The position numbers were made by a program, and so were the translations under genes. DNA of 64,000 nucleotides, from positions 4,647,501 through 4,711,500 of the forward strand of contig NZ_CP089309.1 of the NCBI RefSeq assembly GCF_021228795.1, read 5' to 3'. Shown one piece after another: positions 1-64,000 of this stretch; within the stretch, counting starts at the first letter, position 1; each line of letters opens with the position of its first letter. This stretch comes from Thiocapsa bogorovii (GTDB lineage Bacteria; Pseudomonadota; Gammaproteobacteria; Chromatiales; Chromatiaceae). The notes below the pieces were generated by a model. That model searched no databases. It was not told where the DNA came from and worked only from the letters and a program-made list of their open reading frames with translations.

Positions 1-643
1 GACCGATCCCGGAACCGATGATCCCGGCGGGCAGCAGATGCGTGACCGGCACCCTCAACCGGTCCGGCGCCGAGCGCAATCCCCAGCGGCGGATCAGGAG
101 CGGGGAGCAGTTGTAGAGCGTCAACTCGGGATGCTCCGGCAGCCGCAGCCCTAGACCGTGCGAGTAGATCTGAATCCGGTCGCCGATGCGCAGACGCCGG
201 AGGACCGAATCCGGAAAGTCGATCAGGACGTGGTCGATCCCGCCGTGCTTGCCCGTCACCGTGCCCTTCTGGTCCGTGCAGGGGCCCGTCAGCACGCGCG
301 CCGCGTTGCCCACACAGGCGTAGGTGTTCAGCGCCAGATTGGCTGCATTCGGCTTCCCCTTGAGGGCGCGCTGGCGGCTCTCGACCGCGACGCCTGGCTC
401 CAGATGATCGGCCGCCAGGCCGACGCACGGGTCGCCGACCCGGTGGCTGATCACGATCCCGCCCGGTCCCGGAACCACCCGCGGTACCCCGTCGCGGCCG
501 ATCCGGTAGGGGCTGCTGCCCTGGGTCGGCGGGACGATCTCTCCCGCGACCGCGACCATGACCAGCTCGCTTAGATTCATCAGCGGGGTTCCGGCCCTGC
601 GGCGGGTCGAGGGCAACGGTGGTGCAAGTGGGGGGTGTTTCAT
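1..643 (-). CDS. DUF4438 family protein (partial, cut by window edge)
   Basis: The reading frame is open from an ATG at 643 to the left edge, giving 214 residues of the N-terminal part. After a short leader, the segment NLSELVMVAVAGEI, a P-G-x-GG-I-V-I-S-H-R-V-GDP block and then NAALNTYAC-like and KGTVTGKHGGIDHVLIDF segments match what I recall of DUF4438, a family with solved structures but no assigned function. The start ATG overlaps the stop of the upstream gene as ATGA (643-640), so the two are probably translationally coupled. It is the last visible gene of the minus-strand operon that begins at 8139. The biochemical role is unknown. The family call comes from remembered motifs and was not searched. 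Confidence 0.75.
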   Translation of the reverse strand, partial: MKHPPLAPPLPSTRRRAGTPLMNLSELVMVAVAGEIVPPTQGSSPYRIGRDGVPRVVPGPGGIVISHRVGDPCVGLAADHLEPGVAVESRQRALKGKPNAANLALNTYACVGNAARVLTGPCTDQKGTVTGKHGGIDHVLIDFPDSVLRRLRIGDRIQIYSHGLGLRLPEHPELTLYNCSPLLIRRWGLRSAPDRLRVPVTHLLPAGIIGSGIG

Positions 644-1482
644 GGCAGTCGATACCAGAAGGCGCTGGCGTCCTGCCAGACATCGTCTAGCCGATCTCCC
701 TCACCGCAGGACGACTCCAGGTCGCTTTCCAGATCGGGATCCGGTGTGTCGAGCGCTTCGCTCAGGAAGGCCCGCGGGGCCACGAGATGCACCACCGCGA
801 GGTCGAGTCCGGTCCAACACAATTCCAACGCGCCGCTGCGTGCGAGCAATGGGGTCAACTGCCGACGCAGCGGGCGGGACTGCTCGGAGTCGACCTTGCG
901 GCAGTCGACCCCGCAGGCGGCCAGCAAGCGGCAGAGCGCCGGGGCCTCGTCGCTCGGCTCGGCCAGGGTTAGGATCAAGGGGCGGTAGCGGCTCATGGCC
1001 GCCGCCAGTGCGGTCGCGTCCAGCGCGCCGCCCAACAGCGGCAAGGCCGGCTCCAGATCCGGCGCGGTCCCGAGCAAACGTTGCTCCAGATCCAGTCCGA
1101 AGCGCTCGAAGCGTTGGATCACCTGCGAATCGACCTCCTTCGGCATGAAGGACTCGTCGATTCGCTCCCCGGCCCAGTAGAGCCTCAAGACGGGAAGACT
1201 GAGATCCAGCCGTGCCCGTTCCCATTGGTCCAGCGAGGCCGGATCCGGCATCGGCGTGCGTGCATCCGCGAAGGGGTCGGCCAGCAGATCCTGCGGGTGC
1301 AGCCGATAGTGCGTGGTGTTGTCGAGGATCGACCACAGCCGGGGCACCAGACACACCCGCAACTCCTCGGCGAGGCGCAACGCCAGCATCGGCCCGTGGC
1401 GGGCCAAGGCAAGCCGCACATCCAGGACGCACAGCCAGCCCTTGGTGTCGACCGTGACCTGAAACGGCGGGAGCGGACCCAT
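640..1482 (-). CDS. Hypothetical protein (280 aa), unknown family
   Basis: I do not recognise this protein. It is soluble-looking, with no signal peptide or membrane segment. It is rich in Leu, Arg and Asp, with a slightly acidic tail (repeated D-L-E-S-D near residues 255-265). The start at 1482 is preceded by GGAG at a good distance, 23 bases after the stop of the upstream zincin-like gene. Its stop overlaps the start of the DUF4438 gene. Position and coupling suggest it works with the other products of the 8139-1 operon, but nothing in its own sequence indicates a reaction. Confidence 0.7.
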   Translation of the reverse strand: MGPLPPFQVTVDTKGWLCVLDVRLALARHGPMLALRLAEELRVCLVPRLWSILDNTTHYRLHPQDLLADPFADARTPMPDPASLDQWERARLDLSLPVLRLYWAGERIDESFMPKEVDSQVIQRFERFGLDLEQRLLGTAPDLEPALPLLGGALDATALAAAMSRYRPLILTLAEPSDEAPALCRLLAACGVDCRKVDSEQSRPLRRQLTPLLARSGALELCWTGLDLAVVHLVAPRAFLSEALDTPDPDLESDLESSCGEGDRLDDVWQDASAFWYRLP

Positions 1483-1505
1483 GGCGCAGCTCCGAGGTCA
1501 AGCAC

Positions 1506-2609
1506 TTAGGAGGCGAGCGCCAGGGAGGGCTTGCGCTTCTTCAGCCCCAGTGTCGAGCGCATGGCGCTGCCGACACCCGGGAAGGCGCGGCCCTCGGCGG
1601 TCATGCGGTAGGCGGCGATCCAGGCTTCGGCATGCGCGCCGAAGGGGCGTGCTTCGGCGCGGAAGACCAGCGGGTCGGCGGTCGTCTCGAAGTCCTGATC
1701 CGCGATCCATTGCAGGATGCGCCTGCCGCTCTCGGCCATCTTGGCCCGCTGCGAGAGCTCCGCCATGCCGCCGAGGTGACGGTTGGAGACCACCTCGATC
1801 ACGTCCCACTTGGTGTTGGCGTCGAACGCCTTCTTGATGTCGGGCTGATCGAACAGATCGAGCAGGGTGCTCAGGTAGTGGCCCGTCTCGTGGGTCAGCG
1901 CCAGGATGTTGCCGTAGCTCGCGCGATCCAACGCGAAACGCAGATCGGTGCCGAGCCGCTGAATGCTCGCCAGATTGCCGAAGGGCCGGTCGTCGATGTC
2001 CTGCGAACCGCGGATCACCTCCCCGACGGTCATATCCCGGAAATACTGAGCCATCGCCGCCATGAAGGCGACGAGCTGGCGGTGGAAGCCCTGGTTGACC
2101 ACCGCCCCGGCCGGTGCCGGTGCGCTGCCGTAGTTGAAAACGCGTCGATAGGCGATCATGCGATCGCGCAACGCATAGCGCAGCGGCTTCCATTTTTCCA
2201 GGATGTAGAGCGACCGCGCGCCCGGCCCGCGCTGCACCCGCATCCGCCCGAGTTGGAAGAGCTGACGCAGCACATCGGCCACCTGAAACGCCTTCATGCG
2301 CTCGTGCTGATAGATGAAGTACAGCTCGGCGGCGGCATGGAGCTGGCTGGGGATGACCGACTCGTCGAAATCCGGCACCAGATGCGCGTAGGGTAGTTCC
2401 CCGAACGGCAGAACGCCCTTCGCACCGAACCCGATCAGGTCGGCGAAGCCGAAAGTGGAATCGCCCGACGCCCCTTTCTGGAGTTCGCCGAAGCGTTTCT
2501 CGAACTCGCCTTCGAGGTTCTTGCGTTCCTCCGGCGGCAACTGCTCGAGCTGCTCACGCAGAAAGCGCTGCCACAGGCGGGTGATGGTTTCGTAGTTTTC
2601 GTAGGCCAT
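1506..2609 (-). CDS. Zincin-like putative metalloprotease (HETGH...ETTAD)
   Basis: This is a 367-residue soluble protein. From the chosen start, residues 240-244 read HETGH, which fits the HExxH zinc motif, in the context ALTHETGHYL. About 65 residues downstream ETTAD (308-312) fits the ExxxD motif that supplies the third ligand in gluzincins. I infer a zinc-dependent peptidase fold; the family is not one I can name and the substrate is unknown. The start at 2609 (MAYENYE) is preferred over an upstream ATG at 2624 because GAGGAG lies just before it. It sits between the CBS gene and the 280-aa unknown, and is the second zincin-like gene of this operon. Confidence 0.75.
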   Translation of the reverse strand: MAYENYETITRLWQRFLREQLEQLPPEERKNLEGEFEKRFGELQKGASGDSTFGFADLIGFGAKGVLPFGELPYAHLVPDFDESVIPSQLHAAAELYFIYQHERMKAFQVADVLRQLFQLGRMRVQRGPGARSLYILEKWKPLRYALRDRMIAYRRVFNYGSAPAPAGAVVNQGFHRQLVAFMAAMAQYFRDMTVGEVIRGSQDIDDRPFGNLASIQRLGTDLRFALDRASYGNILALTHETGHYLSTLLDLFDQPDIKKAFDANTKWDVIEVVSNRHLGGMAELSQRAKMAESGRRILQWIADQDFETTADPLVFRAEARPFGAHAEAWIAAYRMTAEGRAFPGVGSAMRSTLGLKKRKPSLALAS

Positions 2610-2735
2610 GGGTAATCTCCTCAATCAGAAGGCGCCATTCCGGGCCGAAAGCGGCGGAATGCCCGGGCAGACGTCGGCCGTGCAGTGCCGGGAGGTGTCC
2701 AAGGCGTTCGATTCGGGCACCATGGCCGTCTTTCC
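2610..2735 (-). other. Intercistronic gap with possible hairpin
   Basis: This 126-base gap is the longest inside the left-end operon. An inverted repeat (ATTCCG at 2637-2642 and CGGAAT at 2655-2660, with inner CCG/CGG pairing around an AAAG loop) could form a stem-loop between the CBS gene and the zincin-like gene. There is no T-run typical of a terminator, so it may be an mRNA-stability or attenuation element. The function is inference. Confidence 0.3.
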
Positions 2736-3275
2736 TCAGCTCAATGTTTTCTCGATGTTGTTGATTGCGGACGCGATCCAGCGTAGCAAGCCGCCGACCG
2801 TCAAGACGCCTTCGATGCTGTTCTTGCCTTGAATGACGACGAGTCGGCGATAGCCCGTCCTCGAGAATTTCGAGAGGGCGTCGCGGACGGTGTCCTTGGC
2901 ATCGATGCACTCGCACTGGCTGATCTTGGTGGCCCATTTGGTGACCGGATCGCTGCCCGCCTGCTGACCGATCGCAGTCATGCATTGGGACGGCGTAATC
3001 ATTGCGATGACGTTCCTCTTCGGATCCGAGACGAAAACCGTGGCAACCCTTTGGCCGACCATCGTGTCGACCGCGTCACCGACGCTTCGGCCGTCGTCGA
3101 CCGCGATGACGCGAGACTGTCGATTCGGCTGAAAGACCTGGCTGATGGGCACATCCAGAAGCTGTGTTTGAAATAGCTTCCGCACATCCAGCTTCGGACG
3201 GCTCGTTACCGCGTTCGTTAGATCTTCCATCCGTTTGTGATAGAGCGTCCGTGCAGCGGGTGTTTTGTTGGGCAT
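2736..3275 (-). CDS. CBS-domain pair protein
   Basis: A 179-residue protein made almost entirely of two CBS motifs. The first lies around residues 55-110 (sequence around VIAVDDGRSVGDAVDTM and ATVFVSD, ending in MITPSQCM). The second lies around residues 120-175 (CIDAKDTVRDALSKF, then GYRRLVVI and EGVLTVGGLLRW). CBS pairs bind adenosine ligands such as AMP, ATP or SAM and usually regulate a partner. No catalytic domain is attached, so a stand-alone ligand-sensing or regulatory role in this operon is likely. The start at 3275 has a very strong GAGGAGG ribosome site. Two cysteines lie close together at the start of the second repeat (QCECID), which is unusual and could be redox- or metal-sensitive. 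Confidence 0.88.
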   Translation of the reverse strand: MPNKTPAARTLYHKRMEDLTNAVTSRPKLDVRKLFQTQLLDVPISQVFQPNRQSRVIAVDDGRSVGDAVDTMVGQRVATVFVSDPKRNVIAMITPSQCMTAIGQQAGSDPVTKWATKISQCECIDAKDTVRDALSKFSRTGYRRLVVIQGKNSIEGVLTVGGLLRWIASAINNIEKTLS

Positions 3276-3320
3276 GAGTCATCCTCCTCGAGGCGCGCCG
3301 CGCCGCGGACCGTTCGTCGA

Positions 3321-5051
3321 TCAATCGCAGTCACCGGTATCGGGGACATCATTCGCCAAGGCGTTGAGGCTCGATTCATGGTGAGGCGGCACCGGGATGC
3401 AGGGTTCCGGGCACTCGTCCGGTAGGCTGATATCGAGACCGCGTACGCTTTCGATCGCGCGCTCGACCAGGTCGCGGACCCCTTCGAGTACCGGATCGGT
3501 CAGTGAGCAGGAGGGTGCCATGGTGCGCAAGAGGCTCTCCCAGTGCATTTCGTTGTCTCGCTGTAGGCAGAGCTCTTGGTGGATCGCCCGGAGGTCGTAG
3601 TTGGATAGCCCGGATGTGGGCTGCCCGTTGAACCAGAGTTGGTCTCGACTTGCCTTGAGGACCTTTTCCAGATTGCTGTCGGACGGGATGCAGGAAGCCA
3701 CGGCGCTTCTGCTGCCCGAGGGGCCCTTCAGATATTCCTCGATCACCACGGCATAGGCCGCTGCTCGCTGCTCCGGCTCGCTCTTACCATCGGCGTCGGC
3801 TCCCATGGCGTATAGATCGATTGCCCGATCCAGGTCGTAGACGATCTTGTCCAGCATGACTTGGCAGAGGGTGCGGTCTTGGGCGCAGTCGCAGCCGAGG
3901 TAGCAATCCGCCATCTCGGCCAGGCGTCCGCGCAAGGCGATGATCTCGAGCAGGCGGAACGTGCCGTTGTCCGGTCCGCCCGTGCCGTAAAGGCCATAGA
4001 AGACGATTGGTGGTCGGGCGACGAACAGCAGCCGGTAGCCGCTCGCATTGAAGTTGAAGGCATCCAAGAACAACTGGACGGCCGTTAGGTAGGCGCTGAG
4101 TGGCGGGGACGCGGGCGCGACTAGGTTGCGACTGACTCGGATCAGCCTCCGAAAGCGGCCGAGGGTGAGATGCGCCGTCGCCCCGAGTGCACGCAGATCA
4201 TCGGACGATCCGGCGGTCGCATGATGGATGAGCTGGTCCAGGCTGCGTGCGACGTCGATCTCCTGGAACAAGCTGCGAAGGTCCGTCTGACCGGCGGCGT
4301 CCAATCGACTCAGAAATTGCTGGTAGGCCAACAATCCGCGTGGCCAGTCGTTCGGCCCGTAGCTGCTCTGGGTGGTTCCGACGAAGTTGCGCAGGGCGTG
4401 AATGATCGCGTCGCGACGCGCCTGCAGCTCGCTTGCCGGTGCTTGGATCAGGAAGCGCCCCGCATAGCCGATCCTCGAAAGCGCTTCTCCCATCTGGACC
4501 AGGATCACCCCAGCAACCTCGTCCAGACTCTTCGCCAACTGTCTATAGTGAACGCTGAGATTGGGGGTCAGGGCACCGACGTAGCGGGCCACGCGGGCGT
4601 ATTCCCCGAGTAGACGGCGTGCACCCATGGCTCTGTCGCGCTGCCAGGGATCGAGCGCGAAGCGAGCGGCGTTCGTGCCCTCGTTGATCACCTCGCGCAA
4701 GGTGTGAGACCAGCCGCGCAGCTCGGGGTGGATATCCTTCAGCAGGGCATTTGTCGTCAACGCTGTGAGATCCTGCTCGACATCGCCGCGGGCCTGGCGT
4801 AGCTCCGCGGACGTGGATGTGTCGACAGCAGTCTGTGTCTCGATCCGTGCGACCTTGAAGAACGGCAGGCCGGCGGCCTCCTGATCCAGCGCGGCTTGTT
4901 CGTCGGCATACCGCGCGCGCAGTGCATTGGAGATGGCCTCCGGGTCACGCGGATCGGTGACGCGCAGGTGACGGCGGATCAGGTTGTCCAAGGCGACGGC
5001 CGCCTGCGAGCGCTCGGCGGGGAGCGGACTGGTGTTGGTCTGTTGGCTCAT
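3321..5051 (-). CDS. Hypothetical protein (576 aa), unknown family
   Basis: The frame stays open upstream to about 5501, but that part lies inside the next gene. The likely start is the ATG at 5051 (MSQQTNTS), which follows GAGGTGAGA by 3 bases and comes 16 bases after the stop of the upstream gene. The protein is mostly predicted helical and soluble. It has a hydrophobic stretch around residues 340-360 (YRLLFVARPPIVFYGLYGTGG) and a cysteine cluster CDCAQDRTLC near 390. I recognise no family. It is the largest gene of the operon and is flanked by a zincin-like protein and a CBS-pair protein. A structural or scaffold role is possible but unsupported. Confidence 0.75.
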   Translation of the reverse strand: MSQQTNTSPLPAERSQAAVALDNLIRRHLRVTDPRDPEAISNALRARYADEQAALDQEAAGLPFFKVARIETQTAVDTSTSAELRQARGDVEQDLTALTTNALLKDIHPELRGWSHTLREVINEGTNAARFALDPWQRDRAMGARRLLGEYARVARYVGALTPNLSVHYRQLAKSLDEVAGVILVQMGEALSRIGYAGRFLIQAPASELQARRDAIIHALRNFVGTTQSSYGPNDWPRGLLAYQQFLSRLDAAGQTDLRSLFQEIDVARSLDQLIHHATAGSSDDLRALGATAHLTLGRFRRLIRVSRNLVAPASPPLSAYLTAVQLFLDAFNFNASGYRLLFVARPPIVFYGLYGTGGPDNGTFRLLEIIALRGRLAEMADCYLGCDCAQDRTLCQVMLDKIVYDLDRAIDLYAMGADADGKSEPEQRAAAYAVVIEEYLKGPSGSRSAVASCIPSDSNLEKVLKASRDQLWFNGQPTSGLSNYDLRAIHQELCLQRDNEMHWESLLRTMAPSCSLTDPVLEGVRDLVERAIESVRGLDISLPDECPEPCIPVPPHHESSLNALANDVPDTGDCD

Positions 5052-5067
5052 GGTCTCACCTCGATGT

Positions 5068-6360
5068 TCAGGCGGCGATTGCCAGTGGGTCGTGTGCAAC
5101 GGCGCTCGGGGCCTTGGACGGTTTGGATAGATGACGAATGACGAGGTCGGAGAGCGGGCCGGCCGAGGCGCCCCTGCCCAGTGCGTAGCGGCTGGCACTG
5201 ACCAGGAAACGCGGCGGCAGATCGGCCGGAATTCGATTGTTCGCCAGCGCTTTGGCGCCGTCGCGGATGGCGCGCTCGTCCTCCCTGCGGAAGAGGATGA
5301 CGTCCGCCAGCGCCCGCTGCGCCAGCCCGCGCCGGGTTTGGAAGGCGACCTCGTCGACCACGGCGGGGATGACGCCGTCGGCGCTCGAGAGTAGGACCGT
5401 GGGGATTCGGTGGCCGCGCGGGAGCCGGTAGAGGGTCTTCCAGACCTCTCGCACCCGACCGGCCTCGGCGTCGAATCCCATCCGCGCCAACATCTCCGCA
5501 AGGATCAACGCGCGCAGATACCCGGTCGGATGCGCGCCGCCCGGCTGGTAGGTCACCGTCCGTTGAGCAGGATGGGCGAGGAAGTCCAACATGCCCCAGG
5601 CCGCCGCCGGTCCGCCGAGGAGGAGGGCCGCCAAGTCTGCGAAGATCTCCTTGTGCCAGCGCCGGTAGATGCTCCCGACCAGGGCGGGCGCATTGGTCCG
5701 CGCCAGGCGCCGGACGACGGCATCCTGGTTCTCCTGCCAGAGCCCCAGGTCGGCCTGCAGGTTGTGCGACACCTCATGGAGAAAGACCGCCTGCCAGGGG
5801 TTGTCGCGGTCCCACGGGATGCGGATCAACGGAAAGGGGTTGGGCTCGCCGAGCAGCCGAGACAGGGCGATGCCGCGGCGCGTGGTCGCGGGGGAGTAGC
5901 CGTGCTCCATATAGGTCAGGGGCTTCAGCAGGGGGCCGCGAAAGACCAGGGGCGCGGCACGGCGCACGGCGGCGTAGCAGTCCATGGCGATGGCGTCATG
6001 AGCCGCCAGCGCCGGAGCAAAGGCCGATCCGCGTTGGCTGAAGACCTCGAAGAACATGCCGAAGGCGCGTCGTGCACGGTCGATCTCGCGCTCCACCAGG
6101 GCCAAATAGACCAGCACTTGATGAGGCGAGGATGCACGCCAGTGCTGTTTCAGGAACGCCACCCGCGCCGCGACCTGCCGGTCGATTTCGCGCAGACGCC
6201 GATTGGCCGCTGCGAAATGCGCAGCCGAGGGGGCGTAGGGTCGATCCTGTGCCCGCAACCCGACCCGCTCGGGCGTAAGGTTCGACAGACGACGCGCCCT
6301 CGCGATCAGCGTTTGGACCTTGTCCTGTAGGAAGGGTCGTACCGTTGCGGGCATGGTCAT
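5068..6360 (-). CDS. Zincin-like putative metalloprotease (HEVSH...EIFAD)
   Basis: A 430-residue protein without a clear signal peptide. Residues 195-199 read HEVSH (FLHEVSHNLQADLG) and residues 238-242 read EIFAD. The HExxH plus ExxxD pair, 43 residues apart, is the gluzincin signature. The region before the zinc motif (IPWDRDNPWQAVFLHE) looks like the edge strand and active-site helix of a protease. The C-terminal third is helical and Arg/Ala-rich. The start at 6360 has GGAGA about 9 bases upstream; an ATG two codons later is an alternative. It lies directly after the two acidic/basic proteins, so those are candidate substrates. That link is inference from position. Confidence 0.78.
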   Translation of the reverse strand: MTMPATVRPFLQDKVQTLIARARRLSNLTPERVGLRAQDRPYAPSAAHFAAANRRLREIDRQVAARVAFLKQHWRASSPHQVLVYLALVEREIDRARRAFGMFFEVFSQRGSAFAPALAAHDAIAMDCYAAVRRAAPLVFRGPLLKPLTYMEHGYSPATTRRGIALSRLLGEPNPFPLIRIPWDRDNPWQAVFLHEVSHNLQADLGLWQENQDAVVRRLARTNAPALVGSIYRRWHKEIFADLAALLLGGPAAAWGMLDFLAHPAQRTVTYQPGGAHPTGYLRALILAEMLARMGFDAEAGRVREVWKTLYRLPRGHRIPTVLLSSADGVIPAVVDEVAFQTRRGLAQRALADVILFRREDERAIRDGAKALANNRIPADLPPRFLVSASRYALGRGASAGPLSDLVIRHLSKPSKAPSAVAHDPLAIAA

Positions 6361-6399
6361 CGTCGTGTCTCCGCTCGAGCGGCCGGGTTACTGGCGTCC

Positions 6400-7131
6400 C
6401 TATTGGTACGCCCAACGCACGCAACGGCGACGCATCCCGCTCTTCGGCCGAGCCGCGCGCGCGGCCGCGCGCCGCACTTGCCGTGGATCGGCCATGGTGC
6501 GATAGGTGTTGCGCGCGAGTTGTCGGACCGCGGTTTGACCGGTCACGGGCCGACCTTGCGCCACTTGCCGCGCGATATCGGCCCCGGTCTTGCGCACCAC
6601 CGTGCCGGCCGTGCGCAGCAACTGCCGGGCCGCCGGGTTCGCATGGACCGCCTGCGCGGTCCCCGCGAGGCCACGGATCAGCTGAGGCGCGACCCGCATG
6701 ATGGCTTGACCGGCTTGGGGGAGGAGGCGGGCGGCCAAGGGCACCAGTGCGCCCAAGAAGGCCTCGGCCTCGGCCTCGTCTTCGGCCTCTGCGGCGAGGG
6801 CCGCGAACTGATCCATTTGATCAGGGAGGAGCCCCGACAATCCGCCGCCGACAGTGTTGCCGAGAATTCCACCGGCCAAGGCGCCCCCGGGGCCACCGAG
6901 ACCCAGGCCGATGGCAGTTCCGGCTGCCGTTCCGGTGCCCTGGATCGCTCCGCGTGCGGCATTCAGGGCGACGCGCCGCTGCACGGAGCCTGGTCGGGTC
7001 AACCAGCCCCAAGCGCTACCGAGGAATTCGTCATCCTCGAAGAGGTCGTCCTCGTCGAAGACATCGAAATCCAAACCGGCATCCCAGTCGTCGAAAGCAT
7101 CGGCTTCGAGCAGGTCGTAAGCATCGTACAT
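6400..7131 (-). CDS. Acidic-head/basic-tail protein with glycine-zipper segment, copy 2
   Basis: This 243-residue protein has an extreme charge layout. Among residues 1-38 there are 17 Asp/Glu and no Lys/Arg. Residues about 60-105 form a small-residue, Gly/Ala-rich hydrophobic stretch (AGTAIGLGLGGPGGALAGG), a glycine-zipper type segment able to insert in membranes. The last 65 residues carry many arginines (RRAAARAARPKSGMRRR). It shares this plan with the product of 7159-8139, and the two are probably paralogues by ancient duplication. AGGAGAA precedes the ATG. No enzyme domain is visible. It could be a bacteriocin- or effector-like precursor, a polyanion-binding protein or a structural component; none of these is shown by the sequence. 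Confidence 0.75.
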   Translation of the reverse strand: MYDAYDLLEADAFDDWDAGLDFDVFDEDDLFEDDEFLGSAWGWLTRPGSVQRRVALNAARGAIQGTGTAAGTAIGLGLGGPGGALAGGILGNTVGGGLSGLLPDQMDQFAALAAEAEDEAEAEAFLGALVPLAARLLPQAGQAIMRVAPQLIRGLAGTAQAVHANPAARQLLRTAGTVVRKTGADIARQVAQGRPVTGQTAVRQLARNTYRTMADPRQVRRAAARAARPKSGMRRRCVRWAYQ

Positions 7132-7158
7132 GGCGGTTCTCCTGCCGGTTCGAGCGGC

Positions 7159-8139
7159 TCAGGCGGCGCTGATGGTGATGCGGGCCGGACCTTGGATGAC
7201 GTAGGTGCGCGGGCGGACAAGTCGCCTACGCGCCACGGTCGAGATCCGCTGCCGCGCGATCGGTGAGGGCCGGGCGAGCTTTCGGGTCATGGACGGGCTG
7301 CGCGCGACCTTGGCCGCGGTGCGACGCACCGCCTTCACTGCGGTTGCCGGAGATGCCGCCTTGGCCGCGGCGGTTCGCTTGACGCTCTTGGCGATTTTGG
7401 GCATCGCCCTAACAGCGGCCGGTCCGCGGGTGTTGGTGAGGCTCTTGGCGGCGCGCGACATCTGTTTGACGACCTGCTTGCGGGCCGACGGCGAGAGTCG
7501 GGCGGCCTTGGACTTGAGCACTGTGCGTGCGGTCAGGCCGGCGACGATCGGCAGGGCTCGCGGATCCCGTGCGGCCAATTCGGCGAAGGCGTCGAGTGCC
7601 TCTTCCTCGCTGGCACCCTCGGCCCGGAGGCGCTGCACCAGGTTGGCGCCTTGGCCAACCAGACCGGCCACGCCACCGACGGCCTGGGCGTAGGGGTGCG
7701 GGATCAGGCTGGCCACTTGGGACACGCCGCGGGCGATGTTCCCGACCATGGGGGCCGCACGGCGCACGGCCTTGAACACGCGCCCGCCGACCTTTTTCAA
7801 GCCCTTGAGTAAACGTCCGAAGAACTCGTCGGCATCCTCCGCGCCCAGCGCGTAGGCCATGACGTCCTCGAGCGCATCCTCGGCGTCCTCGTAGTCGTCT
7901 TCGTAGCCTTCGAATCCATCGTCGAATTCGTCGTAGGCCTCGAAGTCGTCCATCGCCTCGAGGTCGAAGTAGGACTCGTCGTCGTAGGCCTCCGCCTCCA
8001 TGCCCTCGGCAAAGTCATCTTCGAACTCGTCCTCGAACTCGTCCATGCCGAGGTCTTCGAACTCGTCGCCCATCAATGCGGCCCCTTCGGCCTCTCCGGC
8101 TGCGAAGTCGTCGTAGAGATCGTCTTCGAATGCACCCAT
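7159..8139 (-). CDS. Acidic-head/basic-tail protein, copy 1
   Basis: First gene of the left-end operon, 326 residues. Residues 1-95 are dominated by Asp, Glu, Phe, Tyr and Ala in repeats such as DEFEDEFEDDF, with almost no positive charge. A short amphipathic basic helix follows (RLLKGLKKVGGRVFKAVRRAAP, near 110-130), then a Gly/Ala hydrophobic stretch (about 140-165). A long Ala/Lys/Arg/Ser/Pro tail of about 130 residues resembles histone H1-like or nucleic-acid-binding tails. GATGAGGAGG precedes the ATG. It opens the operon, so a promoter should lie in 8140-8486. I do not recognise a named family; similar low-complexity acidic proteins can be hard to align. The polarised charge suggests self-association or a masked cationic C-terminus. 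Confidence 0.77.
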   Translation of the reverse strand: MGAFEDDLYDDFAAGEAEGAALMGDEFEDLGMDEFEDEFEDDFAEGMEAEAYDDESYFDLEAMDDFEAYDEFDDGFEGYEDDYEDAEDALEDVMAYALGAEDADEFFGRLLKGLKKVGGRVFKAVRRAAPMVGNIARGVSQVASLIPHPYAQAVGGVAGLVGQGANLVQRLRAEGASEEEALDAFAELAARDPRALPIVAGLTARTVLKSKAARLSPSARKQVVKQMSRAAKSLTNTRGPAAVRAMPKIAKSVKRTAAAKAASPATAVKAVRRTAAKVARSPSMTRKLARPSPIARQRISTVARRRLVRPRTYVIQGPARITISAA

Positions 8140-8486
8140 GGCGCTGCCTCCTCATCGAGGTTTCTCGGATGTTCAGGAATCCTTCGGAAGCGGACCCCCC
8201 GTATCTCGATCGACAAGGGGATCGACAAGGGCGCCGGCTTTCCGGACGCGACCCGGTGTCGCTGATGCAAGGGTGGCTCGTGCTCAGCAATCGCGCTAGG
8301 TGCACGTTTTTGGGCGCTTTTTTGAAGGCGTCCGTTTGTGCTACGGGAAAGTGCGGAGCACGCCGCAGGTGTCTCATGGAAGGCGGCGGAGCGATTCAAC
8401 GGGGATTTCGCGCGTTGCACGGAGAAAATTCGAGCGCAGTCGGTATACCATCGGCAGATCCTATTTCCCCTCGAGAAGCTCCCGTC
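8140..8486. promoter_or_regulatory. Divergent intergenic region, 347 bases
   Basis: The region separates the minus-strand acidic-protein operon from the plus-strand cytochrome gene, so it must hold promoters for both. Part of it (about 8300-8340) is T-rich compared with the surroundings. I could not pick convincing -35/-10 hexamers or an operator. The frame of the cytochrome gene is open upstream through this region, but no signal peptide would result from the earlier starts. Confidence 0.4.
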
Positions 8487-10907
8487 ATGGATCTGCGCGT
8501 CCTCTGCCTCGCCCTCATGCTGATGCCCTCGGTGCAGGCCGCGGATGTCCCCGTCGAAGCCGCATCCGGATCCGCGGCAGCAGATCCGCATCTGGACCCG
8601 GAGCGGGCACAGCGGGGCTACACGGGCGCCGCGGTCTGCGCGGAGTGCCACCAAGCGGAGTTTGATCTCTGGAAGGGTTCCGACCATGACCATGCAATGA
8701 CGGAGGCTACGCCGGAGACCGTCCTCGGCGACTTCGACGACGCCGAGATCGAGGCGCACGGCGTCAAGTCCCGTTTCTTTCGTCGCGACGAGGCTTTCTT
8801 CGTGCAGACCGACGGACCCGACGGGGAGCTTCGGGACTATCCGATCCGCTACACCTTCGGCTGGTTTCCGCTGCAGCAATATCTGATCGAGTTTCCGGGC
8901 GGGCGACTCCAGGCGCTCGGGCTGGCTTGGGATGCGCGTCCGCCGGAGCAGGGCGGCCAGCGCTGGTTCCATCTCTATCCAGACGCCGACCCCGATGCGC
9001 CGATGGACCACGACAACCCGCTGCATTGGACAGCCGCAGACCAGACCTGGAACTATCAATGCGCGGACTGCCATTCGACGGATCTTCAGAAGCGCTACGA
9101 CGCCGAGCAACAGGTCTATGACACCCGCTATGCCGAGATCAACGTCGCCTGCGAGGCCTGCCACGGACCCGGTGCCCGTCACGTCGAATGGGCCAAGGCG
9201 AAGGCCGCCGGAGACAACGCCGAGTCGGCTGCGGCGACCGATGCCGCCGGCCGCGGTCTGCTGGTCGATCTCAAAGATCGCGACGGCGGTGTCTGGCAGA
9301 TCAATCCCGAGACGGGTAAGCCGGCGCGATCCGTGACCCGTTCGCCTCAAGGTGGCCCCCATGTCCAGACCGAGACGTGCGCCCGCTGTCACTCCAGGCG
9401 CGGGCGTATCCAGGACGAGCTGACCCCCGGAGAACCCCTGCATGAGGGTTTCCGACTCGCCCTGCTCGATCCCGCGCTCTACTTCCCGGATGGCCAGATC
9501 AAGGACGAGGTCTTCGTCCATGGCTCCTTTATCCAGAGCCGGATGTACCATCAAGGGGTCGTCTGCATCGACTGCCACGAGCCCCACAGCCTCAAGCTGC
9601 ATGCCGACGGCAACGCCGTCTGTGCCCGCTGCCATACGGCCACCCGTTACGATTCACCCGAGCACCATCACCACCCGGCCGGCTCGACCGGTGCCGCGTG
9701 CGTGGCCTGTCACATGCCCCAGCGCTACTACATGGTCGTGGACGAGCGCGCCGATCACAGCCTGCGCGTGCCGCGGCCGGATCTGTCCCTGAAGCTTGGC
9801 ACCCCCAATGCCTGCAACGCCTGTCATCAGGACAAGGATGCCGCCTGGGCGGTGAACGCGGTGGAGACCTGGTATCCGGACCCGGCGTATCGGGGGCCCC
9901 ACTTCGGCGAGGCGCTGCACGCGGCCGACACCAATGCCGCGGATGCGACCGCGCGTCTGCTCGCACTCGCGGCAGACCCGCAACAGCCGGCCATCGCCCG
10001 CGCCAGCGCCCTGGCACGCCTCCGCGACCACCCGGATCCGACTGCACTCATGACCGTGCGACGACTGTTGGCCGATCCGCAGGCGCTGGTGCGCGCGAAA
10101 GCGGTGCGTGTCCTGGACCTTGCGGACCTGCAGACGCGGGTCGAGCTGGCCTGGCCGTTGCTGTCCGATCCGGCGCTCACGGTGAGGCTGGAGGCCGCTC
10201 GCGTCCTGGCGCCCGTGATGAGGCAAGGGATCGGGGGCGAGCTGGCGGAGCGTCTGAGTGCCGCCTTGGAGGCGTACGCGATCGCGGAGATGGTGAATGC
10301 CGACCGACCCGAGGCGCATCTGAATCTTGGTCTGCTGGCGTTCGAGGCCGGCGAGCCCGTCATGGCCGAGCAGGCGTACCGCAACGCCTTGAGCCTCGAT
10401 CGGAGGTTCACCCCGGCACGGGTGAATCTGGCCGACCTCTATCGGGCGCTGGGCCGCGAGTCCGAGGCCGAGGCGGAGTTGATGGCCGGGCTTGCGGCCG
10501 AGCCCGTCACGCTGTCCGAGCGCGCCGACCTGCACTACGCGCTGGGTCTTGCGCAGGTCCGCTCGCAGCGGCTCGACGCGGCCGTCGAAGCGCTGGCCCG
10601 TGCCGCCGAGCTGTCCCCGCAGAACAATCGCTATGCCTATGTCTACGCCGTGGCACTCGACAGTGCCGATCGGACCCCGGAGGCCGTCTCCGTGCTGGAA
10701 GCCGCCCGAGAGCGCTTCCCGAGCGATCGCGATATCCTGATTGCCCTCATCCAATACAACGCCAAGCTCGAGCGAGCGGATGCCGCCGAGCGCTGGCTTG
10801 AGATACTCCGCGTCCAAGCCCCGGGCGACCCCGTTCTCATGCAGCTCGAAGGGCAGATCGAACCTCTGCGGGATCCCGGTCAAACGCGGACTCCGCCCGG
10901 CGGATGA
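8487..10907 (+). CDS. Octahaem cytochrome c with C-terminal TPR region
   Basis: From the ATG at 8487 the product has 806 residues and begins with a Sec signal peptide (cleavage after SVQA, about 18). Eight CxxCH haem-binding motifs follow at residues 51, 192, 222, 298, 360, 379, 405 and 443 (CAECH, CADCH, CEACH, CARCH, CIDCH, CARCH, CVACH, CNACH). The spacing recalls the cytochrome c554/DmsE-like multihaem group. Residues about 490-580 look like HEAT-type helical repeats (ARASALARLRDHPDP, then RAKAVRVLDL), and about 590-790 are TPRs (HLNLGLLAFEAGEP and following). It should act in periplasmic electron transfer, with the repeats binding a partner. A catalytic activity is not evident. It stands alone, convergent with the HlyD gene 17 bases downstream. 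Confidence 0.9.
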   Translation: MDLRVLCLALMLMPSVQAADVPVEAASGSAAADPHLDPERAQRGYTGAAVCAECHQAEFDLWKGSDHDHAMTEATPETVLGDFDDAEIEAHGVKSRFFRRDEAFFVQTDGPDGELRDYPIRYTFGWFPLQQYLIEFPGGRLQALGLAWDARPPEQGGQRWFHLYPDADPDAPMDHDNPLHWTAADQTWNYQCADCHSTDLQKRYDAEQQVYDTRYAEINVACEACHGPGARHVEWAKAKAAGDNAESAAATDAAGRGLLVDLKDRDGGVWQINPETGKPARSVTRSPQGGPHVQTETCARCHSRRGRIQDELTPGEPLHEGFRLALLDPALYFPDGQIKDEVFVHGSFIQSRMYHQGVVCIDCHEPHSLKLHADGNAVCARCHTATRYDSPEHHHHPAGSTGAACVACHMPQRYYMVVDERADHSLRVPRPDLSLKLGTPNACNACHQDKDAAWAVNAVETWYPDPAYRGPHFGEALHAADTNAADATARLLALAADPQQPAIARASALARLRDHPDPTALMTVRRLLADPQALVRAKAVRVLDLADLQTRVELAWPLLSDPALTVRLEAARVLAPVMRQGIGGELAERLSAALEAYAIAEMVNADRPEAHLNLGLLAFEAGEPVMAEQAYRNALSLDRRFTPARVNLADLYRALGRESEAEAELMAGLAAEPVTLSERADLHYALGLAQVRSQRLDAAVEALARAAELSPQNNRYAYVYAVALDSADRTPEAVSVLEAARERFPSDRDILIALIQYNAKLERADAAERWLEILRVQAPGDPVLMQLEGQIEPLRDPGQTRTPPGG

Positions 10908-10924
10908 CCCGGCGCGGCTCGAAC

Positions 10925-12070
10925 CTATTGCAGCACCGCGGGGACCGCCACGGCGCTGATCTCCTCGTCGCTGTCCGCCGTTCCGGTCATCACCAGTACC
11001 GAGCCGGTGGTGCCGACGCGCAGGTCCACGCCGTCGGGGATCTGCTCCAGGTGAACGCGTACAGGAATCCGCTGGGCGAGGCGAATCCACTCGAAGGTCG
11101 GGCTGACGGTGGGCAGCAGGTCGTTGCCGGTGCCGCCGTCGCTCTGGGAGATGCCCCAGCCGATGCTGTCGACCCGGCCCTGCAGCGGGCGGTCCGGATA
11201 GCTCATCAGGGTGATGACGGCGCGATCACCCGGGGCGACGCGCTCGATCATGGTCTCGCGGAAGTAGCCGTGCACCCAGAAGCTGGCGGTGTCCACCAGC
11301 GCCAGGGCCGGCTGGTTGGCCACCGCCTGGCTGCCCAGGCGCAGGTTCAGGTTGGTGACATAGCCGTCCACGGATGCCTCCACCCGGGTGAAGTCCAGGT
11401 TCAGCTTGGCGGTCTCCAGCGCCGCCTTGGCGCCGCGCAGTTGGGCGTTGTCCTCGCCGGAGGCGCCGCGATCAGCCTTGGCCCGGGCCAGGTCTGCCTT
11501 GGCCTGCAGCAGCGCGGCGGTGGCCTGGGTGCGCTGGGCCTGGGCCTTGGCCAGATCGGCCCGCGCCACGTTGAAAGCCGCCTCGGCCTCGTCGAAGGTG
11601 CGCTTGGCCACATCGCCTTTGGCAATGAGCTGCTTCGCGCGCTCGAAATCCTTACCGGCCTTCTCCAACGTCGCCTCGGCGCTGGCCACCAGCGAATCCG
11701 CCTGCGGCAGACCGGTCTTGGATTGCTCCACCGCGGCCTCAGCCGCGTCGACCTGGGCGCCCAGGTTGTCGAGCCGATCCAACGTTTCGTCCAGGCTGGC
11801 CTTGGCTTGGTCCAGGGCCGCCTGGTAGGTGCGCGGGTCGATCTCGAACAGCAGGTCGCCGGCCTTGACGAACTGGTTGTCCTTGATCGGCAGCGACACG
11901 ATGGGGCCGGACACCCGCGGCGCCACGCGGATGACGTTGGCGCGCACCTGGCCGTCGCGGGTCCAGGGGTTGACGACATAGTCCCAGTACTTCCAGACGA
12001 CCAGCAGCACGGCCACCAGGACCACGGCGCCGGTCAGGCCATAGCGCAGCAACGCAGGGGTTTTGTTCAT
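10925..12070 (-). CDS. HlyD/EmrA-type membrane fusion (adaptor) protein
   Basis: This 381-residue periplasmic adaptor has one N-terminal membrane anchor (residues 8-28). A barrel-sandwich half follows (VRANVIRVAPRVSGPIVSL). A long coiled-coil hairpin (about 85-210) is rich in Ala, Gln and Lys, and then comes the second half of the lipoyl-like domain (FTRVEASVDGYVTNLNL). The layout matches EmrA and the AaeA aromatic-acid efflux adaptor. Its ATG overlaps the stop of the DUF1656 gene as ATGA. Together with DUF1656 (AaeX-like) and FUSC (AaeB-like) proteins it would form an AaeXAB-type efflux unit for organic anions. The substrate is not known. Confidence 0.9.
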   Translation of the reverse strand: MNKTPALLRYGLTGAVVLVAVLLVVWKYWDYVVNPWTRDGQVRANVIRVAPRVSGPIVSLPIKDNQFVKAGDLLFEIDPRTYQAALDQAKASLDETLDRLDNLGAQVDAAEAAVEQSKTGLPQADSLVASAEATLEKAGKDFERAKQLIAKGDVAKRTFDEAEAAFNVARADLAKAQAQRTQATAALLQAKADLARAKADRGASGEDNAQLRGAKAALETAKLNLDFTRVEASVDGYVTNLNLRLGSQAVANQPALALVDTASFWVHGYFRETMIERVAPGDRAVITLMSYPDRPLQGRVDSIGWGISQSDGGTGNDLLPTVSPTFEWIRLAQRIPVRVHLEQIPDGVDLRVGTTGSVLVMTGTADSDEEISAVAVPAVLQ

Positions 12071-12279
12071 GACGGGATGACGAAGGTTCCGATGAGGACG
12101 GTGTAGATCACCACCAGCGCGAGCAGCACGAGCGGCGGGTAGAAGAAGAAGCGCGAGAGCCGGAAGCGGTTCAGCAGGTGCGCCGTGAGCCAGGCCAGCA
12201 CCATCCCCAGCAGGGTCGCGATGAGCATGGGCGGGAGGTAGACGTCGCCGATGGCAAATTCGCTCGGGATCAGGTTCAT
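12067..12279 (-). CDS. DUF1656 (AaeX-like) small membrane protein
   Basis: A 70-residue protein with two predicted membrane helices (PPMLIATLLGMVLAWLTAHLL and a second near residues 42-65). The N-terminus MNLIPSEFAIGDVYLPP fits DUF1656/AaeX. This family is almost always encoded between the FUSC and HlyD partners of an aromatic-acid efflux system, as here. The start at 12279 has AGGG at good spacing. A start at 12294 would follow the FUSC stop at 12296 almost directly but has a poorly spaced ribosome site. The stop overlaps the HlyD start. Confidence 0.88.
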   Translation of the reverse strand: MNLIPSEFAIGDVYLPPMLIATLLGMVLAWLTAHLLNRFRLSRFFFYPPLVLLALVVIYTVLIGTFVIPS

Positions 12280-12295
12280 GCCTAGCCCTGTCATG

Positions 12296-14491
12296 TCAGA
12301 AACGCGCCTCGCGCAGCCGCGACCAGTCGATGGTCGGCACCTGGCCGGCGAAGGCCACCAGCGCCTCGGACACACCGCGATGGGCGCCCAGAAGGCGGTA
12401 CATGTTCTCGCCGTCTTCGACGGACAGACGGCTGCCCTCGCCGTCAAGAGCGGCCTCGATGTGCGCTTCCAGCTGCGCGAGCTTCGCATCGAGGCGTGCG
12501 CGAAAATCCGCGCTATCCGCGGCCTCCGGGTCGACTGCGAGGCGGTCGAAGATCCCCTGGACACTGATGCGCCAGCCGCGCACGTCCTCGCGCAGCGCCC
12601 GCACCATGGCCTCGGATTGGCGCGCGTCGCGGGCGCGCATCAACGTCTGCAGCCGGTCGCTGATCGCCTGCACGCTGGTGACCAGGTCCTGCACCCTAGC
12701 CGGCGTCGTGGACCCGAGGGCCGCCGGCGGCAGGGCGTGCGCCCAGGCCGCGAGCTTGCCGGGCGCCGTCGCCACCTCGCTCAGGTGGTGCGCCTTGCGC
12801 CAGCGCTGCAGGCGCGAGGGCGCACGCTCGCGCGACCAGCCGGTGGTGGACATCAATAACGCGCTGCTGCGCAGGAACCGGCGCAGGATCGCCTGGAAGC
12901 GGTCCTCGGGGCGCAGCGACACGGGGAAGTACTGCGTGATTGCGAGACTGCCCAGGATCATCGAGAACACCATGGCCAGGTTGGCGACGGTGAGGAAGCT
13001 GTAGTGCTGCGGCACATCGATGGATACCAGCACCATGAAAAAGGCGAGCCCGAAGTAGCGCTTCAGCAGATGCCGCGGGGAATAGAGCAGGTAGACCAGG
13101 GAGAACACGGTGACGAACAGCATGGTGCCGAGGCCGAGAAAGCTCGACAGGTGCGGCATGACGAAGATGTGCGCAACGGCGCCGAGCACGATGCCGAAGG
13201 CCATGGGCCAGAGGAAGACGCGGACGGGGATCTGCGGATGCGCGGCCAGCAGCATCACGAACACGGCGCTGACGATGACCAGAGCGCTGGCGACGGGCAG
13301 GTCCGGCACGTAGATGAAGAGCAGCAGCGTCAGCCAGAGCACCGTGGTCTGCCGCAGCACGCCGATGAGGCGGTCCGGGTCCAGCGGTGAGGGGCGCACC
13401 GGCTCGCCGAGGGCGGGACGGACCGTGTGCTTCGTGGACAAACCGCAGATGTCGCTTGCGGCGTCGAACAGCGCGCGGGTCTCCTGCTCCAGCCGCGTCA
13501 GATAGGACGCCGCCAGCAGCACCGCGCTTTGATGAAAGTGCGGCAGCGTCGCGAGCTGGTCGCGGTCGACCTCGCAGGCCAAGTCCGGGTGCAGGGTCGG
13601 TTGCGTGGTCATCTCACCGCTCAGCATGTCCGCGATGGCCTTGAGCCTGGCATCGAGCTCGGCGCGCAGGGCCGGCAGCGCCGGGATCAGGCGCTCGGCG
13701 TCCACCGCGTCCAGCTCGTGGAAGAGCTGCCGCCATGCCTCCAGGGTGCCCTGCAGCGCGCCGAGCTGCCCGATGAGGCCGTGCCAGGTACGGCGGACCT
13801 CCCAGATCTCGTAGGTGTCCAGCTCGGCTTGGTCGAGCTTTGTCGGCAGGCTGGCGAGGGTGCGGGTCAGATCCGCGCGGAGCTTTGTGGCTTCTTGGGC
13901 GGCGTCCTGGCCGGATGCCGCCTTTTCGGAGGTGCCTGTCAAGTGATCCATGTAAAGGGAGAGCAAGCGGCGCTGATCGTCGACCACGCCGCGCACCGCG
14001 CCCTCGAAGCCGCGGCGGGAGTTGACCGGCCAGATCAGGATCGACACCAGGGTGTAGACGACGATGCCGAGCGTCGTCTGCTGTGTCCGCATCACCGCCC
14101 GGTTGAAGTCGTAGACGGCATTGGGCTCGGCGGTGACCGCGACGATGGGCACGGTGATGCCGGCCATGAACCAGAAATACCAGCGCGTCGTGCCGCCCAT
14201 CATGTAGGTGCAGAAGGCGACGAACAGACTGATCGCGAGCATGAAGGTCCAGCGGTTCTCCGGAAATAGGGACAGCAGCACCAGGCCCATGGTGGCGCCG
14301 AACAGGGTGCCGAACACGCGCAGCATCCCCTTGTTCAGCGATTCGCCGACGCCGGTGAGCCCGCAGAAGGCCACGGCGAAGCCGGCCCAGAAGGGCGTGC
14401 CCCAGTCCTGGGACAAGGCGATGGCGTAGGCGATGACCATCGCCAGGGCCATCTTGAAGGCGTCTTTGAAGGGGGCGGAGAAGGTGATCAT
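12296..14491 (-). CDS. FUSC family transporter (AaeB-like)
   Basis: A 731-residue inner-membrane protein with two hydrophobic halves separated by a soluble region. The first membrane bundle (residues about 10-165) starts MITFSAPFKDAFKMALAMVIAYAIAL. A cytoplasmic helical part spans about 170-350. A second bundle around 370-520 contains VLWLTLLLFIYVPDLPVASALVI. The rest is a helical tail. This is the plan of FUSC/AaeB proteins, which export aromatic carboxylates. The start ATG at 14491 overlaps the SulP stop as ATGA, so the two are translated together. The open frame continues upstream inside the SulP gene but is a shadow there. Confidence 0.88.
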   Translation of the reverse strand: MITFSAPFKDAFKMALAMVIAYAIALSQDWGTPFWAGFAVAFCGLTGVGESLNKGMLRVFGTLFGATMGLVLLSLFPENRWTFMLAISLFVAFCTYMMGGTTRWYFWFMAGITVPIVAVTAEPNAVYDFNRAVMRTQQTTLGIVVYTLVSILIWPVNSRRGFEGAVRGVVDDQRRLLSLYMDHLTGTSEKAASGQDAAQEATKLRADLTRTLASLPTKLDQAELDTYEIWEVRRTWHGLIGQLGALQGTLEAWRQLFHELDAVDAERLIPALPALRAELDARLKAIADMLSGEMTTQPTLHPDLACEVDRDQLATLPHFHQSAVLLAASYLTRLEQETRALFDAASDICGLSTKHTVRPALGEPVRPSPLDPDRLIGVLRQTTVLWLTLLLFIYVPDLPVASALVIVSAVFVMLLAAHPQIPVRVFLWPMAFGIVLGAVAHIFVMPHLSSFLGLGTMLFVTVFSLVYLLYSPRHLLKRYFGLAFFMVLVSIDVPQHYSFLTVANLAMVFSMILGSLAITQYFPVSLRPEDRFQAILRRFLRSSALLMSTTGWSRERAPSRLQRWRKAHHLSEVATAPGKLAAWAHALPPAALGSTTPARVQDLVTSVQAISDRLQTLMRARDARQSEAMVRALREDVRGWRISVQGIFDRLAVDPEAADSADFRARLDAKLAQLEAHIEAALDGEGSRLSVEDGENMYRLLGAHRGVSEALVAFAGQVPTIDWSRLREARF

Positions 14492-16185
14492 CGCGCGCCG
14501 GTCTCTTTGCGATAGGCATCGACCACGTCCTGCAAGGTCTCGAAGAACGCGTCTTTGCCGAACAGCTCGTCGAAGTGGTAGCGGCTCTCGTCGCGGACAT
14601 CGTCCATCAGCTGCGCGACCACGAGCCGGATGCCCTGCCCCTTCAGCCCGGCGAAGGTGGCGCGCAGGGTCTCGGCGGCCGAGAAGTCCACATCGTCGAT
14701 GGCCGAGGCGTCCAGGCACAGCCAGCGCAGGGGCGGCTCGGCGCCGCGGGCTAGCGCCGTCACCTCCGCGGCGAACTGCTCGGCGTTGGCGTAGTACATG
14801 CTGTGGGTAAAGCGATAGACGACGAGCCCCGGCAGGGCCTGGGCCCGGGTATCCATCGGCAGCGCATGCCAGGCGCCCGTCCCGTCGGGCTGCAGCAGCG
14901 CGTTCTTGGGCCGGTAGCCCCGCCGGGTGTGATCGATAAGCGAGAGCACGATGGCGAGGATGATGCCCTGCTCCACACCCACCAGCACCACCATCAGCGC
15001 CGTGATCAGCGCGACCCAGAACTCCGAGCGGCGCTCCCGGTAGATGCGCCGCATGCCGTCGAGGTCGATCAGATCCAGGCCGATCAGGAACACCACGGCG
15101 GACAGCACCGCCTCCGGCATGTAGGCCAGCGGGCCGGTCAGGAACAGCAGCACCAACAGAACGACGGCGGCCATCACCAGCAGCGCGAGCTGGGTGCGTC
15201 CGCCGGCGCTGTCGACCATCTGGGTCTTGGTGGGGCTGCCGTTGACGACGAAGGTGCCGGAGAGCCCGGCGCCGATGTTGGCGAGCCCGAGCCCGAGCAG
15301 GTCCCGGTCCTCGCTGAAGGGCTCGTTGTAGCGGGCGGCATAGGCGCGGGAGGTCGCGGCGCTCTGGGCGAGGATGACCACACACATGGCAAAGGCCGTC
15401 GGGACGAGCTGGTTGATCAGCGCCCAGCTCCAGTCCACCTGGGGCAGCGCGATCTGCGGCAGTCCGCCGGGCACCGTACCCAGCACCGGCAGATGCCGTC
15501 CCAGGTCCAACGCCCAGCTGAGCCAGATGGCGCCGACCACCGCGATCAGCGCACCCGGGATCTTCCGCGAGATGCGCTTTGCGCCCAGGATGACCGCCAG
15601 CACCGCAACCGCCGTGGCCAGGGCATAGCCGTTGACCTGACCGAGCTGCTGCAGGTCGGTCCAGATCTCGCCCAGCGTGCCGTGCCCGCCGCCTTCGATG
15701 CCCAGCATCCCGGCGACCTGCCCGAGCGCCACCTGTATGCCCACTCCGGTCAGAAAACCAACCAGCACCGTGCGCGACAGGAAATCCGCCAGGAATCCGA
15801 GCCCGATCAGGCGCGCGAGCAGCAAGAACCCCGCCGCCATGAGCGCGAGCACGACGGCCAGCGCGACGTATTGGTCGGAGCCCACCGCGGCCAGCCCGAC
15901 GAGTCCGGCCGCCAGAATCGCCGCCGTCGCCGAGTCGGCACCCACCACCAGGTGTCGCGAGGAGCCGAACAGGGCGAACAGCACCGCCGGGATCAGCATG
16001 GTGTAGAGGCCGGTGACCACCGGCGTACCGGCGATCTTGGTGTATCCCATGACCTCCGGGATCGCGAGCGCGGCGAGTGTCAGCCCGGCGATGACCTCGG
16101 CGGGTACCTGCGATGCCTTGATGGGCAGCACCCCTTGCAGGATCGGCAGGCCGCGGCTCGTGGATCTGGCGGGCGCTGTCGTCAT
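14488..16185 (-). CDS. SulP family anion transporter with STAS domain
   Basis: A 565-residue transporter. The SLC26/SulP core of 10-14 helices spans residues about 30-420 and includes LAIPEVMGYTKIAGTPVVTGLYT near 45 and GSPTKTQMVDSAGGRTQ near 300. A cytoplasmic STAS domain follows (about 440-555; VVYRFTHSMYYANAEQF, LCLDASAIDDVDFSA). Family members carry sulfate, bicarbonate or other anions. The start at 16185 (MTTAPAR) is supported by GGAG 8 bases upstream; the longer frame to 16389 has no better site. It lies 55 bases after the K+ channel gene and is coupled to FUSC. The substrate cannot be told from sequence. Confidence 0.9.
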   Translation of the reverse strand: MTTAPARSTSRGLPILQGVLPIKASQVPAEVIAGLTLAALAIPEVMGYTKIAGTPVVTGLYTMLIPAVLFALFGSSRHLVVGADSATAAILAAGLVGLAAVGSDQYVALAVVLALMAAGFLLLARLIGLGFLADFLSRTVLVGFLTGVGIQVALGQVAGMLGIEGGGHGTLGEIWTDLQQLGQVNGYALATAVAVLAVILGAKRISRKIPGALIAVVGAIWLSWALDLGRHLPVLGTVPGGLPQIALPQVDWSWALINQLVPTAFAMCVVILAQSAATSRAYAARYNEPFSEDRDLLGLGLANIGAGLSGTFVVNGSPTKTQMVDSAGGRTQLALLVMAAVVLLVLLFLTGPLAYMPEAVLSAVVFLIGLDLIDLDGMRRIYRERRSEFWVALITALMVVLVGVEQGIILAIVLSLIDHTRRGYRPKNALLQPDGTGAWHALPMDTRAQALPGLVVYRFTHSMYYANAEQFAAEVTALARGAEPPLRWLCLDASAIDDVDFSAAETLRATFAGLKGQGIRLVVAQLMDDVRDESRYHFDELFGKDAFFETLQDVVDAYRKETGAR

Positions 16186-16240
16186 GCTTTGCTCCGCGGA
16201 TGCTGCCGGTTGCCTGGACATTGATGCGAGGTTCGACGCA

Positions 16241-16762
16241 CTAACCGCGACCGGTGTGCGCGGGATCGGACCCCTGGCGTGCCTCCGATCCCGGCTGACG
16301 CACAGCGTCCGCGCGCCGCAGATGGTGCTCGGCGTAGCCGCTCCAGGTGCGATGGACCACGGCGTAGAGCAGCGCCGTCGACCAACCAAGCAGAAGCACG
16401 CCGTTCAGCGCCTCGATGCCGGTCAATAGACGCCATTGTTCGCTGCTCAGCGTGATGTCGCCATAGCCGAGGGTCGTGAAGGTCACGGCGGAGAAGTATA
16501 TGGCGGCCTCCAGGGTGTCGATGGTTTGTACGGGCGTCAGCAGCCGAAAGGCGACGGCCCAGACCAGGATCTGCACGGAGTGCAGCAGCAGCAGCCCGAG
16601 CACGGTGACGACCACCGCGGTCAGCGCCCGGTTCGGGCGCACGTGGCCGTTGGCGTCCAAAAGGTGGCGGAACAACAGGCGCATCAACGTGATGGAGCCG
16701 AAGCCCTGGATCAGCACGGTCAGCCCGACCAGGAGCGCGCCGACGAGCAGTGGCATGGTCAT
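16241..16762 (-). CDS. Two-TM potassium channel (Ion_trans_2)
   Basis: This 173-residue protein has an N-terminal helix, a helix at about 48-70, a pore loop and a last helix at about 112-135. The selectivity filter reads TTLGYGD (residues 95-101), the canonical TxGYGD of K+ channels. No ligand-binding RCK domain follows; the tail is short and charged. The first 40 residues add an extra helix, so the topology is three helices plus the pore. It begins the minus-strand operon with SulP, FUSC, DUF1656 and HlyD. The start at 16762 lacks a strong ribosome site, and the ATG two codons later is an alternative. Confidence 0.85.
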   Translation of the reverse strand: MTMPLLVGALLVGLTVLIQGFGSITLMRLLFRHLLDANGHVRPNRALTAVVVTVLGLLLLHSVQILVWAVAFRLLTPVQTIDTLEAAIYFSAVTFTTLGYGDITLSSEQWRLLTGIEALNGVLLLGWSTALLYAVVHRTWSGYAEHHLRRADAVRQPGSEARQGSDPAHTGRG

Positions 16763-17052
16763 CGATCAAGCGCTCGGTGGCGCCCATCGGCGCCAATCGA
16801 CGGTTCCGGCAAATGGGGTGAGGTGCCGTCGCCCATGGGTTTCGCCCATGCCCGCCTGTCCCGGCTCGGTCGAGTTCCGGCGTCAGGAAATCTTGGCGAC
16901 GGTCTACCCGAATCGATCGGCCTCATGGCGGTCGGTCTGTCCTCATCCGCAATCCTACGAAGTATAGGGTCTCGCAACGATCTCCTCAGGATGCCTGTGC
17001 CAGAATTGATCCCAAAAAATTCCGGCTCCGAAGCGAGACCGATTGTCGCCGT
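16763..17052. other. Gap without a gene; repeat-like remnants
   Basis: No coding sequence is supported here. A stretch near 16890-16940 resembles 53305-53355 (shared ATCGGCCTCAT followed by a similar GCGGTCGGTC/GCGTTCGGTC block). A variant of the dispersed GAATTGATCC motif lies near 16993. These suggest decayed mobile DNA next to the operon's promoter. Confidence 0.35.
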
Positions 17053-17746
17053 TCAGCCCTGCCTGTGGTCTTCCTCATGCGGCGGCACGAAGATGCCCAG
17101 CCCGCGGGCACGGCCCGCGCCGGCGGCACTCGCGTAACTCACCGCGATGGTGCGCAGTTCCTCCGCGATGACGTCGGGCACCCGCTCCTGCTCCGGCTGG
17201 CCGGGGAAGGTCTCGAACTGCAGCGTCTGGGTGGGGAACGCGAAATGCACGCCCAGTGCTTGAACGAGGCGAATGACCTCCAGAACAATGCGCTGGCGCT
17301 CGACCATCTCCGTGGACCAATCCGGCACCTTAGAAAAGGAAGCAGAGCAGGCGATGCCCTGCACCGTGCCCTCGTCGTCGCCGCTCACCACCCGGTGGCC
17401 GATGCGGTAGGGGCGGTCCGCGAGGATCATCAGCGCGTCGAAGACGTCGGTGATCGTCTCCCGCGCGGCCGGCGCCATGGCCAGACCGCCGACACCCAGG
17501 CCCGCTAGCAGCGGTACCAGAGCGGCACCCGTCACCTGCAGGCCCCCGGATCAGCAGCGCGACGCTGAGGAGGAAGCCCGGGACGCGCGAGCCGATGCGC
17601 CACATGGTGGCATCGATGCTGTGCTCGATGATCCGGGTGCGCGGCGAGGCGATGAGCGACTCGGCGATGGCCCGGCACAGCCCGAACACGGCCCAGACCA
17701 CCATGTCGACGACCACGGCCTTGCCGGCGATGGTCACGGCGGCCAA
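17053..17746 (-). pseudogene. mscS paralogue fragment A: frameshift and internal deletion
   Basis: Two overlapping frames match the C-terminal half of the intact channel encoded at 25868-28354. The first (from 17746) covers the last inner helices (VVWAVFGLCRAIAES, then SIDATMWRIG) and ends at LLIRG. The second resumes at LVPLLAGLGVGGLA. The break, near 17525-17535, is explained by one extra G in a run after CTGATCCGG. In addition the text jumps from GTVQG to KVPDWS, so roughly 100 residues of the beta and alpha/beta domain are missing compared with the intact paralogue. It keeps the tail IFVPPHEE. The product could not gate a channel. Confidence 0.85.
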
Positions 17747-17767
17747 GCACGCCGTCGCGCGCCGCGC

Positions 17768-18238
17768 TCAACGTGCGCTCATCCGGCCCCGCATCCAGGA
17801 CCTCTTCACGCGATGACGGTGAGGTGCTCCTTCCCGGCGCCGAAGACGGTCTGCAAAGCCACGCGTGCATCGTAAGGTGACGAAGCGCCCACCGTTCTTG
17901 ACGGCCAGCGCCAACAGGTAGGCGTCGGTGACTTGGCGATGGCCCAGCACTTGTCCACAGGTCAGGGTCTTTTCGACAACCGGGTTCAGGTCGTCCGGCC
18001 AGAACTGATGATCCGGCCCTGTCACGGCCTCGGCCAACCGCGCCGCCACCGCGGCCGCGGGCAACGGCGCCGGGTAGGCGGGCTGAGACATGATCCGGAT
18101 ACAGCCGTTTTGCGTGATCGGACCGGATGCCCAACCATGGGCCTGCTCACGCTCCAACCAGCGCATTGCGGTGTCGTGATGCATGTGGCTCGCATCCAGC
18201 AACGCGATGAGCACATTGACGTCCAAGAGCGCCCGCAT
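17768..18238 (-). pseudogene. vapC: VapC-type PIN-domain toxin with frameshifted C-terminus
   Basis: The N-terminal part MRALLDVNVLIALLD carries the first PIN-domain aspartate, and DAYLLALAVKNGGRFVT carries the later acidic residues, as in VapC ribonucleases. Its ATG shares one base with the vapB stop (TGATG), a standard operon overlap. After GGRFVT the expected continuation DARVALQTVFGAGKEHLTVIA, with a TGA at 17806-17808, is found in the +1 frame. One extra base near 17870 shifts translation into an Arg-rich tail that runs on to 17768. The last beta strand and helix are therefore replaced. Activity may be weakened or lost, although the catalytic acids are intact. Confidence 0.82.
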
Positions 18239-18477
18239 CAGACGCCTTCACGGTCTCTAAGGGTATCGATGTCGTCGTTCGTGACGATGACGCCGCGAGC
18301 ATCGAAGGGCCGAAATCCGGCCACCCCACGTTGCCTCGTCTCGTCCTGTGCCGTGCCGCCGGAAAGCGCTTGGCGCAGCAGATCGGACACCATCTTGCCG
18401 GCGGAGACCTTCCGCAACCGAGCGCGCTCCTTCGCCGCGGCGAGCACATCGTCGTCAATATCCAAGGTCGTTCGCAT
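18238..18477 (-). CDS. vapB: VapB-type ribbon-helix-helix antitoxin
   Basis: A 79-residue protein. MRTTLDIDDDVLAAAKERA is the usual N-terminus of VapB antitoxins of the DUF2191 type, whose beta strand and two helices bind the operator DNA. The C-terminal half (GVAGFRPFDARGVIVTNDDI) would wrap the toxin. The start at 18477 follows GAGGTG by 5 bases; ATGs at 18480 and 18492 are less well placed. It precedes vapC and should repress its own promoter. A near-identical second copy, without most of the operon, lies at 53486-53725. Confidence 0.88.
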   Translation of the reverse strand: MRTTLDIDDDVLAAAKERARLRKVSAGKMVSDLLRQALSGGTAQDETRQRGVAGFRPFDARGVIVTNDDIDTLRDREGV

Positions 18478-18609
18478 CATGGCACCTCGCATGTTGATGC
18501 GTTGATGCTAGCACGACGGCCCGGGGGGCAGCTCGCCATCGTCGAGCCGCCGAGCAGACGCCGAGCGCTGACGCGCCCGATCGAGTCGATGCAGCCGCCT
18601 GGCCCGACC

Positions 18610-18623
18610 GCAAGAATTGATCC
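18610..18623 (+). repeat. Dispersed 14-mer GCAAGAATTGATCC
   Basis: Exact copies lie at 38103-38116 and, reversed, at 62482-62495; a variant is near 16993. This one lies between vapB and mscS fragment B. Confidence 0.7.
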
Positions 18624-18659
18624 GCGAAACTTGCTCTCGGTAAAGCGCTGATCGTTAGG

Positions 18660-18972
18660 ATTCTGTGACCGCAGATGGTGGCGTCGATGCTGTCCTCCTT
18701 GATCCTCATGCGCGGCGCGGCGATGACCACCTCGGCCACCGCCTTGCACAGCGCGAACACGGCCCAGACGGCCATGGCGACGATGATGGGCTTGCCGCCG
18801 ATCGCAAAGGCGGTGAGGAGGCCGCCGGTGATATTGACCTCGTTCTCCAAGACCTTGAGGACGAAGGTCACGCCGAGCGCGATGGCGATGGGCTCCAGGA
18901 TGCGCATGAACCGGCCGTAGGGCCGGACTACCCGTTTCGAAATCCGCTTGATGCGGGTCGTCAGCATAAGCG
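18660..18972 (-). pseudogene. mscS paralogue fragment B: inner-membrane segment only
   Basis: About 100 residues match the transmembrane part of the intact channel at 25868-28354: MLTTRIKRISKRVV, then NITGGLLTAFAIGGKPIIVA and VVIAAPRMRIKEDSIDATI. The match stops abruptly after DSIDAT, where the paralogue continues MWRIG. Both ends are broken, with the upstream end running into a transposase remnant at 18972. It overlaps in content with fragment A, so the two come from different copies rather than from one gene split by vapBC. Confidence 0.8.
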
Positions 18973-19167
18973 ACACAGAATCAAATGGACCTGGTTCGGC
19001 ATCAGGCAGTACGACCAAGCCTCGACGCCGTACGACTGACATGCCTTCGCCAGCCAGTCCTTGCACAGCGCTTAGTCGTCGTCCTCCACGAAGATGCGTT
19101 GGCGCCTGTTGCCGCATCGCGTCACGGGGTAGGGGACGGGTACGATGATGCGCGGGAGTGAGGCCAT
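18966..19167 (-). pseudogene. IS200/RAYT-like (Y1) transposase N-terminal remnant
   Basis: The frame from ATG 19167 reads MASLPRIIVPVPYPVTRCGN, then RRQRIFVEDDD, a TAA, and then ALCKDWLAKACQSYGVEAWS and YCLMPNQVHLIL. It closely follows the N-terminus of REP-associated tyrosine transposases, where the last block is normally YCLMPNHVHLI. Here the first His of the HxH metal motif is Gln, and an in-frame stop lies in the middle. The catalytic tyrosine part is missing because the sequence joins mscS fragment B. This is a dead mobile element at a recombination junction. Confidence 0.82.
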
Positions 19168-19484
19168 TGGCCAAGCGTAGGGCGGCGAAAATTGGCGCAA
19201 AGAGTAAAGTGTCACCGTAGTCGGGCGCAAAACCTGTGGGAGAGAGCTTCTGCAGCGTTGTCTCGTGCCGTTGCTCGACGATCGAGTAGCTTTGGTGAGT
19301 CATCTGTTCACGGCTGGATTGCACTCTCAGGTTGGACAGGGCCGATCTGTCAGCAACCCGCGTGTTCGCCCGGCCACGTCAATGAGGATTCCCGATTCCG
19401 GGACCGAACTGCTATGCAGCAGCGGGGCGTGTGAGCAGGAAACGAGAACTGGCATCCGTCGGCGCTGGATAGTGGGGTAATCAG
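19168..19484. other. Gap without a gene, 317 bases
   Basis: Nothing coding is supported here. The last part must hold the promoter of the araC-like gene. I see no clear hexamers or operator. Confidence 0.3.
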
Positions 19485-20501
19485 TTGAGCGACAACAAGC
19501 AGCCTGGAGCTTGGCTCCTCGAGACTTTCGTCCGGGGCGGGGTGGATGCTCAGAAGCTGAGGCAGCGGCTACCCGAAGAAATACATCAGATGATGTCATC
19601 TCCCGAGACGCTCACGCCTGAAATGGTCAATACCATTCTTCTCGAATGCGCGGTGCTGAGTGGAGACAGCAATTTCGGTTTGCGCATGATCGAGCTTGCT
19701 CACACCTCGGACTTGGGGATCTATGGGTACCTTCTGCTGAATGCGCCCACAGTGGGCAAGGCGCTGGAAATCGCCTGTCGGTATTTTCCGACGTTCTATC
19801 TCGGCGCCGCGTTGAATCTGTCCATCGCCAAAGGCGTGGCTTCACTAACCTATCGCGTCGACGCCCCCGCGACTGTACCTGCGCGCCACGACAACGAGTG
19901 GAGCCTTGGATTCTTTGTGCACATCATCCGACGAGGTGCGTCCGCTGATTGGGTTCCGGCAAGATCGACCTTCACACATGCAGCGCCTGATGAATTGCAG
20001 GAGCAGCGCGGGGTCTTCGGCACAAACCTCCGTTTCGAGCATGCCGTCAATAGCATCGAATTTTCAACTGACGTTCTGCGTTATCGCATCAACGCAGCCG
20101 ATCCCAGCTTGCTTCGTGTATTGACGCAACATGCGGACAATCTGCTTGCGAGAATAACAAGAGAAGAGAACCTGGCCGATCATGTCAGGCTGCTCATTCT
20201 CAAGAGCCTGGACAGTGGATCGGCGAATGCGGCCGATATCGCCGGAAGACTGAACATCTCGGTCAGCACGTTGAAACGACGCCTGAAGCAGGAGGATCTC
20301 AGCTATCGCAGGTTGCGCGACGGCGTCGTCGAAGAGATCGCCAAAGCCGCACTGAAAGAGACTCGAGTACCCGTCACCGAGATCGCGTTGCGAGCCGGCT
20401 ATGCCGAAGTCAGCGCCTTCGACCGGGCGTTCGTGCGCATCACCGGCATGACTCCATTGCAGTATCGGGCAACAGAAGCTCGGAAGGCGAAATCCAAATA
20501 G
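19485..20501 (+). CDS. AraC-family transcriptional regulator
   Basis: A 338-residue regulator. The N-terminal two thirds resemble the arabinose_bd/OruR-type ligand domain of GliR- and ArgR-like members (ETLTPEMVNTILLECAVLSGDSNFGLRM, near 45-75). The last 100 residues form the AraC DNA-binding domain with two helix-turn-helix motifs: SANAADIAGRLNISVSTLKRRL at about 245-265, and VPVTEIALRAGYAEVSAFDRAF at about 290-312. The final MTPLQYR is typical. Translation appears to begin at the TTG at 19485, after a GGGG stretch. It probably controls the DUF1254 genes that follow on the same strand; that target is inferred from position. Confidence 0.9.
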   Translation: MSDNKQPGAWLLETFVRGGVDAQKLRQRLPEEIHQMMSSPETLTPEMVNTILLECAVLSGDSNFGLRMIELAHTSDLGIYGYLLLNAPTVGKALEIACRYFPTFYLGAALNLSIAKGVASLTYRVDAPATVPARHDNEWSLGFFVHIIRRGASADWVPARSTFTHAAPDELQEQRGVFGTNLRFEHAVNSIEFSTDVLRYRINAADPSLLRVLTQHADNLLARITREENLADHVRLLILKSLDSGSANAADIAGRLNISVSTLKRRLKQEDLSYRRLRDGVVEEIAKAALKETRVPVTEIALRAGYAEVSAFDRAFVRITGMTPLQYRATEARKAKSK

Positions 20502-20723
20502 GTTCGATGACCTGGCGGGTTCTCGCCTGTTGGCGGACATCGGTCCCTTCCGCGACTGAGCCAAAATATCAATTTTTTGGGCCTGTTTGTCTGACGCCCG
20601 AGAACACGATGCTGCTAATGTAAGCGGCTATTTCCAGAGCGGAAGGCGCGCCGAGAAAGCGCGTTTCGCATGCAGTTTCTGCCGTCTACGAACCGTCCAG
20701 CAATCCCCCACAGGCCGACAATC
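20502..20723 (+). promoter_or_regulatory. Promoter region of the DUF1254 genes
   Basis: This gap between the AraC gene and the DUF1254 gene holds an AT-rich block at 20563-20578 (AAAATATCAATTTTTT), striking in this GC-rich DNA and suited to an UP element or regulator site. The same AAAATATCAATTT 13-mer recurs at 30221-30233. I could not fix -35/-10 positions. Confidence 0.35.
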
Positions 20724-21746
20724 ATGCGTGCAAGAACCTTCATCATGGTCCTGGCGACCACGGTCGTCCTCGCCGGCGTCGCCATCGCATCGGGCGCCGA
20801 GCAGGTCACCGTGGATAATTTCGAACGCGCCGAAACCGATCGGACGATGAAAGACTACGTCGACCTCGGCGGTTTCGGTAAATTCCACCATATCCGCGAC
20901 CCCGTCCCCATCGACGAACAGGCGGTGGTGCGGATGCAGGTCGACACGCTGTATTCGTTCGGCGTGTTCGATCTGACCACACCGGTCACCATCACGCTGC
21001 CGGATACGGGCGAGCGCTTCATGTCGGCGCTGATCATCAACCAGGATCACTCGATGCTTCCGATCCAATACGCGCCGGCCACATTCACGCTGACGCAGGA
21101 AATGGTCGGCACGCGCTACGTGATCATCCCCCTGCGCGTCTTCATGGACGCCACCGACAAGGACGACATCGCCAAGGCGAACGCGCTGCAGGATCAGGTG
21201 AAGGTCAGTCAGGCCGATGCGGGCAGCTTCAACGTGCCCGAATGGGACATGGAGTCGCTTCTCAGGGTTCGCGACGCCCTCGCGGTTCTGGCCTCCACGG
21301 TAACGGACACCAGGGAATTTTTCGGCGACAGATCCCAGCTCGACCCGCTGAAATTCAAGATGGGCACCGCGGCCGGCTGGGGCGGCAACCCGAAAGAGGG
21401 CACGATCTACTTCTCCAATTCGCCGGCGATGAACGACGGCAAGACGCCCTACTCGGTGACCGTCAAGGACGTGCCGATGAAGGAAAAAGGCTTCTGGTCG
21501 ATCACGGTCTATGGTGAGGACAACTACCTCAAGCCGAACGATCTGAACCGGGTCGCGCTGAACAACGTCACCGCCGAGAGAAATGCGGATGGCAGCATCA
21601 CGATCAATGCCGGCGGCTGTGACGACGGGCGCATCAACTGCATCCCGATCACCGAAGGTTGGAACTACGTGGCACGGGTATACCGCCCGATGCCCGAGGT
21701 CATCTCGGGCGAATGGGTCTTCCCCGAAATGCAGCCCACCAAGTGA
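20724..21746 (+). CDS. DUF1254/DUF1214 secreted protein, short form
   Basis: From ATG 20724 (MRARTFIMVLATT) the product is 340 residues with a Sec signal peptide cleaved near residue 25 (AIASGA). A DUF1254 domain follows (about 40-155; VRMQVDTLYSFGVFDL, MVGTRYVIIPLRV). The DUF1214 domain spans about 220-335 (GTAAGWGGNPKEGTIYFSNS, KEKGFWSITVYGEDNY, CIPITEGWNYVARVYRP). These paired domains occur in periplasmic proteins of unknown activity. It sits directly before a longer paralogue, with which it probably forms a transcript under the AraC regulator. Confidence 0.9.
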   Translation: MRARTFIMVLATTVVLAGVAIASGAEQVTVDNFERAETDRTMKDYVDLGGFGKFHHIRDPVPIDEQAVVRMQVDTLYSFGVFDLTTPVTITLPDTGERFMSALIINQDHSMLPIQYAPATFTLTQEMVGTRYVIIPLRVFMDATDKDDIAKANALQDQVKVSQADAGSFNVPEWDMESLLRVRDALAVLASTVTDTREFFGDRSQLDPLKFKMGTAAGWGGNPKEGTIYFSNSPAMNDGKTPYSVTVKDVPMKEKGFWSITVYGEDNYLKPNDLNRVALNNVTAERNADGSITINAGGCDDGRINCIPITEGWNYVARVYRPMPEVISGEWVFPEMQPTK

Positions 21747-21840
21747 TCGAATGAGGCAAGCAACCGAAGCGGAAGGACCCGAACGGCTGGATCCGCGCTT
21801 GCGGCCACCCCAAGCACAGCAGAACCCGAAAGGTAGACAG

Positions 21841-23340
21841 ATGAGACTGATCAAGACAATGGTGAGCGGGATTGCGCTGGCGCTTGTCGCTGGCACCCCG
21901 GCACTTGCCGAACCAAAGTACAAGGCGGACGTCCCTGAAAGCATCCTGACTCCCGACACGGTCGAGACGCGGCTGGGCACGCTGCGCTTCAAGGATGGCG
22001 CGCCGGACGATGCAACCGTCACCCTTGTCTACGACAATCTGGATTTCATGCGGGGCGTCCAAGCCTTTCTTGACGGCGTACCAGCGGCATCGATCTATGC
22101 GATGTGCAACGGCCTGCTGGAAGGAGCCGGGGTCGACGATCAGACGTTTGGCATTTTCGAAACGCTCATGGACGCCAGGTCGATTTTTCTGACGGCCCAG
22201 ACCACAACCGCCTATGTCACGCACTGCTTTGACCTGGAGAACGGTCCGGTCGTTCTGGAAGCTTCGCCCGGCCTGCTCGGACCGCTGGACGACGCCTATT
22301 TTCGGCATGTCGTCGACGTGGGCGTGACCGGGCCTGACCAGGGCAAGGGGGGCAAATACCTGCTGGTTCCCCCGGGATACGAGGGCGAGTTGCCCGGCGA
22401 GGGTTACTTCATCATCAAGTCACCCACCTACACCGTCTGGCAGTTGAGCCGGATCATGAACGGCGACCTGGCGGCGGGCGCGAAAGGAGTAAAGGATACG
22501 ATGCGGGTCTACCCGTGGGCGCAGCGTGACAACCCGCCGGAAACGAGGTTCGTCAACCTGTCGGGGCTGAAGTTCAACACGGTCCACGCCAACGATTTCG
22601 AGTTCTACGAAGAGATCAACGCTATCATCCAGAAGGAACGCGCCGATGCCTTGCCGGCTGAACTGGTCGGCACGCTGGCTTCCATCGGCATCAAGAAGGG
22701 CCAGCCCTTCGCTCCGGATGACAGGATGCGCGCGATCCTGACCGACGCGGTCGCGGTCGGCAACGCCACCGCGCGGGCGATCATTTTCGCCCAGCGCGAC
22801 CAGCGCGGCTTCTACTACCCGGACCGTCAGTGGAAGACTAACTTCATCGGCGGCAGTTCCGAGTTCTACGACGACGGCGAACGGATGCTCGATTCCCGTG
22901 TCCTGTTCCACTACTACGCCACCGGGATCACACCTGCGATGGCGCAGCCGGTGGTCGGGAAGGGTTCGGTCTATGCCTATGCCGAACGGGATGCGAACGG
23001 CGACTACCTCGATGGCGGCAAGACCTACAGCATCACACTGCCCGCACCGATCCCGATGAAGGACTTCTGGTCGTTCATGGTGTACGACAACCAGACCCGG
23101 TCGATGCTGGAGACCGACCAGAAGGCCGCCGGCATCGACAGCAACAGCCCCGACCTGGTGGCCAACGCAGACGGTTCCTACACCGTCTGGTTCGGCCCGG
23201 AAGCGCCCGCAGGCAAGGAAGGCAACTGGGTTCAGACCATGCCGGGCAAGGGTTGGAATACGCTGCTGCGGCTCTATGGCCCGCTGGCACCCTGGTTTGA
23301 CAAGACCTGGAAGCCGGGCGATTTCGAACGGGTCGAGTGA
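21841..23340 (+). CDS. DUF1254/DUF1214 secreted protein, long form
   Basis: A 499-residue protein with a signal peptide ending near GTPALA (residue 23). DUF1254 covers about 50-190 (DFMRGVQAFLDGVPAASIYA, LLGPLDDAYFRHVVDVGVTG). DUF1214 covers about 370-480 (SITLPAPIPMKDFWSFMVYD, GKGWNTLLRLYGPLAPWFDK). GAAAGGTAGACAG precedes the ATG. The gap to the short paralogue is 94 bases. Proteins of this form are common next to porins and transporters, but no biochemical role is established that I can rely on. The final segment DKTWKPGDFERV is the typical C-terminus. Confidence 0.9.
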   Translation: MRLIKTMVSGIALALVAGTPALAEPKYKADVPESILTPDTVETRLGTLRFKDGAPDDATVTLVYDNLDFMRGVQAFLDGVPAASIYAMCNGLLEGAGVDDQTFGIFETLMDARSIFLTAQTTTAYVTHCFDLENGPVVLEASPGLLGPLDDAYFRHVVDVGVTGPDQGKGGKYLLVPPGYEGELPGEGYFIIKSPTYTVWQLSRIMNGDLAAGAKGVKDTMRVYPWAQRDNPPETRFVNLSGLKFNTVHANDFEFYEEINAIIQKERADALPAELVGTLASIGIKKGQPFAPDDRMRAILTDAVAVGNATARAIIFAQRDQRGFYYPDRQWKTNFIGGSSEFYDDGERMLDSRVLFHYYATGITPAMAQPVVGKGSVYAYAERDANGDYLDGGKTYSITLPAPIPMKDFWSFMVYDNQTRSMLETDQKAAGIDSNSPDLVANADGSYTVWFGPEAPAGKEGNWVQTMPGKGWNTLLRLYGPLAPWFDKTWKPGDFERVE

Positions 23341-23501
23341 TCGCGGGCTTTGCGTTGATGCTGTTGAGCATCACATCGCAGCCTCATGCTGACCAATCAA
23401 ACCATCGGCGAGTCGCCGGCCGGACAACGACACTGGCAAACGCACGCGTTACCGGACGACAAACCTGATCCACCCACTGCACATTGACCAGGAATCGATT
23501 C

Positions 23502-24281
23502 ATGTACCAAGCCTTCAGCACAACGCTGACTGCCATCGCCTTGTTTTTCGCGATGCTCGTCCTACTCGAGGTCGGCCGCCGTGTCGGTAACAAGCGGCTC
23601 GCCAGCGATCCGGAAGGTGCGCGAGCCGGTACAGGCGCCGTCGAAGGGGCCGTCTTTGCATTACTCGGTCTGTTGATCGCGTTCACGTTCTCCGGAGCCG
23701 CGTCGCGTTTCGATGCGCGCCGCGATCTCGTCGTCCAAGAGAGCAACGCAATCGGTACCGCCTATCTGCGGCTCGATCTGCTGCCGGCCAACACCCAGCC
23801 GGCGATGCGGGAGATGTTTCGGCAGTACCTGGATGCCCGCTTGAACGTGTATCGCTTACTACCCGATTTGGAGGCCGCGTATGCCGCGCTCGGGACGGCG
23901 AATGACATGCAAAAGGACATCTGGAACGCGGCCCTCGCCGACGGCCAACAGACCGGCGCGATGCCGGACGCGATCAAACTGCTGCTACCGGCCCTGAACG
24001 AGATGTTCGACATCGCCAGTTCGCGGACCATGGCGGCGCAGATGCATCCGCCGACGGTCATCTATGGACTGCTCTATCTCATGGCCTTGGCGAGCGCCTT
24101 GCTCGCCGGTTATGGCATGTCCGGCGGTCGCTCACGCAGTTGGCTACACGTCATCGCCTTCCCCGCCGTCATGGCGATTGCGGTGTTCATCATCATCGAC
24201 ATCGAGTACCCGCGCCTTGGCTTGATCAAGGTCGACAGCTTCGACAAAGCATTGGTGGACCTCAGGGCGGGCATGGACTGA
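23502..24281 (+). CDS. DUF4239-like (bestrophin-like) membrane protein
   Basis: A 259-residue inner-membrane protein. It has helices at about 5-25 (TLTAIALFFAMLVLLEVGRRVG) and 47-65 (AVFALLGLLIAFTFSGAASRFD). A soluble middle region is followed by two C-terminal helices (about 190-210 and 220-238). The segment SGAASRFDARRDLVVQESNAIGTAYLRLDLL is the hallmark I associate with DUF4239 proteins. The function is unknown, although distant similarity to bestrophin channels is often noted. The start is set at ATG 23502, with AGGAATC upstream. It follows the DUF1254 genes on the same strand after 161 bases. Confidence 0.82.
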   Translation: MYQAFSTTLTAIALFFAMLVLLEVGRRVGNKRLASDPEGARAGTGAVEGAVFALLGLLIAFTFSGAASRFDARRDLVVQESNAIGTAYLRLDLLPANTQPAMREMFRQYLDARLNVYRLLPDLEAAYAALGTANDMQKDIWNAALADGQQTGAMPDAIKLLLPALNEMFDIASSRTMAAQMHPPTVIYGLLYLMALASALLAGYGMSGGRSRSWLHVIAFPAVMAIAVFIIIDIEYPRLGLIKVDSFDKALVDLRAGMD

Positions 24282-24732
24282 GTAAGAGCCAGCGACATCG
24301 GGACGCGCAACGAGTTCAGCGACATCTAACCTGACACAGGGGGCGGGCCTCGACATGATCCTCTGGCCGGGGCGAGAGAGTCGCTCCGGCTTCCTTGACC
24401 CATAGAAGAACGTCTCGTTCGGCACCTACGTCTTCGACAGAAACGCCGGGGCGTGAAAGGTCAGGGTTGGAGAACAGCTCAACAATGTGCGAATGCGTGC
24501 GTCGCACGGCATCAAGAACCTCGGGTGATATATCCTGTCCGCTATTCATCTTCTAAGTCCCAGGTCACAGGCTGGAGTCCGGGCTTAAGGTCATCTCTCT
24601 CATTTTGTGCACGCTCTCCTTGACGCAACGTACAATAATTTGCACTTAGGTTCCTTCCCTGGCAGCCGACCGATCAAATAGGTCCATTCCGTACTGTCAC
24701 CGTAACCCGCAGGCGCCGAGATCGTGTAGGTC
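24282..24732. other. Low-content gap with one possible small gene
   Basis: Apart from a weak small frame at 24316-24549 I see no gene. The DNA around 24590-24690 is less GC-rich than the surroundings. No RNA gene or terminator was recognised. Confidence 0.3.
24316..24549 (-). CDS. Possible small hypothetical protein (77 aa)
   Basis: The frame encodes a charged, helical 77-residue protein (MNSGQDISPEVLDAVRRTHS..., then VEDVGAERDVLLWVKEAG). It shows normal codon use but no recognisable domain. There is only a weak ribosome site. It could be a remnant of a larger gene or chance; confidence is low. Confidence 0.3.
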   Translation of the reverse strand: MNSGQDISPEVLDAVRRTHSHIVELFSNPDLSRPGVSVEDVGAERDVLLWVKEAGATLSPRPEDHVEARPLCQVRCR

Positions 24733-25416
24733 TCAGCGACCCGGCAGGCTCCACCAGCGCGAGAGACGCCGCTGCAGGACCCGCGGCGGCACGCCCTCGT
24801 AGTGCGAGACGTCGTTGAAGACGCGCAGCCGGGCGCGGGTGACGCTGGCGAAATCGAGGATGGTCAGCGCCGCCGGACTCTGGTCGAGCCGGTCGCGGTA
24901 GCCGCGTGCATCGAAGCCCAGCAGGCTGCTCACCAGCAGCCGATTGGTGCCCTTGTGCGAAACCACCAGCACGGAGCGGTGTGCATGCTGCTGCACGATC
25001 CGGCGCATCACCGGCAGCGCCCGGGCGAGCACGGCGATGCCGGACTCCCCGCCGGCCGGGGCGATGGTCAGCGGGTCCTCCTGCCAGGCGTCGTATTCGT
25101 CGGCGAACTCGGTCTCCACCTCATCACGGGTCCGGCCCTCCCAGCGGCCGTAGTCGATCTCACGGAGGTCCGGGTCCGTCTGCGGCTCCCGACCGTGGGG
25201 GTCGGCGATGATGCGCGCCGTCTCCAGGGTTCGGCCCATCGGGCTCGCGTACACTGCGTCCAGGGTGTCGCAACGCAGTCGCTCGGCCAAGGCCCGGACC
25301 TGACCGCGTCCCTCTTCGGACAAGGGGACATCGGTTGCTCCGGCGAAGCGGTCTTCGGCCGTCAGTTCGGTGGCGCCGTGGCGAACGAGAATCCGGCGCC
25401 AGTTGGTACGTTTCAT
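24733..25416 (-). CDS. Histidine phosphatase family protein (phosphoglycerate mutase-like)
   Basis: A 227-residue cytoplasmic protein with the catalytic LVRHGAT motif (residues 10-16), where His is phosphorylated. It also has ASPMGRTLETA (57-67), the second RHG-side arginine region, and VVSHKGTNRLLV (about 150-161), which supplies the second histidine. EIDYGRWEG at about 87-95 is the usual acid/base block. The set is that of the GpmB/CobC branch of the superfamily. The substrate is not predictable. The gene stands alone, without a clear operon partner. Confidence 0.9.
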   Translation of the reverse strand: MKRTNWRRILVRHGATELTAEDRFAGATDVPLSEEGRGQVRALAERLRCDTLDAVYASPMGRTLETARIIADPHGREPQTDPDLREIDYGRWEGRTRDEVETEFADEYDAWQEDPLTIAPAGGESGIAVLARALPVMRRIVQQHAHRSVLVVSHKGTNRLLVSSLLGFDARGYRDRLDQSPAALTILDFASVTRARLRVFNDVSHYEGVPPRVLQRRLSRWWSLPGR

Positions 25417-25867
25417 TCCGGCAATCGGCTAAGTTGTTTGGGGTGTAATCTCTCAGCGGTGCGGCAGTGGCAAGACCTATGCGGCTGGAGTTTGCCCGAG
25501 CGCCATGTCACGTGACGGGCACGCGGCAACGAACGGCCCGACATCTTTCTCGGCGATGCCGACGGTGATCGGGCTGCGCTCTTGAAGGCCCTGACCATTG
25601 TCCCGGCCAAGCTCCGGCAAGCCCTGCGTCGTCAGGGCTTCCAGTGCTGAGGGTATCAGGCCAAGATGGCCTGGCTACGCGATCTGCGGGCCGAAGTGGC
25701 CGGAGCGATGATCAAGGCCCGCGGCACTGCGCACGGCCCGCTGCGCGAGCACCTCACGCGCCAGCGCCTGTTCGTCGGTGACTCGAAACCAGCCGCGCGG
25801 GATGCCGGTGCCGGAATTGCTCCCAAACTGAAGCGACCGCGCGGTCGCCGCGCCCGCAGCCGAGCGC
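25417..25867. other. Gap without an intact gene; possible coding remnant on the plus strand
   Basis: Plus-strand reading near 25525-25650 gives RPDIFLGDADGDRAALLKAL and VPAKLRQALRRQG before a stop, followed by another short open piece to about 25800. The amino-acid content looks protein-like, but there is no start, family or neighbour to support a gene. It may be the tail of a lost transposase or enzyme. Confidence 0.3.
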
Positions 25868-28354
25868 TCAGCCGCGCGTTTTGCCTTCCTCATGCGGCGG
25901 CACGAAGATGCCGAGCCCGCGGGGACGGCTGGCGCCGGCGGTGCTCGCGTAGCTCTCGGCGATGGCGCGCAGCTCCTGCGCGCCGGCGTCGGGCACCGGC
26001 TCCCGCTCCGGCTGGCCGGGGAAGGTCTCGATCTCCAGCGTCTGGGTCGGGAATGCGAACTGTACGCCGAGGGCATGGGCGAGGCGGATGATCTCCAGGA
26101 AGATGCGTTGGCGCTCCACCAGCTCCGCGGACCAATCCGGCACCTTGAAGAAGAAGTAGAGCAGGATCGCTAAGTGGTCCGGGCCGAAGTCGTTCAGGAC
26201 CACATGGAACAGGTCCTTGCGCGTGGTCGGGTTGGTCTGAATGATGCGCTTGATGCCCTCCAGGAAGGCCTCGATGCGCTCCGGCGGGGTGTCGTAGCGA
26301 ATACCGACCATCGTCTTGACGCGCCGCCAGCTGCGCATGCCCATGTTGTCGACGATGCTGGAGACGGCCGTCGAGTTGGGGATGGTCAGCACCGAGTCGT
26401 AGAAGGTGCGGATGCGGGTGCTGCGCAGGCCGATGCTCTGCACCGTGCCCTCCTTGTCGCCGATGACCACCCAGTGGCCGATGCGGTAGGGACGATCGGC
26501 CAGGATCATCAGCGAGCCGAAGACGTCGGTGAGTGTCTCGCGGGCGGCCAGCGCAACGGCGAGGCCGCCGACCCCCAGGCCGGCCAGCAGCGGCACCAGG
26601 TCGGCGCCGAGGAGCTGCATGCCCCGGATGAGGAGCAGGACGCTGAGCAGAAAGCCCAGGATGCGGGCGCCGATGCGCCACATGGTGGCGTCGATGCTGT
26701 CCTCCTTGATCTTCATGCCGGGCGCGGCGATGACCGCCTCGGCCACCGCCTTGCACAGCGCGAACACGGCCCAGACGACCATGGCGACGATGATGGCCTT
26801 GCCGCCGAGCGCAACCGCGGTGAACAGGTCGCCGGTGATATTGACCTGGTTCTCCAGGACCTCGAGGACGACGGTGACGAGGATGGCGATGGCGATGGGT
26901 GCCAGGATGCGCAGAAACCGGCCATAGGACCCGACCATCTGTTTCGACAACCGCTTGATGCGGGTCGTCAGCAGGACCGAGGCCAACACCGTCAGCGCCA
27001 GGGAGGACAGCAATGCGAGCCACTGCCAGACGGTCTGGCCGCCGTGCAGGGCCTTGAGCCCGGGCGGCAGGCGGTCGATCAGCTCGCCCGACAGGCGCGA
27101 GCGCGGTACCAGGTGCCCTGGGGTGGCGACGAAGTAGTCGTAGAAGCCCGCGGACGTCTCCGGCGAGCGATAGTCGAACTCGGTCCCTGAAAAGGCGGCC
27201 TTGCGGTAGGGCAGATCGCGCACCGCGGCGAAGGCGTCGCGAATCGTCGTGACCGTCTCGGCGCTGAACAGGAACTCGCCCTGACGGTCGCCCTCGGTGA
27301 TCTCGACGATCTCGATCTCGGTGCTCGGCAGGCGCCAGCGCAAGGACCCGGCGGCCTGCGTGAAGGGGCCGAGCGACCCCTCACGCGCCGCTGCCACCAT
27401 GATCTCGTCGGGTACCGCATCCAGCGGCGGCAGGATCAGCCGATCGATGACCTCCTTCAACATCAGCGCCGCCTCCTCACCGAGTTCGAGTCGCAGCGCC
27501 TCGGGCATCCGGCTGAGGTCGAGCACGCCCGTTGCACGCTCCAGCAGGCGTGTGGCCCGCGCTTCGACCTCCCTGGCCTGCGCCCGGCTCATGCGCGGGG
27601 GCCGCGCGCTGAGCGCCCGATTCGCCTCCATCACCAGCGCGTAGGCCTTATTGATGCTGTCCAGGAAGCCGTTCAGGGTCGCGCGCGGGCTGTCGGTGTC
27701 CACGGGCTGCAGGCGTTGTTGCAGCTTGGTCTGGCTCTCGTAGACCCCGTCGCCCCCGGTCAGCGCGACGACCTGCTCATAGACGCCGGGCGTCGCATCG
27801 TCACGGTAGGGCAGTTCCTTTACCCGCCGATAGATGCGGTCGGCGGCGGCCACCGTCTCAGCGGAGAATAGGAACTCGCCGGCGCGCGGACCCGCCTCCA
27901 CGCGCGCGATGCGGATCGATGTGCCGGGGATCTGCCACGCGCCGAGCACGCCGTCCGCCACCGCGTCCCCGTCCGGGACCTCGCTCTCCGACGGCAGCGG
28001 GATACGGCTCAGGACATCGTGCAGCAGCGCGACCCGCAGGATGCGCTCCGCCCAATTGTCGCCATGGGGCGTGGCGCTGAAATCCAGCAGAGCGGCGGCG
28101 CGGCGCAGCAGGCGATAGCTGGACTCGTCGAATCCGCCGCGCTCGCGCTTCTTCGCGGCGAGCCGATCGGCGGCGTCCAGGAAGCCCCGCAGGGTGTCGC
28201 GCGGGCTCGAGGTCGCTGGCGGATTCAGCGGTTGCGGGTCGCCCGCGGGCGCGTCGCCTGGCGCAGCGGAGACAAGCAACGCCAGCAAGAAAAGCAGCAC
28301 CGGCAGAATGCATTGGACAGGCGCCCGGCGGCCGGGAGCGGAGGGGAAGCGCAT
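25868..28354 (-). CDS. Large MscS-family mechanosensitive channel with duplicated periplasmic module
   Basis: This 828-residue channel starts with a signal sequence (VQCILPVLLFLLALLVSA). Two copies of a periplasmic module follow (about 50-205 and 215-400). Each opens with SPR-x-TL-x-GFLD, ends with GEFLFSAETV and a LPYR motif, and is about 150-180 residues long. The membrane part (about 440-620) includes TTRIKRLSKQMVGSYGRFL. The conserved pore helix LVPLLAGLGVGGLAVALA and the MscS beta domain (GHWVVIGDKEGTVQSIGLRSTRIRT) follow, then a cytoplasmic tail ending IFVPPHEE. It should release solutes on hypo-osmotic shock. The start is uncertain: 28354 gives the best signal peptide, but an ATG at 28423 exists. 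Broken paralogues lie at 17-19 kb. Confidence 0.9.
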   Translation of the reverse strand: MRFPSAPGRRAPVQCILPVLLFLLALLVSAAPGDAPAGDPQPLNPPATSSPRDTLRGFLDAADRLAAKKRERGGFDESSYRLLRRAAALLDFSATPHGDNWAERILRVALLHDVLSRIPLPSESEVPDGDAVADGVLGAWQIPGTSIRIARVEAGPRAGEFLFSAETVAAADRIYRRVKELPYRDDATPGVYEQVVALTGGDGVYESQTKLQQRLQPVDTDSPRATLNGFLDSINKAYALVMEANRALSARPPRMSRAQAREVEARATRLLERATGVLDLSRMPEALRLELGEEAALMLKEVIDRLILPPLDAVPDEIMVAAAREGSLGPFTQAAGSLRWRLPSTEIEIVEITEGDRQGEFLFSAETVTTIRDAFAAVRDLPYRKAAFSGTEFDYRSPETSAGFYDYFVATPGHLVPRSRLSGELIDRLPPGLKALHGGQTVWQWLALLSSLALTVLASVLLTTRIKRLSKQMVGSYGRFLRILAPIAIAILVTVVLEVLENQVNITGDLFTAVALGGKAIIVAMVVWAVFALCKAVAEAVIAAPGMKIKEDSIDATMWRIGARILGFLLSVLLLIRGMQLLGADLVPLLAGLGVGGLAVALAARETLTDVFGSLMILADRPYRIGHWVVIGDKEGTVQSIGLRSTRIRTFYDSVLTIPNSTAVSSIVDNMGMRSWRRVKTMVGIRYDTPPERIEAFLEGIKRIIQTNPTTRKDLFHVVLNDFGPDHLAILLYFFFKVPDWSAELVERQRIFLEIIRLAHALGVQFAFPTQTLEIETFPGQPEREPVPDAGAQELRAIAESYASTAGASRPRGLGIFVPPHEEGKTRG

Positions 28355-28574
28355 GATGATCGATGGGAGGCTCTGACGGGGAATGAGTAGCACACCGGTA
28401 GCAAGCCGAGATGCGATGCCCAACTGAACGCCCGGGCGGATGCCGCTTTGATCGAAGACAGCTTAGGCGACTGCCGGATACCGACGAGGTCCCGGGAGAT
28501 CAGCCCGTCACCAGAGACCCGCGACGTCCTTGTCCAAGCGCTGCATGGCATGTCTCCCAGGGCTTGACGGGCCG

Positions 28575-29963
28575 TCAAAAATCGTAGGTGGCGATGAGGC
28601 GGAAATCGTTCAGGGCTTCATCGCCACTGCCGCGCTGATCGACGCGGGCGTAACGCAGCCGAAAGGATGCGCCTTTCAACAACCCCCGATCAGGCGTCCA
28701 CTGCAGATTGAGGTCGTATTCGTTCTGGTTGCGATACGGCGCGCTCACGTTGTTGCCGAGCACTGCCAACGCATAGGCCGTCAAGCCTTTTGCGCCTTGG
28801 CGCGAAAAGTCATAGGCGACCTTGAACATCCATGCGTCCTCGCCCGCGCGATCGAAGTCCTCCACCTGCACGCTGGTGTACCCCGGATACCCACCCCAAG
28901 GGCTACGCATATCGGCCCCATTGGCGGTGCCGGTATACGCCAGCGTCAGCACCGCGGAGGCAATGCCCATGTCGGCTTTAAGGCCCCACTGCCGCGTCGA
29001 AAAGGAGGCGCCCGTCAGCAGGTTCGATCCGGTGCTGCGTTGATCGGAATACTGCCCGCCCAACGTCAGCTTGTAGCCGTTGATCGCCGGTAGCTGATAC
29101 GTCGCATCGGCGTAGAAGATATTGATGATGTCCGCGGAGTAGTAATTGATTGCGCCGACGGACAAGCCGCCGTTTTGGTAATTGACGCCGGCCAGGTAGA
29201 CGCCTCGTTCGACGTCGTCCGGTGCGCCGGCTCGCTCTGACATCCAGACGAATTCATCGGAGTCGAGGTTTTTGATTTTGGAAATGAACCCTCCGCCGAA
29301 GCGCCAGGCTGGCAGAGACCCCTCGACACCTCCGGCGGTACCGTAGACGGTGACGCCTTCGAAGGTGTTCGGCGTCATTCGCACATCGTGCTTGTTGATG
29401 TAGGGAGTCTCGTATGCCTTGCGACCGAGCGCCGCGAAGATGCTATCGGTGAGCTTCGCCTCGGCGTAGGCCTGTCCGAGGACTGTGTAACCCTCCTGCC
29501 CCAGTTTCAGCAGCTGCGTGCCGTCGTACTCCTCGGGTGCCCAAAGGGGCTGAGAGGTGTAGCCGACGGCGCCGATCCTGACGAGATCCCGCAGGTAGCC
29601 CGAGCGGTAACTGAGCGAGCCGCCGAGCGCCCATGCCGCAACGCGGCTGGGATCGAATTTGTCGCGGGTCAAATAGAAGGTTTTCAACTGCGCGTCGAAC
29701 TTGGTATCGGCGAAGAACGGCATCTGTTCGATCGCTTCATGCCGCGGCACAGGCAACGTCGGTTCGGGGTTCGCGAAGCTGAGCTCGTGGAGTTGAACAT
29801 GGTAGCCATGTCGTGATCCTGTCCCGATCTCTTGCTGCGCCAAGCTCGGCGGGACGCTTATTAGAAAAATCACAGCCGCCAGCACGCAGCGCGCCGCCAC
29901 GGCGGCAAGCAGGGGCTGCCGAGCTTGACCGCCGTGGCCGTGAAAGATGTATCGTTTGCACAT
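28575..29963 (-). CDS. OprD-type outer-membrane porin
   Basis: A secreted protein of about 462 residues with a signal peptide ending SLAQ. It then has a beta-barrel pattern of alternating hydrophobic strands ending in a terminal Phe (LIATYDF), as required for outer-membrane insertion. FFADTKFDAQLKTFYLTRDK and WALGGSLSYRSGYL near the start resemble OprD family porins, which take up amino acids and carboxylates. The start is uncertain: ATG 29963 gives a plausible export signal without a good ribosome site, and ATG 30017 lies next to a repeat unit. It follows aspD in the same direction, so it may admit the amino acids used by that system. Confidence 0.82.
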   Translation of the reverse strand: MCKRYIFHGHGGQARQPLLAAVAARCVLAAVIFLISVPPSLAQQEIGTGSRHGYHVQLHELSFANPEPTLPVPRHEAIEQMPFFADTKFDAQLKTFYLTRDKFDPSRVAAWALGGSLSYRSGYLRDLVRIGAVGYTSQPLWAPEEYDGTQLLKLGQEGYTVLGQAYAEAKLTDSIFAALGRKAYETPYINKHDVRMTPNTFEGVTVYGTAGGVEGSLPAWRFGGGFISKIKNLDSDEFVWMSERAGAPDDVERGVYLAGVNYQNGGLSVGAINYYSADIINIFYADATYQLPAINGYKLTLGGQYSDQRSTGSNLLTGASFSTRQWGLKADMGIASAVLTLAYTGTANGADMRSPWGGYPGYTSVQVEDFDRAGEDAWMFKVAYDFSRQGAKGLTAYALAVLGNNVSAPYRNQNEYDLNLQWTPDRGLLKGASFRLRYARVDQRGSGDEALNDFRLIATYDF

Positions 29964-30029
29964 ATGAAACAGTCGCGGTCGGATAGGGCGTTGCTTGTTG
30001 CTGGATCTGCTTTCCATCCAAGCGGCTTC

Positions 30030-30115
30030 TAAACCGCGTCAGCGCAGATGCTCGTTGGATTGCACGAGACCGACCGAGTCCAAGCAACGACGCATACCGC
30101 TCCGGACGCGGTTTA
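30030..30115. repeat. Inverted-repeat unit 1 (11-bp termini, 86 bp)
   Basis: TAAACCGCGTC at 30030-30040 is matched exactly by its reverse complement GACGCGGTTTA at 30105-30115. The 64-base interior is unlike that of units 2 and 3. The unit starts 12 bases upstream of the upper candidate start of the porin gene. Confidence 0.85.
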
Positions 30116-30126
30116 ATCGTCTCACC

Positions 30127-30212
30127 TAAACCGCGCCCAGAGCGAGAAACGTCATTTTGTGGCGTTCTCTAGCTTTGCGCCATGACGGACTTCTCGGTGA
30201 GGCGCGGTTTAA
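30127..30212. repeat. Inverted-repeat unit 2 (11-bp termini, 86 bp)
   Basis: TAAACCGCGCC at 30127-30137 pairs with GGCGCGGTTTA at 30202-30212. One base differs from units 1 and 3, and the change is compensated in both termini, which keeps the arms complementary. It is separated from unit 1 by 11 bases. Confidence 0.82.
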
Positions 30213-30220
30213 AAGATTAA

Positions 30221-30233
30221 AAAATATCAATTT
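30221..30233. promoter_or_regulatory. AT-rich 13-mer between repeat units
   Basis: AAAATATCAATTT between units 2 and 3 also occurs at 20563-20575 upstream of the DUF1254 genes. It could be part of the porin promoter or a site for a shared regulator. The significance rests only on its rarity in GC-rich DNA. Confidence 0.3.
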
Positions 30234-30234
30234 C

Positions 30235-30319
30235 TAAACCGCGTCCCCACCGAGGTCGCTGAAATCTACATCATTGAACACAGAACGAAAATTACGCATT
30301 TCACTCTGGACGCGGTTTA
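30235..30319. repeat. Inverted-repeat unit 3 (11-bp termini, 85 bp)
   Basis: TAAACCGCGTC at 30235-30245 pairs with GACGCGGTTTA at 30309-30319. The outer end supplies the TAA stop codon of aspD (30317-30319 read on the minus strand). The interior is unrelated to units 1 and 2. Confidence 0.85.
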
Positions 30320-31915
30320 GCCTGGATGCGCCTGCTGGAATCTTTGATAGTAGGCGTCGAGCAGTTTACGGACCGCTGTTCCCATGGCCGCATAGTCGTA
30401 CTCGTTGAGATTGGCGAGCGAGACGCGCGCCGAGGGATGGGTGTCGCCGAAACCACCGCCCGGCATCAGCACGACACCGGCCTCGTCCGCAATTCTGAAC
30501 AATAGCTCCCCGTGGATAATCTGCTTCAGGAGCCAATCGACGAAATCGCGACCGTAGAGCGCTTCGCCTATTGTTTCCAGGTCGATCTCGGTGTAGTAGT
30601 CCGAGCTGTCGTCATCACGCTTGACCTCGAGTCCCATGGATCGATACAGCGTATCGTGGCGCGCGCGGACCAGCCGTTTCATCGCGTCTTTGTAACGGTC
30701 AGCCGTGTCCATCAAAGAGAACAATGAGAACAAAGCCATCTGCACTTGCTGTGGTGTCGACAGGCCCGCGGTGTGATTGAGCGCGACACTGCGGCTGTCG
30801 GCGACAAAGCGGTCGATCATCTTGATCTTTCGGGGCTCCAGCGTTAAAGAGCCGTAGCGCTCATCGAGCGCCTTCTTGTCGGCTTCCGCGAGCTCCGCGA
30901 GCTTGCGGTCAAGGACGTTGTCCTGGTGCAGGGCGATGACGCCAAGCCGCCAGCCCGTCGCCCCGTAGAACTTTGACCAGGAGTAGACGAGGATCGTGTT
31001 CTGTGGGCACACCGCGAACAGGGACACGAACCCATCAACGAAGGTGCCATAGACGTCGTCCGTCAACAGGATGAGGTCTTGGCGCTGGTTGGTGATGATA
31101 TCGACGAGCTTCTGGCGCCCTTTCTCCCCGATCTGAACGGATGGTGGGTTGCTGGGGTTGACGAGGAAGAAGGCCTTGACCGCCGGGTCCAGCAGCTTGT
31201 CGAGCTCGGCCTCGGGGATCTGCCAACCTTGTCCGACGTCGGCATCGACGTAGACCATCTCCAGCTGATAATCGTTGAGGGCGGGGATCTCCAAATAGGG
31301 CGTGAAGATGGGGCGGGCGACGGCAATCTTGTCGCCTGGATTCAGGATCTTGTTCTCGCGCAGGGTGTTGAAGATATACGTCATCGCCGCCGTGCCACCC
31401 TCGGTGGCAAAAAGATCGATGCCGCCAAGCAGGGGTTTGCCGTCGCACATTTCGCGAATGAGGAAATGCTTGGCGATGTCCTCCGTGAGGCCCAGCATCC
31501 GGTCGGGCACCGGATAGTTGCAAGCGAGGATGCCGCAGACCATCTCGTGGAGGAAGTCCGCCGCCGACAGCCCCAGTTGGTCGCGCACATAGGCCACGGC
31601 GGCGTGGAGAAACTGGACGCCGGGAACCGCGTGGTTCGCGTTGACGAAGATCTCGAAGCGTGCCTCGATGCCGGCCTTCTCGGGCAGACCGCCGACGCCC
31701 TCGGGGATGTGGCCGAGGAAGCGCTGCGACTCGTTCATGGCAAAGAGGCCAAGCTGCCAGAAGCCATGCCGCGGGATGGTCGCCACCCAGTTCGGGTTGC
31801 CGCGGCCGGCGTTGAGCATCAACCGCTCTGGATGGCTCGATGCTTGAGCGATCAGCGTGTCCTTGACCTCGAACGGACTGAGCTGCATCAACTTCGAGAA
31901 TGCTTGAATGTCCAT
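30317..31915 (-). CDS. aspD: Aspartate 4-decarboxylase / aspartate aminotransferase
   Basis: A 532-residue PLP enzyme of the bifunctional AspD type, which converts L-aspartate to L-alanine plus CO2 and consumes a proton. The PLP lysine is K315 in SWSKFYGATGWRLG. NPSNPP (253-258) and TDDVYGTF (285-292) are fold-type I cofactor contacts. The N-terminal block LMLNAGRGNPNW and the length match the family well. GAGG precedes the ATG. It lies 59 bases after the AspT-type antiporter gene, the classical aspT-aspD pair that generates proton-motive force by electrogenic Asp/Ala exchange. In this strain the antiporter gene is disrupted by an insertion sequence. Confidence 0.95.
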   Translation of the reverse strand: MDIQAFSKLMQLSPFEVKDTLIAQASSHPERLMLNAGRGNPNWVATIPRHGFWQLGLFAMNESQRFLGHIPEGVGGLPEKAGIEARFEIFVNANHAVPGVQFLHAAVAYVRDQLGLSAADFLHEMVCGILACNYPVPDRMLGLTEDIAKHFLIREMCDGKPLLGGIDLFATEGGTAAMTYIFNTLRENKILNPGDKIAVARPIFTPYLEIPALNDYQLEMVYVDADVGQGWQIPEAELDKLLDPAVKAFFLVNPSNPPSVQIGEKGRQKLVDIITNQRQDLILLTDDVYGTFVDGFVSLFAVCPQNTILVYSWSKFYGATGWRLGVIALHQDNVLDRKLAELAEADKKALDERYGSLTLEPRKIKMIDRFVADSRSVALNHTAGLSTPQQVQMALFSLFSLMDTADRYKDAMKRLVRARHDTLYRSMGLEVKRDDDSSDYYTEIDLETIGEALYGRDFVDWLLKQIIHGELLFRIADEAGVVLMPGGGFGDTHPSARVSLANLNEYDYAAMGTAVRKLLDAYYQRFQQAHPG

Positions 31916-31952
31916 GATCGTAATCCTCTTCTACCGGATGGTGTCTTGACTC

Positions 31953-31973
31953 GATGCGGCGCCAGGCCGCATC
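31953..31973 (-). promoter_or_regulatory. Intercistronic hairpin between aspT and aspD
   Basis: A perfect 8-bp stem (GATGCGGC and GCCGCATC) with a 5-base loop lies just after the aspT stop. There is no T-run, so it more likely sets relative expression or mRNA stability than full termination. Confidence 0.55.
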
Positions 31974-31974
31974 G

Positions 31975-33706
31975 CTAGACCAGCAGCAGCACGATGACCA
32001 TGCCCCAGAGGGTGAGCAGCGTATTGCTGACAGCGTAGGGCACGGTATAGCCGAGCAACGGCACATTGCTTTGGGCCTTGTCGCCGACCATGGCGACGGA
32101 GGCGGTGCTGGTGCGCGCACCCCCGCAGCAGCCGAGATTGATGGCCGGGTCGAACTTGAACAGATACTTGCCGATGTAGGGGGCGAGGAGCATCGGTATC
32201 GACGTCACGGCAACTCCCCAGAAGAACAGGCCAAGGCCGGCCTCCTGCAAACCGGCGATGAATCCTGGACCCGCGGAGATGCCCACCACGGCGATGAAGA
32301 CGTTGAGGCCGACGGAGTTCATGATCCAAAGGGCAGGTGCAGGAACGCGGCCGAACGTCGGATGAACGCACCGCAGCCATCCGAAGATGAGGCCGGCGAT
32401 CAGCGCGCCGCCGGATGTGGAGAGTGTAATGGGTACCCCGCCGACTGGCAGTACCAGGGCGCCAATAAGGCCACCCAGGACAATACCGGCGCCGACATAG
32501 ACCACGTCGGTCGCGGTCGCCGGCCGATCGGCGTAGCCGAGCGCGGCGATGAGCCGATCCGTGTGAACCTTGGAGCCTGAAATCTTCAGGATGTCGCCAC
32601 GATAGATCTTGGTCTGGGCCAAGATAGGAATTTCGACCGAAGTCGCGCCTCGCGTGATCTTCGTCAGGTAGACGCCTCTGGCGAATCCTTCTTTGCTCAG
32701 TTCCACGAGCGTCTTGCCATTGACCTTTTTCTGCTGCACGAAGACGTCAACCGACTCGACCGGCACGTTCTCGAGCTCCTGGTCTGCGACTTCTTCGGCA
32801 TGCGGCTCGATGACGGTCACCAGGGCCGTGGTGGATCCCGATACGGCGACGATGTCGCCCGCCTCGAGCACCGTATCCGCGTCGAATTCGATCATCTCGC
32901 CGTTACGTCGGATCCGTTCGATGAATACACGCGCTTCCGGGTGCAAGAACTCGGCCTGAGCAACCGTCTTTCCCGCTACCTGTCCATCCGGCTTCAGCTT
33001 GAAGGCGCGCAGACTGAGTTGATGCCAAGCCAGCGCCATGCCGCCCTCCGGCTCGCCGGCGGAATGTTCGCGCTCGTAGCGCTTGCATTCCTCGGCCAGA
33101 TTGACGCGCAGCAGCGTCGGGCCGAGATACGCGAGAATCATGCCGGTCCCGATCGTCCCGAACAGGTAGGTGACGGCGTAGGCGATGGGGATGTGATTGA
33201 GTGCCTGTTGCGCGTTCTCGATCCCGGCCCGGTTGATTGCGTCGGTCGCGAGCCCGATCGATGCGGAAATCGTCGTGGCCCCGGCATAGAGTCCGGCGGA
33301 AAAGCCGATGTCGTAACCCGCAACTTTGGCTGCCCCATACGCCGTCGCCAGGCAGAGGACGCAAATCAGTGCCGCAAACAGCGCCTGCGGCGCGCCGTCG
33401 TGGGCGATACCGCGCACGAATTGAGGGCCAACGCCGTATCCGACGGCAAACAGGAACATCAGGAAGAAGATCGATTTCACCTGGCTCGAGACGGAAATGT
33501 CCAGCTGGCCGATGAGCACGCCGGCCAGCAGCGTGCCCGTCACCGCACCGAGGCTGAAGCTGCCGAACTTGATGGCCCCGATCCAATAGCCGAGGGCGAG
33601 TGCCAGGAAGATCGCAAGTTCAGGATGCTCCTGAAACGTGGCGACGATCCAAATCGCGCTGTCTTGGGTCGTCCCGGTGTCGGCAGCTTGAACCCCCTGG
33701 AAAACG
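31975..33706 (-). pseudogene. aspT: AspT-type aspartate:alanine antiporter, main part, 5' end removed by IS
   Basis: The frame encodes the bulk of an AAE-family antiporter. N-terminal helices are followed by two TrkA-C domains (near IRRNGEMIEFDADTVLEAGDIVAVSG and AQTKIYRGDILKISG). A second helix bundle contains GCCGGARTSTASVA. Upstream of the only in-frame start (GTG 33543) the reading frame continues without ATG through AIWIVATFQEHPELAIF and IGAIKFGSFSLGAV to QGVQAAD. The first 31 codons are on the other side of the insertion sequence (36081-36173). Removing the IS and one 7-base duplication restores one frame of 605 codons. A truncated protein from the GTG might form but would lack the first helix. 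Confidence 0.92.
33700..33706. repeat. Target-site duplication, left copy
   Basis: GAAAACG directly flanks the left inverted repeat and is repeated exactly at 36081-36087. An extra G on both sides leaves the length ambiguous between 7 and 8 bases. Confidence 0.85.
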
Positions 33707-33731
33707 CCTATCTATTGCCCACACTGGACAC
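33707..33731. repeat. IS left terminal inverted repeat
   Basis: Starts CCTATCTATTGCCCAC and matches the complement of the right end with two mismatches (A for T and G for A). Confidence 0.88.
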
Positions 33732-33736
33732 AGCCC

Positions 33737-36025
33737 TCAGGGCCCAGCCGGGATCGAGGGGTAGAAGATGGCGAAGGTCTCGGTGATGTCGGTAAGCCGG
33801 TTCAGGCCACGCCACAGCACGGTGGCCCCGGGATCGCCGTCGCCGTTGCGCCCGAGAAAGCCGCCGAGCCGGGCGACCATGCGCATGGCCTCGCCGAGGC
33901 TCGGCGGGGTCTGCGGCGGGGTGGGCGAGCGCTGATGATGGCAGGCCAGGGCCTGCCACTCGGCCTCCTCGAAGAAGACCGTGCAGGGGATGTCCGGGGT
34001 CTCGCGCCCGCGTTTGGCCAGATCCATCACCCGCCAGGCGACGACCAGATCGATGGCCAGACACGCCTGCAGGCTGTCGGCATCGCCGAGGCGGCGATCC
34101 TCGATGCGGCAGCCGCTTTTGAGGGTGCGGTGAAACACCTCGATGTTCCAGCGCGCGGCGTACCAGCGCAGGCGCTCGAGCGCCTCCTCCAGGGTCGTGG
34201 TCGGCACCGTGGTGAGCAACAGCCACTCGATGGGCTCTTGGTCCTGCGGCGGGTTGATCTCTCGGGCATCAATGGCCCACAGCCTCAGGGGTGCCGCGCC
34301 CTTGAGCCGCTTGGGCGGTTGCAGTTCGATCGGGACGGCGCGCAGCTCCAACGCCGCGGTGCGCGCGGGTCGGCCGCCGCGCCCGGGGATGTGCAGCACA
34401 CAGCCGCCGAGCACCGGTTGGCGGGGCAACAGCTCCCACAGCGGCTGGATCTCGTCCTCGGCGTCGACCTGGCGCTGGGTGGTGCGGCTGGCGCGCACCA
34501 GCAGATGCGTCCCGGCCGGATCGGCGCTGGCGGCCTGAAACAGCTCATGGATGTCCGCCTCGCGATCGGCGATGTTGACCAGGCGGGTCTGCGGGCACAG
34601 CGTCTGGACCTCGGCGGTGCGTTGGAAACTCTTCAACCAGCGGTGGCTTTCCTTCTCGGCGATGGGTCGCTCCTTGCGTGCCTTGGCCTGCCCGGTCTGC
34701 TGTGGGTCACGCGCCCAGACCTGGATGTCGATCAGGCCCAGCGGGATGCCCTCGGGGGTGAGCGCCAGGCTGTCGTGCAGCTTCAGCCCTTGGGCGCCGT
34801 CGCGGCGGGTGTTGATCGGCCCCAGTCCGGTGGTGGCGGCATGGGCATCGTAATTGAGGCTGGTGGTGTCCTGGGCGATCAGCACCAGCGACTGCGCGGC
34901 GATGCGCGCCGCGGTGGCTTCGTAATGGGGATGGAGGAGCGTCTGCAGGTCCACTTGAGGATTGTGCAAAAATCGATACGCCGCTTTGACCTGATGGGGG
35001 GCGCCATCCAACGCCGTGGCGAGGGTGGCGGTGGGATGGGCGCCGAACGCCTCGGCCAAGCCGATCAGGCGCGGGCGCAACCGTGCATCGGGGAAGTCCA
35101 CCCGGGCGAACTCCTGCTCCGCCCAGGAGCCCGTCGGCGCCGCCGGTGGCGCCAGCCGCAGCACGGGCGCCGGGCGCCGACACAACGGCGCGCGCCACTC
35201 ACGCGTGAGCGCCAGCACGTAGACGGCCTTGTGGGCGCGCCCGCCGCTGTTGGTGCGATCCTCGCGGCCGCGTCCGGTCGTCTCCCCCAGACGCTGCCAG
35301 TTGGCCGCCTTGTAGACCGTGCCGGCATGCTGCGCCTCGTCCACGAAGGTCTCGAGCACCAGCGGGGTGATGCCGTAGCGCACCGGCCAGTCGGCCTGTA
35401 CCCGCGCCGCGGCCAGCCCCAGCACGTGCGAGCCCAGATTGGGCACCGCGATGCTCGGCAGGATGAGAAACCGGCTATTGGCCACCACCCGGTTGAGGTT
35501 CGCGCGCCGTGCATGCGCACACCAGCCGATCCACTCATCGCGTGCGGCCAGCTGCCAGGCCGCCGCGCTGAACGCCAAGGCCCCGAGCCAGCCGACCACC
35601 GGGGAGCGGATCAGATAGCGTTGTTGCGCGCCGCACAACGGACCGCCACCCAACGGATGGTACGACGTGAGCATGCGCCGGTACAGCAGGGCGTGTTCTC
35701 GATCCTCCACCGCGACCAGCTCGATCGGGCCGAGCGCCTCCAGCGGACCACTGAAGACCGGCGCCTCGAACGGCTCGAGCACCGCGACCGGGCGCGCCTG
35801 CGGCGCCGCGCGGCGGGCCGCGGGGAGTACCACCAGCGCGCGTCGCTCCAGCTCCACCAACGCCTTGCGGCAACTGACCTCCTGCGCCCGCCCGTCGGCA
35901 CCGAACCACTCCAGCCACCCGCAGACTTGGCGCGACAGCGCGCTGCGCGTCACGCCGGGCTCGGCTGCCGCGGCTCGGATGCGCGCGATGATCGCGCCGG
36001 TGAATGTCCGCCCGAAGAGGTGCAT
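33737..36025 (-). CDS. IS4-type transposase fused to an N-terminal DUF4338 (DruA-like) domain
   Basis: A 762-residue protein of two parts. Residues about 10-280 match DUF4338, the domain also known from DruA of Druantia defence. Its blocks are YHPLGGGPLCGAQQRYLI, SRFLILPSIAVPNLGSHVL and YKAANWQRLGETTGRGR. Residues about 310-760 form a Tn5/IS4 DDE transposase: D386 in QDTTSLNYD, D487 in NIADREADIHELF, and E629 within Y622-xx-R625-xxx-E629-xxxxxx-K636, a perfect Y(2)R(3)E(6)K signature. The frame is intact between the IS ends. The role of the DUF4338 half in transposition is not known to me; end recognition or target choice is plausible. Confidence 0.93.
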   Translation of the reverse strand: MHLFGRTFTGAIIARIRAAAAEPGVTRSALSRQVCGWLEWFGADGRAQEVSCRKALVELERRALVVLPAARRAAPQARPVAVLEPFEAPVFSGPLEALGPIELVAVEDREHALLYRRMLTSYHPLGGGPLCGAQQRYLIRSPVVGWLGALAFSAAAWQLAARDEWIGWCAHARRANLNRVVANSRFLILPSIAVPNLGSHVLGLAAARVQADWPVRYGITPLVLETFVDEAQHAGTVYKAANWQRLGETTGRGREDRTNSGGRAHKAVYVLALTREWRAPLCRRPAPVLRLAPPAAPTGSWAEQEFARVDFPDARLRPRLIGLAEAFGAHPTATLATALDGAPHQVKAAYRFLHNPQVDLQTLLHPHYEATAARIAAQSLVLIAQDTTSLNYDAHAATTGLGPINTRRDGAQGLKLHDSLALTPEGIPLGLIDIQVWARDPQQTGQAKARKERPIAEKESHRWLKSFQRTAEVQTLCPQTRLVNIADREADIHELFQAASADPAGTHLLVRASRTTQRQVDAEDEIQPLWELLPRQPVLGGCVLHIPGRGGRPARTAALELRAVPIELQPPKRLKGAAPLRLWAIDAREINPPQDQEPIEWLLLTTVPTTTLEEALERLRWYAARWNIEVFHRTLKSGCRIEDRRLGDADSLQACLAIDLVVAWRVMDLAKRGRETPDIPCTVFFEEAEWQALACHHQRSPTPPQTPPSLGEAMRMVARLGGFLGRNGDGDPGATVLWRGLNRLTDITETFAIFYPSIPAGP

Positions 36026-36055
36026 GGGGGCGGACGATACCCGTAATCAGATACA

Positions 36056-36080
36056 GTGTCCAGTGTGGGTAAAAGATAGG
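36056..36080. repeat. IS right terminal inverted repeat
   Basis: GTGTCCAGTGTGGG begins the inner side and AGATAGG ends it. It is the partner of 33707-33731. Confidence 0.88.
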
Positions 36081-36087
36081 GAAAACG
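36081..36087. repeat. Target-site duplication, right copy
   Basis: GAAAACG, identical to the left copy at 33700-33706. Confidence 0.85.
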
Positions 36088-36173
36088 CAGAGGGTCAGGA
36101 TGGCGATCAACGCCAACTGTAAGGCGATGCGAAAAGTCCCCGCATGGGGTGTTCGATGCAGCAGCGCACGCAT
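36081..36173 (-). pseudogene. aspT: AspT-type antiporter, first 31 codons, separated by IS
   Basis: ATG 36173 follows GGGAGAAG. The translated piece MRALLHRTPHAGTFRIALQL then ALIAILTLCVF ends in frame exactly at the IS boundary, and the next residues QGVQAAD are found at 33699 beyond the element. It forms a signal- or first-helix-like N-terminus. The gene starts 79 bases after the gadB stop, so gadB, aspT and aspD formed one operon before the insertion. Confidence 0.88.
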
Positions 36174-36251
36174 GTCCGATCTTCTCCCAAAATGCACAAT
36201 GTTCGGCCACCCGGTACGTCGACCGGACGGCGGTCGACTCAAGACAGCGGC

Positions 36252-37655
36252 TCAGTTGTGATGGAAGCCACTGGCCTCTGCCGCCGTCACAGAGCGGCTG
36301 ATCGGATGCCGTTCGAAGTGGTCAAGGCAACGGCGCATGTCCTCGAGCAACAGCGAGGCCAGGTCGCGGCTGACGCCATGTCGCACCAGGATGCGTTGGA
36401 TCGCGACGTCCTGTGCGTTGGCGGGCAGGGTATAGGCGGGCACCTGCCAGCCACGGCTGCGCAGTCGGTCGGCCAAGTCGAAGAGGTTGTATCCCTTGGT
36501 GTCGTAGCCGTCCTTGATCTTCCAGCACAGGGCGGGGATGCCTGAGCGCATCTCGCCGTCGTACATGATCTCGAACGGCCCCATCTTCCCGATCTCGTCG
36601 GCCAGGTACCGGGCCGTCTCGTAGCAGGCAGTCTGGATCTTCCGATAACCCTCTTTGCCGAGACGCAAGAAGTTGTAGTACTGGCAGACGATCTGGCCGC
36701 CCGGGCGCGAGAAGTTCAGCGCGAAGGTTGCCATGTTCCCGCCCAGGTAGTTGACGTTGAAGATCAGGTCCTCAGGCAGGTCCGCTGCCTCGCGCCAGAT
36801 CACCCAGCCGCAACCCAGCGGAGCCAGCCCAAACTTGTGCCCCGAGGTGTTGATCGACTTGACACGCGGCAGCCGGAAGTCCCACTCGACGTCCGGCGCG
36901 CAGAACGGCGCCAGGAAGCCGCCGCTGGCGCCGTCGACGTGGATGGGGATGTCGAGTCCGGTCTCCTTCTGGAGCGTGTCGAGCGCATCGGAGACGGCCT
37001 TGACCGGCTCGTACTCGCAGGTGAAGGTGACGCCGAGCGTCGGGACGACGCCGATGGTGTTCTCGTCGCAGCGCTTGATGACCTCGTCCGGCGTCATCAG
37101 CAGGCGGCCGTGCTCCATCGGGATCTCGCGCAGCTCGACATCCCAGTAGCGGGCGAACTTGTGCCAGCAGATCTGCACTGGGCCGGTGATCATGTTCGGC
37201 TTGTCGGTGGGCTTGCCTTGGGCGCGCATCTTTTCCCGCCAGCGCCACTTCATCGCCATGCCCCCGAGCATCGCCGCCTCGCTCGAGCCGGTCGTCGAGC
37301 AGCCCAGGGTGTTGGCGGCGTCGGGCGAGCCCCATAGATCGGCCAACATGTGCACGCAGCGCGCCTCGATCTCGGCGCTCTGCGGGTACTCGTCCTTGTC
37401 GATCATGTTCTTGTCGGCGCAGATGTCCATGAGTTTATGGACTTCCGGCTCCAGCCAGGTTTGACAGAAGGTCGCCAGGTTCTGCCTGGAGTTGCCGTCG
37501 AGCATCAGCTCATCGGCGACCACGCTGAAGGCGTGCCGGGGATCATGCTCATGCTCGGGCATCCTGTACTTCGGCATGACGACCGAGAGGTCGGCCGATG
37601 CGAACACGTCGTCGAGAAGCTCTGAGCGGACTTCGTCTTTGGAATGAAGGGACAC
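36252..37655 (-). CDS. gadB: Glutamate decarboxylase
   Basis: A 467-residue PLP decarboxylase that converts L-glutamate to GABA and CO2 and consumes a cytoplasmic proton. The PLP lysine is K274 in [23 protein letters not shown] (239-247) holds the cofactor aspartate. [15 protein letters not shown] (118-132) is the phosphate-binding loop. The length and the ends of the protein match bacterial GadB. The tail SGFHHN keeps a histidine near the end, reminiscent of the C-terminal plug that closes E. coli GadB at neutral pH. Translation starts at a GTG with AGGAG 7 bases upstream. The next gene downstream is the disrupted antiporter, which may have been its Glu/GABA exchanger. Confidence 0.96.
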
Positions 37656-38355
37656 GGTTTCGCTCCTAATGACTTGCGTTTTGTTTCCGCGGGGTTTTAG
37701 CGATTCGTTGATGCGTGCTGCGACGTTTCGCGAGCCGACCGAAAACCCACTCTCAACCCGAATGGGTCGCCCTCAGGATTTGCCAGGTTCGCCGGCACAG
37801 ATGAGAGATTAGGGAATTTGCGCTCGGCATGGGTGTTGAATCGAGGGTCAAATCTGGCACTGGAGGGGCTTCATGCTTCGACGAATCCATCGGAAACAGA
37901 GGTCAGCGCGCGCAGCAGAACATCTTTTTTATCTTTAAGCCGCGCAAACTCCGGCGGTCGTCAAGTCTGCCGGGGCCGATCCCATCCAAAAGCATCGTAT
38001 AACGCGCTGGGCGCGGTTGAGATGCTTAGTCGGACAGGCTCCGAGGAGCTTGATACCGGTGAGGTCTTTACACCGTCAGGATGTTTTGAAGAGGTCCACA
38101 GCGCAAGAATTGATCCTCGATACTGTGCCGCCGACCCGCGCGTCTCGTTACCATCTGATGACAGCGTTGGCGGCCGCACCGAAACTTTGCTCGGTAACCG
38201 GGGAGAACGCTGCGTTGAGCGATCTTCACGCCCGCGGCAGCATGAGCCAAATGATGGGTTGACCTCAGCCTGCACGCGGCGCCTGCCTCAATCGCCGACC
38301 CGACTCCGACCAACAACCTAATCCGCACGCGAGCGGGTGAGACAGAGGAGTGAGC
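37656..38355. promoter_or_regulatory. Divergent promoter region of gadB and the H+-ATPase, 700 bases
   Basis: I see no gene here. The region separates gadB (minus) from the H+-ATPase (plus) and should hold promoters and acid-response sites for both. One copy of the dispersed 14-mer GCAAGAATTGATCC lies at 38103-38116, so part of the gap may be decayed mobile DNA. No operator was recognised. Confidence 0.4.
38103..38116 (+). repeat. Dispersed 14-mer GCAAGAATTGATCC
   Basis: Exact copy of 18610-18623 in the gadB/H+-ATPase intergenic region. Confidence 0.7.
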
Positions 38356-40965
38356 ATGAACGCAGCCGATCAGAATCCCGCCGCCCAGGGGAGCGCGGAT
38401 TCATCCAACGACCTGGAGAAGGCGAGTCTGGACCAGGTCTACGCGGGCCTGAGCACCTCGCCGAAGGGCCTAAGCTCGGCCGACGCCAAGCAGCGGATCG
38501 AACAATACGGTCGCAACGAGCTGGTCGAGGAGGAGATCAGCGACCTGCAGCGGTTCCTGCGCTTCTTCACCGGCCCCATCGCCTACATGATCGAGGCCGC
38601 GGCGCTGCTCTCGCTGCTGATGGGGCACTGGGCAGATCTGACCATCATCCTCGTGCTGCTGTTCTACAACGCCATCTCGGGCTTCTGGCAGGAGCGTAAG
38701 GCCTCCGACGCCTTGGCGGCGCTGAAGGCGGGCATGGCGCCGAAGGCGACCGCGCTGCGCGACGGGGACTTCGGCACTATCGACGCCGCCGAGGTGGTGC
38801 CGGGCGACGTGCTGCGGATCAAGCTCGGCGAGGTCGTGCCCGCCGACGTGCGCTTCATCGACGGCGACTACATCAGCATCGACCAGGCCGCGCTGACCGG
38901 CGAGTCGCTGCCGGTGAGCAAAAAGATCGGCGACGAGGGCTATTCCGGGAGCATCGCCAAGAAGGGCGAGATGAGCGCGGTGGTCATCGCCACCGGCAAC
39001 AACACCTTCTTCGGCCGGACCGCCAGCCTGGTGGCGAGCGCCGGCAAGGGGGCGTCGCACTCGCAGCAGGCAACGACCCAGATCGGCGATTTCCTGATCC
39101 TGACCTCGGTGGCCCTGTGCGTGCTGCTGGTGGGCTTTCAGCTCTACCAAGACCTCGTGGTGCAGGCCGAGTGGCAGTGGGCGGACATCGCGGACATCGC
39201 CCGCACCGTGCTGGTGCTGCTGATCGCCTCCATCCCGGTGGCCATGCCGACGGTGATCACGGTCACCAATTCCCTCGGCGCCCAGGCGCTGGCGCGGAAG
39301 AAGGCCATCGTTTCGCGGCTCGAGGCCATCGAAGAGCTGGCCGGCGTCGACATCCTCTGCTCGGACAAGACCGGCACGCTGACCAAGAACACCCTGACCT
39401 TAGGCGACCCCATCTTGTTCGCCGCCAAGTCCGGCGACGAGATCATCCTAGCCGGCGCCCTCGCCTCGGAGAAGGGCAGCGAGGACGCGATCGACAAGGC
39501 GGTGAGCGGGGGGCTGAAGGATAGCAAGGTGCTGGACGGCTACGCCATTGGCAAATTCGTGCCCTTCGACCCGGTCACCAAGCGCACCGAGGGCCAGGTG
39601 ACAGACCCCGACGGCAAGGCCCTGCGCTGCACCAAGGGCGCGCCCCAGGTCATCATCGATCTGTGCAAGCTCGACGCCGAGACCGCCGCGAAGGCGACCG
39701 GCACGGTCTCGGATCTGGCCGCCAAGGGGCTGCGGGCGCTGGGCGTGGCGCAATCCACCGACGACGGCGCGAGCTGGAGCTTCCTCGGCATCCTGTCCAT
39801 GCTGGACCCGCCCCGGGACGATTCCAAGGAGACCATCGAGCATGCCAAGGAGCATGGGCTGCAGGTCAAGATGGTCACCGGCGACGACGTGGCGATCGGC
39901 AGCCAGATCTCCGGCCAGCTCGGCATGGGCACCCACCTGATCGCCGCGGCGGACATGTTCACCAAGGACATGGACATGAGCCACCTGCCGGAGCCCATCA
40001 CCGCCAATGTGGAGCGCGCCGACGGCTTCGGGCGCGTCTTCCCCGAGCACAAGTACGCCATCGTGCACGCGTTGCAGGACCGTGGCCACGTGGTCGCGAT
40101 GACCGGCGACGGCGTCAACGACGCCCCTGCGCTGAAGCAGGCCGACTGCGGCATCGCGGTCAGCGGCGCCACCGACGCGGCCCGCGCCGCCGCGGCACTG
40201 ATCCTCACCGCCCCCGGGCTCTCGACGGTCATCGACGCCATCGACGAGTCGCGCCGGATCTTCGAGCGCATCATCAACTACGTCCTGTTCCGGGTGGCGA
40301 TGACCCTGGACATCATGTTCGTGGTGGTGCTGGCGACGGTCTTCTTCGGCTTCTCGCCGCTGACGCCGGTGATGATCGTGCTGGTGGCGCTGCTGGACGA
40401 CATTCCGATCATGACCATCGCCTATGACAAGACGCGACTCCCGAAGGACCCGGTGCGCTGGCATATGCGGCGCCTGCTGTTCGTGTCGGGATTCATGGGC
40501 CTGATGGCCGTGGCGCAGACATTTGGCTTGTTGCTCCTCGGCATGGCGTGGCTCAATAACGCGCAATGGCAGGCGTGGATCCCGCTGACGCAGGATCAGG
40601 TGCAGACCGCCGTGTTCCTGCAGATCGTCGCCGGTGGCCACCTGCTGTACTTCGTTATGCGCTCGCGCAGCACCATCTTTGCGCCTCCTCTGCCGTCGGC
40701 GCCCATCTTCTGGGCCATCGTCGGCACCCAGGTCTTCGCGGTCCTGATGGTCGGCTTCGGGTGGTTCGTGCCGGCCCTGCCATGGCCGGTCATCGGCCTG
40801 GTGTGGGTCTACATGCTGGTCTGGATGGTCGGGCTCGATCTGATCAAGCTCGCCTTGTACAGCCGGTTGCTGCGCGCGACCGACCGGCCGCGCTGGTATC
40901 GGAGCTTCCTGAAGGGTCGGCATGCGGCGCGGGGCGCCGCCGAGGCCGGGAGGGCTTACGCCTAG
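38356..40965 (+). CDS. P-type (P3A) plasma-membrane H+-ATPase
   Basis: An 869-residue pump related to fungal and plant PMA ATPases. It has an actuator domain with LTGESLPV and a phosphorylation motif CSDKTGTLT with D337. The KGAPQ nucleotide-binding loop and hinge TGDGVNDAPALKQAD (583-597) follow. VALLDDIPIMTIAYD in the sixth helix keeps the aspartate that aligns with the proton carrier of plant AHA2. The long C-terminal autoinhibitory domain of plant pumps is absent. AGAGGAG precedes the ATG at 38356; a GTG 6 bases earlier is less well spaced. It should export protons at the cost of ATP. It is divergent from gadB and upstream of PPK2 and ClC. Confidence 0.93.
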   Translation: MNAADQNPAAQGSADSSNDLEKASLDQVYAGLSTSPKGLSSADAKQRIEQYGRNELVEEEISDLQRFLRFFTGPIAYMIEAAALLSLLMGHWADLTIILVLLFYNAISGFWQERKASDALAALKAGMAPKATALRDGDFGTIDAAEVVPGDVLRIKLGEVVPADVRFIDGDYISIDQAALTGESLPVSKKIGDEGYSGSIAKKGEMSAVVIATGNNTFFGRTASLVASAGKGASHSQQATTQIGDFLILTSVALCVLLVGFQLYQDLVVQAEWQWADIADIARTVLVLLIASIPVAMPTVITVTNSLGAQALARKKAIVSRLEAIEELAGVDILCSDKTGTLTKNTLTLGDPILFAAKSGDEIILAGALASEKGSEDAIDKAVSGGLKDSKVLDGYAIGKFVPFDPVTKRTEGQVTDPDGKALRCTKGAPQVIIDLCKLDAETAAKATGTVSDLAAKGLRALGVAQSTDDGASWSFLGILSMLDPPRDDSKETIEHAKEHGLQVKMVTGDDVAIGSQISGQLGMGTHLIAAADMFTKDMDMSHLPEPITANVERADGFGRVFPEHKYAIVHALQDRGHVVAMTGDGVNDAPALKQADCGIAVSGATDAARAAAALILTAPGLSTVIDAIDESRRIFERIINYVLFRVAMTLDIMFVVVLATVFFGFSPLTPVMIVLVALLDDIPIMTIAYDKTRLPKDPVRWHMRRLLFVSGFMGLMAVAQTFGLLLLGMAWLNNAQWQAWIPLTQDQVQTAVFLQIVAGGHLLYFVMRSRSTIFAPPLPSAPIFWAIVGTQVFAVLMVGFGWFVPALPWPVIGLVWVYMLVWMVGLDLIKLALYSRLLRATDRPRWYRSFLKGRHAARGAAEAGRAYA

Positions 40966-40974
40966 CCGACAGCA

Positions 40975-41002
40975 CCCTCCCCGACGCCGCTGTCGGGGAG
41001 GG
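40975..41002 (+). terminator. Strong hairpin after the H+-ATPase gene
   Basis: CCCTCCCCGAC (40975-40985) and GTCGGGGAGGG (40992-41002) form a perfect 11-bp GC-rich stem with a 6-base loop, 9 bases after the stop codon. No T-run follows, so it may be partial termination or an mRNA stabiliser between the ATPase and PPK2 genes. Confidence 0.65.
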
Positions 41003-41057
41003 CGCGGCAATACAGCCCCGGCCCATGAACCAAATCCCAGCCCTCGGAGGCATCGCC

Positions 41058-41969
41058 ATGAGCTACAGCAAGCAATTCCGCGTCAAGCCCGGCAGCGAAG
41101 TCGACCTCGGCAAGGTCGACGCCGGCTTCCACGACCAACATGAGTCCCACGAGCACGCGTTGCCGGAAATCGAGACCTATACGCAGAAGATGCATGACCT
41201 GCAGTACCTGATGTATGCGGAGGGAAAACGCTCGCTGCTCATCTGCCTGCAAGGGCGCGATGCGGCCGGCAAGGACGGCACCATCAACCACGTGCTCGGC
41301 GCCATGAACCCGCAGGGCTGCACGGTCACCGGCTTCAAGGTGCCGTCCAAGGAAGAGGCGGCCCACGATTTCCTTTGGCGGTATCACCGGCACGCGCCGG
41401 AAAAGGGTCAGGTGGCCATCTTCAATCGCTCCCATTACGAGGATGTGCTGGTGGTGCGCGTGCATGACCTGGTGCCGAAGGGGGTGTGGTCTAAACGCTA
41501 CGAGCAGATCAATGACTTCGAGAAGATGCTCGCCGACAACGGCACGCATATTCTCAAGTTCTATCTGCACATCGACCCGGAAGAGCAGCTGGAGCGCTTC
41601 CGGCAGCGCATCGAAGACCCGGCCCGCCATTGGAAGATCAGCGACGGCGACTATGCCGAGCGCCCGTTCTGGGACGCCTACACCGAGGCCTTCCAGGATG
41701 CGCTGAACAAGACCAGCACCGAGCATGCGCCCTGGTTCGTCATCCCCTCCAATCACAAATGGTTCCGCAACCTGGCCGTCTCGCGCATCGTCGCGGAGAC
41801 ATTGGAGTCGCTCGGCATGCAGTTCCCGGAGCCGACGGTCGACATCGACCAGATCAAGCAGAAGTACCACGCGATCGTACAGGAGGAGCGGATCGGCGAG
41901 GCGCAGGCCCTTGATAAGCAGGACAAACAGAAAAAGAAGGGCTCCGGCAAGAAAAAGAAAAAGGGCTAA
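41058..41969 (+). CDS. ppk2: Polyphosphate kinase 2 family protein
   Basis: A 303-residue PPK2. The Walker A-type loop is GRDAAGKDGT (66-75). The lid and Walker B region has NRSHYEDVLVVRVH (123-136). The N-terminus has the LQYLMYAEGKRSLLICLQG block and the tail is Lys-rich. These enzymes transfer phosphate between polyphosphate and nucleotides, usually making ADP or ATP from polyP. The ATG at 41058 is preceded by GGAGG. Next to a proton ATPase, it could supply ATP from polyphosphate under acid or energy stress. That functional link is inference. Confidence 0.92.
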   Translation: MSYSKQFRVKPGSEVDLGKVDAGFHDQHESHEHALPEIETYTQKMHDLQYLMYAEGKRSLLICLQGRDAAGKDGTINHVLGAMNPQGCTVTGFKVPSKEEAAHDFLWRYHRHAPEKGQVAIFNRSHYEDVLVVRVHDLVPKGVWSKRYEQINDFEKMLADNGTHILKFYLHIDPEEQLERFRQRIEDPARHWKISDGDYAERPFWDAYTEAFQDALNKTSTEHAPWFVIPSNHKWFRNLAVSRIVAETLESLGMQFPEPTVDIDQIKQKYHAIVQEERIGEAQALDKQDKQKKKGSGKKKKKG

Positions 41970-41999
41970 CCTCTCGGCAAAGGGGCATCCGGACGCATC

Positions 42000-43295
42000 A
42001 TGCCGACGCAATCGGATACGCTACGCCTGACGCTCGCGACCCTGTTGGCGGGCGTACTGATCGGCGTCATCGGCGGTTTGTTCAGCCTGACGTTGGGATG
42101 GATCGACGGCGCGCGGCTGGACGTTATCGATCTGGCCCATGCCCGCGCCCTGCCGGACTTGCTCGCCGCGCTTGGTTTCGGTCTAACCGGCGCCGCGCTG
42201 GCGGCGCTGGCCGCCTGGCTGGCACGGCGTTTCGCACCGGACGCCCCGCAGGTCCCGGCGGCCGGGGCCGACGCCGCGCTACCGAGATCCGGTTCAAACC
42301 TTGGCACCATGTCGGTCAATTTCGCCGGCGGCAGTCTCGCCGTCGGTGCCGGGCTAGCCGTCGGCCCGGAGCGTCCGGCCATTCAGATGGGGGGAGCGAT
42401 CGGGCGCACCGTCAGCCGGCTGCTGCGGCTGAATCGCCAGGATGCCGATCTGATGCTCGCGTGCACCGGAGGTGCCGGTGTCGCGACCATGTTCAACTCG
42501 CCCTTGGGCTGCGCTGCCTACGTGGTCGAAACGGTCGTCAAGCGCGTCGATCTGCGCCTATCCCTGACCGCACTGGGCGCCGGAGCACTGGCCGTCGGCG
42601 TATCGCGCTTGGTGACCGGCCGCGCCGTCAACTTTTCGGTGGATGCTCTACCGGCCTATCACTTCGGGCAGCTGGCCCTGTACCTGCTGCTCGGCGTGCT
42701 GGTCGGCCTCGTCGCCTACGCACAGTCACGCACAATCAAGGCCGTCGCTGCCCTCGTTCAACGCCCTCTCATGCCTCCCGCCGTGCGCGCCGGACTGATC
42801 GGCGCCGCCGCCGGCCTCTTGGCATGGCAAGCACCCGGCGTCGTCGGGACCGGTGAGGCCATGGTGCAGTCGGTTCTCGATGGCAAGCTCGTCTTGTCGA
42901 TGCTGGCGCTGGTGCTGCTGATCCGGTTCCTGCTCGGTCCCTTGTCCCTCGCCGCGACAACGCCGGGCGGCTATTTCACCCCGGCACTGCTGCTCGGGGC
43001 GCTCTCGGGGGCCTTGTTCGGCGAGATCGCGGGCATGCTGCTGCCGGCCGGCGCGGTGCCGCCAACGCCCGCCTTGGCGCTGGTCGGCATGGCGGTGGCA
43101 TTGGCGGCCATCGCCCATGCACCCTTCACCGGCATCCTGCTCACGCTGGAGACCACCGGCGCCTTCACGATGGCGTTGCCGATGATCGTCGCGGTGTTCG
43201 GCGCCATTGCTGTCATACGGATGTTGAAATCGCCCATCCTGAGCCACGGACTCGAGTCCATGGATCAGGGCGGCCGCGGAGGACAACAGACATGA
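42000..43295 (+). CDS. ClC-family chloride channel or Cl-/H+ antiporter
   Basis: A 431-residue membrane protein with about ten or more helices. GLAVGPERPAIQMG (residues about 118-131) is the ClC gating and anion-binding region, in which the usual GxGxEGP is changed to GPERP but the gating Glu is kept. ATMFNSPLGCAAYVVET (near 160) and TTPGGYFTPALLLGALSG (near 320) supply other anion contacts. The absence of CBS domains is usual for bacterial forms. It follows PPK2 by 30 bases on the same strand. ClC antiporters support acid resistance by electrical shunting during decarboxylation, which fits the neighbouring gadB and aspD. Confidence 0.9.
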   Translation: MPTQSDTLRLTLATLLAGVLIGVIGGLFSLTLGWIDGARLDVIDLAHARALPDLLAALGFGLTGAALAALAAWLARRFAPDAPQVPAAGADAALPRSGSNLGTMSVNFAGGSLAVGAGLAVGPERPAIQMGGAIGRTVSRLLRLNRQDADLMLACTGGAGVATMFNSPLGCAAYVVETVVKRVDLRLSLTALGAGALAVGVSRLVTGRAVNFSVDALPAYHFGQLALYLLLGVLVGLVAYAQSRTIKAVAALVQRPLMPPAVRAGLIGAAAGLLAWQAPGVVGTGEAMVQSVLDGKLVLSMLALVLLIRFLLGPLSLAATTPGGYFTPALLLGALSGALFGEIAGMLLPAGAVPPTPALALVGMAVALAAIAHAPFTGILLTLETTGAFTMALPMIVAVFGAIAVIRMLKSPILSHGLESMDQGGRGGQQT

Positions 43296-43545
43296 GCATC
43301 GACGTTTTCGCCGCCTGGGCCGGCATCTTCTTTGTCGCTTGCTCAAAGAACTGCTCGCCGGGCAGTCCGAGCCGGATGCATTCGGCTATGCATGCGAAAT
43401 GGTCGCCGGGCGCACGAGGGAGGGGTGCAGGCTTCTGGCGAGCTTCGAAAAGCGTTGGCACGTCTTCGTGAAGCAGCGACCATCGAGAAAAGTGGCAACG
43501 GCAAAAATCGGATGCGTAGCTGTTTCCTGCTCGGTCCCTCTCTGA
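43292..43545 (+). pseudogene. Possible truncated gene coupled to ClC
   Basis: An ATG at 43292 overlaps the ClC stop (ATGA) and opens MSIDVFAAWAGIFFV, a likely start of a membrane or secreted protein. Shortly after, the text becomes implausible, while a different frame from 43339 reads LLKELLAGQSEPDAFGYAC. A small frameshift near 43335 would join the two. I cannot name a family; it is probably a decayed gene that once followed ClC in the operon. Confidence 0.35.
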
Positions 43546-44274
43546 AGCCCATAGGAAAAGGTTCCGCGGCGCGTGACCAAAGACGATTGATGGAACTCGC
43601 TGACGTAATAAAGCGCTTGATGCCGCTACAAGTTCAGATGCCGGACCCGCAAAGTCCACTGCAACCACATGCGGTTCCGGTGGCTGAGGTCTTTCTTGTG
43701 GAGACTGTACGTGGTGCTGCGGTGGTATGGCTCGATCTATTCTGGTGTGCCTCGGCATGCGGTAACCCAGAGCCCCCTGTCAACGCAGCCATTCCAAGCA
43801 GAAAGGCTCGCCGATGCCACATTGCCTATGCTGTGCCGCGTCCGCAGTCAGGGGCCGAGCGATGGGTCGATGATAATCCTTCGTTCGGTCCCCGCTGCAT
43901 AGCCTGGCAGAAACCTTTCGTCATCGAGCGGCTGCATCCCGGGTCAGAAGGTTGGCTTCGTTACATGGACTGGCAAAGTCAACGCTCGTCCTACGGTAGC
44001 GCGAGTGGACGAGAGGCGGCATGGTGCCACGCCGAAAAGGTGTTCGGCGGGTTAATCCGTTCACGCGTCGTCTAGGGCGATTTCTATCAACCGCCTCAGT
44101 TTTCCCGACACGATTGACCTCTATCGTGTGGGTTGATCGGCAGTCGAGGGCCCGTAGGACCGACGCACCGCTGTACCCATATCCGAATCGTTCATTGGCC
44201 ATTCGAGTCATTGATGGTTCACGACGGGTGTGCAAGTGGAGAGCGACGCAAATAGGCACTCGGCGCATCGCAGC
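43546..44274. other. Gap without a supported gene
   Basis: Open frames exist on both strands but have skewed composition (Arg, Ser and Trp-rich) and no motifs or ribosome sites. No RNA gene or repeat was recognised. Confidence 0.35.
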
Positions 44275-44862
44275 TCATCGGCGAATTTCGATCACCTTGC
44301 CCTGCGTGACGAACGATAGGCCTTGCGTCCCCGTCCCACCGCTCATGATTGCCTGCACGATAGGGCTTACCAGTGTCTCCTCGGCCTGCCACTCGACGAG
44401 GAAGTTTGCACCGACACCGCCGCGGTCCTCCCCGATACCGACGACAAAGTTCGCGGATGCAAAGGGCCCAAGCGTCAGCGGTTGGTCGGTGTATTCTTTT
44501 ATCTGAGCCCCGGAATGGTCGTAGTAACGAACACTGGTTACTTGGATGGGCTTCGATGGGTCGACGTTGTGGATGACCAGCGTCGAAGACAGCGGTTGTT
44601 TCGACGCCTTGTCTCCCTGAAAGATATGGGAATACACGGGGACATAAATGACCTCGCCAATCCGAAGCTCAGGAGACTCCATCGTCGTTGAATCGACGCC
44701 CTGCGCCGCAAGCGTAGGCGCCGAGATGCCGAACAGCAGCGCGATCGCGACGGCGCTGGCCGGGCCGCTCAAGCGCTTACCTATTGCGGTTCTTGATTGG
44801 CATTCGTTCATCAGCATGACCGGTCGGCCATTCATGTGCGGCCTCTGCTTAGTCGTGCACAT
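44275..44862 (-). CDS. DUF3124 secreted protein
   Basis: Up to 195 residues, with a signal peptide near 33-53 (AVAIALLFGISAPTLAA). The mature part VIYVPVYSHIFQGDKASKQ, TLVIHNVDPSKPIQVTSVRY and GGVGANFLVEWQAEE matches DUF3124, a periplasmic beta-rich family of unknown role. The start is uncertain: ATGs at 44862, 44835, 44817 and 44811 are all in frame, and the later ones give a more normal signal peptide. It lies 25 bases downstream of the SulP gene on the opposite side of the operon flow, in the same direction, and is probably cotranscribed with it. Confidence 0.82.
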   Translation of the reverse strand: MCTTKQRPHMNGRPVMLMNECQSRTAIGKRLSGPASAVAIALLFGISAPTLAAQGVDSTTMESPELRIGEVIYVPVYSHIFQGDKASKQPLSSTLVIHNVDPSKPIQVTSVRYYDHSGAQIKEYTDQPLTLGPFASANFVVGIGEDRGGVGANFLVEWQAEETLVSPIVQAIMSGGTGTQGLSFVTQGKVIEIRR

Positions 44863-44887
44863 GGCGATGTTATCGTTAGTCAGACGC

Positions 44888-46630
44888 TCATCCGCTTGTC
44901 GCTGTCCCTGGCCGATTGTCGCGGCTCTTGAACGCCTTCACGGCCGAGGTCAAGGTTGGATAATTCTGCTGCTCCGTCAATTCCCATTGCGTATCCAGCC
45001 ATGTCTTATCGAACAGTCGGGCCGCGGCATGCTTTCGGTGCGCGACTGCCAGCACGATACCGCGTTCCTTCAGCGCGTCGCGCAGCTCCGCAACCCTTTG
45101 CATCGCTGTACTATCGACCACATTCACCGGGCTGGCGTCAACGACAACCCAATCGACGGGCGCGTTGGCGTTGGCAACCGCGGCGAGAACCCGAGACTTG
45201 AAATAGTCCGCATTGTAGAAAACGATGTCGGCGTTGAAGCGGTACAGCAGCAGTCCCGGGAGGGTCTCGGCCTCGGGATAATCCTTGCGGTCGTGATAGC
45301 CCCTCATGCCTGGCACGCGACCCAGGACCGCGTCCGTCGGCCGGGAGGTAAGCATCAGGAGCAGCAACAACGACAAGACGATGGCCAACAGGACGCCCGG
45401 CAGCACGCCGAGCACCAGCACACCGATCGTGGTGCCGACCGAAAAGCCGAGCTCGACCCGGCTCATCGCAAATAGTTTGCGCAGGGTTGTTAAATCGAAG
45501 AGACCGACGGCGGAGACGATGATGACCGCGGCCAAGGCGGTGGTCGGAACGTACGCCAAGGGGTCCGTTAGGAAGAAAAGGACCAACAACATGACACCGC
45601 CTGCCACGATCCCGACGACCTGACTCTTGCCGCCCATGGCGCTATTGACCGCGGTTCGGGAATCCGCACCGGTCACCGGGTAACCCTGGGCGAGGCCCGA
45701 GGCAAGATTCGCTGCACCGAAACCGATCAGCTCCCGGTTGGCGTCCACTTCGTAGTGGTTGCGCTGCGCGAAGCTCTTGGCCGTGAGTATGCCGCTGGTA
45801 AAGCTCACGAGCGCGAGACCGGCGGCATCGCGCACAATGGTTGGGTAGTCGGCGAGCGGTAGTAACGGGATGTGGAAGAGCTCCGGCAGACCGGCCGGCA
45901 CGGTTCCGAGCAGCGCCACGCCTTGTTCGCCCAGGCCCAAGACCTTTGCCAGGAGCAGACCGACGACGACCACCACGAGCGCGCCGGGTAGCCGCGGCAG
46001 AAAGCGGCGCAGCGCAACCAGTCCGACGAGCAGGGTCAAGCCGAGTGCCAACGTGGGTGCGTGCGCATGGCCGATGTGGCTCACGGTCTCCAACAGCTTG
46101 GGGAAGAAGTCTCCGGCCTCGACAGAAATGCCGAGCAACTTGCTCAGCTGTCCCACGATGATGATCAAGGCGATGCCGTTCAGAAAACCGACCAGGATGG
46201 GCAGCGATAGGAAATTGGCAATGAACCCGAGCCGCAGATTCCCCATCAGCAAATAGGCCAGGCCGACGGTGAGGGTCATCACGATCACGAGCGCCAGATA
46301 GCGCTCTGGATCGCCAGCTGCGAGCGGTCCAAGGGCGGCTGCCATCATCATGCAGGTGGCTGCATCCGGACCCACCATCAGTTGCCGCGATGAGCCGAAC
46401 AAGGCGTAGGCAAAGAGCGGAAAGATGGCAGCGTACATACCGATGACCGCGGGCACACCCGCCAAGTCCGCATAGGCAATACCGACGGGCAGCGCCACGG
46501 CCGCGACCGATAGGCCCGCAGCGATGTCGCTGGGCAACCATGCGATCTGGTAATGCGAAAGATTGTCGACGCCTGGGGCTACACGACGGACGAAGCGACT
46601 GATTCGTCGCCGATGTTCAACCTTGGCCAA
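44888..46630 (-). CDS. SulP family anion transporter with STAS domain (second copy)
   Basis: About 580 residues. The transporter core spans 25-430: ALPVGIAYADLAGVPAVIGMY near 48, FGSSRQLMVGPDAATCMM near 80 and TGADSRTAVNSAMGGKSQV near 320. A C-terminal STAS domain (about 455-565) has VVDASPVNVVDSTAMQRVAEL. GSSRQLMVGPDAAT is the SulP signature block. It differs clearly from the SulP at 14488. No ATG is available; a TTG at 46630 has GCGGAG at 7 bases and is preferred to the TTG at 46636. A short signal-peptide frame lies directly upstream. The substrate (sulfate, bicarbonate or chloride) is not predictable. Confidence 0.88.
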   Translation of the reverse strand: MAKVEHRRRISRFVRRVAPGVDNLSHYQIAWLPSDIAAGLSVAAVALPVGIAYADLAGVPAVIGMYAAIFPLFAYALFGSSRQLMVGPDAATCMMMAAALGPLAAGDPERYLALVIVMTLTVGLAYLLMGNLRLGFIANFLSLPILVGFLNGIALIIIVGQLSKLLGISVEAGDFFPKLLETVSHIGHAHAPTLALGLTLLVGLVALRRFLPRLPGALVVVVVGLLLAKVLGLGEQGVALLGTVPAGLPELFHIPLLPLADYPTIVRDAAGLALVSFTSGILTAKSFAQRNHYEVDANRELIGFGAANLASGLAQGYPVTGADSRTAVNSAMGGKSQVVGIVAGGVMLLVLFFLTDPLAYVPTTALAAVIIVSAVGLFDLTTLRKLFAMSRVELGFSVGTTIGVLVLGVLPGVLLAIVLSLLLLLMLTSRPTDAVLGRVPGMRGYHDRKDYPEAETLPGLLLYRFNADIVFYNADYFKSRVLAAVANANAPVDWVVVDASPVNVVDSTAMQRVAELRDALKERGIVLAVAHRKHAAARLFDKTWLDTQWELTEQQNYPTLTSAVKAFKSRDNRPGTATSG

Positions 46631-46672
46631 ATGCAAGCTCCGCTGTGTTCCAGAGGGTTTTTCGCAGGCCGT

Positions 46673-46774
46673 TCAACCGACCTGAAAGCCGCCCGGACGC
46701 GCTTCTTCGGCCATCGTTGGACCGGTTGCGGCTAGCGTCGTGATGGTGACCATCAACAGAATCTGTTTCTTCAT
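46673..46774 (-). CDS. Small secreted peptide or remnant (33 aa)
   Basis: ATG 46774 follows AGGAG at ideal spacing and encodes MKKQILLMVTITTLAATGPT, then MAEEARPGGFQVG and TGA. It has a textbook Sec signal peptide (cleavage after TMA) but only about 11 mature residues. It may be a genuine leader-type small protein of the SulP/DUF3124 operon, or the start of a secreted protein truncated when SulP arrived. Confidence 0.5.
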   Translation of the reverse strand: MKKQILLMVTITTLAATGPTMAEEARPGGFQVG

Positions 46775-47300
46775 GGAAATGCTCCTGGTCGACAAGCGCG
46801 AGGAAGGAGAGACGATAACCGCCTTGACTCAGTTCGCTGCCCGATTTGCACGGGACGCGGGGCAACATTGGGCGTTTACCAACGAATCGTAGTCGCGAAA
46901 AGCGCCTTTGTTGCCGAGTCACAGGCGAATGGGGCAGCCGCCGATATCTTATCGGGCTGCGAGCCTGGGGCGATCTCTGTCGATCGCCTAAGCGAATTCA
47001 AGGTATACGATATTCGCACGACGGTGGCGCGCTAATTGAGTTCAATTCTTGCACTTTGTTCCGGAGTGCCGACGGGACTCGGCGGTCGCAGGACGGGCTC
47101 GAGCGGACCGATGCTTCGCGCGTTGCCAGTTCCGGCAGCCGCATCGGGTTTCTTCTCTGTTCAGATCGCCCGAAGGGCTTTTTTGGAGGGTGCGGCGGGT
47201 TGGAGTGCAAGATTTGTACATCGATTCCGCTTGGTGCCGCTCTTGACCCGGTTACACTCGCAACGTTGATAACACGCAATTCAATCCTGAGAGACGACGC
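46775..47300. other. Gap without a gene, 526 bases
   Basis: Nothing convincing is coded here on either strand. The region must hold promoters for the minus-strand small peptide/SulP unit and the plus-strand DUF3313 pseudogene. I see no clear operator. Confidence 0.35.
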
Positions 47301-47741
47301 ATGCGAATCAAGAGACTCGTCGCTGCGGCGTTGCTGGCGGTATCCGCCAACACGATGGCGGCAACCTTCGGGGACTATCAATCCGTCGGGTTTCTCAGCG
47401 ACTACAGCAAGCTTAAGCAAAAGCCGGGCTCCGATGCCTACAGCTGGTCGGAGCCCGCCCGATAGATTGCCGCCTAAGACAAGGTCATGCTCGATCGCAT
47501 CAAGATCGACCTCAAACAGGATGAGCAGCGCGGTCAAATCGACCCGATCACAGTGAAGTCGCTCGCGGACTACTTCCACGACGCGATCATCGAGCAGCTG
47601 CGCGGGCAATACCAAGTGGTGCGCGAGCCGGGACCAGACGTTCTGCGGCTACGGGTCGCGGTCACCGAGATGGCCAATACCTATCGGGCGACGCGGGTCA
47701 GAGATTGGCTCGACTCGGCGCGGTCGGCCGGCAATCACTGA
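47301..47741 (+). pseudogene. DUF3313 lipoprotein-like gene with two nonsense codons and lost 3' end
   Basis: One reading frame from ATG 47301 (signal peptide MRIKRLVAAALLAVSANTMA) reads GFLSDYSKLKQKPGSDAYSW and SEPAR, then TAG (47463), IAA, TAA (47475), and DKVMLDRIKIDLKQDEQRGQ. DUF3313 proteins have YDKVMLD at that point, so TAA replaces a Tyr codon. It continues VKSLADYFHDAIIEQL and DVLRLRVAVTEMANTYRATR and then ends early, without the C-terminal third typical of the family. Two stops plus truncation make function very unlikely. It lies upstream of the Mla-like operon. Confidence 0.85.
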
Positions 47742-47818
47742 CAGCAGCGCCGTGGGAGCATCGCTTTGGACATGGACATGATGCGCTTTGCAACAGGGGC
47801 AAGGGCAAGCACCGTCCC

Positions 47819-48937
47819 ATGACCGCGACAACGGCCCAAACTGCTGCCCCAACCGCTGCGCATGACGCGGTCACCTTTGCGCTGGGCGGGAGCATCACGG
47901 CCTACACGGCCGGCCCGATCTGGGAGCAGGCACTGGCAACCCTGACCCGCAACGCCGAGCGTCCCGTCGTCATCGATGCCTCGGACCTCAAGACTATCGA
48001 CAATACGGGCATTGCACTGCTGTTCGACCTCAAGCGGCGTGCGCGCCCGGCGGGCGCGGAGGTCGAGATCCGGGGGCTGGCGCCGAATCTGGCAGCGCTG
48101 ATTCCCGACTATGATCCCAAGGATTTCGCGGAGGCCGTCCGCAAGCCTCCGCGCTTGGGCATCATCGCGCAGATCGGCCGCGAGACCTTCCGGCAAATCG
48201 AGTACCTGAAACACTTCCTGGGTTTTCTCGGCGACTGCGCCATGGCGCTGCTGCAGGGTTTGCGCCACCGCGGCCTGATCCGCTGGCAGGAAGTGCTCAA
48301 CGTCGCCACCGAGGCGGGCGCCAATGCCGTGCCGATCGTGCTGCTGATCGGCTTCCTGATGGGCGTGATCATCGCGTTCGAGATCGGTCTGGTCGCCCAG
48401 CAGTTCGGTGCCGTCATTTTCGTCGTCGACGGTGTCGGCGTCGCCATGCTCCGGGAACTCGGCGCCTTGATGACCGCCATCGTCTTCGCCGGGCGAACGG
48501 GCGCGGCGTTCGCGGCGCAGATCGGCACACAGAAGGTCAACGAGGAGGTCAATGCGATCCAAACCTTCGGCCTTGATCCGGTGCATTTTCTCGTCCTGCC
48601 CCGCTTGCTGGCCGCCATGCTGGTCGTGCCCCTGTTGACGGTTCTGGCCGATATCGTCGGCATCTTCGGCGGCGCCTTGGTGCTGGCGAGCTTCGGTATC
48701 GGCTTCGTCGAGTTCTACAACCACCTGCTGGGCGCGGTCGGCGTCGATGACTTCCTGGTCGGGCTGGTCAAGGCAACGGTCTTCGGCCTGGCCATCGCGG
48801 CCATTGGCTGCGAGCGGGGGCTGTCGACCGGGGCCGGGGCGACCTCGGTCGGGCTGTCGGCCACGAGCGCGGTGGTCACCAGCATCGTCTCGATCGTCGT
48901 GCTCGATGGCCTGTTCACGATTGCGCTCAGCGGTTAG
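47819..48937 (+). CDS. STAS-MlaE fusion permease of an MCE-type lipid ABC transporter
   Basis: A 372-residue protein. Residues about 10-100 form a STAS domain (VVIDASDLKTIDNTGIALLF), as in MlaB. Residues 115-370 are an MlaE permease (AVPIVLLIGFLMGVIIAFEIG, GRTGAAFAAQIGTQKVNEEV). In many bacteria MlaB and MlaE are separate, but the fusion is well known. It opens a four-gene unit (permease, ATPase, MCE protein, lipoprotein) that moves phospholipids between membranes. The ATG at 47819 has only a distant AAGGGCAAG. Its stop is one base before the likely GTG start of the ATPase gene. Confidence 0.92.
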   Translation: MTATTAQTAAPTAAHDAVTFALGGSITAYTAGPIWEQALATLTRNAERPVVIDASDLKTIDNTGIALLFDLKRRARPAGAEVEIRGLAPNLAALIPDYDPKDFAEAVRKPPRLGIIAQIGRETFRQIEYLKHFLGFLGDCAMALLQGLRHRGLIRWQEVLNVATEAGANAVPIVLLIGFLMGVIIAFEIGLVAQQFGAVIFVVDGVGVAMLRELGALMTAIVFAGRTGAAFAAQIGTQKVNEEVNAIQTFGLDPVHFLVLPRLLAAMLVVPLLTVLADIVGIFGGALVLASFGIGFVEFYNHLLGAVGVDDFLVGLVKATVFGLAIAAIGCERGLSTGAGATSVGLSATSAVVTSIVSIVVLDGLFTIALSG

Positions 48938-48938
48938 C

Positions 48939-49763
48939 GTGGGGGTGGTGCCGGATCAAGCCGCCGTTCCACCGCCGCGCGCTGATTCATCGGCGCCGGC
49001 CATCAGCGTGCGGAACTTGAAGATGGGGTATGGCACCCGCGTGCTGCTCGAGGATGCGACGTTCGAGGTCCAGCGTGGCGAGATCTTGGTCATCCTCGGC
49101 GGCTCGGGCTGCGGTAAGTCGAGTCTGATGAAGAACATCATCGGGCTGTACAAGCCGATGGGCGGCGACATCCTGATCGACGGACGCAGCGTGGTCACTG
49201 CGGAGGCCGCGGAGAAGGCCCTGCTGCAGCGCAAGCTCGGCATCATGTACCAGAGCGGCGCGCTGTTCGGATCGTTAACGGTGCTCGAGAACGTCCGCTT
49301 CCCGCTCGACGAGTTCACCGACATGGGTCTCGACCAGAAGAACCTGACGGCACGCTTGCTCCTCCACCAGGTGGAAATGGCCTATGCCGAGGGGCTGATG
49401 CCGGGGGAGCTCTCCGGCGGCATGCTCAAGCGCGCCGGCATTGCCCGCGCCATGGCGCTGGGCGCCGATATCCTTATGCTCGATGAGCCGTCGGCGGGAC
49501 TCGATCCGATCACGGCGGCGAACCTGGACCGGACCATTCTGAGCCTGCGCGCCAACCTGGGTTTCACCTTCGTCGTCGTGACCCACGAGCTGCAAAGCAT
49601 CTTCACCGTTGCCGATCGCGCGGTCATGCTCGACCCGGTGTCGCGCAGCATCATCGCCGAGGGCGATCCGCGGGAGCTACGCGACACGAGTGCCGATCCG
49701 CGGGTTCGGCAATTCTTCAATCGCCGGCCCGACGAGGCGCCGGCGACCACAGCGGGGACCTGA
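48939..49763 (+). CDS. MlaF-like ABC transporter ATP-binding protein
   Basis: About 274 residues. Walker A is GGSGCGKSS, the signature motif LSGGMLKR, Walker B ILMLDEPSAGLDP and the H-loop VVTHE. The phrase FGSLTVLENVRFPLDEFT is typical of MlaF, which works with MlaE and MCE proteins. Translation probably starts at GTG 48939 or 48948; no ATG is available nearby. The open frame upstream, inside the permease gene, is a shadow. The stop is 2 bases before the MCE gene. Confidence 0.92.
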   Translation: MGVVPDQAAVPPPRADSSAPAISVRNLKMGYGTRVLLEDATFEVQRGEILVILGGSGCGKSSLMKNIIGLYKPMGGDILIDGRSVVTAEAAEKALLQRKLGIMYQSGALFGSLTVLENVRFPLDEFTDMGLDQKNLTARLLLHQVEMAYAEGLMPGELSGGMLKRAGIARAMALGADILMLDEPSAGLDPITAANLDRTILSLRANLGFTFVVVTHELQSIFTVADRAVMLDPVSRSIIAEGDPRELRDTSADPRVRQFFNRRPDEAPATTAGT

Positions 49764-49765
49764 CC

Positions 49766-50827
49766 ATGGAGCAGAACAAAAGCTATTTTCGGCTCGGACT
49801 GTTCGTGGTGGTGTCACTGGCGATCCTGCTCGGCGTGCTGTTCGTCCTCGGCGGGCGCTCCCTCTTCGAGCCGACATTCACCTTCGAGACCTACTTCGAC
49901 GGCTCCGTCTCCGGGCTCGGCATCGGTGCCCAGGTACAGTTTCGCGGCGTGCCGCTCGGCCAGGTGAGCGAGATTACGACCACGGCGAGCGAATATGAAG
50001 ACGGCAGCCCGATCAAGATGCGCAAGAGCTACATCGTCGTGCGGGCAAAGCTTTCCGGCGATGCGGACCGGGTGCAGCAGTGGCGCAAGGAAGTAGCCGC
50101 CTATATCGAGCGGGGGCTGCGCGCACAGACGCAATTGGCCGGCATCACCGGTCAGCAATTCCTGGCCCTGGATTTCCTGGCGCCGGACAAGAACCCACCG
50201 CTGCCCATCGACTGGACCCCCGAGTATCCGTACATCCCATCGGCCCCAAGCCTGACCGGCCAGATCATTGACAGCGCACAGCAGTTCCTCGGTAGTCTCA
50301 ACAAGGCCGACGTCGGAGAGCTGGGCCGCAACCTCAACAGCCTGGTCCAGACCCTGAACCAGAAGGCCGAGCGGCTGCCGATCGAGAAGCTCTCGGACGA
50401 GGCCAGCCAGGTCCTGGTGGAGGCGCGTACGACCATCGACCACCTGGATCAAGTCATCGAAAAGGCGCCGGTCGTCCGCGCCTTGGACAATATCGCCGAT
50501 GCCTCTGGGCGTCTCGATACCTTGCTGGAGGACCCTGGACTGAAGCAGACGGTCGATAACGCCGCGGCCTTCACCGGCGGCCTGCGCGCGCTGATCGAGA
50601 AAGGCGGTGTCGACGCGGTGATTGCCGATCTGGATCGCACCATCCAACGCGTCGATGCGCTGATCGGCGACAACCAGTACGACGTGCGGGTGGTCATTCA
50701 GGACCTGCGCGCCACCGCCGACAACCTGCGCAGCCTGTCCGAGACCGCCAAACGCTACCCCGCCGGCGTCCTCATCGGCGGCCCGCCGGAAGAGGTGGAC
50801 ATGCCCTGGAAGGAGAGGAGGCGATGA
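49766..50827 (+). CDS. MCE-domain (MlaD-like) lipid-binding protein
   Basis: A 353-residue protein with one N-terminal membrane anchor (residues 9-28), an MCE domain at about 38-130 (TFETYFDGSVSGLGIGAQVQ, FRGVPLGQVSEI) and a long helical C-terminal part (180-330). That part may form a tunnel or coiled assembly as in PqiB- and YebT-like proteins. It binds lipid in the periplasm and hands it to or from the permease. The stop overlaps the next start as ATGA. Confidence 0.92.
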   Translation: MEQNKSYFRLGLFVVVSLAILLGVLFVLGGRSLFEPTFTFETYFDGSVSGLGIGAQVQFRGVPLGQVSEITTTASEYEDGSPIKMRKSYIVVRAKLSGDADRVQQWRKEVAAYIERGLRAQTQLAGITGQQFLALDFLAPDKNPPLPIDWTPEYPYIPSAPSLTGQIIDSAQQFLGSLNKADVGELGRNLNSLVQTLNQKAERLPIEKLSDEASQVLVEARTTIDHLDQVIEKAPVVRALDNIADASGRLDTLLEDPGLKQTVDNAAAFTGGLRALIEKGGVDAVIADLDRTIQRVDALIGDNQYDVRVVIQDLRATADNLRSLSETAKRYPAGVLIGGPPEEVDMPWKERRR

Positions 50828-51420
50828 AACGCCGAACATCACTGGGCGCCGTTGCGGTGATCCTGCTGCTCGCCGGATGTGCCATCGGCAAGCCCATCCC
50901 GCAGGCCACCACTTACGTCATCGAGCCACCGCCACCGATTCCCGCCGCCAGCCGCCGCGCCGAGACTTTGCGCATGGGTAAGGTGCGTGTCGCGCCGAGC
51001 TTTGCAGACAGGGCGCTGGTCGTGCGGGTCGACGAGGTGCGCTACGCCGCGGACTTCTACAACAGCCTCATCGCACCGCCCGGCGACATGCTGGGTGCGG
51101 TGATGGCTGACTGGCTGAACGACGCGGGACCGTTCGCCACCGTGACCCAGCCCGGCACGCGAACCCCTGCAGCCTTTGTGCTCGAGGCCACCGTGACCAA
51201 GCTGTACGGCGATTTCCGGCCCGGGCGCACGCCGAGCGCGATCATGGAAATCCAGTTCAGTTTGGTCGATCTGTCCGGCATCAGTCCGACCGTGCGACTG
51301 GAGCAGACCATCGGCCGTTCCGTGCCCTTGTCCGAGTCGACGCCTGAGGCGTTGGTGCAAGGCTACGGCCGGGCGCTTGCCGAGATGCTGTCGGAACTGT
51401 CCCTGGCGTTGACTCGTTGA
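50824..51420 (+). CDS. ABC-type transport auxiliary lipoprotein (PqiC-like)
   Basis: A 198-residue lipoprotein. The signal peptide ends in the lipobox LLAGC (Cys about 19). The mature domain (TTYVIEPPPP, VRVDEVRYAADFYNSLIAPP, LSALTR-like end) fits the ABC_trans_aux/DUF330 family of PqiC, which anchors MCE transporters at the outer membrane. Translational coupling to the MCE gene supports the pairing. Confidence 0.9.
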   Translation: MKRRTSLGAVAVILLLAGCAIGKPIPQATTYVIEPPPPIPAASRRAETLRMGKVRVAPSFADRALVVRVDEVRYAADFYNSLIAPPGDMLGAVMADWLNDAGPFATVTQPGTRTPAAFVLEATVTKLYGDFRPGRTPSAIMEIQFSLVDLSGISPTVRLEQTIGRSVPLSESTPEALVQGYGRALAEMLSELSLALTR

Positions 51421-51445
51421 ACAACAGCTGAGGCATGCGCTCACC

Positions 51446-53161
51446 ATGGAACTCTCGTCCATCCTGCTCGCCATCGTCATCATCCTGGCCGCGACCGCGC
51501 TCTGCGTCGCGCTGTTCGATCGCCTGGGGTTCGGGTCGATCCTCGGCTTCATCGTCGCCGGCGTCCTGATCGGGCCGCACACGCCCGGACCGGTCCCGGT
51601 GCACGCGGTCGAGGAGTTGCAAAGCATCGCCGAGCTTGGTGTCGTGCTGTTCATGTTCACCGTCGGTCTGGAGCTGCGCCCGGGGAAGGTCTGGGCGATG
51701 CGGCGGCTGATCTTCGGGTTGGGCTCCGCGCAGATGCTGGTCAGTGCCGCGGCCCTCGCGCTGTACCTGGTGCTGCTGGTGGGGATTTCCTGGGAGGCGG
51801 CAACGCTGGTCGGCCTGGCCTTTGCGATGTCGTCCACCGCGATCGTCATGGGCACGCTGTCCGAGCGGGGCGAGCTGGCCAGCGAGCACGGACGCACGAC
51901 CTTCGCCATCCTGATGGCGCAGGACATGTGGGTGGTGCCGGTCATGGCCCTGGTGCCGGTACTGGCCCATACCACAGGCGCGGCCGGCTCGACGCCGTTG
52001 TGGCAGACGCTGCTGATGGTGGTTGGGGTCATCGGCGGCATCCTGATCGTCGGGCGCTGGCTGTTGCCTGCGGCACTCGGCTATTTCGCGGGCCAGCGGC
52101 AGATGGACGCCTTCGGGCTGGTGCTGTTCCTCGGCGTGATCCTGGCCGCCTGGGCCGTGGACAAGGTCGGCATCTCTATGACCCTCGGGGCCTTCCTGCT
52201 CGGCATGCTGCTGTCGGCCTCCGATCTGCGCTATCAGATCGAGGCGAGCGTGACGCCGTTCAAACAATCCCTGATGGGGCTGTTCTTCATCGCCGTCGGC
52301 ATGTCCATCGATGTCGGCGCGATACTGCGCGACTGGGACGCGCTGCTGGTCCAAGTGCCGGCGGTGCTGGCGCTCAAGGCGCTCGTACTGATCGGCCTCG
52401 CCCTGGCCTTCGGGATCGGCCGCGCGGCCGCGATCCGCATCGGTTTCTACCTATCGCAGGTGGGCGAGTTCGCCTTCGTGCTGCTGGGCGCGGCGGCCGT
52501 GGCCGGACTCATCAGCAGCAATGGCCACACCCTGGCGATGCTGGTGGTGGCGGTGAGCATGATTGCGACGCCGCTGATGGTGAAGGCCGGCGCCGCTCTG
52601 TCCGGTCGCCTCGCCGGCGCGGCGCGAGACACGGCGGCGGATCTGTCCGCCGACCTTGAGCGCCATGTCGTCATCATCGGCTACGACGAGGTCGGCCAGC
52701 TCATCGCCCTGATGCTGGAGCGCGCGAACATTCCCTACGTGGCCGTGGAGCGGGACCTGGTCATCGTGGAGCGCGCGAAACGCGCCGGACGCCAGGTCTA
52801 CCTGGGCAACATGTACAGCCCGGCCACGCAAGCGGCGGCCGGCGTGGGCAAGGCCACGGCTGTGTACGTGACGTCCCACGACAACCAGGCGGCCAAGGCA
52901 TTGGCCGTGACGCTGCATCAGCTCTATCCCCAGTTGGACGTCTATGTCCGCATGCGCACGCTCCGGGACCAGGACGAGCTCGTCAGCAAAGGCATCAAGC
53001 ATGCCGCGACGAGCTATATCGAAAGCACATTGTCCCGCGGCGGGGAGCTGCTCAAGAACCTCGGGGTACCCGAAACTGAAGTGGATGAAGTCGTCGGCAC
53101 GCTGCGGAAGGAGAACTACAGCTCGGTCCGTGCCGCGTACGTCGACGTCGCGAGCGGCTGA
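51446..53161 (+). CDS. KefB/C-like monovalent cation:proton antiporter with TrkA-N domain
   Basis: A 571-residue antiporter of the CPA2 type. About twelve helices cover 1-385 (FGSILGFIVAGVLIGPHTPG, SIAELGVVLFMFTVGLELRP, FAMSSTAIVMGTLSERGEL). A TrkA-N (RCK) domain lies at about 405-520 (HVVIIGYDEVGQLIALMLE, GNMYSPATQAAAGVG). The nucleotide-binding glycine motif is GYDEVG rather than the GxGRxG of KefC, so NAD(H) regulation may differ. It starts 26 bases after the lipoprotein gene and probably belongs to the same transcript. K+ efflux coupled to H+ entry, or the reverse, would connect it to the pH genes of this window. Confidence 0.9.
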   Translation: MELSSILLAIVIILAATALCVALFDRLGFGSILGFIVAGVLIGPHTPGPVPVHAVEELQSIAELGVVLFMFTVGLELRPGKVWAMRRLIFGLGSAQMLVSAAALALYLVLLVGISWEAATLVGLAFAMSSTAIVMGTLSERGELASEHGRTTFAILMAQDMWVVPVMALVPVLAHTTGAAGSTPLWQTLLMVVGVIGGILIVGRWLLPAALGYFAGQRQMDAFGLVLFLGVILAAWAVDKVGISMTLGAFLLGMLLSASDLRYQIEASVTPFKQSLMGLFFIAVGMSIDVGAILRDWDALLVQVPAVLALKALVLIGLALAFGIGRAAAIRIGFYLSQVGEFAFVLLGAAAVAGLISSNGHTLAMLVVAVSMIATPLMVKAGAALSGRLAGAARDTAADLSADLERHVVIIGYDEVGQLIALMLERANIPYVAVERDLVIVERAKRAGRQVYLGNMYSPATQAAAGVGKATAVYVTSHDNQAAKALAVTLHQLYPQLDVYVRMRTLRDQDELVSKGIKHAATSYIESTLSRGGELLKNLGVPETEVDEVVGTLRKENYSSVRAAYVDVASG

Positions 53162-53485
53162 GCCTGATCGGTTCGCCGGCTCGCCTGCCGTTTCAGACGG
53201 CTCTCCACCGTCAGCATCATCATGCAGAGCAAGCAGGCGATTCGAGCGCGCAGCGAAAGGCACCGAACCGCAGGGCAACTCGAATAAGCCTTGGGTTTGG
53301 CGATTGTCTGCCCGAACGAATCGGCCTCATCGCGTTCGGTCGAGCCATCCGGCAAAGGTGCGCAGTCTCTGGAGGGGAAACCATCCATTAGGGATACCGG
53401 TGCCAGAGCAGCCAGGAACCCTTGAACCTAGAAAGAACGGTTGAACGAAACCGGAAGGGGCCTCTTCAGCCGGGCCCGGGACCTG
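53162..53485. other. Gap without a gene; repeat remnant
   Basis: The block at 53305-53355 resembles 16890-16940 upstream of the other vapBC copy, suggesting that both vap loci share more flanking DNA than the genes themselves. No coding sequence is supported. Confidence 0.35.
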
Positions 53486-53725
53486 TTAACGCGATGACGG
53501 TGAGGTGCTCCTTCCTGGCGCCGAAGACGGTCTGCAAAGCCCGCGAGCATCGAAGGGCCGAAATCCGGCCACCCCGCGTTGCCTCGTCTCGTCCTGTGCC
53601 GTGCTGCCGGAAAGTGCTTGGCGCAGCAGGTCGGACACCATCTTGCCGGCGGAGACCTTCCGCAACCGAGCGCGCTCCTTCGCTGCGGCGAGCACATCGT
53701 CGTCAATATCCAAGGTTGTTCGCAT
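53486..53725 (-). CDS. vapB: Orphan VapB-type antitoxin, C-terminus replaced by deletion
   Basis: The N-terminal 60 residues are almost identical to the vapB at 18238-18477 (MRTTLDIDDDVLAAAKERAR; GSTAQDE instead of GGTAQDE). After FRPFDARG the natural tail is lost and LCRPSSAPGRSTSPSSR from a vapC remnant read out of frame is appended. GAGGTG lies 5 bases before the ATG. It can still bind DNA through the ribbon-helix-helix but has lost the toxin-wrapping part, and no toxin is present. Confidence 0.7.
   Translation of the reverse strand: MRTTLDIDDDVLAAAKERARLRKVSAGKMVSDLLRQALSGSTAQDETRQRGVAGFRPFDARGLCRPSSAPGRSTSPSSR
53492..53541 (-). pseudogene. vapC: vapC 3' end remnant
   Basis: These 50 bases match 17811-17860 with one difference and encode the last residues of VapC in its normal frame. 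They join vapB directly; the 433 bases corresponding to 17861-18293 are missing, with GCC at both ends of the lost interval. Confidence 0.8.
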
Positions 53726-53799
53726 TATCACACCTCGCATTCTGATGCGTTGACGTTCGCACGACCGGCCAGCGGGGAGCTGGCGATCGTCGAGCCTCG

Positions 53800-54165
53800 G
53801 GTCCTTGATGCCGCCCTGCACCAGCTCGATGTCCTCGAAGCCCAGACGGCCTTGCGTGTCGCGGGCGATTCGACCGATTCAGATCGGCCCGATCCCGGGC
53901 CTCGACATCCACCGCACCGTCACGCTCGCGCGACGTGACGGTGTCCAACACCAGGGTCTCGTTCCAGCCGCCGGTATCATTGATGCGAAGGATCCGGATA
54001 GTCTCTAGATCGGCGCACCGAGGTAGGTCTCGAGCAGTCGCGCCGCCACTGTGCCGCGCGCACCCTCGGGGGCGGGCAAGTACAGGAACGCCACACCGCC
54101 CCCAGGCACAGGATCGGCAGCGCGGCGGCTGCGACCAACGCGCGTCGAATGATTCGCCAGCTCAC
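53800..54165 (-). pseudogene. Frameshifted remnant of a secreted or membrane-anchored protein
   Basis: A GTG at 54165 overlaps the stop of the upstream gene (GTGA) and starts SWRIIRRALVAAAALPILCLG, a signal or anchor sequence. Following pieces are in other frames: VAFLYLPAPEGARGTVAARL and LETYLGAPI, then ETIRILRINDTGGWNETLVL, and then DTQGRLGFEDIELVQGGIKD. The first break falls in a G-run near 54100. It was evidently coupled to the 444-aa protein at 54162-55496; the family is unknown to me. Confidence 0.65.
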
Positions 54166-55496
54166 ATCAGGTTGTCGCCGATTGCGCCGTAGGGTGTTCC
54201 GCTGGCCTTGTCGTAGTAGTACATCAGCGGTCCTTGCGCTGCTCCTTCCTTGCCGCCGCGCTGGAGCAGGCCGGCGTCGTCCAAGATGCGGTAGGCCTCG
54301 GTCGGCAGTACCTGCCGGTTGCGAGCGACAAAGAGCAGGGCGCCCGGGATGTGCGCAAGCAGCGTGTCATGGTCGGCGGTGACCAGATCCTGAATCCAGG
54401 ATGGCAAACCATTCGGCACGAGCTCCAACTGGGGCGGCGGCCCGAGGTCGTGCTCCTTGTGAATGCGGATCAACGCCAGCTGGATCATGGCCAGCGACTC
54501 GGTGATGCAGGAGCGCTCCAAGAGCTGGTAGGACAGGTCGGCCGTCTTCAGGAGGTTGCTCAGCGGGTCCTTGGGCAGCCCCGATGTCGCGAACACGGAC
54601 TCGGCGCGCTGAACCTCTTCTTGCGTCGGCTGTACCAGCCCCTCGGCCCGCACTACGCCCTCGGCGACCAGCTTGCCGATGGTACGCCGGGCGAAGGCAT
54701 CGCCGGCAAGCGCGGCGGTGAGCAGGGTTAGTTGCAGGGCATCGTCGACGTCCGGGAGCCGTACCGGGTAGCAGCGCCAGGGGTTGCCACGCACGATGTC
54801 GGTCAGGAAGCGCTGGGCACCGGTATAGGCGCGGGCGCTCAGGGTATAGGTGTCCGGGTCCAGGCCCTGTAGCCCGTCGTAGCTTGTCATCGGCGCTCGC
54901 CAGGCCTCCCAGCTCAGCATCAGGTCGTCCGGTTGCAGGGCGCCGCGCAGCGGCTCGCCGTCCCGGGACAGGATCACCGGGCGCCGGTCCTGGGCGAACA
55001 GGAAACGGAGCATGGCGTGGCCCATGAAGGTGTCTTCGCCATGTTCGTTGCGGGTGGGCGTCAAGCACCACTCCAGGGCGCTCAGGCCGTCCAGCGGCAC
55101 CCTAAGGGTCGCCAGCAGGTTCTCGCCGATCACCGGGTTGCCGCCGGCATTGACATTGCGCATCAGCAGGAACGGCGCGTCGCCAAACACACGGGAGTTG
55201 TCCCAGTCCACCATGAAGGGAAGCATGGACATGGCCAGACCGTTGGGCAGCCGGTCGGTGGCGGTGTTGATGCGTGCCAGCGGCGTCGCCTGCTCGGCCC
55301 AGCCGAGCAGCTCCTCGGCGTCGGCGATGCGCGGTTCGCCCGGGTAGTCCCGGGCCAGCCGCGGCACCAGCGGGGCATCGCGCTCGGCCAGGTCAGGCGT
55401 GTCGGTGTGCAGCAGCCAATAGGCGCTTCCAACCAGCAGCAACAGCAGGCCGACGAGGGCGGCGACAAGCCATTTCAGTGCCTTGCGAAGGGCCAT
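54162..55496 (-). CDS. Membrane-anchored hypothetical protein (444 aa)
   Basis: I do not recognise a family. The protein begins MALRKALKWLVAALVGLLLL, an N-terminal anchor, followed by a mostly soluble domain exported to the periplasm. There are two cysteines in the central and late part (EWCLTPTR, RSCITESLA). The tail YYYDKASGTPYGAIGDNLM resembles pilin-like or DUF-type secreted enzymes, but this is weak. GGAGG precedes the ATG at 55496 by 6 bases. Its former partner downstream is a pseudogene. Confidence 0.72.
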   Translation of the reverse strand: MALRKALKWLVAALVGLLLLLVGSAYWLLHTDTPDLAERDAPLVPRLARDYPGEPRIADAEELLGWAEQATPLARINTATDRLPNGLAMSMLPFMVDWDNSRVFGDAPFLLMRNVNAGGNPVIGENLLATLRVPLDGLSALEWCLTPTRNEHGEDTFMGHAMLRFLFAQDRRPVILSRDGEPLRGALQPDDLMLSWEAWRAPMTSYDGLQGLDPDTYTLSARAYTGAQRFLTDIVRGNPWRCYPVRLPDVDDALQLTLLTAALAGDAFARRTIGKLVAEGVVRAEGLVQPTQEEVQRAESVFATSGLPKDPLSNLLKTADLSYQLLERSCITESLAMIQLALIRIHKEHDLGPPPQLELVPNGLPSWIQDLVTADHDTLLAHIPGALLFVARNRQVLPTEAYRILDDAGLLQRGGKEGAAQGPLMYYYDKASGTPYGAIGDNLM

Positions 55497-55621
55497 GGGC
55501 GGCCTCCAGAGAGTCTCGGAAAGAAGCGTCGGCGGCGAGCCGGCAACGACGTTGATCCGCACTCACTGCAAGGATCTTACACGCTACCGCAGCAACCGCG
55601 ACAGCCGGTCCGCGGAGTGAT

Positions 55622-56190
55622 TTAGGCGGCGGCGGTGTCGAGAGCAGGTCTATACCCTGGTCGAAAAAGACTCTTTCTCCCGGGGTCTGCGATTGCGAAG
55701 TCGAAGATGCGGTTTGCCATCTTGATCGCTTCCTGCGAGCGGCCCTGTTCGGCGAGGCGGGGCAGATAGGCAAGGCACATTTGAATCGCCGCGCGAAGCT
55801 GTTCAAAGCCACGTGGCGACCGCTTTGCGGGTAGCAGGGCGACATTCGCCAAACGACTGGCTAGACAGTCGAACGGATGCAGGATGTACACCCGCTCGCC
55901 GGTTTCGAGCTCGATCGGGAGCCTGCGGCGCAGAATATCCGTCTCGCTGAGGCCGGCTACCATACCGAGGAAGTCGGCCACGACCGTGTCGGCATCGTCC
56001 AGGATGACAGCCGTGTTGGGCGTCGGATTGTCCGGCGTGGGAATGATGCAGCGGTAGCCTAAGGCGTCGGCCAGTTCCTGAGCCCGGGAAGGATCCCCCA
56101 AAAAGTCGATATCGATGGTCTTTGTTCGTACCGGCAGGCCGAGAAGGTGTTCCCATCAGGCCACCGATTGTCCGCCAACCAGCGTGAGCT
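55622..56190 (-). pseudogene. Nucleotidyltransferase-fold protein with an in-frame TGA
   Basis: The frame reads LTLVGGQSVA, TGA (56158-56156), WEHLLGLPVRTKTIDIDFLG, then DPSRAQELADALGY and so on to 55622. It follows a known pattern of AbiEii/DUF-type nucleotidyltransferases (LVGGQALAFW..., then TSDIDFLG), in which the D-x-D motif DIDF is the metal site. The stop takes the place of a hydrophobic residue directly after SVA. The N-terminal side is fused to an unrelated amidohydrolase remnant. A start after the TGA (ATG 56101) would lack the GG motif and DID. Confidence 0.72.
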
Positions 56191-56335
56191 CGTCGTCCGT
56201 GTGCCCGTCGAAGACGTGGACGTTGGTGAAGAAGGTCTGAGACGCATCCTGCGCCAGGATCGTGCCCGACGCGGCGAGCATGGCCGCAGACGCGAGCGTT
56301 CAGAGACCCGCGGTACTTGGCTTCTCCATCGGCAT
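56188..56335 (-). pseudogene. Amidohydrolase N-terminal remnant
   Basis: From ATG 56335 the frame reads MPMEKPSTAGL, TGA, TLASAAMLAASGTILAQ, DASQTFFTNVHVFDGHTDD. This is the signal peptide plus first strand of secreted imidazolonepropionase-like amidohydrolases, which typically contain TNVxVFDGHTD. It then runs into nucleotidyltransferase text near 56185-56195. It is a fragment by recombination, with an extra nonsense codon. Confidence 0.68.
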
Positions 56336-56459
56336 GGCTGTTGTTCGCGAGGGTGTTCAGGAAATGTCTTGAACGCGCGAGCAGAACGTGTCGTCGGCTT
56401 GCAGAGCGGACAAGCGAAGCGCAGTCCACCGGCAGCAGCGCAGGACTCGGTGGACTTGG

Positions 56460-57845
56460 CTATCGCTCGTCCACCCTGCCGGCCTGGCCGGCCAGGTACT
56501 TGGCCGCTCTTCTCAAGTAACCCGGCATCTTGTCCTCTCCATAGGGAGGGATGTAGCCGTTGGTCGAGAAATACACGCCCACGAAATCACGGGCTGGATC
56601 GATGTAGATGCCCTGGCCGAGATTGCCGTGTTTCCACAAGGCGCCGTCTTCGAACACCCCATCGAACTGATAGGAGTTCATCAGCGGTGATTCGCCGAAG
56701 TCTGCCTTCTGACCTTCATACTTCGCGCCCCTGCGATATGCCTCCGGGCTGCCGGCGGTCTGCAGACGCTTCAGGACCTCCGCCGAGACCACCGGCTTCA
56801 CCGCGGCGTTGTCCCAGCTCGGCGTGAACAGCATGCCAAAGCGGGCAAAATCCTCCGTCGTGGTCGATAGCAGCCCGTGTGCCACGGACGTGCCGTCAGG
56901 GGTCAGATGGTGTTGCATCGACAGGCGGGCGGTCATGTTGCCCCAAACACGCTCCTCGAAGATCGTCGCCCAGGTCTTGTTCTCGATGCGTTCGGCGATC
57001 ACGACGAAGACCTGGGTCACGGCGGAGGAATAGCGGAACCGATCGCCGGGCGCCTCGCCTTCGATCTTCTCGGCGCCCTTGAGGATGCTCAACCAGTCTT
57101 CGACTTGTCCTGTCGCGGGGTTGGGTGCACCGAACTCCGCACCGAAGAAGCGCACGATGATGGACTCGGGATCGACGATGGCCTCCAGCGTTTCCTCCAG
57201 TTGAAGCGCGGTGGCCATATTCGCCGCATCGATCATCTTGATGCCATCCCAGTTCGTGCCTTTGAATTCCGGGAGGTATTCCACGACCTCCTTGTTCATG
57301 TCGATCTTGCCCTCGGCCTCCAATTGGGCGATCACCAACCCAACCGTCGTCTTCCCCGGAGACATCCAGACGTGCTGGTCCATCGGGTTCATCCCGGGAT
57401 AGGTCTCGTAGACAATCTTCCCCTGGTGGACCATGACCACCGCCTGCACCCGATGGTTGGGGTGCACTACGTACTCGTTCAGCGTCAGGTCGCCTTCCGT
57501 GACCGTGAAGGAGACACTGTCGCCCAATGCGGGATCGAGCGCCTTTTCGAGCGGCCTGTAGTGTTCATTCGGCTTGGAGGTGGCCGTCGGCAACACCTCG
57601 CTCAGGTGCAGGTTGTAGTAGAGCGCATGATCGCCGCCCAACTGATAGTGGAAGTTCTCGAACCTCTCCTGTGCATCCCGAGCGAATTCCAGAGAGAAAG
57701 GCGTCTTGGCGCTAGCGACGGGTAAGGTCGTCTTTGCGCCGGGCGCGACCAGGTATTTGGCCAGCGGATTTTCGTCGGCCTGGGTGATCAGGGGACTTGT
57801 CATACAAAAGGCCAAGCAGGCGGCGCGATGGAGTCCTGGTTTCAC
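56460..57845 (-). CDS. Secreted serine hydrolase of the class C beta-lactamase fold
   Basis: A 461-residue protein starting at GTG 57845, 8 bases after GGAGGT. The N-terminus KPGLHRAACLAFCMTSPLI is a signal peptide. The catalytic SxxK is in WMSPGKTTVG (about 165-170) and the YxS motif is in RFRYSSAVTQVF (about 275-285). The final His/Lys-Gly region may be KHGNLGQGIY (about 425). Class C-fold proteins include beta-lactamases, D-aminopeptidases and esterases. Next to two D-aminoacylase-like genes, a role in D-amino acid or amide hydrolysis is attractive, but the exact substrate is not known. Confidence 0.88.
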   Translation of the reverse strand: MKPGLHRAACLAFCMTSPLITQADENPLAKYLVAPGAKTTLPVASAKTPFSLEFARDAQERFENFHYQLGGDHALYYNLHLSEVLPTATSKPNEHYRPLEKALDPALGDSVSFTVTEGDLTLNEYVVHPNHRVQAVVMVHQGKIVYETYPGMNPMDQHVWMSPGKTTVGLVIAQLEAEGKIDMNKEVVEYLPEFKGTNWDGIKMIDAANMATALQLEETLEAIVDPESIIVRFFGAEFGAPNPATGQVEDWLSILKGAEKIEGEAPGDRFRYSSAVTQVFVVIAERIENKTWATIFEERVWGNMTARLSMQHHLTPDGTSVAHGLLSTTTEDFARFGMLFTPSWDNAAVKPVVSAEVLKRLQTAGSPEAYRRGAKYEGQKADFGESPLMNSYQFDGVFEDGALWKHGNLGQGIYIDPARDFVGVYFSTNGYIPPYGEDKMPGYLRRAAKYLAGQAGRVDER

Positions 57846-58066
57846 GAATGGTGACCTCCGACAGGAAAGGCTGCGATGTCTCGCTGACGGGATCGGCCGG
57901 CGATTCGGCTGACAGTGCGCGGTGTTTTGGATCTGATCGCCGTCGCGCACTCGGTACCCGCCGCTGACCAGCACCGCCGACACACCGCCCCCGGCGGGTT
58001 GGCATTGCAGTCGCTCGTCTTGTCGGCGCTCGTCTCCGGGCCGAAGACGCCGATCGGAGGCCGCCC

Positions 58067-59743
58067 TCAGTGCCCATGGGTGTCAGGCTGCGACTCAGGT
58101 ACACCTATGTTTCTAGGCTGCTGACCGGGCACGCCGCCGCCGAAATCCATCGGCGCGGCATAGAAGGTCTGCGCCCAATTCTCGATGGTGATCGGCTCGA
58201 AGCGGCTTTTCTCGGGTTCAAATCGAACGGGCTGGCCGGGATTGACGCCCTTCAGCACTTGCGAGTCCTTGACGACGATCGTCCCGTTGACCACGACATA
58301 GGGAATGCCTTCCGAAGGGAGCGTGCCCTTTGCATAGGTGGCTTTGTCGGTTACCGTTTCGGGATCGAAGACGGTGATGTCCGCAATCATCCCCTCCTGC
58401 AGGCGTCCCCGCTTCTGCATGGACTTCAAGCCCGTTCTGCCGAGGGGTCCCGCGGCGTTGTAGCTGGTCATCGCCACGACCTGCATCAGGGGTATGCCAT
58501 TCTCCCGCGCCAGCCGCAGGGCCTTGGCAAAACTGCCGGCGGCCCGCGGATGGGTGTTGGGAAGATTCTCGTAAGGCGTGTCCCAGGTCAGCTGGTCATC
58601 GGGGATCATGGGCATGCCGTCTGTGACCACGGATACGCCTGGCAGCTTCAGCCAATCGATGATCGCCGACTCGGGCATCTTGAAGACGAGAACGGGACGG
58701 GTGGGTTCGGTCTTGAGCACTTCTTCGCGCTTCTCCGGGGTGTACCACTCGCCGGTCGCCACATCCTGGATCGTCTCTTCATACTTGTGGCCCAAGGCGC
58801 CCTCCCAAACCTCCGGTGCCAGAAAGACGGCGTTCAGGGCCGTGGATCCGGCGGCATAGGGATAGATCTCGCCCCACACGTTCATGCCGCGCTCGCGCAT
58901 GCGCACCAGCAGCTCGTGCACCAGGTTGTAGCCGGGGTTGTTGAAATGGCAGGCCAGGGCCGGCGCGCCCAAGGCCGCGGCATTGGCCAACAGTTCCTGG
59001 ATGCCGTTGGTCTCGGTGGTATCGGTGCCGGGCGTGTAGCGGAAATGGGCACCGGTCTGCCGGCCATAGTGGGCGGCGAGGCGCTGGACTTCGAAGAACT
59101 CACGGGTGGAGACGCCGTCGCGCATGTAGCCCAGCGTGGAGCCAATGCCCAGGCCGCCGGCCTGAAGTCCTTCATCCAGGAGCTGAAGGATTCCGTTTCC
59201 CTGTTCCAGGTTAGGTCGTTTGCAGCACCAGCCGTCGCCTTTTCGACTCTCGATCGCCGTGCGAACGTCCTGCGCTCCCTCGAAACCGTCGAGCACGGCC
59301 GCGCGGGCAAACTCGTGGCCCACGGCCTGGCCGTAGTTCACCTGGTTCTTTCCCTCCCGCTCCTTGTACCACTGGGCGACGTACGGGCCATGGGTGCCGA
59401 TCTCGAGGTCCAGTACCGTGGTGCGGCCGTCGCGCAGGGCGAGCTTGTTGGACCAGGGCCGGTCGTAGTGCCAGTGGGTGTCGATAAACCCCGGCGCGAC
59501 CACGTGGCCGGTGGCATCGATGGTTTCCTCAGCGGTGATCTTTTCCTTGGTGATGACGGCGATCCGGCCATCCTTGACGCCGACGTTGGCGACCGCGTCA
59601 TACCGGGTTTCCGGATCCATCACCCGGCCATTTAGGATAACGAGGTCGTAATCCTCGGCGAAGGCGGGCAGGGCGGCGGCGAGGAGCCCGCAGGCCACCG
59701 CTGCGGCACTGGCGTTTCTTAAGCGACTCTTCAGGAATTCCAT
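58067..59743 (-). CDS. Secreted amidohydrolase, D-aminoacylase-like (copy 1)
   Basis: From ATG 59743 (MEFLKSRLRN) the product is 558 residues with a signal peptide ending ALPAFA. The amidohydrolase core begins YDLVILNGRVMDPETRYDA, with metal ligands in APGFIDTHWHYDRPW (about 75-90), a histidine in HFRYTPGTDT and ACHFNNPGYN, and the late ITVFDPETVTDKATY. This is the pattern of N-acyl-D-amino-acid deacylases. AGAGGAG lies 6 bases before the start; an ATG two codons earlier lies on top of the site. It is the downstream one of a pair with the gene at 59790. Confidence 0.88.
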   Translation of the reverse strand: MEFLKSRLRNASAAAVACGLLAAALPAFAEDYDLVILNGRVMDPETRYDAVANVGVKDGRIAVITKEKITAEETIDATGHVVAPGFIDTHWHYDRPWSNKLALRDGRTTVLDLEIGTHGPYVAQWYKEREGKNQVNYGQAVGHEFARAAVLDGFEGAQDVRTAIESRKGDGWCCKRPNLEQGNGILQLLDEGLQAGGLGIGSTLGYMRDGVSTREFFEVQRLAAHYGRQTGAHFRYTPGTDTTETNGIQELLANAAALGAPALACHFNNPGYNLVHELLVRMRERGMNVWGEIYPYAAGSTALNAVFLAPEVWEGALGHKYEETIQDVATGEWYTPEKREEVLKTEPTRPVLVFKMPESAIIDWLKLPGVSVVTDGMPMIPDDQLTWDTPYENLPNTHPRAAGSFAKALRLARENGIPLMQVVAMTSYNAAGPLGRTGLKSMQKRGRLQEGMIADITVFDPETVTDKATYAKGTLPSEGIPYVVVNGTIVVKDSQVLKGVNPGQPVRFEPEKSRFEPITIENWAQTFYAAPMDFGGGVPGQQPRNIGVPESQPDTHGH

Positions 59744-59789
59744 GTGCATCTCCTCTTGGCGTCGATGGTCGCCAATTTCTCGATCGCTC

Positions 59790-61370
59790 TCACTCGACTT
59801 CCGTGCGGCGGATCGGTCGCCCATGGGGGGCGTCGAGGATCAGCTCGCCGTTCTGCACGACGAGACCGCCATTGACGAGCAAGGTCTGTACGCCCACCGC
59901 GGGCTGATTGGGTTTTTCGTAGGTACCCACGTCACGGATGGTCTCGGGATCGAAGACCACGATATCGGCATCCATCCCCTCCTGGAGCCGACCCTTCTTC
60001 TTCATCTGCGGCACGAAGCCTTCCAAGGTCTGGGCGGGCATTAGGGTCATCTTGCGCAGGGCCTCCTGCATGCTCATCAGCTTGCGCTCCCTGACATAGG
60101 AGCGCAGGATTTTGGCGAAGGTGCCGTTCGACCGTGGATGCGAGAACGTGTTCTCGGGCAGCGGCCACGCATCACCCTCGTAGTTGATGACGTGGTTGTG
60201 ATCGTCCATGAACATCCAGAACATCTCGTCGGACTCGATCAGGATCTCCGGGTGCAGGATCGACTTGTCCAACAGCTTCAGGTCGTCGGGGTCGGTCTCG
60301 TCCAGGAAGTGCCAGACGATGAAGGTGCCAGGTTTGTTCTGCTGGTAGTCGGCAAGCTGCGCCTCGGTCATGCGCTCGGTGCCGAGCTGAAAATTGTTGG
60401 CGGTGGAGCCCATCCGCTCGCGCCAACCCTCGCCGCTGAACATGGCCGCGCCGACCACCGTGCTCGCCGCACCCCAGGGATAGGCGCCGACGCTGATGTT
60501 GATGCCCCGTTCCAATGCGCCATCCACCAGCCGGATCGTCCCGTCGATGTCCTTCAGCGAGGTGCTGTTGATGTGGCACAGGTGCATGTGCGCACCGGTG
60601 ATCGCGGCATTGGCGATCAGCTCCTGCACCGCCTCGAAGGAGCTTTGCGGCTCGCGGTTGCTGGCGTACCGCACATGGGTGAAGGTCGCCACGCCCCGCT
60701 CGGCGGCCAACTGGGCCAGCGCGAAGTACTCCTTGCGGCCATGGCCGGGGGCGTAGCCGGCGTTGATGCCGATGCCGAGCGCGCCCTCGTCCAGACCCTG
60801 CTCGACGAGCTTCAGGATCTGTTCCTGCTGCTCGGGCGTGGAGAGGTCCATCTTCCAGTCCATCCGTGACTGGGCGTCTTGGAAGTATCCGGGGTCCCCC
60901 ACGGGTCCCTCGCCGGTGAAGGTCGCGATCCGCGCGAAGGTCCAACCCGCAGCCGCCCCATAGTTGAGGGGAAGATTCTTCTCGGCCTGCTTGTCGTACC
61001 ACTCGCCGATCGGCAGCACGCCCGACTCCAGCTCCAGCATGGTGGTGACGGCCTGCATGGCCTGCATGCGGTAGTCGCCGATGTTTTGGCCATGGGCGTG
61101 GATGTCGATGAAGCCGGGCGCGACCACGTGGCCGGTGGCGTCGATGGTTTCCTGACCGGTGATTCCGTCCTCGGTGATGACGACGATCGTGCCGTCCTTG
61201 ATGCCGACATTGGCGATGGCGTCATACCGGGTTTCCGGGTCCATTACCCGACCGTTGAGAATGACGAGATCGTAGTCTTGGGCGACGGCGGGAATCGCCG
61301 CGGCGAGGAGTCCGCAGGCCACTGCTGCCGTGCCGATGATCCTCGCGAGATCCATTGCTGATTTCATCAT
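59790..61370 (-). CDS. Secreted amidohydrolase, N-acyl-D-glutamate deacylase-like (copy 2)
   Basis: About 526 residues with a signal peptide ending AIPAVAQ. Its N-terminal 60 residues are nearly the same as copy 1 (YDLVILNGRVMDPETRYDA, EETIDATGHVVAPGFID), but the core differs: IHAHGQNIGDYRMQAMQAVT and EGALGIGINAGYAPGHGRKE, the style of N-acyl-D-glutamate deacylases. The upstream gene encodes a SnoaL-like protein and the downstream gene the paralogue, all in one direction. The start is uncertain among ATGs at 61370, 61367 and 61355, none with a good ribosome site. The strong similarity limited to the N-terminus suggests gene conversion of the signal peptide region. Confidence 0.87.
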   Translation of the reverse strand: MMKSAMDLARIIGTAAVACGLLAAAIPAVAQDYDLVILNGRVMDPETRYDAIANVGIKDGTIVVITEDGITGQETIDATGHVVAPGFIDIHAHGQNIGDYRMQAMQAVTTMLELESGVLPIGEWYDKQAEKNLPLNYGAAAGWTFARIATFTGEGPVGDPGYFQDAQSRMDWKMDLSTPEQQEQILKLVEQGLDEGALGIGINAGYAPGHGRKEYFALAQLAAERGVATFTHVRYASNREPQSSFEAVQELIANAAITGAHMHLCHINSTSLKDIDGTIRLVDGALERGINISVGAYPWGAASTVVGAAMFSGEGWRERMGSTANNFQLGTERMTEAQLADYQQNKPGTFIVWHFLDETDPDDLKLLDKSILHPEILIESDEMFWMFMDDHNHVINYEGDAWPLPENTFSHPRSNGTFAKILRSYVRERKLMSMQEALRKMTLMPAQTLEGFVPQMKKKGRLQEGMDADIVVFDPETIRDVGTYEKPNQPAVGVQTLLVNGGLVVQNGELILDAPHGRPIRRTEVE

Positions 61371-61386
61371 TGATTGCAGGTGACGA

Positions 61387-61815
61387 CTACGCAAAGTCCT
61401 CGGGCTTCAGATCCTTCCAGTACTCCTCGGGCACCGCTGCGATGCTGAAGATGGCGTACATGGTGCTGATGTTGCCAGAGCCGGGATCGACCACGATCTT
61501 GTCCCAGAACGGGGTTTCGATGACCGAGTCGTCCGGCAACCAGACTCGCAGCGTGCCGTCGAAATAGGTGATGTGCTCGCCGACGTAGATGTCGTTCATG
61601 ACGTGCTCGTACTTCGGGAGCCGCCGATCGAAGGCGCCGACGAAGCCGATGCCTTGCTGGATGCCGCGCAGGCTGTAGTGCGCGAAGTAGAGCCGGAAGT
61701 CCTCGGCGAAGAAGGCGTCCAGGGCACCGAAGTCCTTTTTGTCGATGCACTGGAAGACGGGTTGGAGGAAGTCGGGCAGGGTAGGGGACTTTTGCAGCGT
61801 GGTTTCAGCGTTCAC
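61387..61815 (-). CDS. SnoaL/NTF2-like protein 1
   Basis: A 142-residue cytoplasmic protein. The cone-shaped SnoaL fold is suggested by LQPVFQCIDKKDFGALDAFF, AEDFRLYFAHYSLRGIQQGI and YFDGTLRVWLPDDSVIETPF, the usual helix followed by curved strands. Members include cyclases, isomerases and many unknowns. Translation starts at GTG 61815, 6-7 bases after CAGGAG. It lies between another SnoaL-like gene and the amidohydrolases, so it may act on the same substrate. Confidence 0.82.
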   Translation of the reverse strand: MNAETTLQKSPTLPDFLQPVFQCIDKKDFGALDAFFAEDFRLYFAHYSLRGIQQGIGFVGAFDRRLPKYEHVMNDIYVGEHITYFDGTLRVWLPDDSVIETPFWDKIVVDPGSGNISTMYAIFSIAAVPEEYWKDLKPEDFA

Positions 61816-61865
61816 TGCGTGCTCCTGACGGGTTGGTGACTCTGGTGGGCACTCACGGTGATGGC

Positions 61866-62270
61866 TCAAAACCCCGCCGACTTGGCCGCTTCCGGCGGAA
61901 AGTCGACCACGTAGCGGATCACCTTGCCCTCGTCGTTGAACCACAGCAGGTTAAAGAGCGGGGCGGCTTGGAACGACTTCTCCGGTGGATCGCCCTTCTT
62001 GCACAGCGACGCGCTGCCCTGCATGAAGTAGGCGTTGCCGTAACGGTACACCACGTCGACGAAGTGCTGGGTGATGAGGGGCGCGTCCAATTCCGTGAAG
62101 AACTGCTTGACGGCCTCGATGCCGTGGGCCGTCTTCGGGCCGAACTGCAGCGTAATGTCGTCCGCGAAGATGCGGAAGCCGCCGTCTTCAGACAGGTCCA
62201 AGTCGTCGATGGACTCGAACAGTTCCAGCATCCAGGCCGGTGTTTCGATCTGCTGCAGCTGGTCTGCCAT
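61866..62270 (-). CDS. SnoaL/NTF2-like protein 2
   Basis: A 134-residue protein starting at ATG 62270 (MADQLQQIETPAWML). It has the same fold signature as its neighbour: LELFESIDDLDLSEDGGFRI, FADDITLQFGPKTAHGIEAV and FVDVVYRYGNAYFMQGSA. The weak GACGA site makes the start likely but not certain; a longer frame to 62417 exists. Two SnoaL-like genes in a row with two amidohydrolases suggests a degradative cassette. Confidence 0.8.
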   Translation of the reverse strand: MADQLQQIETPAWMLELFESIDDLDLSEDGGFRIFADDITLQFGPKTAHGIEAVKQFFTELDAPLITQHFVDVVYRYGNAYFMQGSASLCKKGDPPEKSFQAAPLFNLLWFNDEGKVIRYVVDFPPEAAKSAGF

Positions 62271-62481
62271 GTCTCGTCGTCCAATGGTGTTGAGGCTGCT
62301 CGCAAAGCCGACTCTGAGCAGGGATAGCGCGGTCTGGGGCAAGAAGCGCCCGACGGGCGCCTTCCACTGAGTGCGGCCGAATTCGTCTCGGACTGCGGCT
62401 AGGATCAGCCAGGTCACGTCATCAAGGTGCCATTATCGAGGATCGACTCCCGCGCGTGAGCCCCCGTCGCGTCGCTATTTA

Positions 62482-62495
62482 GGATCAATTCTTGC
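62482..62495 (-). repeat. Dispersed 14-mer, reverse copy
   Basis: GGATCAATTCTTGC is the reverse complement of the sequence at 18610-18623 and 38103-38116. All are in non-coding DNA. Confidence 0.7.
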
Positions 62496-62555
62496 ACCCG
62501 CGGCCGTCGACCCGGCACGGTCACCCGTTCGGCTCTCGCCGGGTGCCCGCCTCGA

Positions 62556-63347
62556 CTACGACTCCTCCGGCCCCCACATCGCCGCGCTCTCGACGATTTG
62601 CAGCCGCGTGATTCTGGCGAAGACGAGATCGATCATCAGGCCGACCAGGCCCATCGCGAGGATGTAGGCGTAGGCCTCTTCCAGCCGGTAGCGCTCGGAG
62701 AGATCCAACACCGCCGCACCGACCCCCGTGCGCCCGCCAATGAGCATCTCCCCGGCGATGCAGACCGCGAAGGCCACGGTGGCGGAGACACGGCTCGAGG
62801 CGAGGGCTTGGACCGCGGCACCCGGGGCAACGAAGTGGCGCAAGAAGGCCGGCTTGCTCGCGGACAGGATCAGCGCGAGCTCCCGATAGCGCGCCGCGCT
62901 CTCGCGCGCGGCTTCGGCGGTGCCGGGAAACACGTACAGCGCCGAGGCGAGGCCGGCGACGACGCCGATGGACAGACCGCCCGGGCCGATCGCCACCAGG
63001 GCGACCGGGAACAGGGCGATCGGGGGGATCGCGCGCAGATAGCCCAGCAGCGGCAGCAGGATGCGCCAGGCCCGCGCACTGACGCCGGCGGCGAAGCCGA
63101 GCGCGAGGCCGGCCCCGGTGCCGGTGGCGAAGGCCGCGATCCAGACGCCGAGCGTTCGGCCCCAGTTGCGCCAGAATTCCGCGGTCAGCGCCAGCTCGGC
63201 GATGCTTAGGATGACGCCGGTCGGCCGCGGCAGCGCCAACGGCGAAATCCAGCCGATTCGGACTACCACCTCCCAGATGGCCAGAACGAGCCCGATCAGC
63301 AGCAGGCCGATTAGGCTATCGCGAAGACGCGTCTTGCAGATTCCCAT
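62556..63347 (-). CDS. ABC transporter permease (SsuC/TauC/NrtB type)
   Basis: A 263-residue permease with six predicted helices and the conserved cytoplasmic loop EAARESAARYRELALILSAS (EAA-like motif, about 145-165), followed by AFLRHFVAPGAAVQALASS. The N-terminus GLLLIGLVLAIWEVVVRIGW ISP-type is typical of taurine, nitrate and sulfonate importers. Its 5' end overlaps the 3' end of the ATPase gene by 37 bases. The substrate-binding protein is outside the window. Confidence 0.9.
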   Translation of the reverse strand: MGICKTRLRDSLIGLLLIGLVLAIWEVVVRIGWISPLALPRPTGVILSIAELALTAEFWRNWGRTLGVWIAAFATGTGAGLALGFAAGVSARAWRILLPLLGYLRAIPPIALFPVALVAIGPGGLSIGVVAGLASALYVFPGTAEAARESAARYRELALILSASKPAFLRHFVAPGAAVQALASSRVSATVAFAVCIAGEMLIGGRTGVGAAVLDLSERYRLEEAYAYILAMGLVGLMIDLVFARITRLQIVESAAMWGPEES

Positions 63348-64000
63348 AGGGCTTCTACCCGGTGTGCACGGGTCGCGTGCTGGGTCAGGTCGATCTCATC
63401 GGCGATAGTCGCCGGCGGCCCGCTGATGAGACAGGCGCGGTCCACGACACCGGCGAGCTCCCCGACATTGTGACTGACCAGGCAGATGCAGCGGTGTCCC
63501 TGTGCACAAAAATCGCGCAGATAGCCATAAACGCGCTCCCGCTGGACGAAATCGAGCATCGACCAGCCTTCGTCGATCAAGAGCACAGTCGGCGGGTTTG
63601 CGAGCCAACGCGCCAGCGCGAGCAGCTGCTGCTGACCGCCGCTGAGCTGGTGCGGATAGCGATCGGCCAGATGGCCCAGTCCCAGGGCGTCCAGCGTCTG
63701 CGCGGCCTCGCGGCGACTACGGCGGGGGTTGCGCCCCTCGACGCGACTCGGCAGCGCCACGTTGTCCGCGCCGGTGAGCCACGGCAACAAATTGGCCGCG
63801 ACGTGCTGACTGATCATGCCGACGGAAACATCGGCGCCCGCGCGACGCACGGCGCCGCCCGTTGGCCGTAGGATGCCCGCGAGCGTTCGCAGCAGCGACG
63901 TCTTCCCGCACCCATTCGGCCCCAGCAGCCCGATGATCTCTCCCGCGTGCAAGGTCAGGTCGACGCCCGCCACGATCGGGCGGGCATCCGCGTCGGCGCC
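63311..64000 (-). CDS. ABC transporter ATP-binding protein (partial, cut by right edge)
   Basis: The frame is open to the right edge, with 229 residues visible. Walker A is GLLGPNGCGKTSLLR, the signature LSGGQQQLLALARWL, Walker B VLLIDEGWSMLD and the H-loop LVSHN. The Walker B motif ends DEG where most importers have DEP. It belongs with the permease downstream. Its start lies beyond the window; the GTG at 63973 is unlikely because the sequence GADADARPI before it fits the normal N-terminus. Confidence 0.9.
   Translation of the reverse strand, partial: GADADARPIVAGVDLTLHAGEIIGLLGPNGCGKTSLLRTLAGILRPTGGAVRRAGADVSVGMISQHVAANLLPWLTGADNVALPSRVEGRNPRRSRREAAQTLDALGLGHLADRYPHQLSGGQQQLLALARWLANPPTVLLIDEGWSMLDFVQRERVYGYLRDFCAQGHRCICLVSHNVGELAGVVDRACLISGPPATIADEIDLTQHATRAHRVEALWESARRVFAIA

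Follow-up and report, generated by a model that had tools for sequence, protein, structure and literature searches.

A conserved, uncharacterised operon of charge-polarised proteins and a predicted zinc protease in Thiocapsa bogorovii: a possible new system of recognition or antagonism

The window analysed was a stretch of 64,000 nucleotides from Thiocapsa bogorovii, and the operon lay at its left end on the minus strand. The genes, called with a codon-usage script and not taken from curated annotation, were PolA (7159..8139), PolB (6400..7131), ZinA (5068..6360), U576 (3321..5051), a CBS-pair protein (2736..3275), ZinB (1506..2609, alternative start 2624), U280 (640..1482) and the 5' part of a DUF4438 gene (1..580, alternative start 643), which continues beyond the left window end (L002:11618-12580). 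With the starts of ZinB and DUF4438 at 2609 and 580, the intergenic gaps were 16-126 bases. The original prediction of eight packed minus-strand genes held for their place but not for their total, because four more genes on the same strand were found to the left of the window, encoding a small protein, a glutamyl-endopeptidase-type protease (Ser), a methyltransferase and a LuxR-type regulator. The DUF4438 assignment was confirmed by Pfam (E 2.5e-48), and most of the genes were indeed unfamiliar: PolA, PolB, ZinA, U576, ZinB and U280 had no match in Pfam or NCBIfam at E up to 1. The conserved neighbourhood is about ten genes, mostly outside the protein family catalogues. It is a genuine and conserved operon, so far uncharacterised, and no description of it was found in the literature searched, which covered few subscription journals. 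A BLAST cluster of genes labelled by eye as GIY-YIG-like gave no Pfam match in the two members scanned. Outside that cluster, GIY-YIG matched weakly, short of the curated cut-offs, at L022:17236-17871 (E 0.0014) and L121:11039-11473 (E 0.0096).

PolA possessed an acidic head, a mildly hydrophobic middle and a basic tail free of D/E, with a C-terminal GPARITISAA. Its first 110 residues held 48 D/E and 1 K/R, and its last 130 residues held 0 D/E and 32 K/R, as the predicted polarity required. PolB, the second polarised member of the PolA family, had a Gly-rich middle and was polarised too, but less purely (3 D, 5 E and 22 K/R in the last 130 residues). A profile search of the same genome for the family returned PolA and PolB only. 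Among Pol members of at least 180 aa, 109/115 exceeded the polarity of all 672 non-Pol proteins (180-450 aa) taken from these loci, and the polarity of the family is far beyond chance. The longest D/E-free run averaged 115 residues over the 115 members, compared with 27 in composition shuffles, and its median was about 120 residues in type-1 members (types are defined below). Furthermore, the C-terminal motif GPVxIxI stood in the last 25 residues of 67/115 Pol proteins (67/96 in type 1) and in 0/672 of the others. A strongly hydrophobic N-terminus was absent in 119/121 Pol proteins. The PolA of Thiocapsa sp. KS1 (L014) contains a run of X from unread bases.

ZinA, the bait of the genome scan, carries HExxH and ExxxD and is a predicted zinc protease. 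Both motifs were present in 80/80 ZinA proteins (the best 80 of 188), a count that is biased for HExxH, as one of the two scan patterns was HEV[AS]HNLQ. With ZinB as the bait, both motifs were found in 8/8 ZinA proteins, the ExxxD reading EMFSD in one; the loci L018, L102, L120 and L121 of this check came from genomes outside the 80. A downstream glutamate ligand in ExxxD is the mark of gluzincins. In the structure model (pTM 0.86), HExxH was situated close to where one helix begins, and a subsequent helix carried the ExxxD glutamate. The ZinA of Thiocapsa bogorovii matched no curated family in Pfam or NCBIfam, and over 33 members the best Pfam match was CsoSCA_N (E 0.031), with DUF2268 at E 0.21 in one member. 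Two zincins had been proposed for the operon; the motifs make ZinA a credible one, but ZinB is ruled out as the second, since HExxH was kept in only 5/74 members of its family, that of Thiocapsa bogorovii included. The model of ZinB was all-helical, and ZinB was the most conserved protein in most pairs of close relatives. For the ZinA and ZinB models, Foldseek found no solved structure up to E 0.001 and VIA-align no convincing relative, which is not proof of a new fold.

The co-occurrence of these families was studied in a scan of 84,980 genomes, which yielded 188 ZinA relatives. Only the best 80 of 188, ranked by ZinA, were kept, and type 2 was therefore under-sampled; type 1 and type 2 are our own labels, and type 2 denotes L091-L100. 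Among the best 80, Pol and ZinB each occurred at the ZinA locus in 72/72 cases with enough flank, and in type-1 loci with enough flank U280 was found in 63/64 and U576 in 61/64. One to three Pol genes were present in 76/81 loci; L088 had no ZinA among its called genes. The original prediction would have failed had the families not co-occurred elsewhere, and the neighbourhoods compared showed a conserved set. Over 62 loci the distances of four genes correlated at 0.73-0.88, the ZinA-ZinB value being 0.88, where 200 permutations reached 0.12 at most; these correlations carry no host-gene control, and vertical descent alone could yield them. At least four phyla contained Pol together with ZinA, three or more contained ZinB, and two or more contained U576 and U280. 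The set stays linked across distantly related bacteria. Its spread was patchy. ZinB was absent from the phage records and viral contigs searched, and among plasmid records five had ZinB and two had ZinA.

The gene between U576 and ZinB occupies a variable slot, which is filled here by the CBS-pair protein. The CBS pair was supported by Pfam (E 1.1e-11), but the Cys cluster also ascribed to this protein was not stable, its QCEC reading HLKC in Thiocapsa sp. KS1. A Cys cluster was present in 54/66 U576 members. In 3/16 close pairs, a divergent stretch of about 2 kb ran from the interior of U576 through the slot to the next gene, mostly at 34-72% DNA identity, with much more similar flanks. Between Thiocapsa bogorovii and T. 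marina, nine blocks of 250 bases showed 34-69% DNA identity and the other 41 blocks 86-98%, and two other pairs had a comparable pattern. In the window, the divergent module spans 2610..4860 on the minus strand (right edge uncertain by 250 bases) and comprises U576 from about residue 65-150 on together with the slot gene, so that most of U576 lies inside it. U576 has a conserved N-terminus. It diverged jointly with the slot gene in Thiocapsa and Microcystis, and the divergent U576 alleles were still homologous and alignable (55-73%). The slot gene had the lowest identity in 10/12 close pairs having it in both members (one tie, one not), counts from pairs that overlap and are not independent. 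In 12/16 close pairs U576 was at most 12 points below the ZinA/ZinB mean, and U280, fast-evolving and uncharacterised, also dropped in one close pair (66%); both observations speak against a special role of U576 and the slot in recognition. Judged by its sequence, the stretch behaves like an allele-swapped specificity module. With hhalign, kinship to U576 was rejected for C11, which occupies the U576 position in type-2 loci (probability 0.4), and a PIN domain was rejected for U280 (0.2 against 20 PIN proteins, compared with 99 in a PIN split-half control).

The best PDB matches of Ser were glutamyl endopeptidases, including the Bacillus enzyme 1p3c (E 6e-17, 203 residues aligned). The catalytic motifs were present in 28/28 Ser proteins, and H221 and T198, which we take to be the V8 specificity positions, did not vary among the 20 of these proteins that were aligned. 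In its alignment and conserved motifs Ser was similar to the S1B glutamyl endopeptidases (V8, 1p3c), and cleavage after Glu is predicted. It was different from them in having no strongly hydrophobic N-terminus (0/28) and, in 22/28, a small gene (77-235 aa) directly upstream. Among loci with wide flanks, Ser was found in 20/44 of type 1 and 0/6 of type 2, so that it is not a general unmasker. Long D/E-free tails were also found without Ser, and the Glu share of head D+E was hardly richer in Ser loci (0.43) than in type-1 loci without it (0.40).

The reading that we prefer, to which we give a probability of about 0.35, is that the operon is a recognition or antagonism cassette, which has probably spread horizontally. 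In it, the acidic heads would mask the tails until a protease removes the heads, and U576 with its slot partner would set the specificity. The Pol proteins would then be charge-masked proproteins, whose acidic head stops a putatively helical basic tail from attaching to membranes or nucleic acids. Among the predicted proteases, ZinA alone occurs in every locus examined; it would release or trim the tail, and in the subset of loci with Ser, the latter might shred the Asp/Glu head and leave the E-free tail whole. U576 and its slot partner are the candidate specificity part because they differ sharply, between conserved flanks, in some close relatives. Constant partners would be ZinB and, for type 1 only, U280, and the small LuxR-type protein probably controls expression. 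A masked basic tail trimmed by two co-encoded zincins was part of the original prediction. The D/E-free runs, ZinA and the occasional Ser are compatible with masking and trimming, but the second zincin is refuted by conservation. More narrowly, and more tentatively, the operon could represent a new kind of conflict or self-recognition system, spread over four or more phyla, whose metalloprotease unmasks the proproteins and whose U576/slot alleles, exchanged between close relatives, decide the recognition of cells or partners.

A different account, which we consider unlikely though worth weighing, is cargo sorting or delivery, in which the acidic head is a tag loading Pol and assorted enzymes (cell-wall peptidases, nucleases, a protease) onto a machinery of ZinB, U576 or C11, and ZinA, for export without a signal peptide. 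Acidic heads were indeed found in L052 on a trypsin-type protease, in L027 on a VanY peptidase, in L098 on an M15 peptidase that has a PG-binding domain and in L120 on a protein of 424 aa, and a strongly hydrophobic N-terminus was present in 0/11 other cargo-like proteins tested, as in 0/28 Ser proteins. In the 7.4 Mb genome G793, from the cyanobacterial set, DNA that fits WLFE[A/T]P occurred three times, compared with 0 for the backward-pattern control, each time near the N-terminus of a gene that lies downstream of ZinB at a distance of up to about 5 kb, and a polarised protein upstream of ZinA, unmatched by the Pol profile, starts MTQDRLFEAP. Head sharing was nevertheless a minority: in type-2 loci, only 1/15 of the genes just 3' of ZinB passed a strict test, the other 14/15 lacking the acidic-aromatic patch and several being ordinary-looking, and a head regex fitted 2/194 operon slot genes and 1/547 others, though it was insensitive, finding only 52/121 Pol proteins. 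A second head tag pattern in G787 was rejected, with five matches for the pattern and five for the backward control, and the one transport family seen by eye to recur was that of ABC-transporter-like genes (13 loci), which is common.

An intracellular assembly or storage body, polymerised or phase-separated through oppositely charged ends and turned over by the proteases, would be in keeping with the complementary charges of head and tail, the recurrent Pol genes and the Pol N-termini. We think it improbable, as it leaves the bounded U576/slot divergence, the rapid slot change and the toxin-like neighbours of some relatives unexplained. The original prediction had named a proprotein, effector or storage cassette, and the divergence points to recognition rather than storage. 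We are similarly doubtful that U576 and the slot are exposed surface or receptor parts varying to escape phages or grazers, with Pol and ZinA building or trimming the surface. The divergent module between conserved flanks and the patchy spread would fit, and 19-residue stretches of mean hydropathy at least 1.6 (31/66 U576, 41/64 U280, 26/80 ZinA) may lie in the membrane or simply belong to buried helices. However, a strongly hydrophobic N-terminus was found in 0/66 U576, 0/80 ZinA and 0/74 ZinB, and no export family was noticed by eye among the gene clusters, which were single-linkage BLAST groups. Such an N-terminus occurred in 4/64 U280 and 6/49 DUF4438 proteins.

Among known systems, the PADLOC anti-phage defence models gave no system match for ten proteins (nine of the operon, one of a relative), and the only two weak matches were both to Ser (E 0.0015 and 0.065). 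FxSxx-type peptide-processing systems also combine a zincin with a variable precursor, and their proposed link to biological conflict is a further likeness (Kaur et al. 2020, PMC7159879). Their precursors are small, whereas complete Pol proteins were mostly 180-440 aa, and among operon gene clusters of at least five genes no radical-SAM, vWA, MoxR or AP-ATPase was noticed by eye. The operon resembles polymorphic toxin and contractile-injection effector loci in having a part that diverges strongly among close relatives, and in the Endonuclea_NS_2, M15 and VanY domains of some relatives; EndoU occurred only in the other cluster type (L122). Such genes for nucleases and cell-wall enzymes, found close to the loci of some relatives, were counted for recognition or antagonism. 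The operon differs from these loci in its alignable U576 alleles and in that no immunity gene was identified at it, which was counted against recognition or antagonism. Moreover, a sheath gene did not accompany every operon: neither PF04984 nor PF05943 was found in 6/15 genomes searched, the completeness of the six being unstated and one of the 15 (G787) holding only the other cluster type. Acidic pro-regions silence cationic peptides, and if the masking model is true, the Pol proteins would be a bacterial parallel to them.

The host genome of the window is complete (5.65 Mb), and the nearest named relatives at the operon locus were Thiocapsa marina and Thiocapsa sp. KS1 (Chromatiaceae). The eight minus-strand genes of the original prediction were borne out, in the order PolA, PolB (both charge-polarised, here called Pol), ZinA (a predicted zinc protease), U576, the CBS gene, ZinB, U280 and DUF4438, the last of which spans the left end of the window. 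Beyond DUF4438, on the same strand of the extended locus (L002), were, from the distal end inwards, a 137-aa LuxR-type HTH protein (L002:8501-8914), a SAM methyltransferase (L002:9103-9954), the trypsin-fold protease Ser (L002:9984-10820) and a 192-aa protein (L002:10825-11403). The last was the equivalent of a small protein (77-235 aa) encoded directly upstream of Ser in 22 of 28 loci, with a 4-base overlap in 14, which is possibly the inhibitor or chaperone of Ser. The divergent neighbour (window 8076-10907, plus strand) is a long reading frame that, judged by eye, has numerous CXXCH motifs and resembles a multihaem cytochrome. In addition, the genome (G000:C1) held one VipB gene and 33 PIN family matches, 32 of them above the family cut-off, which suggests many toxin-antitoxin pairs.

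The operon was rare and patchy in its distribution. With ZinB as bait, matches were obtained in 7 of 195 genomes of the host's order, own included (five with a whole ZinB, the remaining two with just a ZinB-like domain, located in another cluster), in 3 of 398 genomes of the phylum draw, own included, and in 6 of 292 of the cyanobacterial set, of which two were already known and one had the other cluster type. The ZinA alignment, scanned against 84,980 named genomes, gave 188 relatives, and the best 80 of the 188 were kept. Among them, by record titles, were Proteobacteria, Cyanobacteria, Actinobacteria (Pseudonocardiaceae, Lentzea) and Chloroflexi (Anaerolineae, Caldilineaceae); ZinB was not seen in the Chloroflexi loci, where contigs were short.

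The refuting outcome named in the original prediction, families that do not co-occur elsewhere, was not observed: Pol and ZinB were each present in 72 of 72 loci with enough flank. Over 81 loci, the window's own included, the families were found in 76 (Pol), 80 (ZinA), 74 (ZinB), 66 (U576), 64 (U280), 56 (LuxR-type), 49 (DUF4438), 28 (Ser), 11 (C11) and 10 (methyltransferase) loci. An unassigned protein labelled GIY by eye occurred in 19, and every other family in at most 13. Among type-1 loci with enough flank, U280 was present in 63/64, U576 in 61/64 and DUF4438 in 49/64. The LuxR-type regulator, present in 42 of 50 loci with enough flank, was encoded downstream in the operon's orientation in 40 loci; in 15 it was divergent and immediately preceded the first Pol, and in one it was placed otherwise. 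The ten type-2 loci (L091-L100) all kept ZinA, and where the flank sufficed they had Pol (9/9) and ZinB (8/8), with U280 and DUF4438 in 0/8; a different protein, C11, occupied the place of U576. The pairwise distances of ZinA, U576, ZinB and U280, compared among these four only, correlated at 0.73-0.88 (62 loci), and this set therefore appears to evolve as one unit.

Sixteen close pairs of loci were compared, several of them also at the DNA level in blocks of 250 bases. Between the own genome and T. marina, 41 of 50 blocks were 86-98% identical, and the other nine (34-69%) began inside U576, at about residue 65-150, and extended to the ZinB start. At the protein level, U576 was 59% identical, compared with 97% for ZinA and 99% for ZinB, and the CBS gene, which fills the variable slot between U576 and ZinB, had no counterpart in T. 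marina. Between M. aeruginosa and M. novacekii, identity was 46-72% inside the same interval, ending at about the ZinB start, and 91-100% outside, except for the last two blocks (34 and 0%), possibly because the second sequence ends there. For the Leptolyngbya and Lyngbya loci (record titles), U576 was 55% and both ZinA and ZinB 95% identical; DNA identity was 38-72% inside the interval, 79% in a mixed right-edge block, 84-94% in the right flank, and in the left flank 88-94% adjoining U576, falling to 71-80% and below in the direction of Pol and past it. Acaryochloris had the same, less sharp pattern (U576 73%, slot 24%, ZinA 92%, ZinB 97%). In the other 12 of the 16 pairs, U576 fell short of the ZinA and ZinB mean by no more than 12 points; one of these, the Burkholderia pair, had a drop confined to the 3' end of U576. 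Of the genes measured, the slot gene had the lowest conservation in 10 of 12 pairs and tied in one more. U280 is fast-evolving too (66% for the Roseateles pair), so that the slot is not alone in changing rapidly; what sets the divergent stretch apart is its sharp borders. We read this stretch as the replacement of a specificity module, and a recognition role is proposed to explain it. U576 reached 769-820 aa in some loci (L021, L068, L075, L081), and the slot gene was absent from L021, L068 and L081, as though U576 had incorporated its partner. This length difference was not general, with medians of 618 aa without a slot gene (14 loci) and 598 aa with one (49 loci).

The Pol family, restricted to the operon in the own genome, had mean charges per residue of -0.30, +0.02 and +0.21 by thirds (115 members), and 109 of the 115 surpassed all 672 comparison proteins in polarisation. 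The longest D/E-free run averaged 115 residues, compared with 27 in composition shuffles; that of PolA (134 residues) extends to the C-terminus. G-P-V/A-x-I-x-I or a close variant was found within the last 25 residues of 67/96 type-1 members and 0/672 others, and the heads of type-2 members consisted of Glu-rich repeats (EFEGE, for example). The most hydrophobic stretch of 19 residues was mild (median 1.26; at least 1.6 in 9/121), and the N-terminus was strongly hydrophobic in 2/121. We propose that the acidic head would mask the basic tail, and that ZinA would lift the masking, aided in a subset of loci by the putative Glu-specific protease. Such a mechanism could explain the polarity, the D/E-free tails and the protease linkage.

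A rival idea is that enzymes near the operon are its cargo. An M15 peptidase with a PG-binding domain (L098), VanY (L027) and Endonuclea_NS_2 (L093) were beside the core in some relatives. In genome G793, an N-terminal WLFE[A/T]P was shared by three genes located no more than about 5 kb downstream of ZinB, and its DNA pattern occurred nowhere else in that genome. However, in type-2 loci an acidic-aromatic patch was lacking from 14 of the 15 genes that directly follow ZinB on its 3' side, and a test of a second tag failed as well; for these reasons the cargo idea is placed behind the masking and recognition reading. An M20 peptidase or amidohydrolase was observed downstream of ZinB in the type-2-like loci L091, L097, L102, L093 and L121, by Pfam in L091 and L102 and by eye in L121 and L093; two M20 members in a mixed scan fit L091 and L097. 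L019:3737-19127, L020, L101:8611-18782 and L122 represent another type of cluster, in which the ZinB-like domain is part of proteins of 608-645 aa; one copy is on a Tolypothrix plasmid. Also encoded there are subtilases (by Pfam in L019, by annotation in L101) and large proteins of several domains: one of 1273 aa combines C70, amidase and trypsin domains, and another, of 1277 aa and near a ZinB-like domain in L122, carries EndoU.

The window's own Pol, ZinA, ZinB, U576 and U280 had no match in Pfam or NCBIfam, and 33 ZinA and 41 U280 members gave weak, scattered Pfam matches only (E 0.025 or weaker). None of the five matched in PADLOC, and in PHROGs only Pol did (E 0.027 or weaker). The best E of the ZinA, ZinB, U280 and U576 profiles against the PDB was 0.29, and no recognised description of the operon was found in the literature searched. 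On the basis of these searches, we call the operon categorically new.
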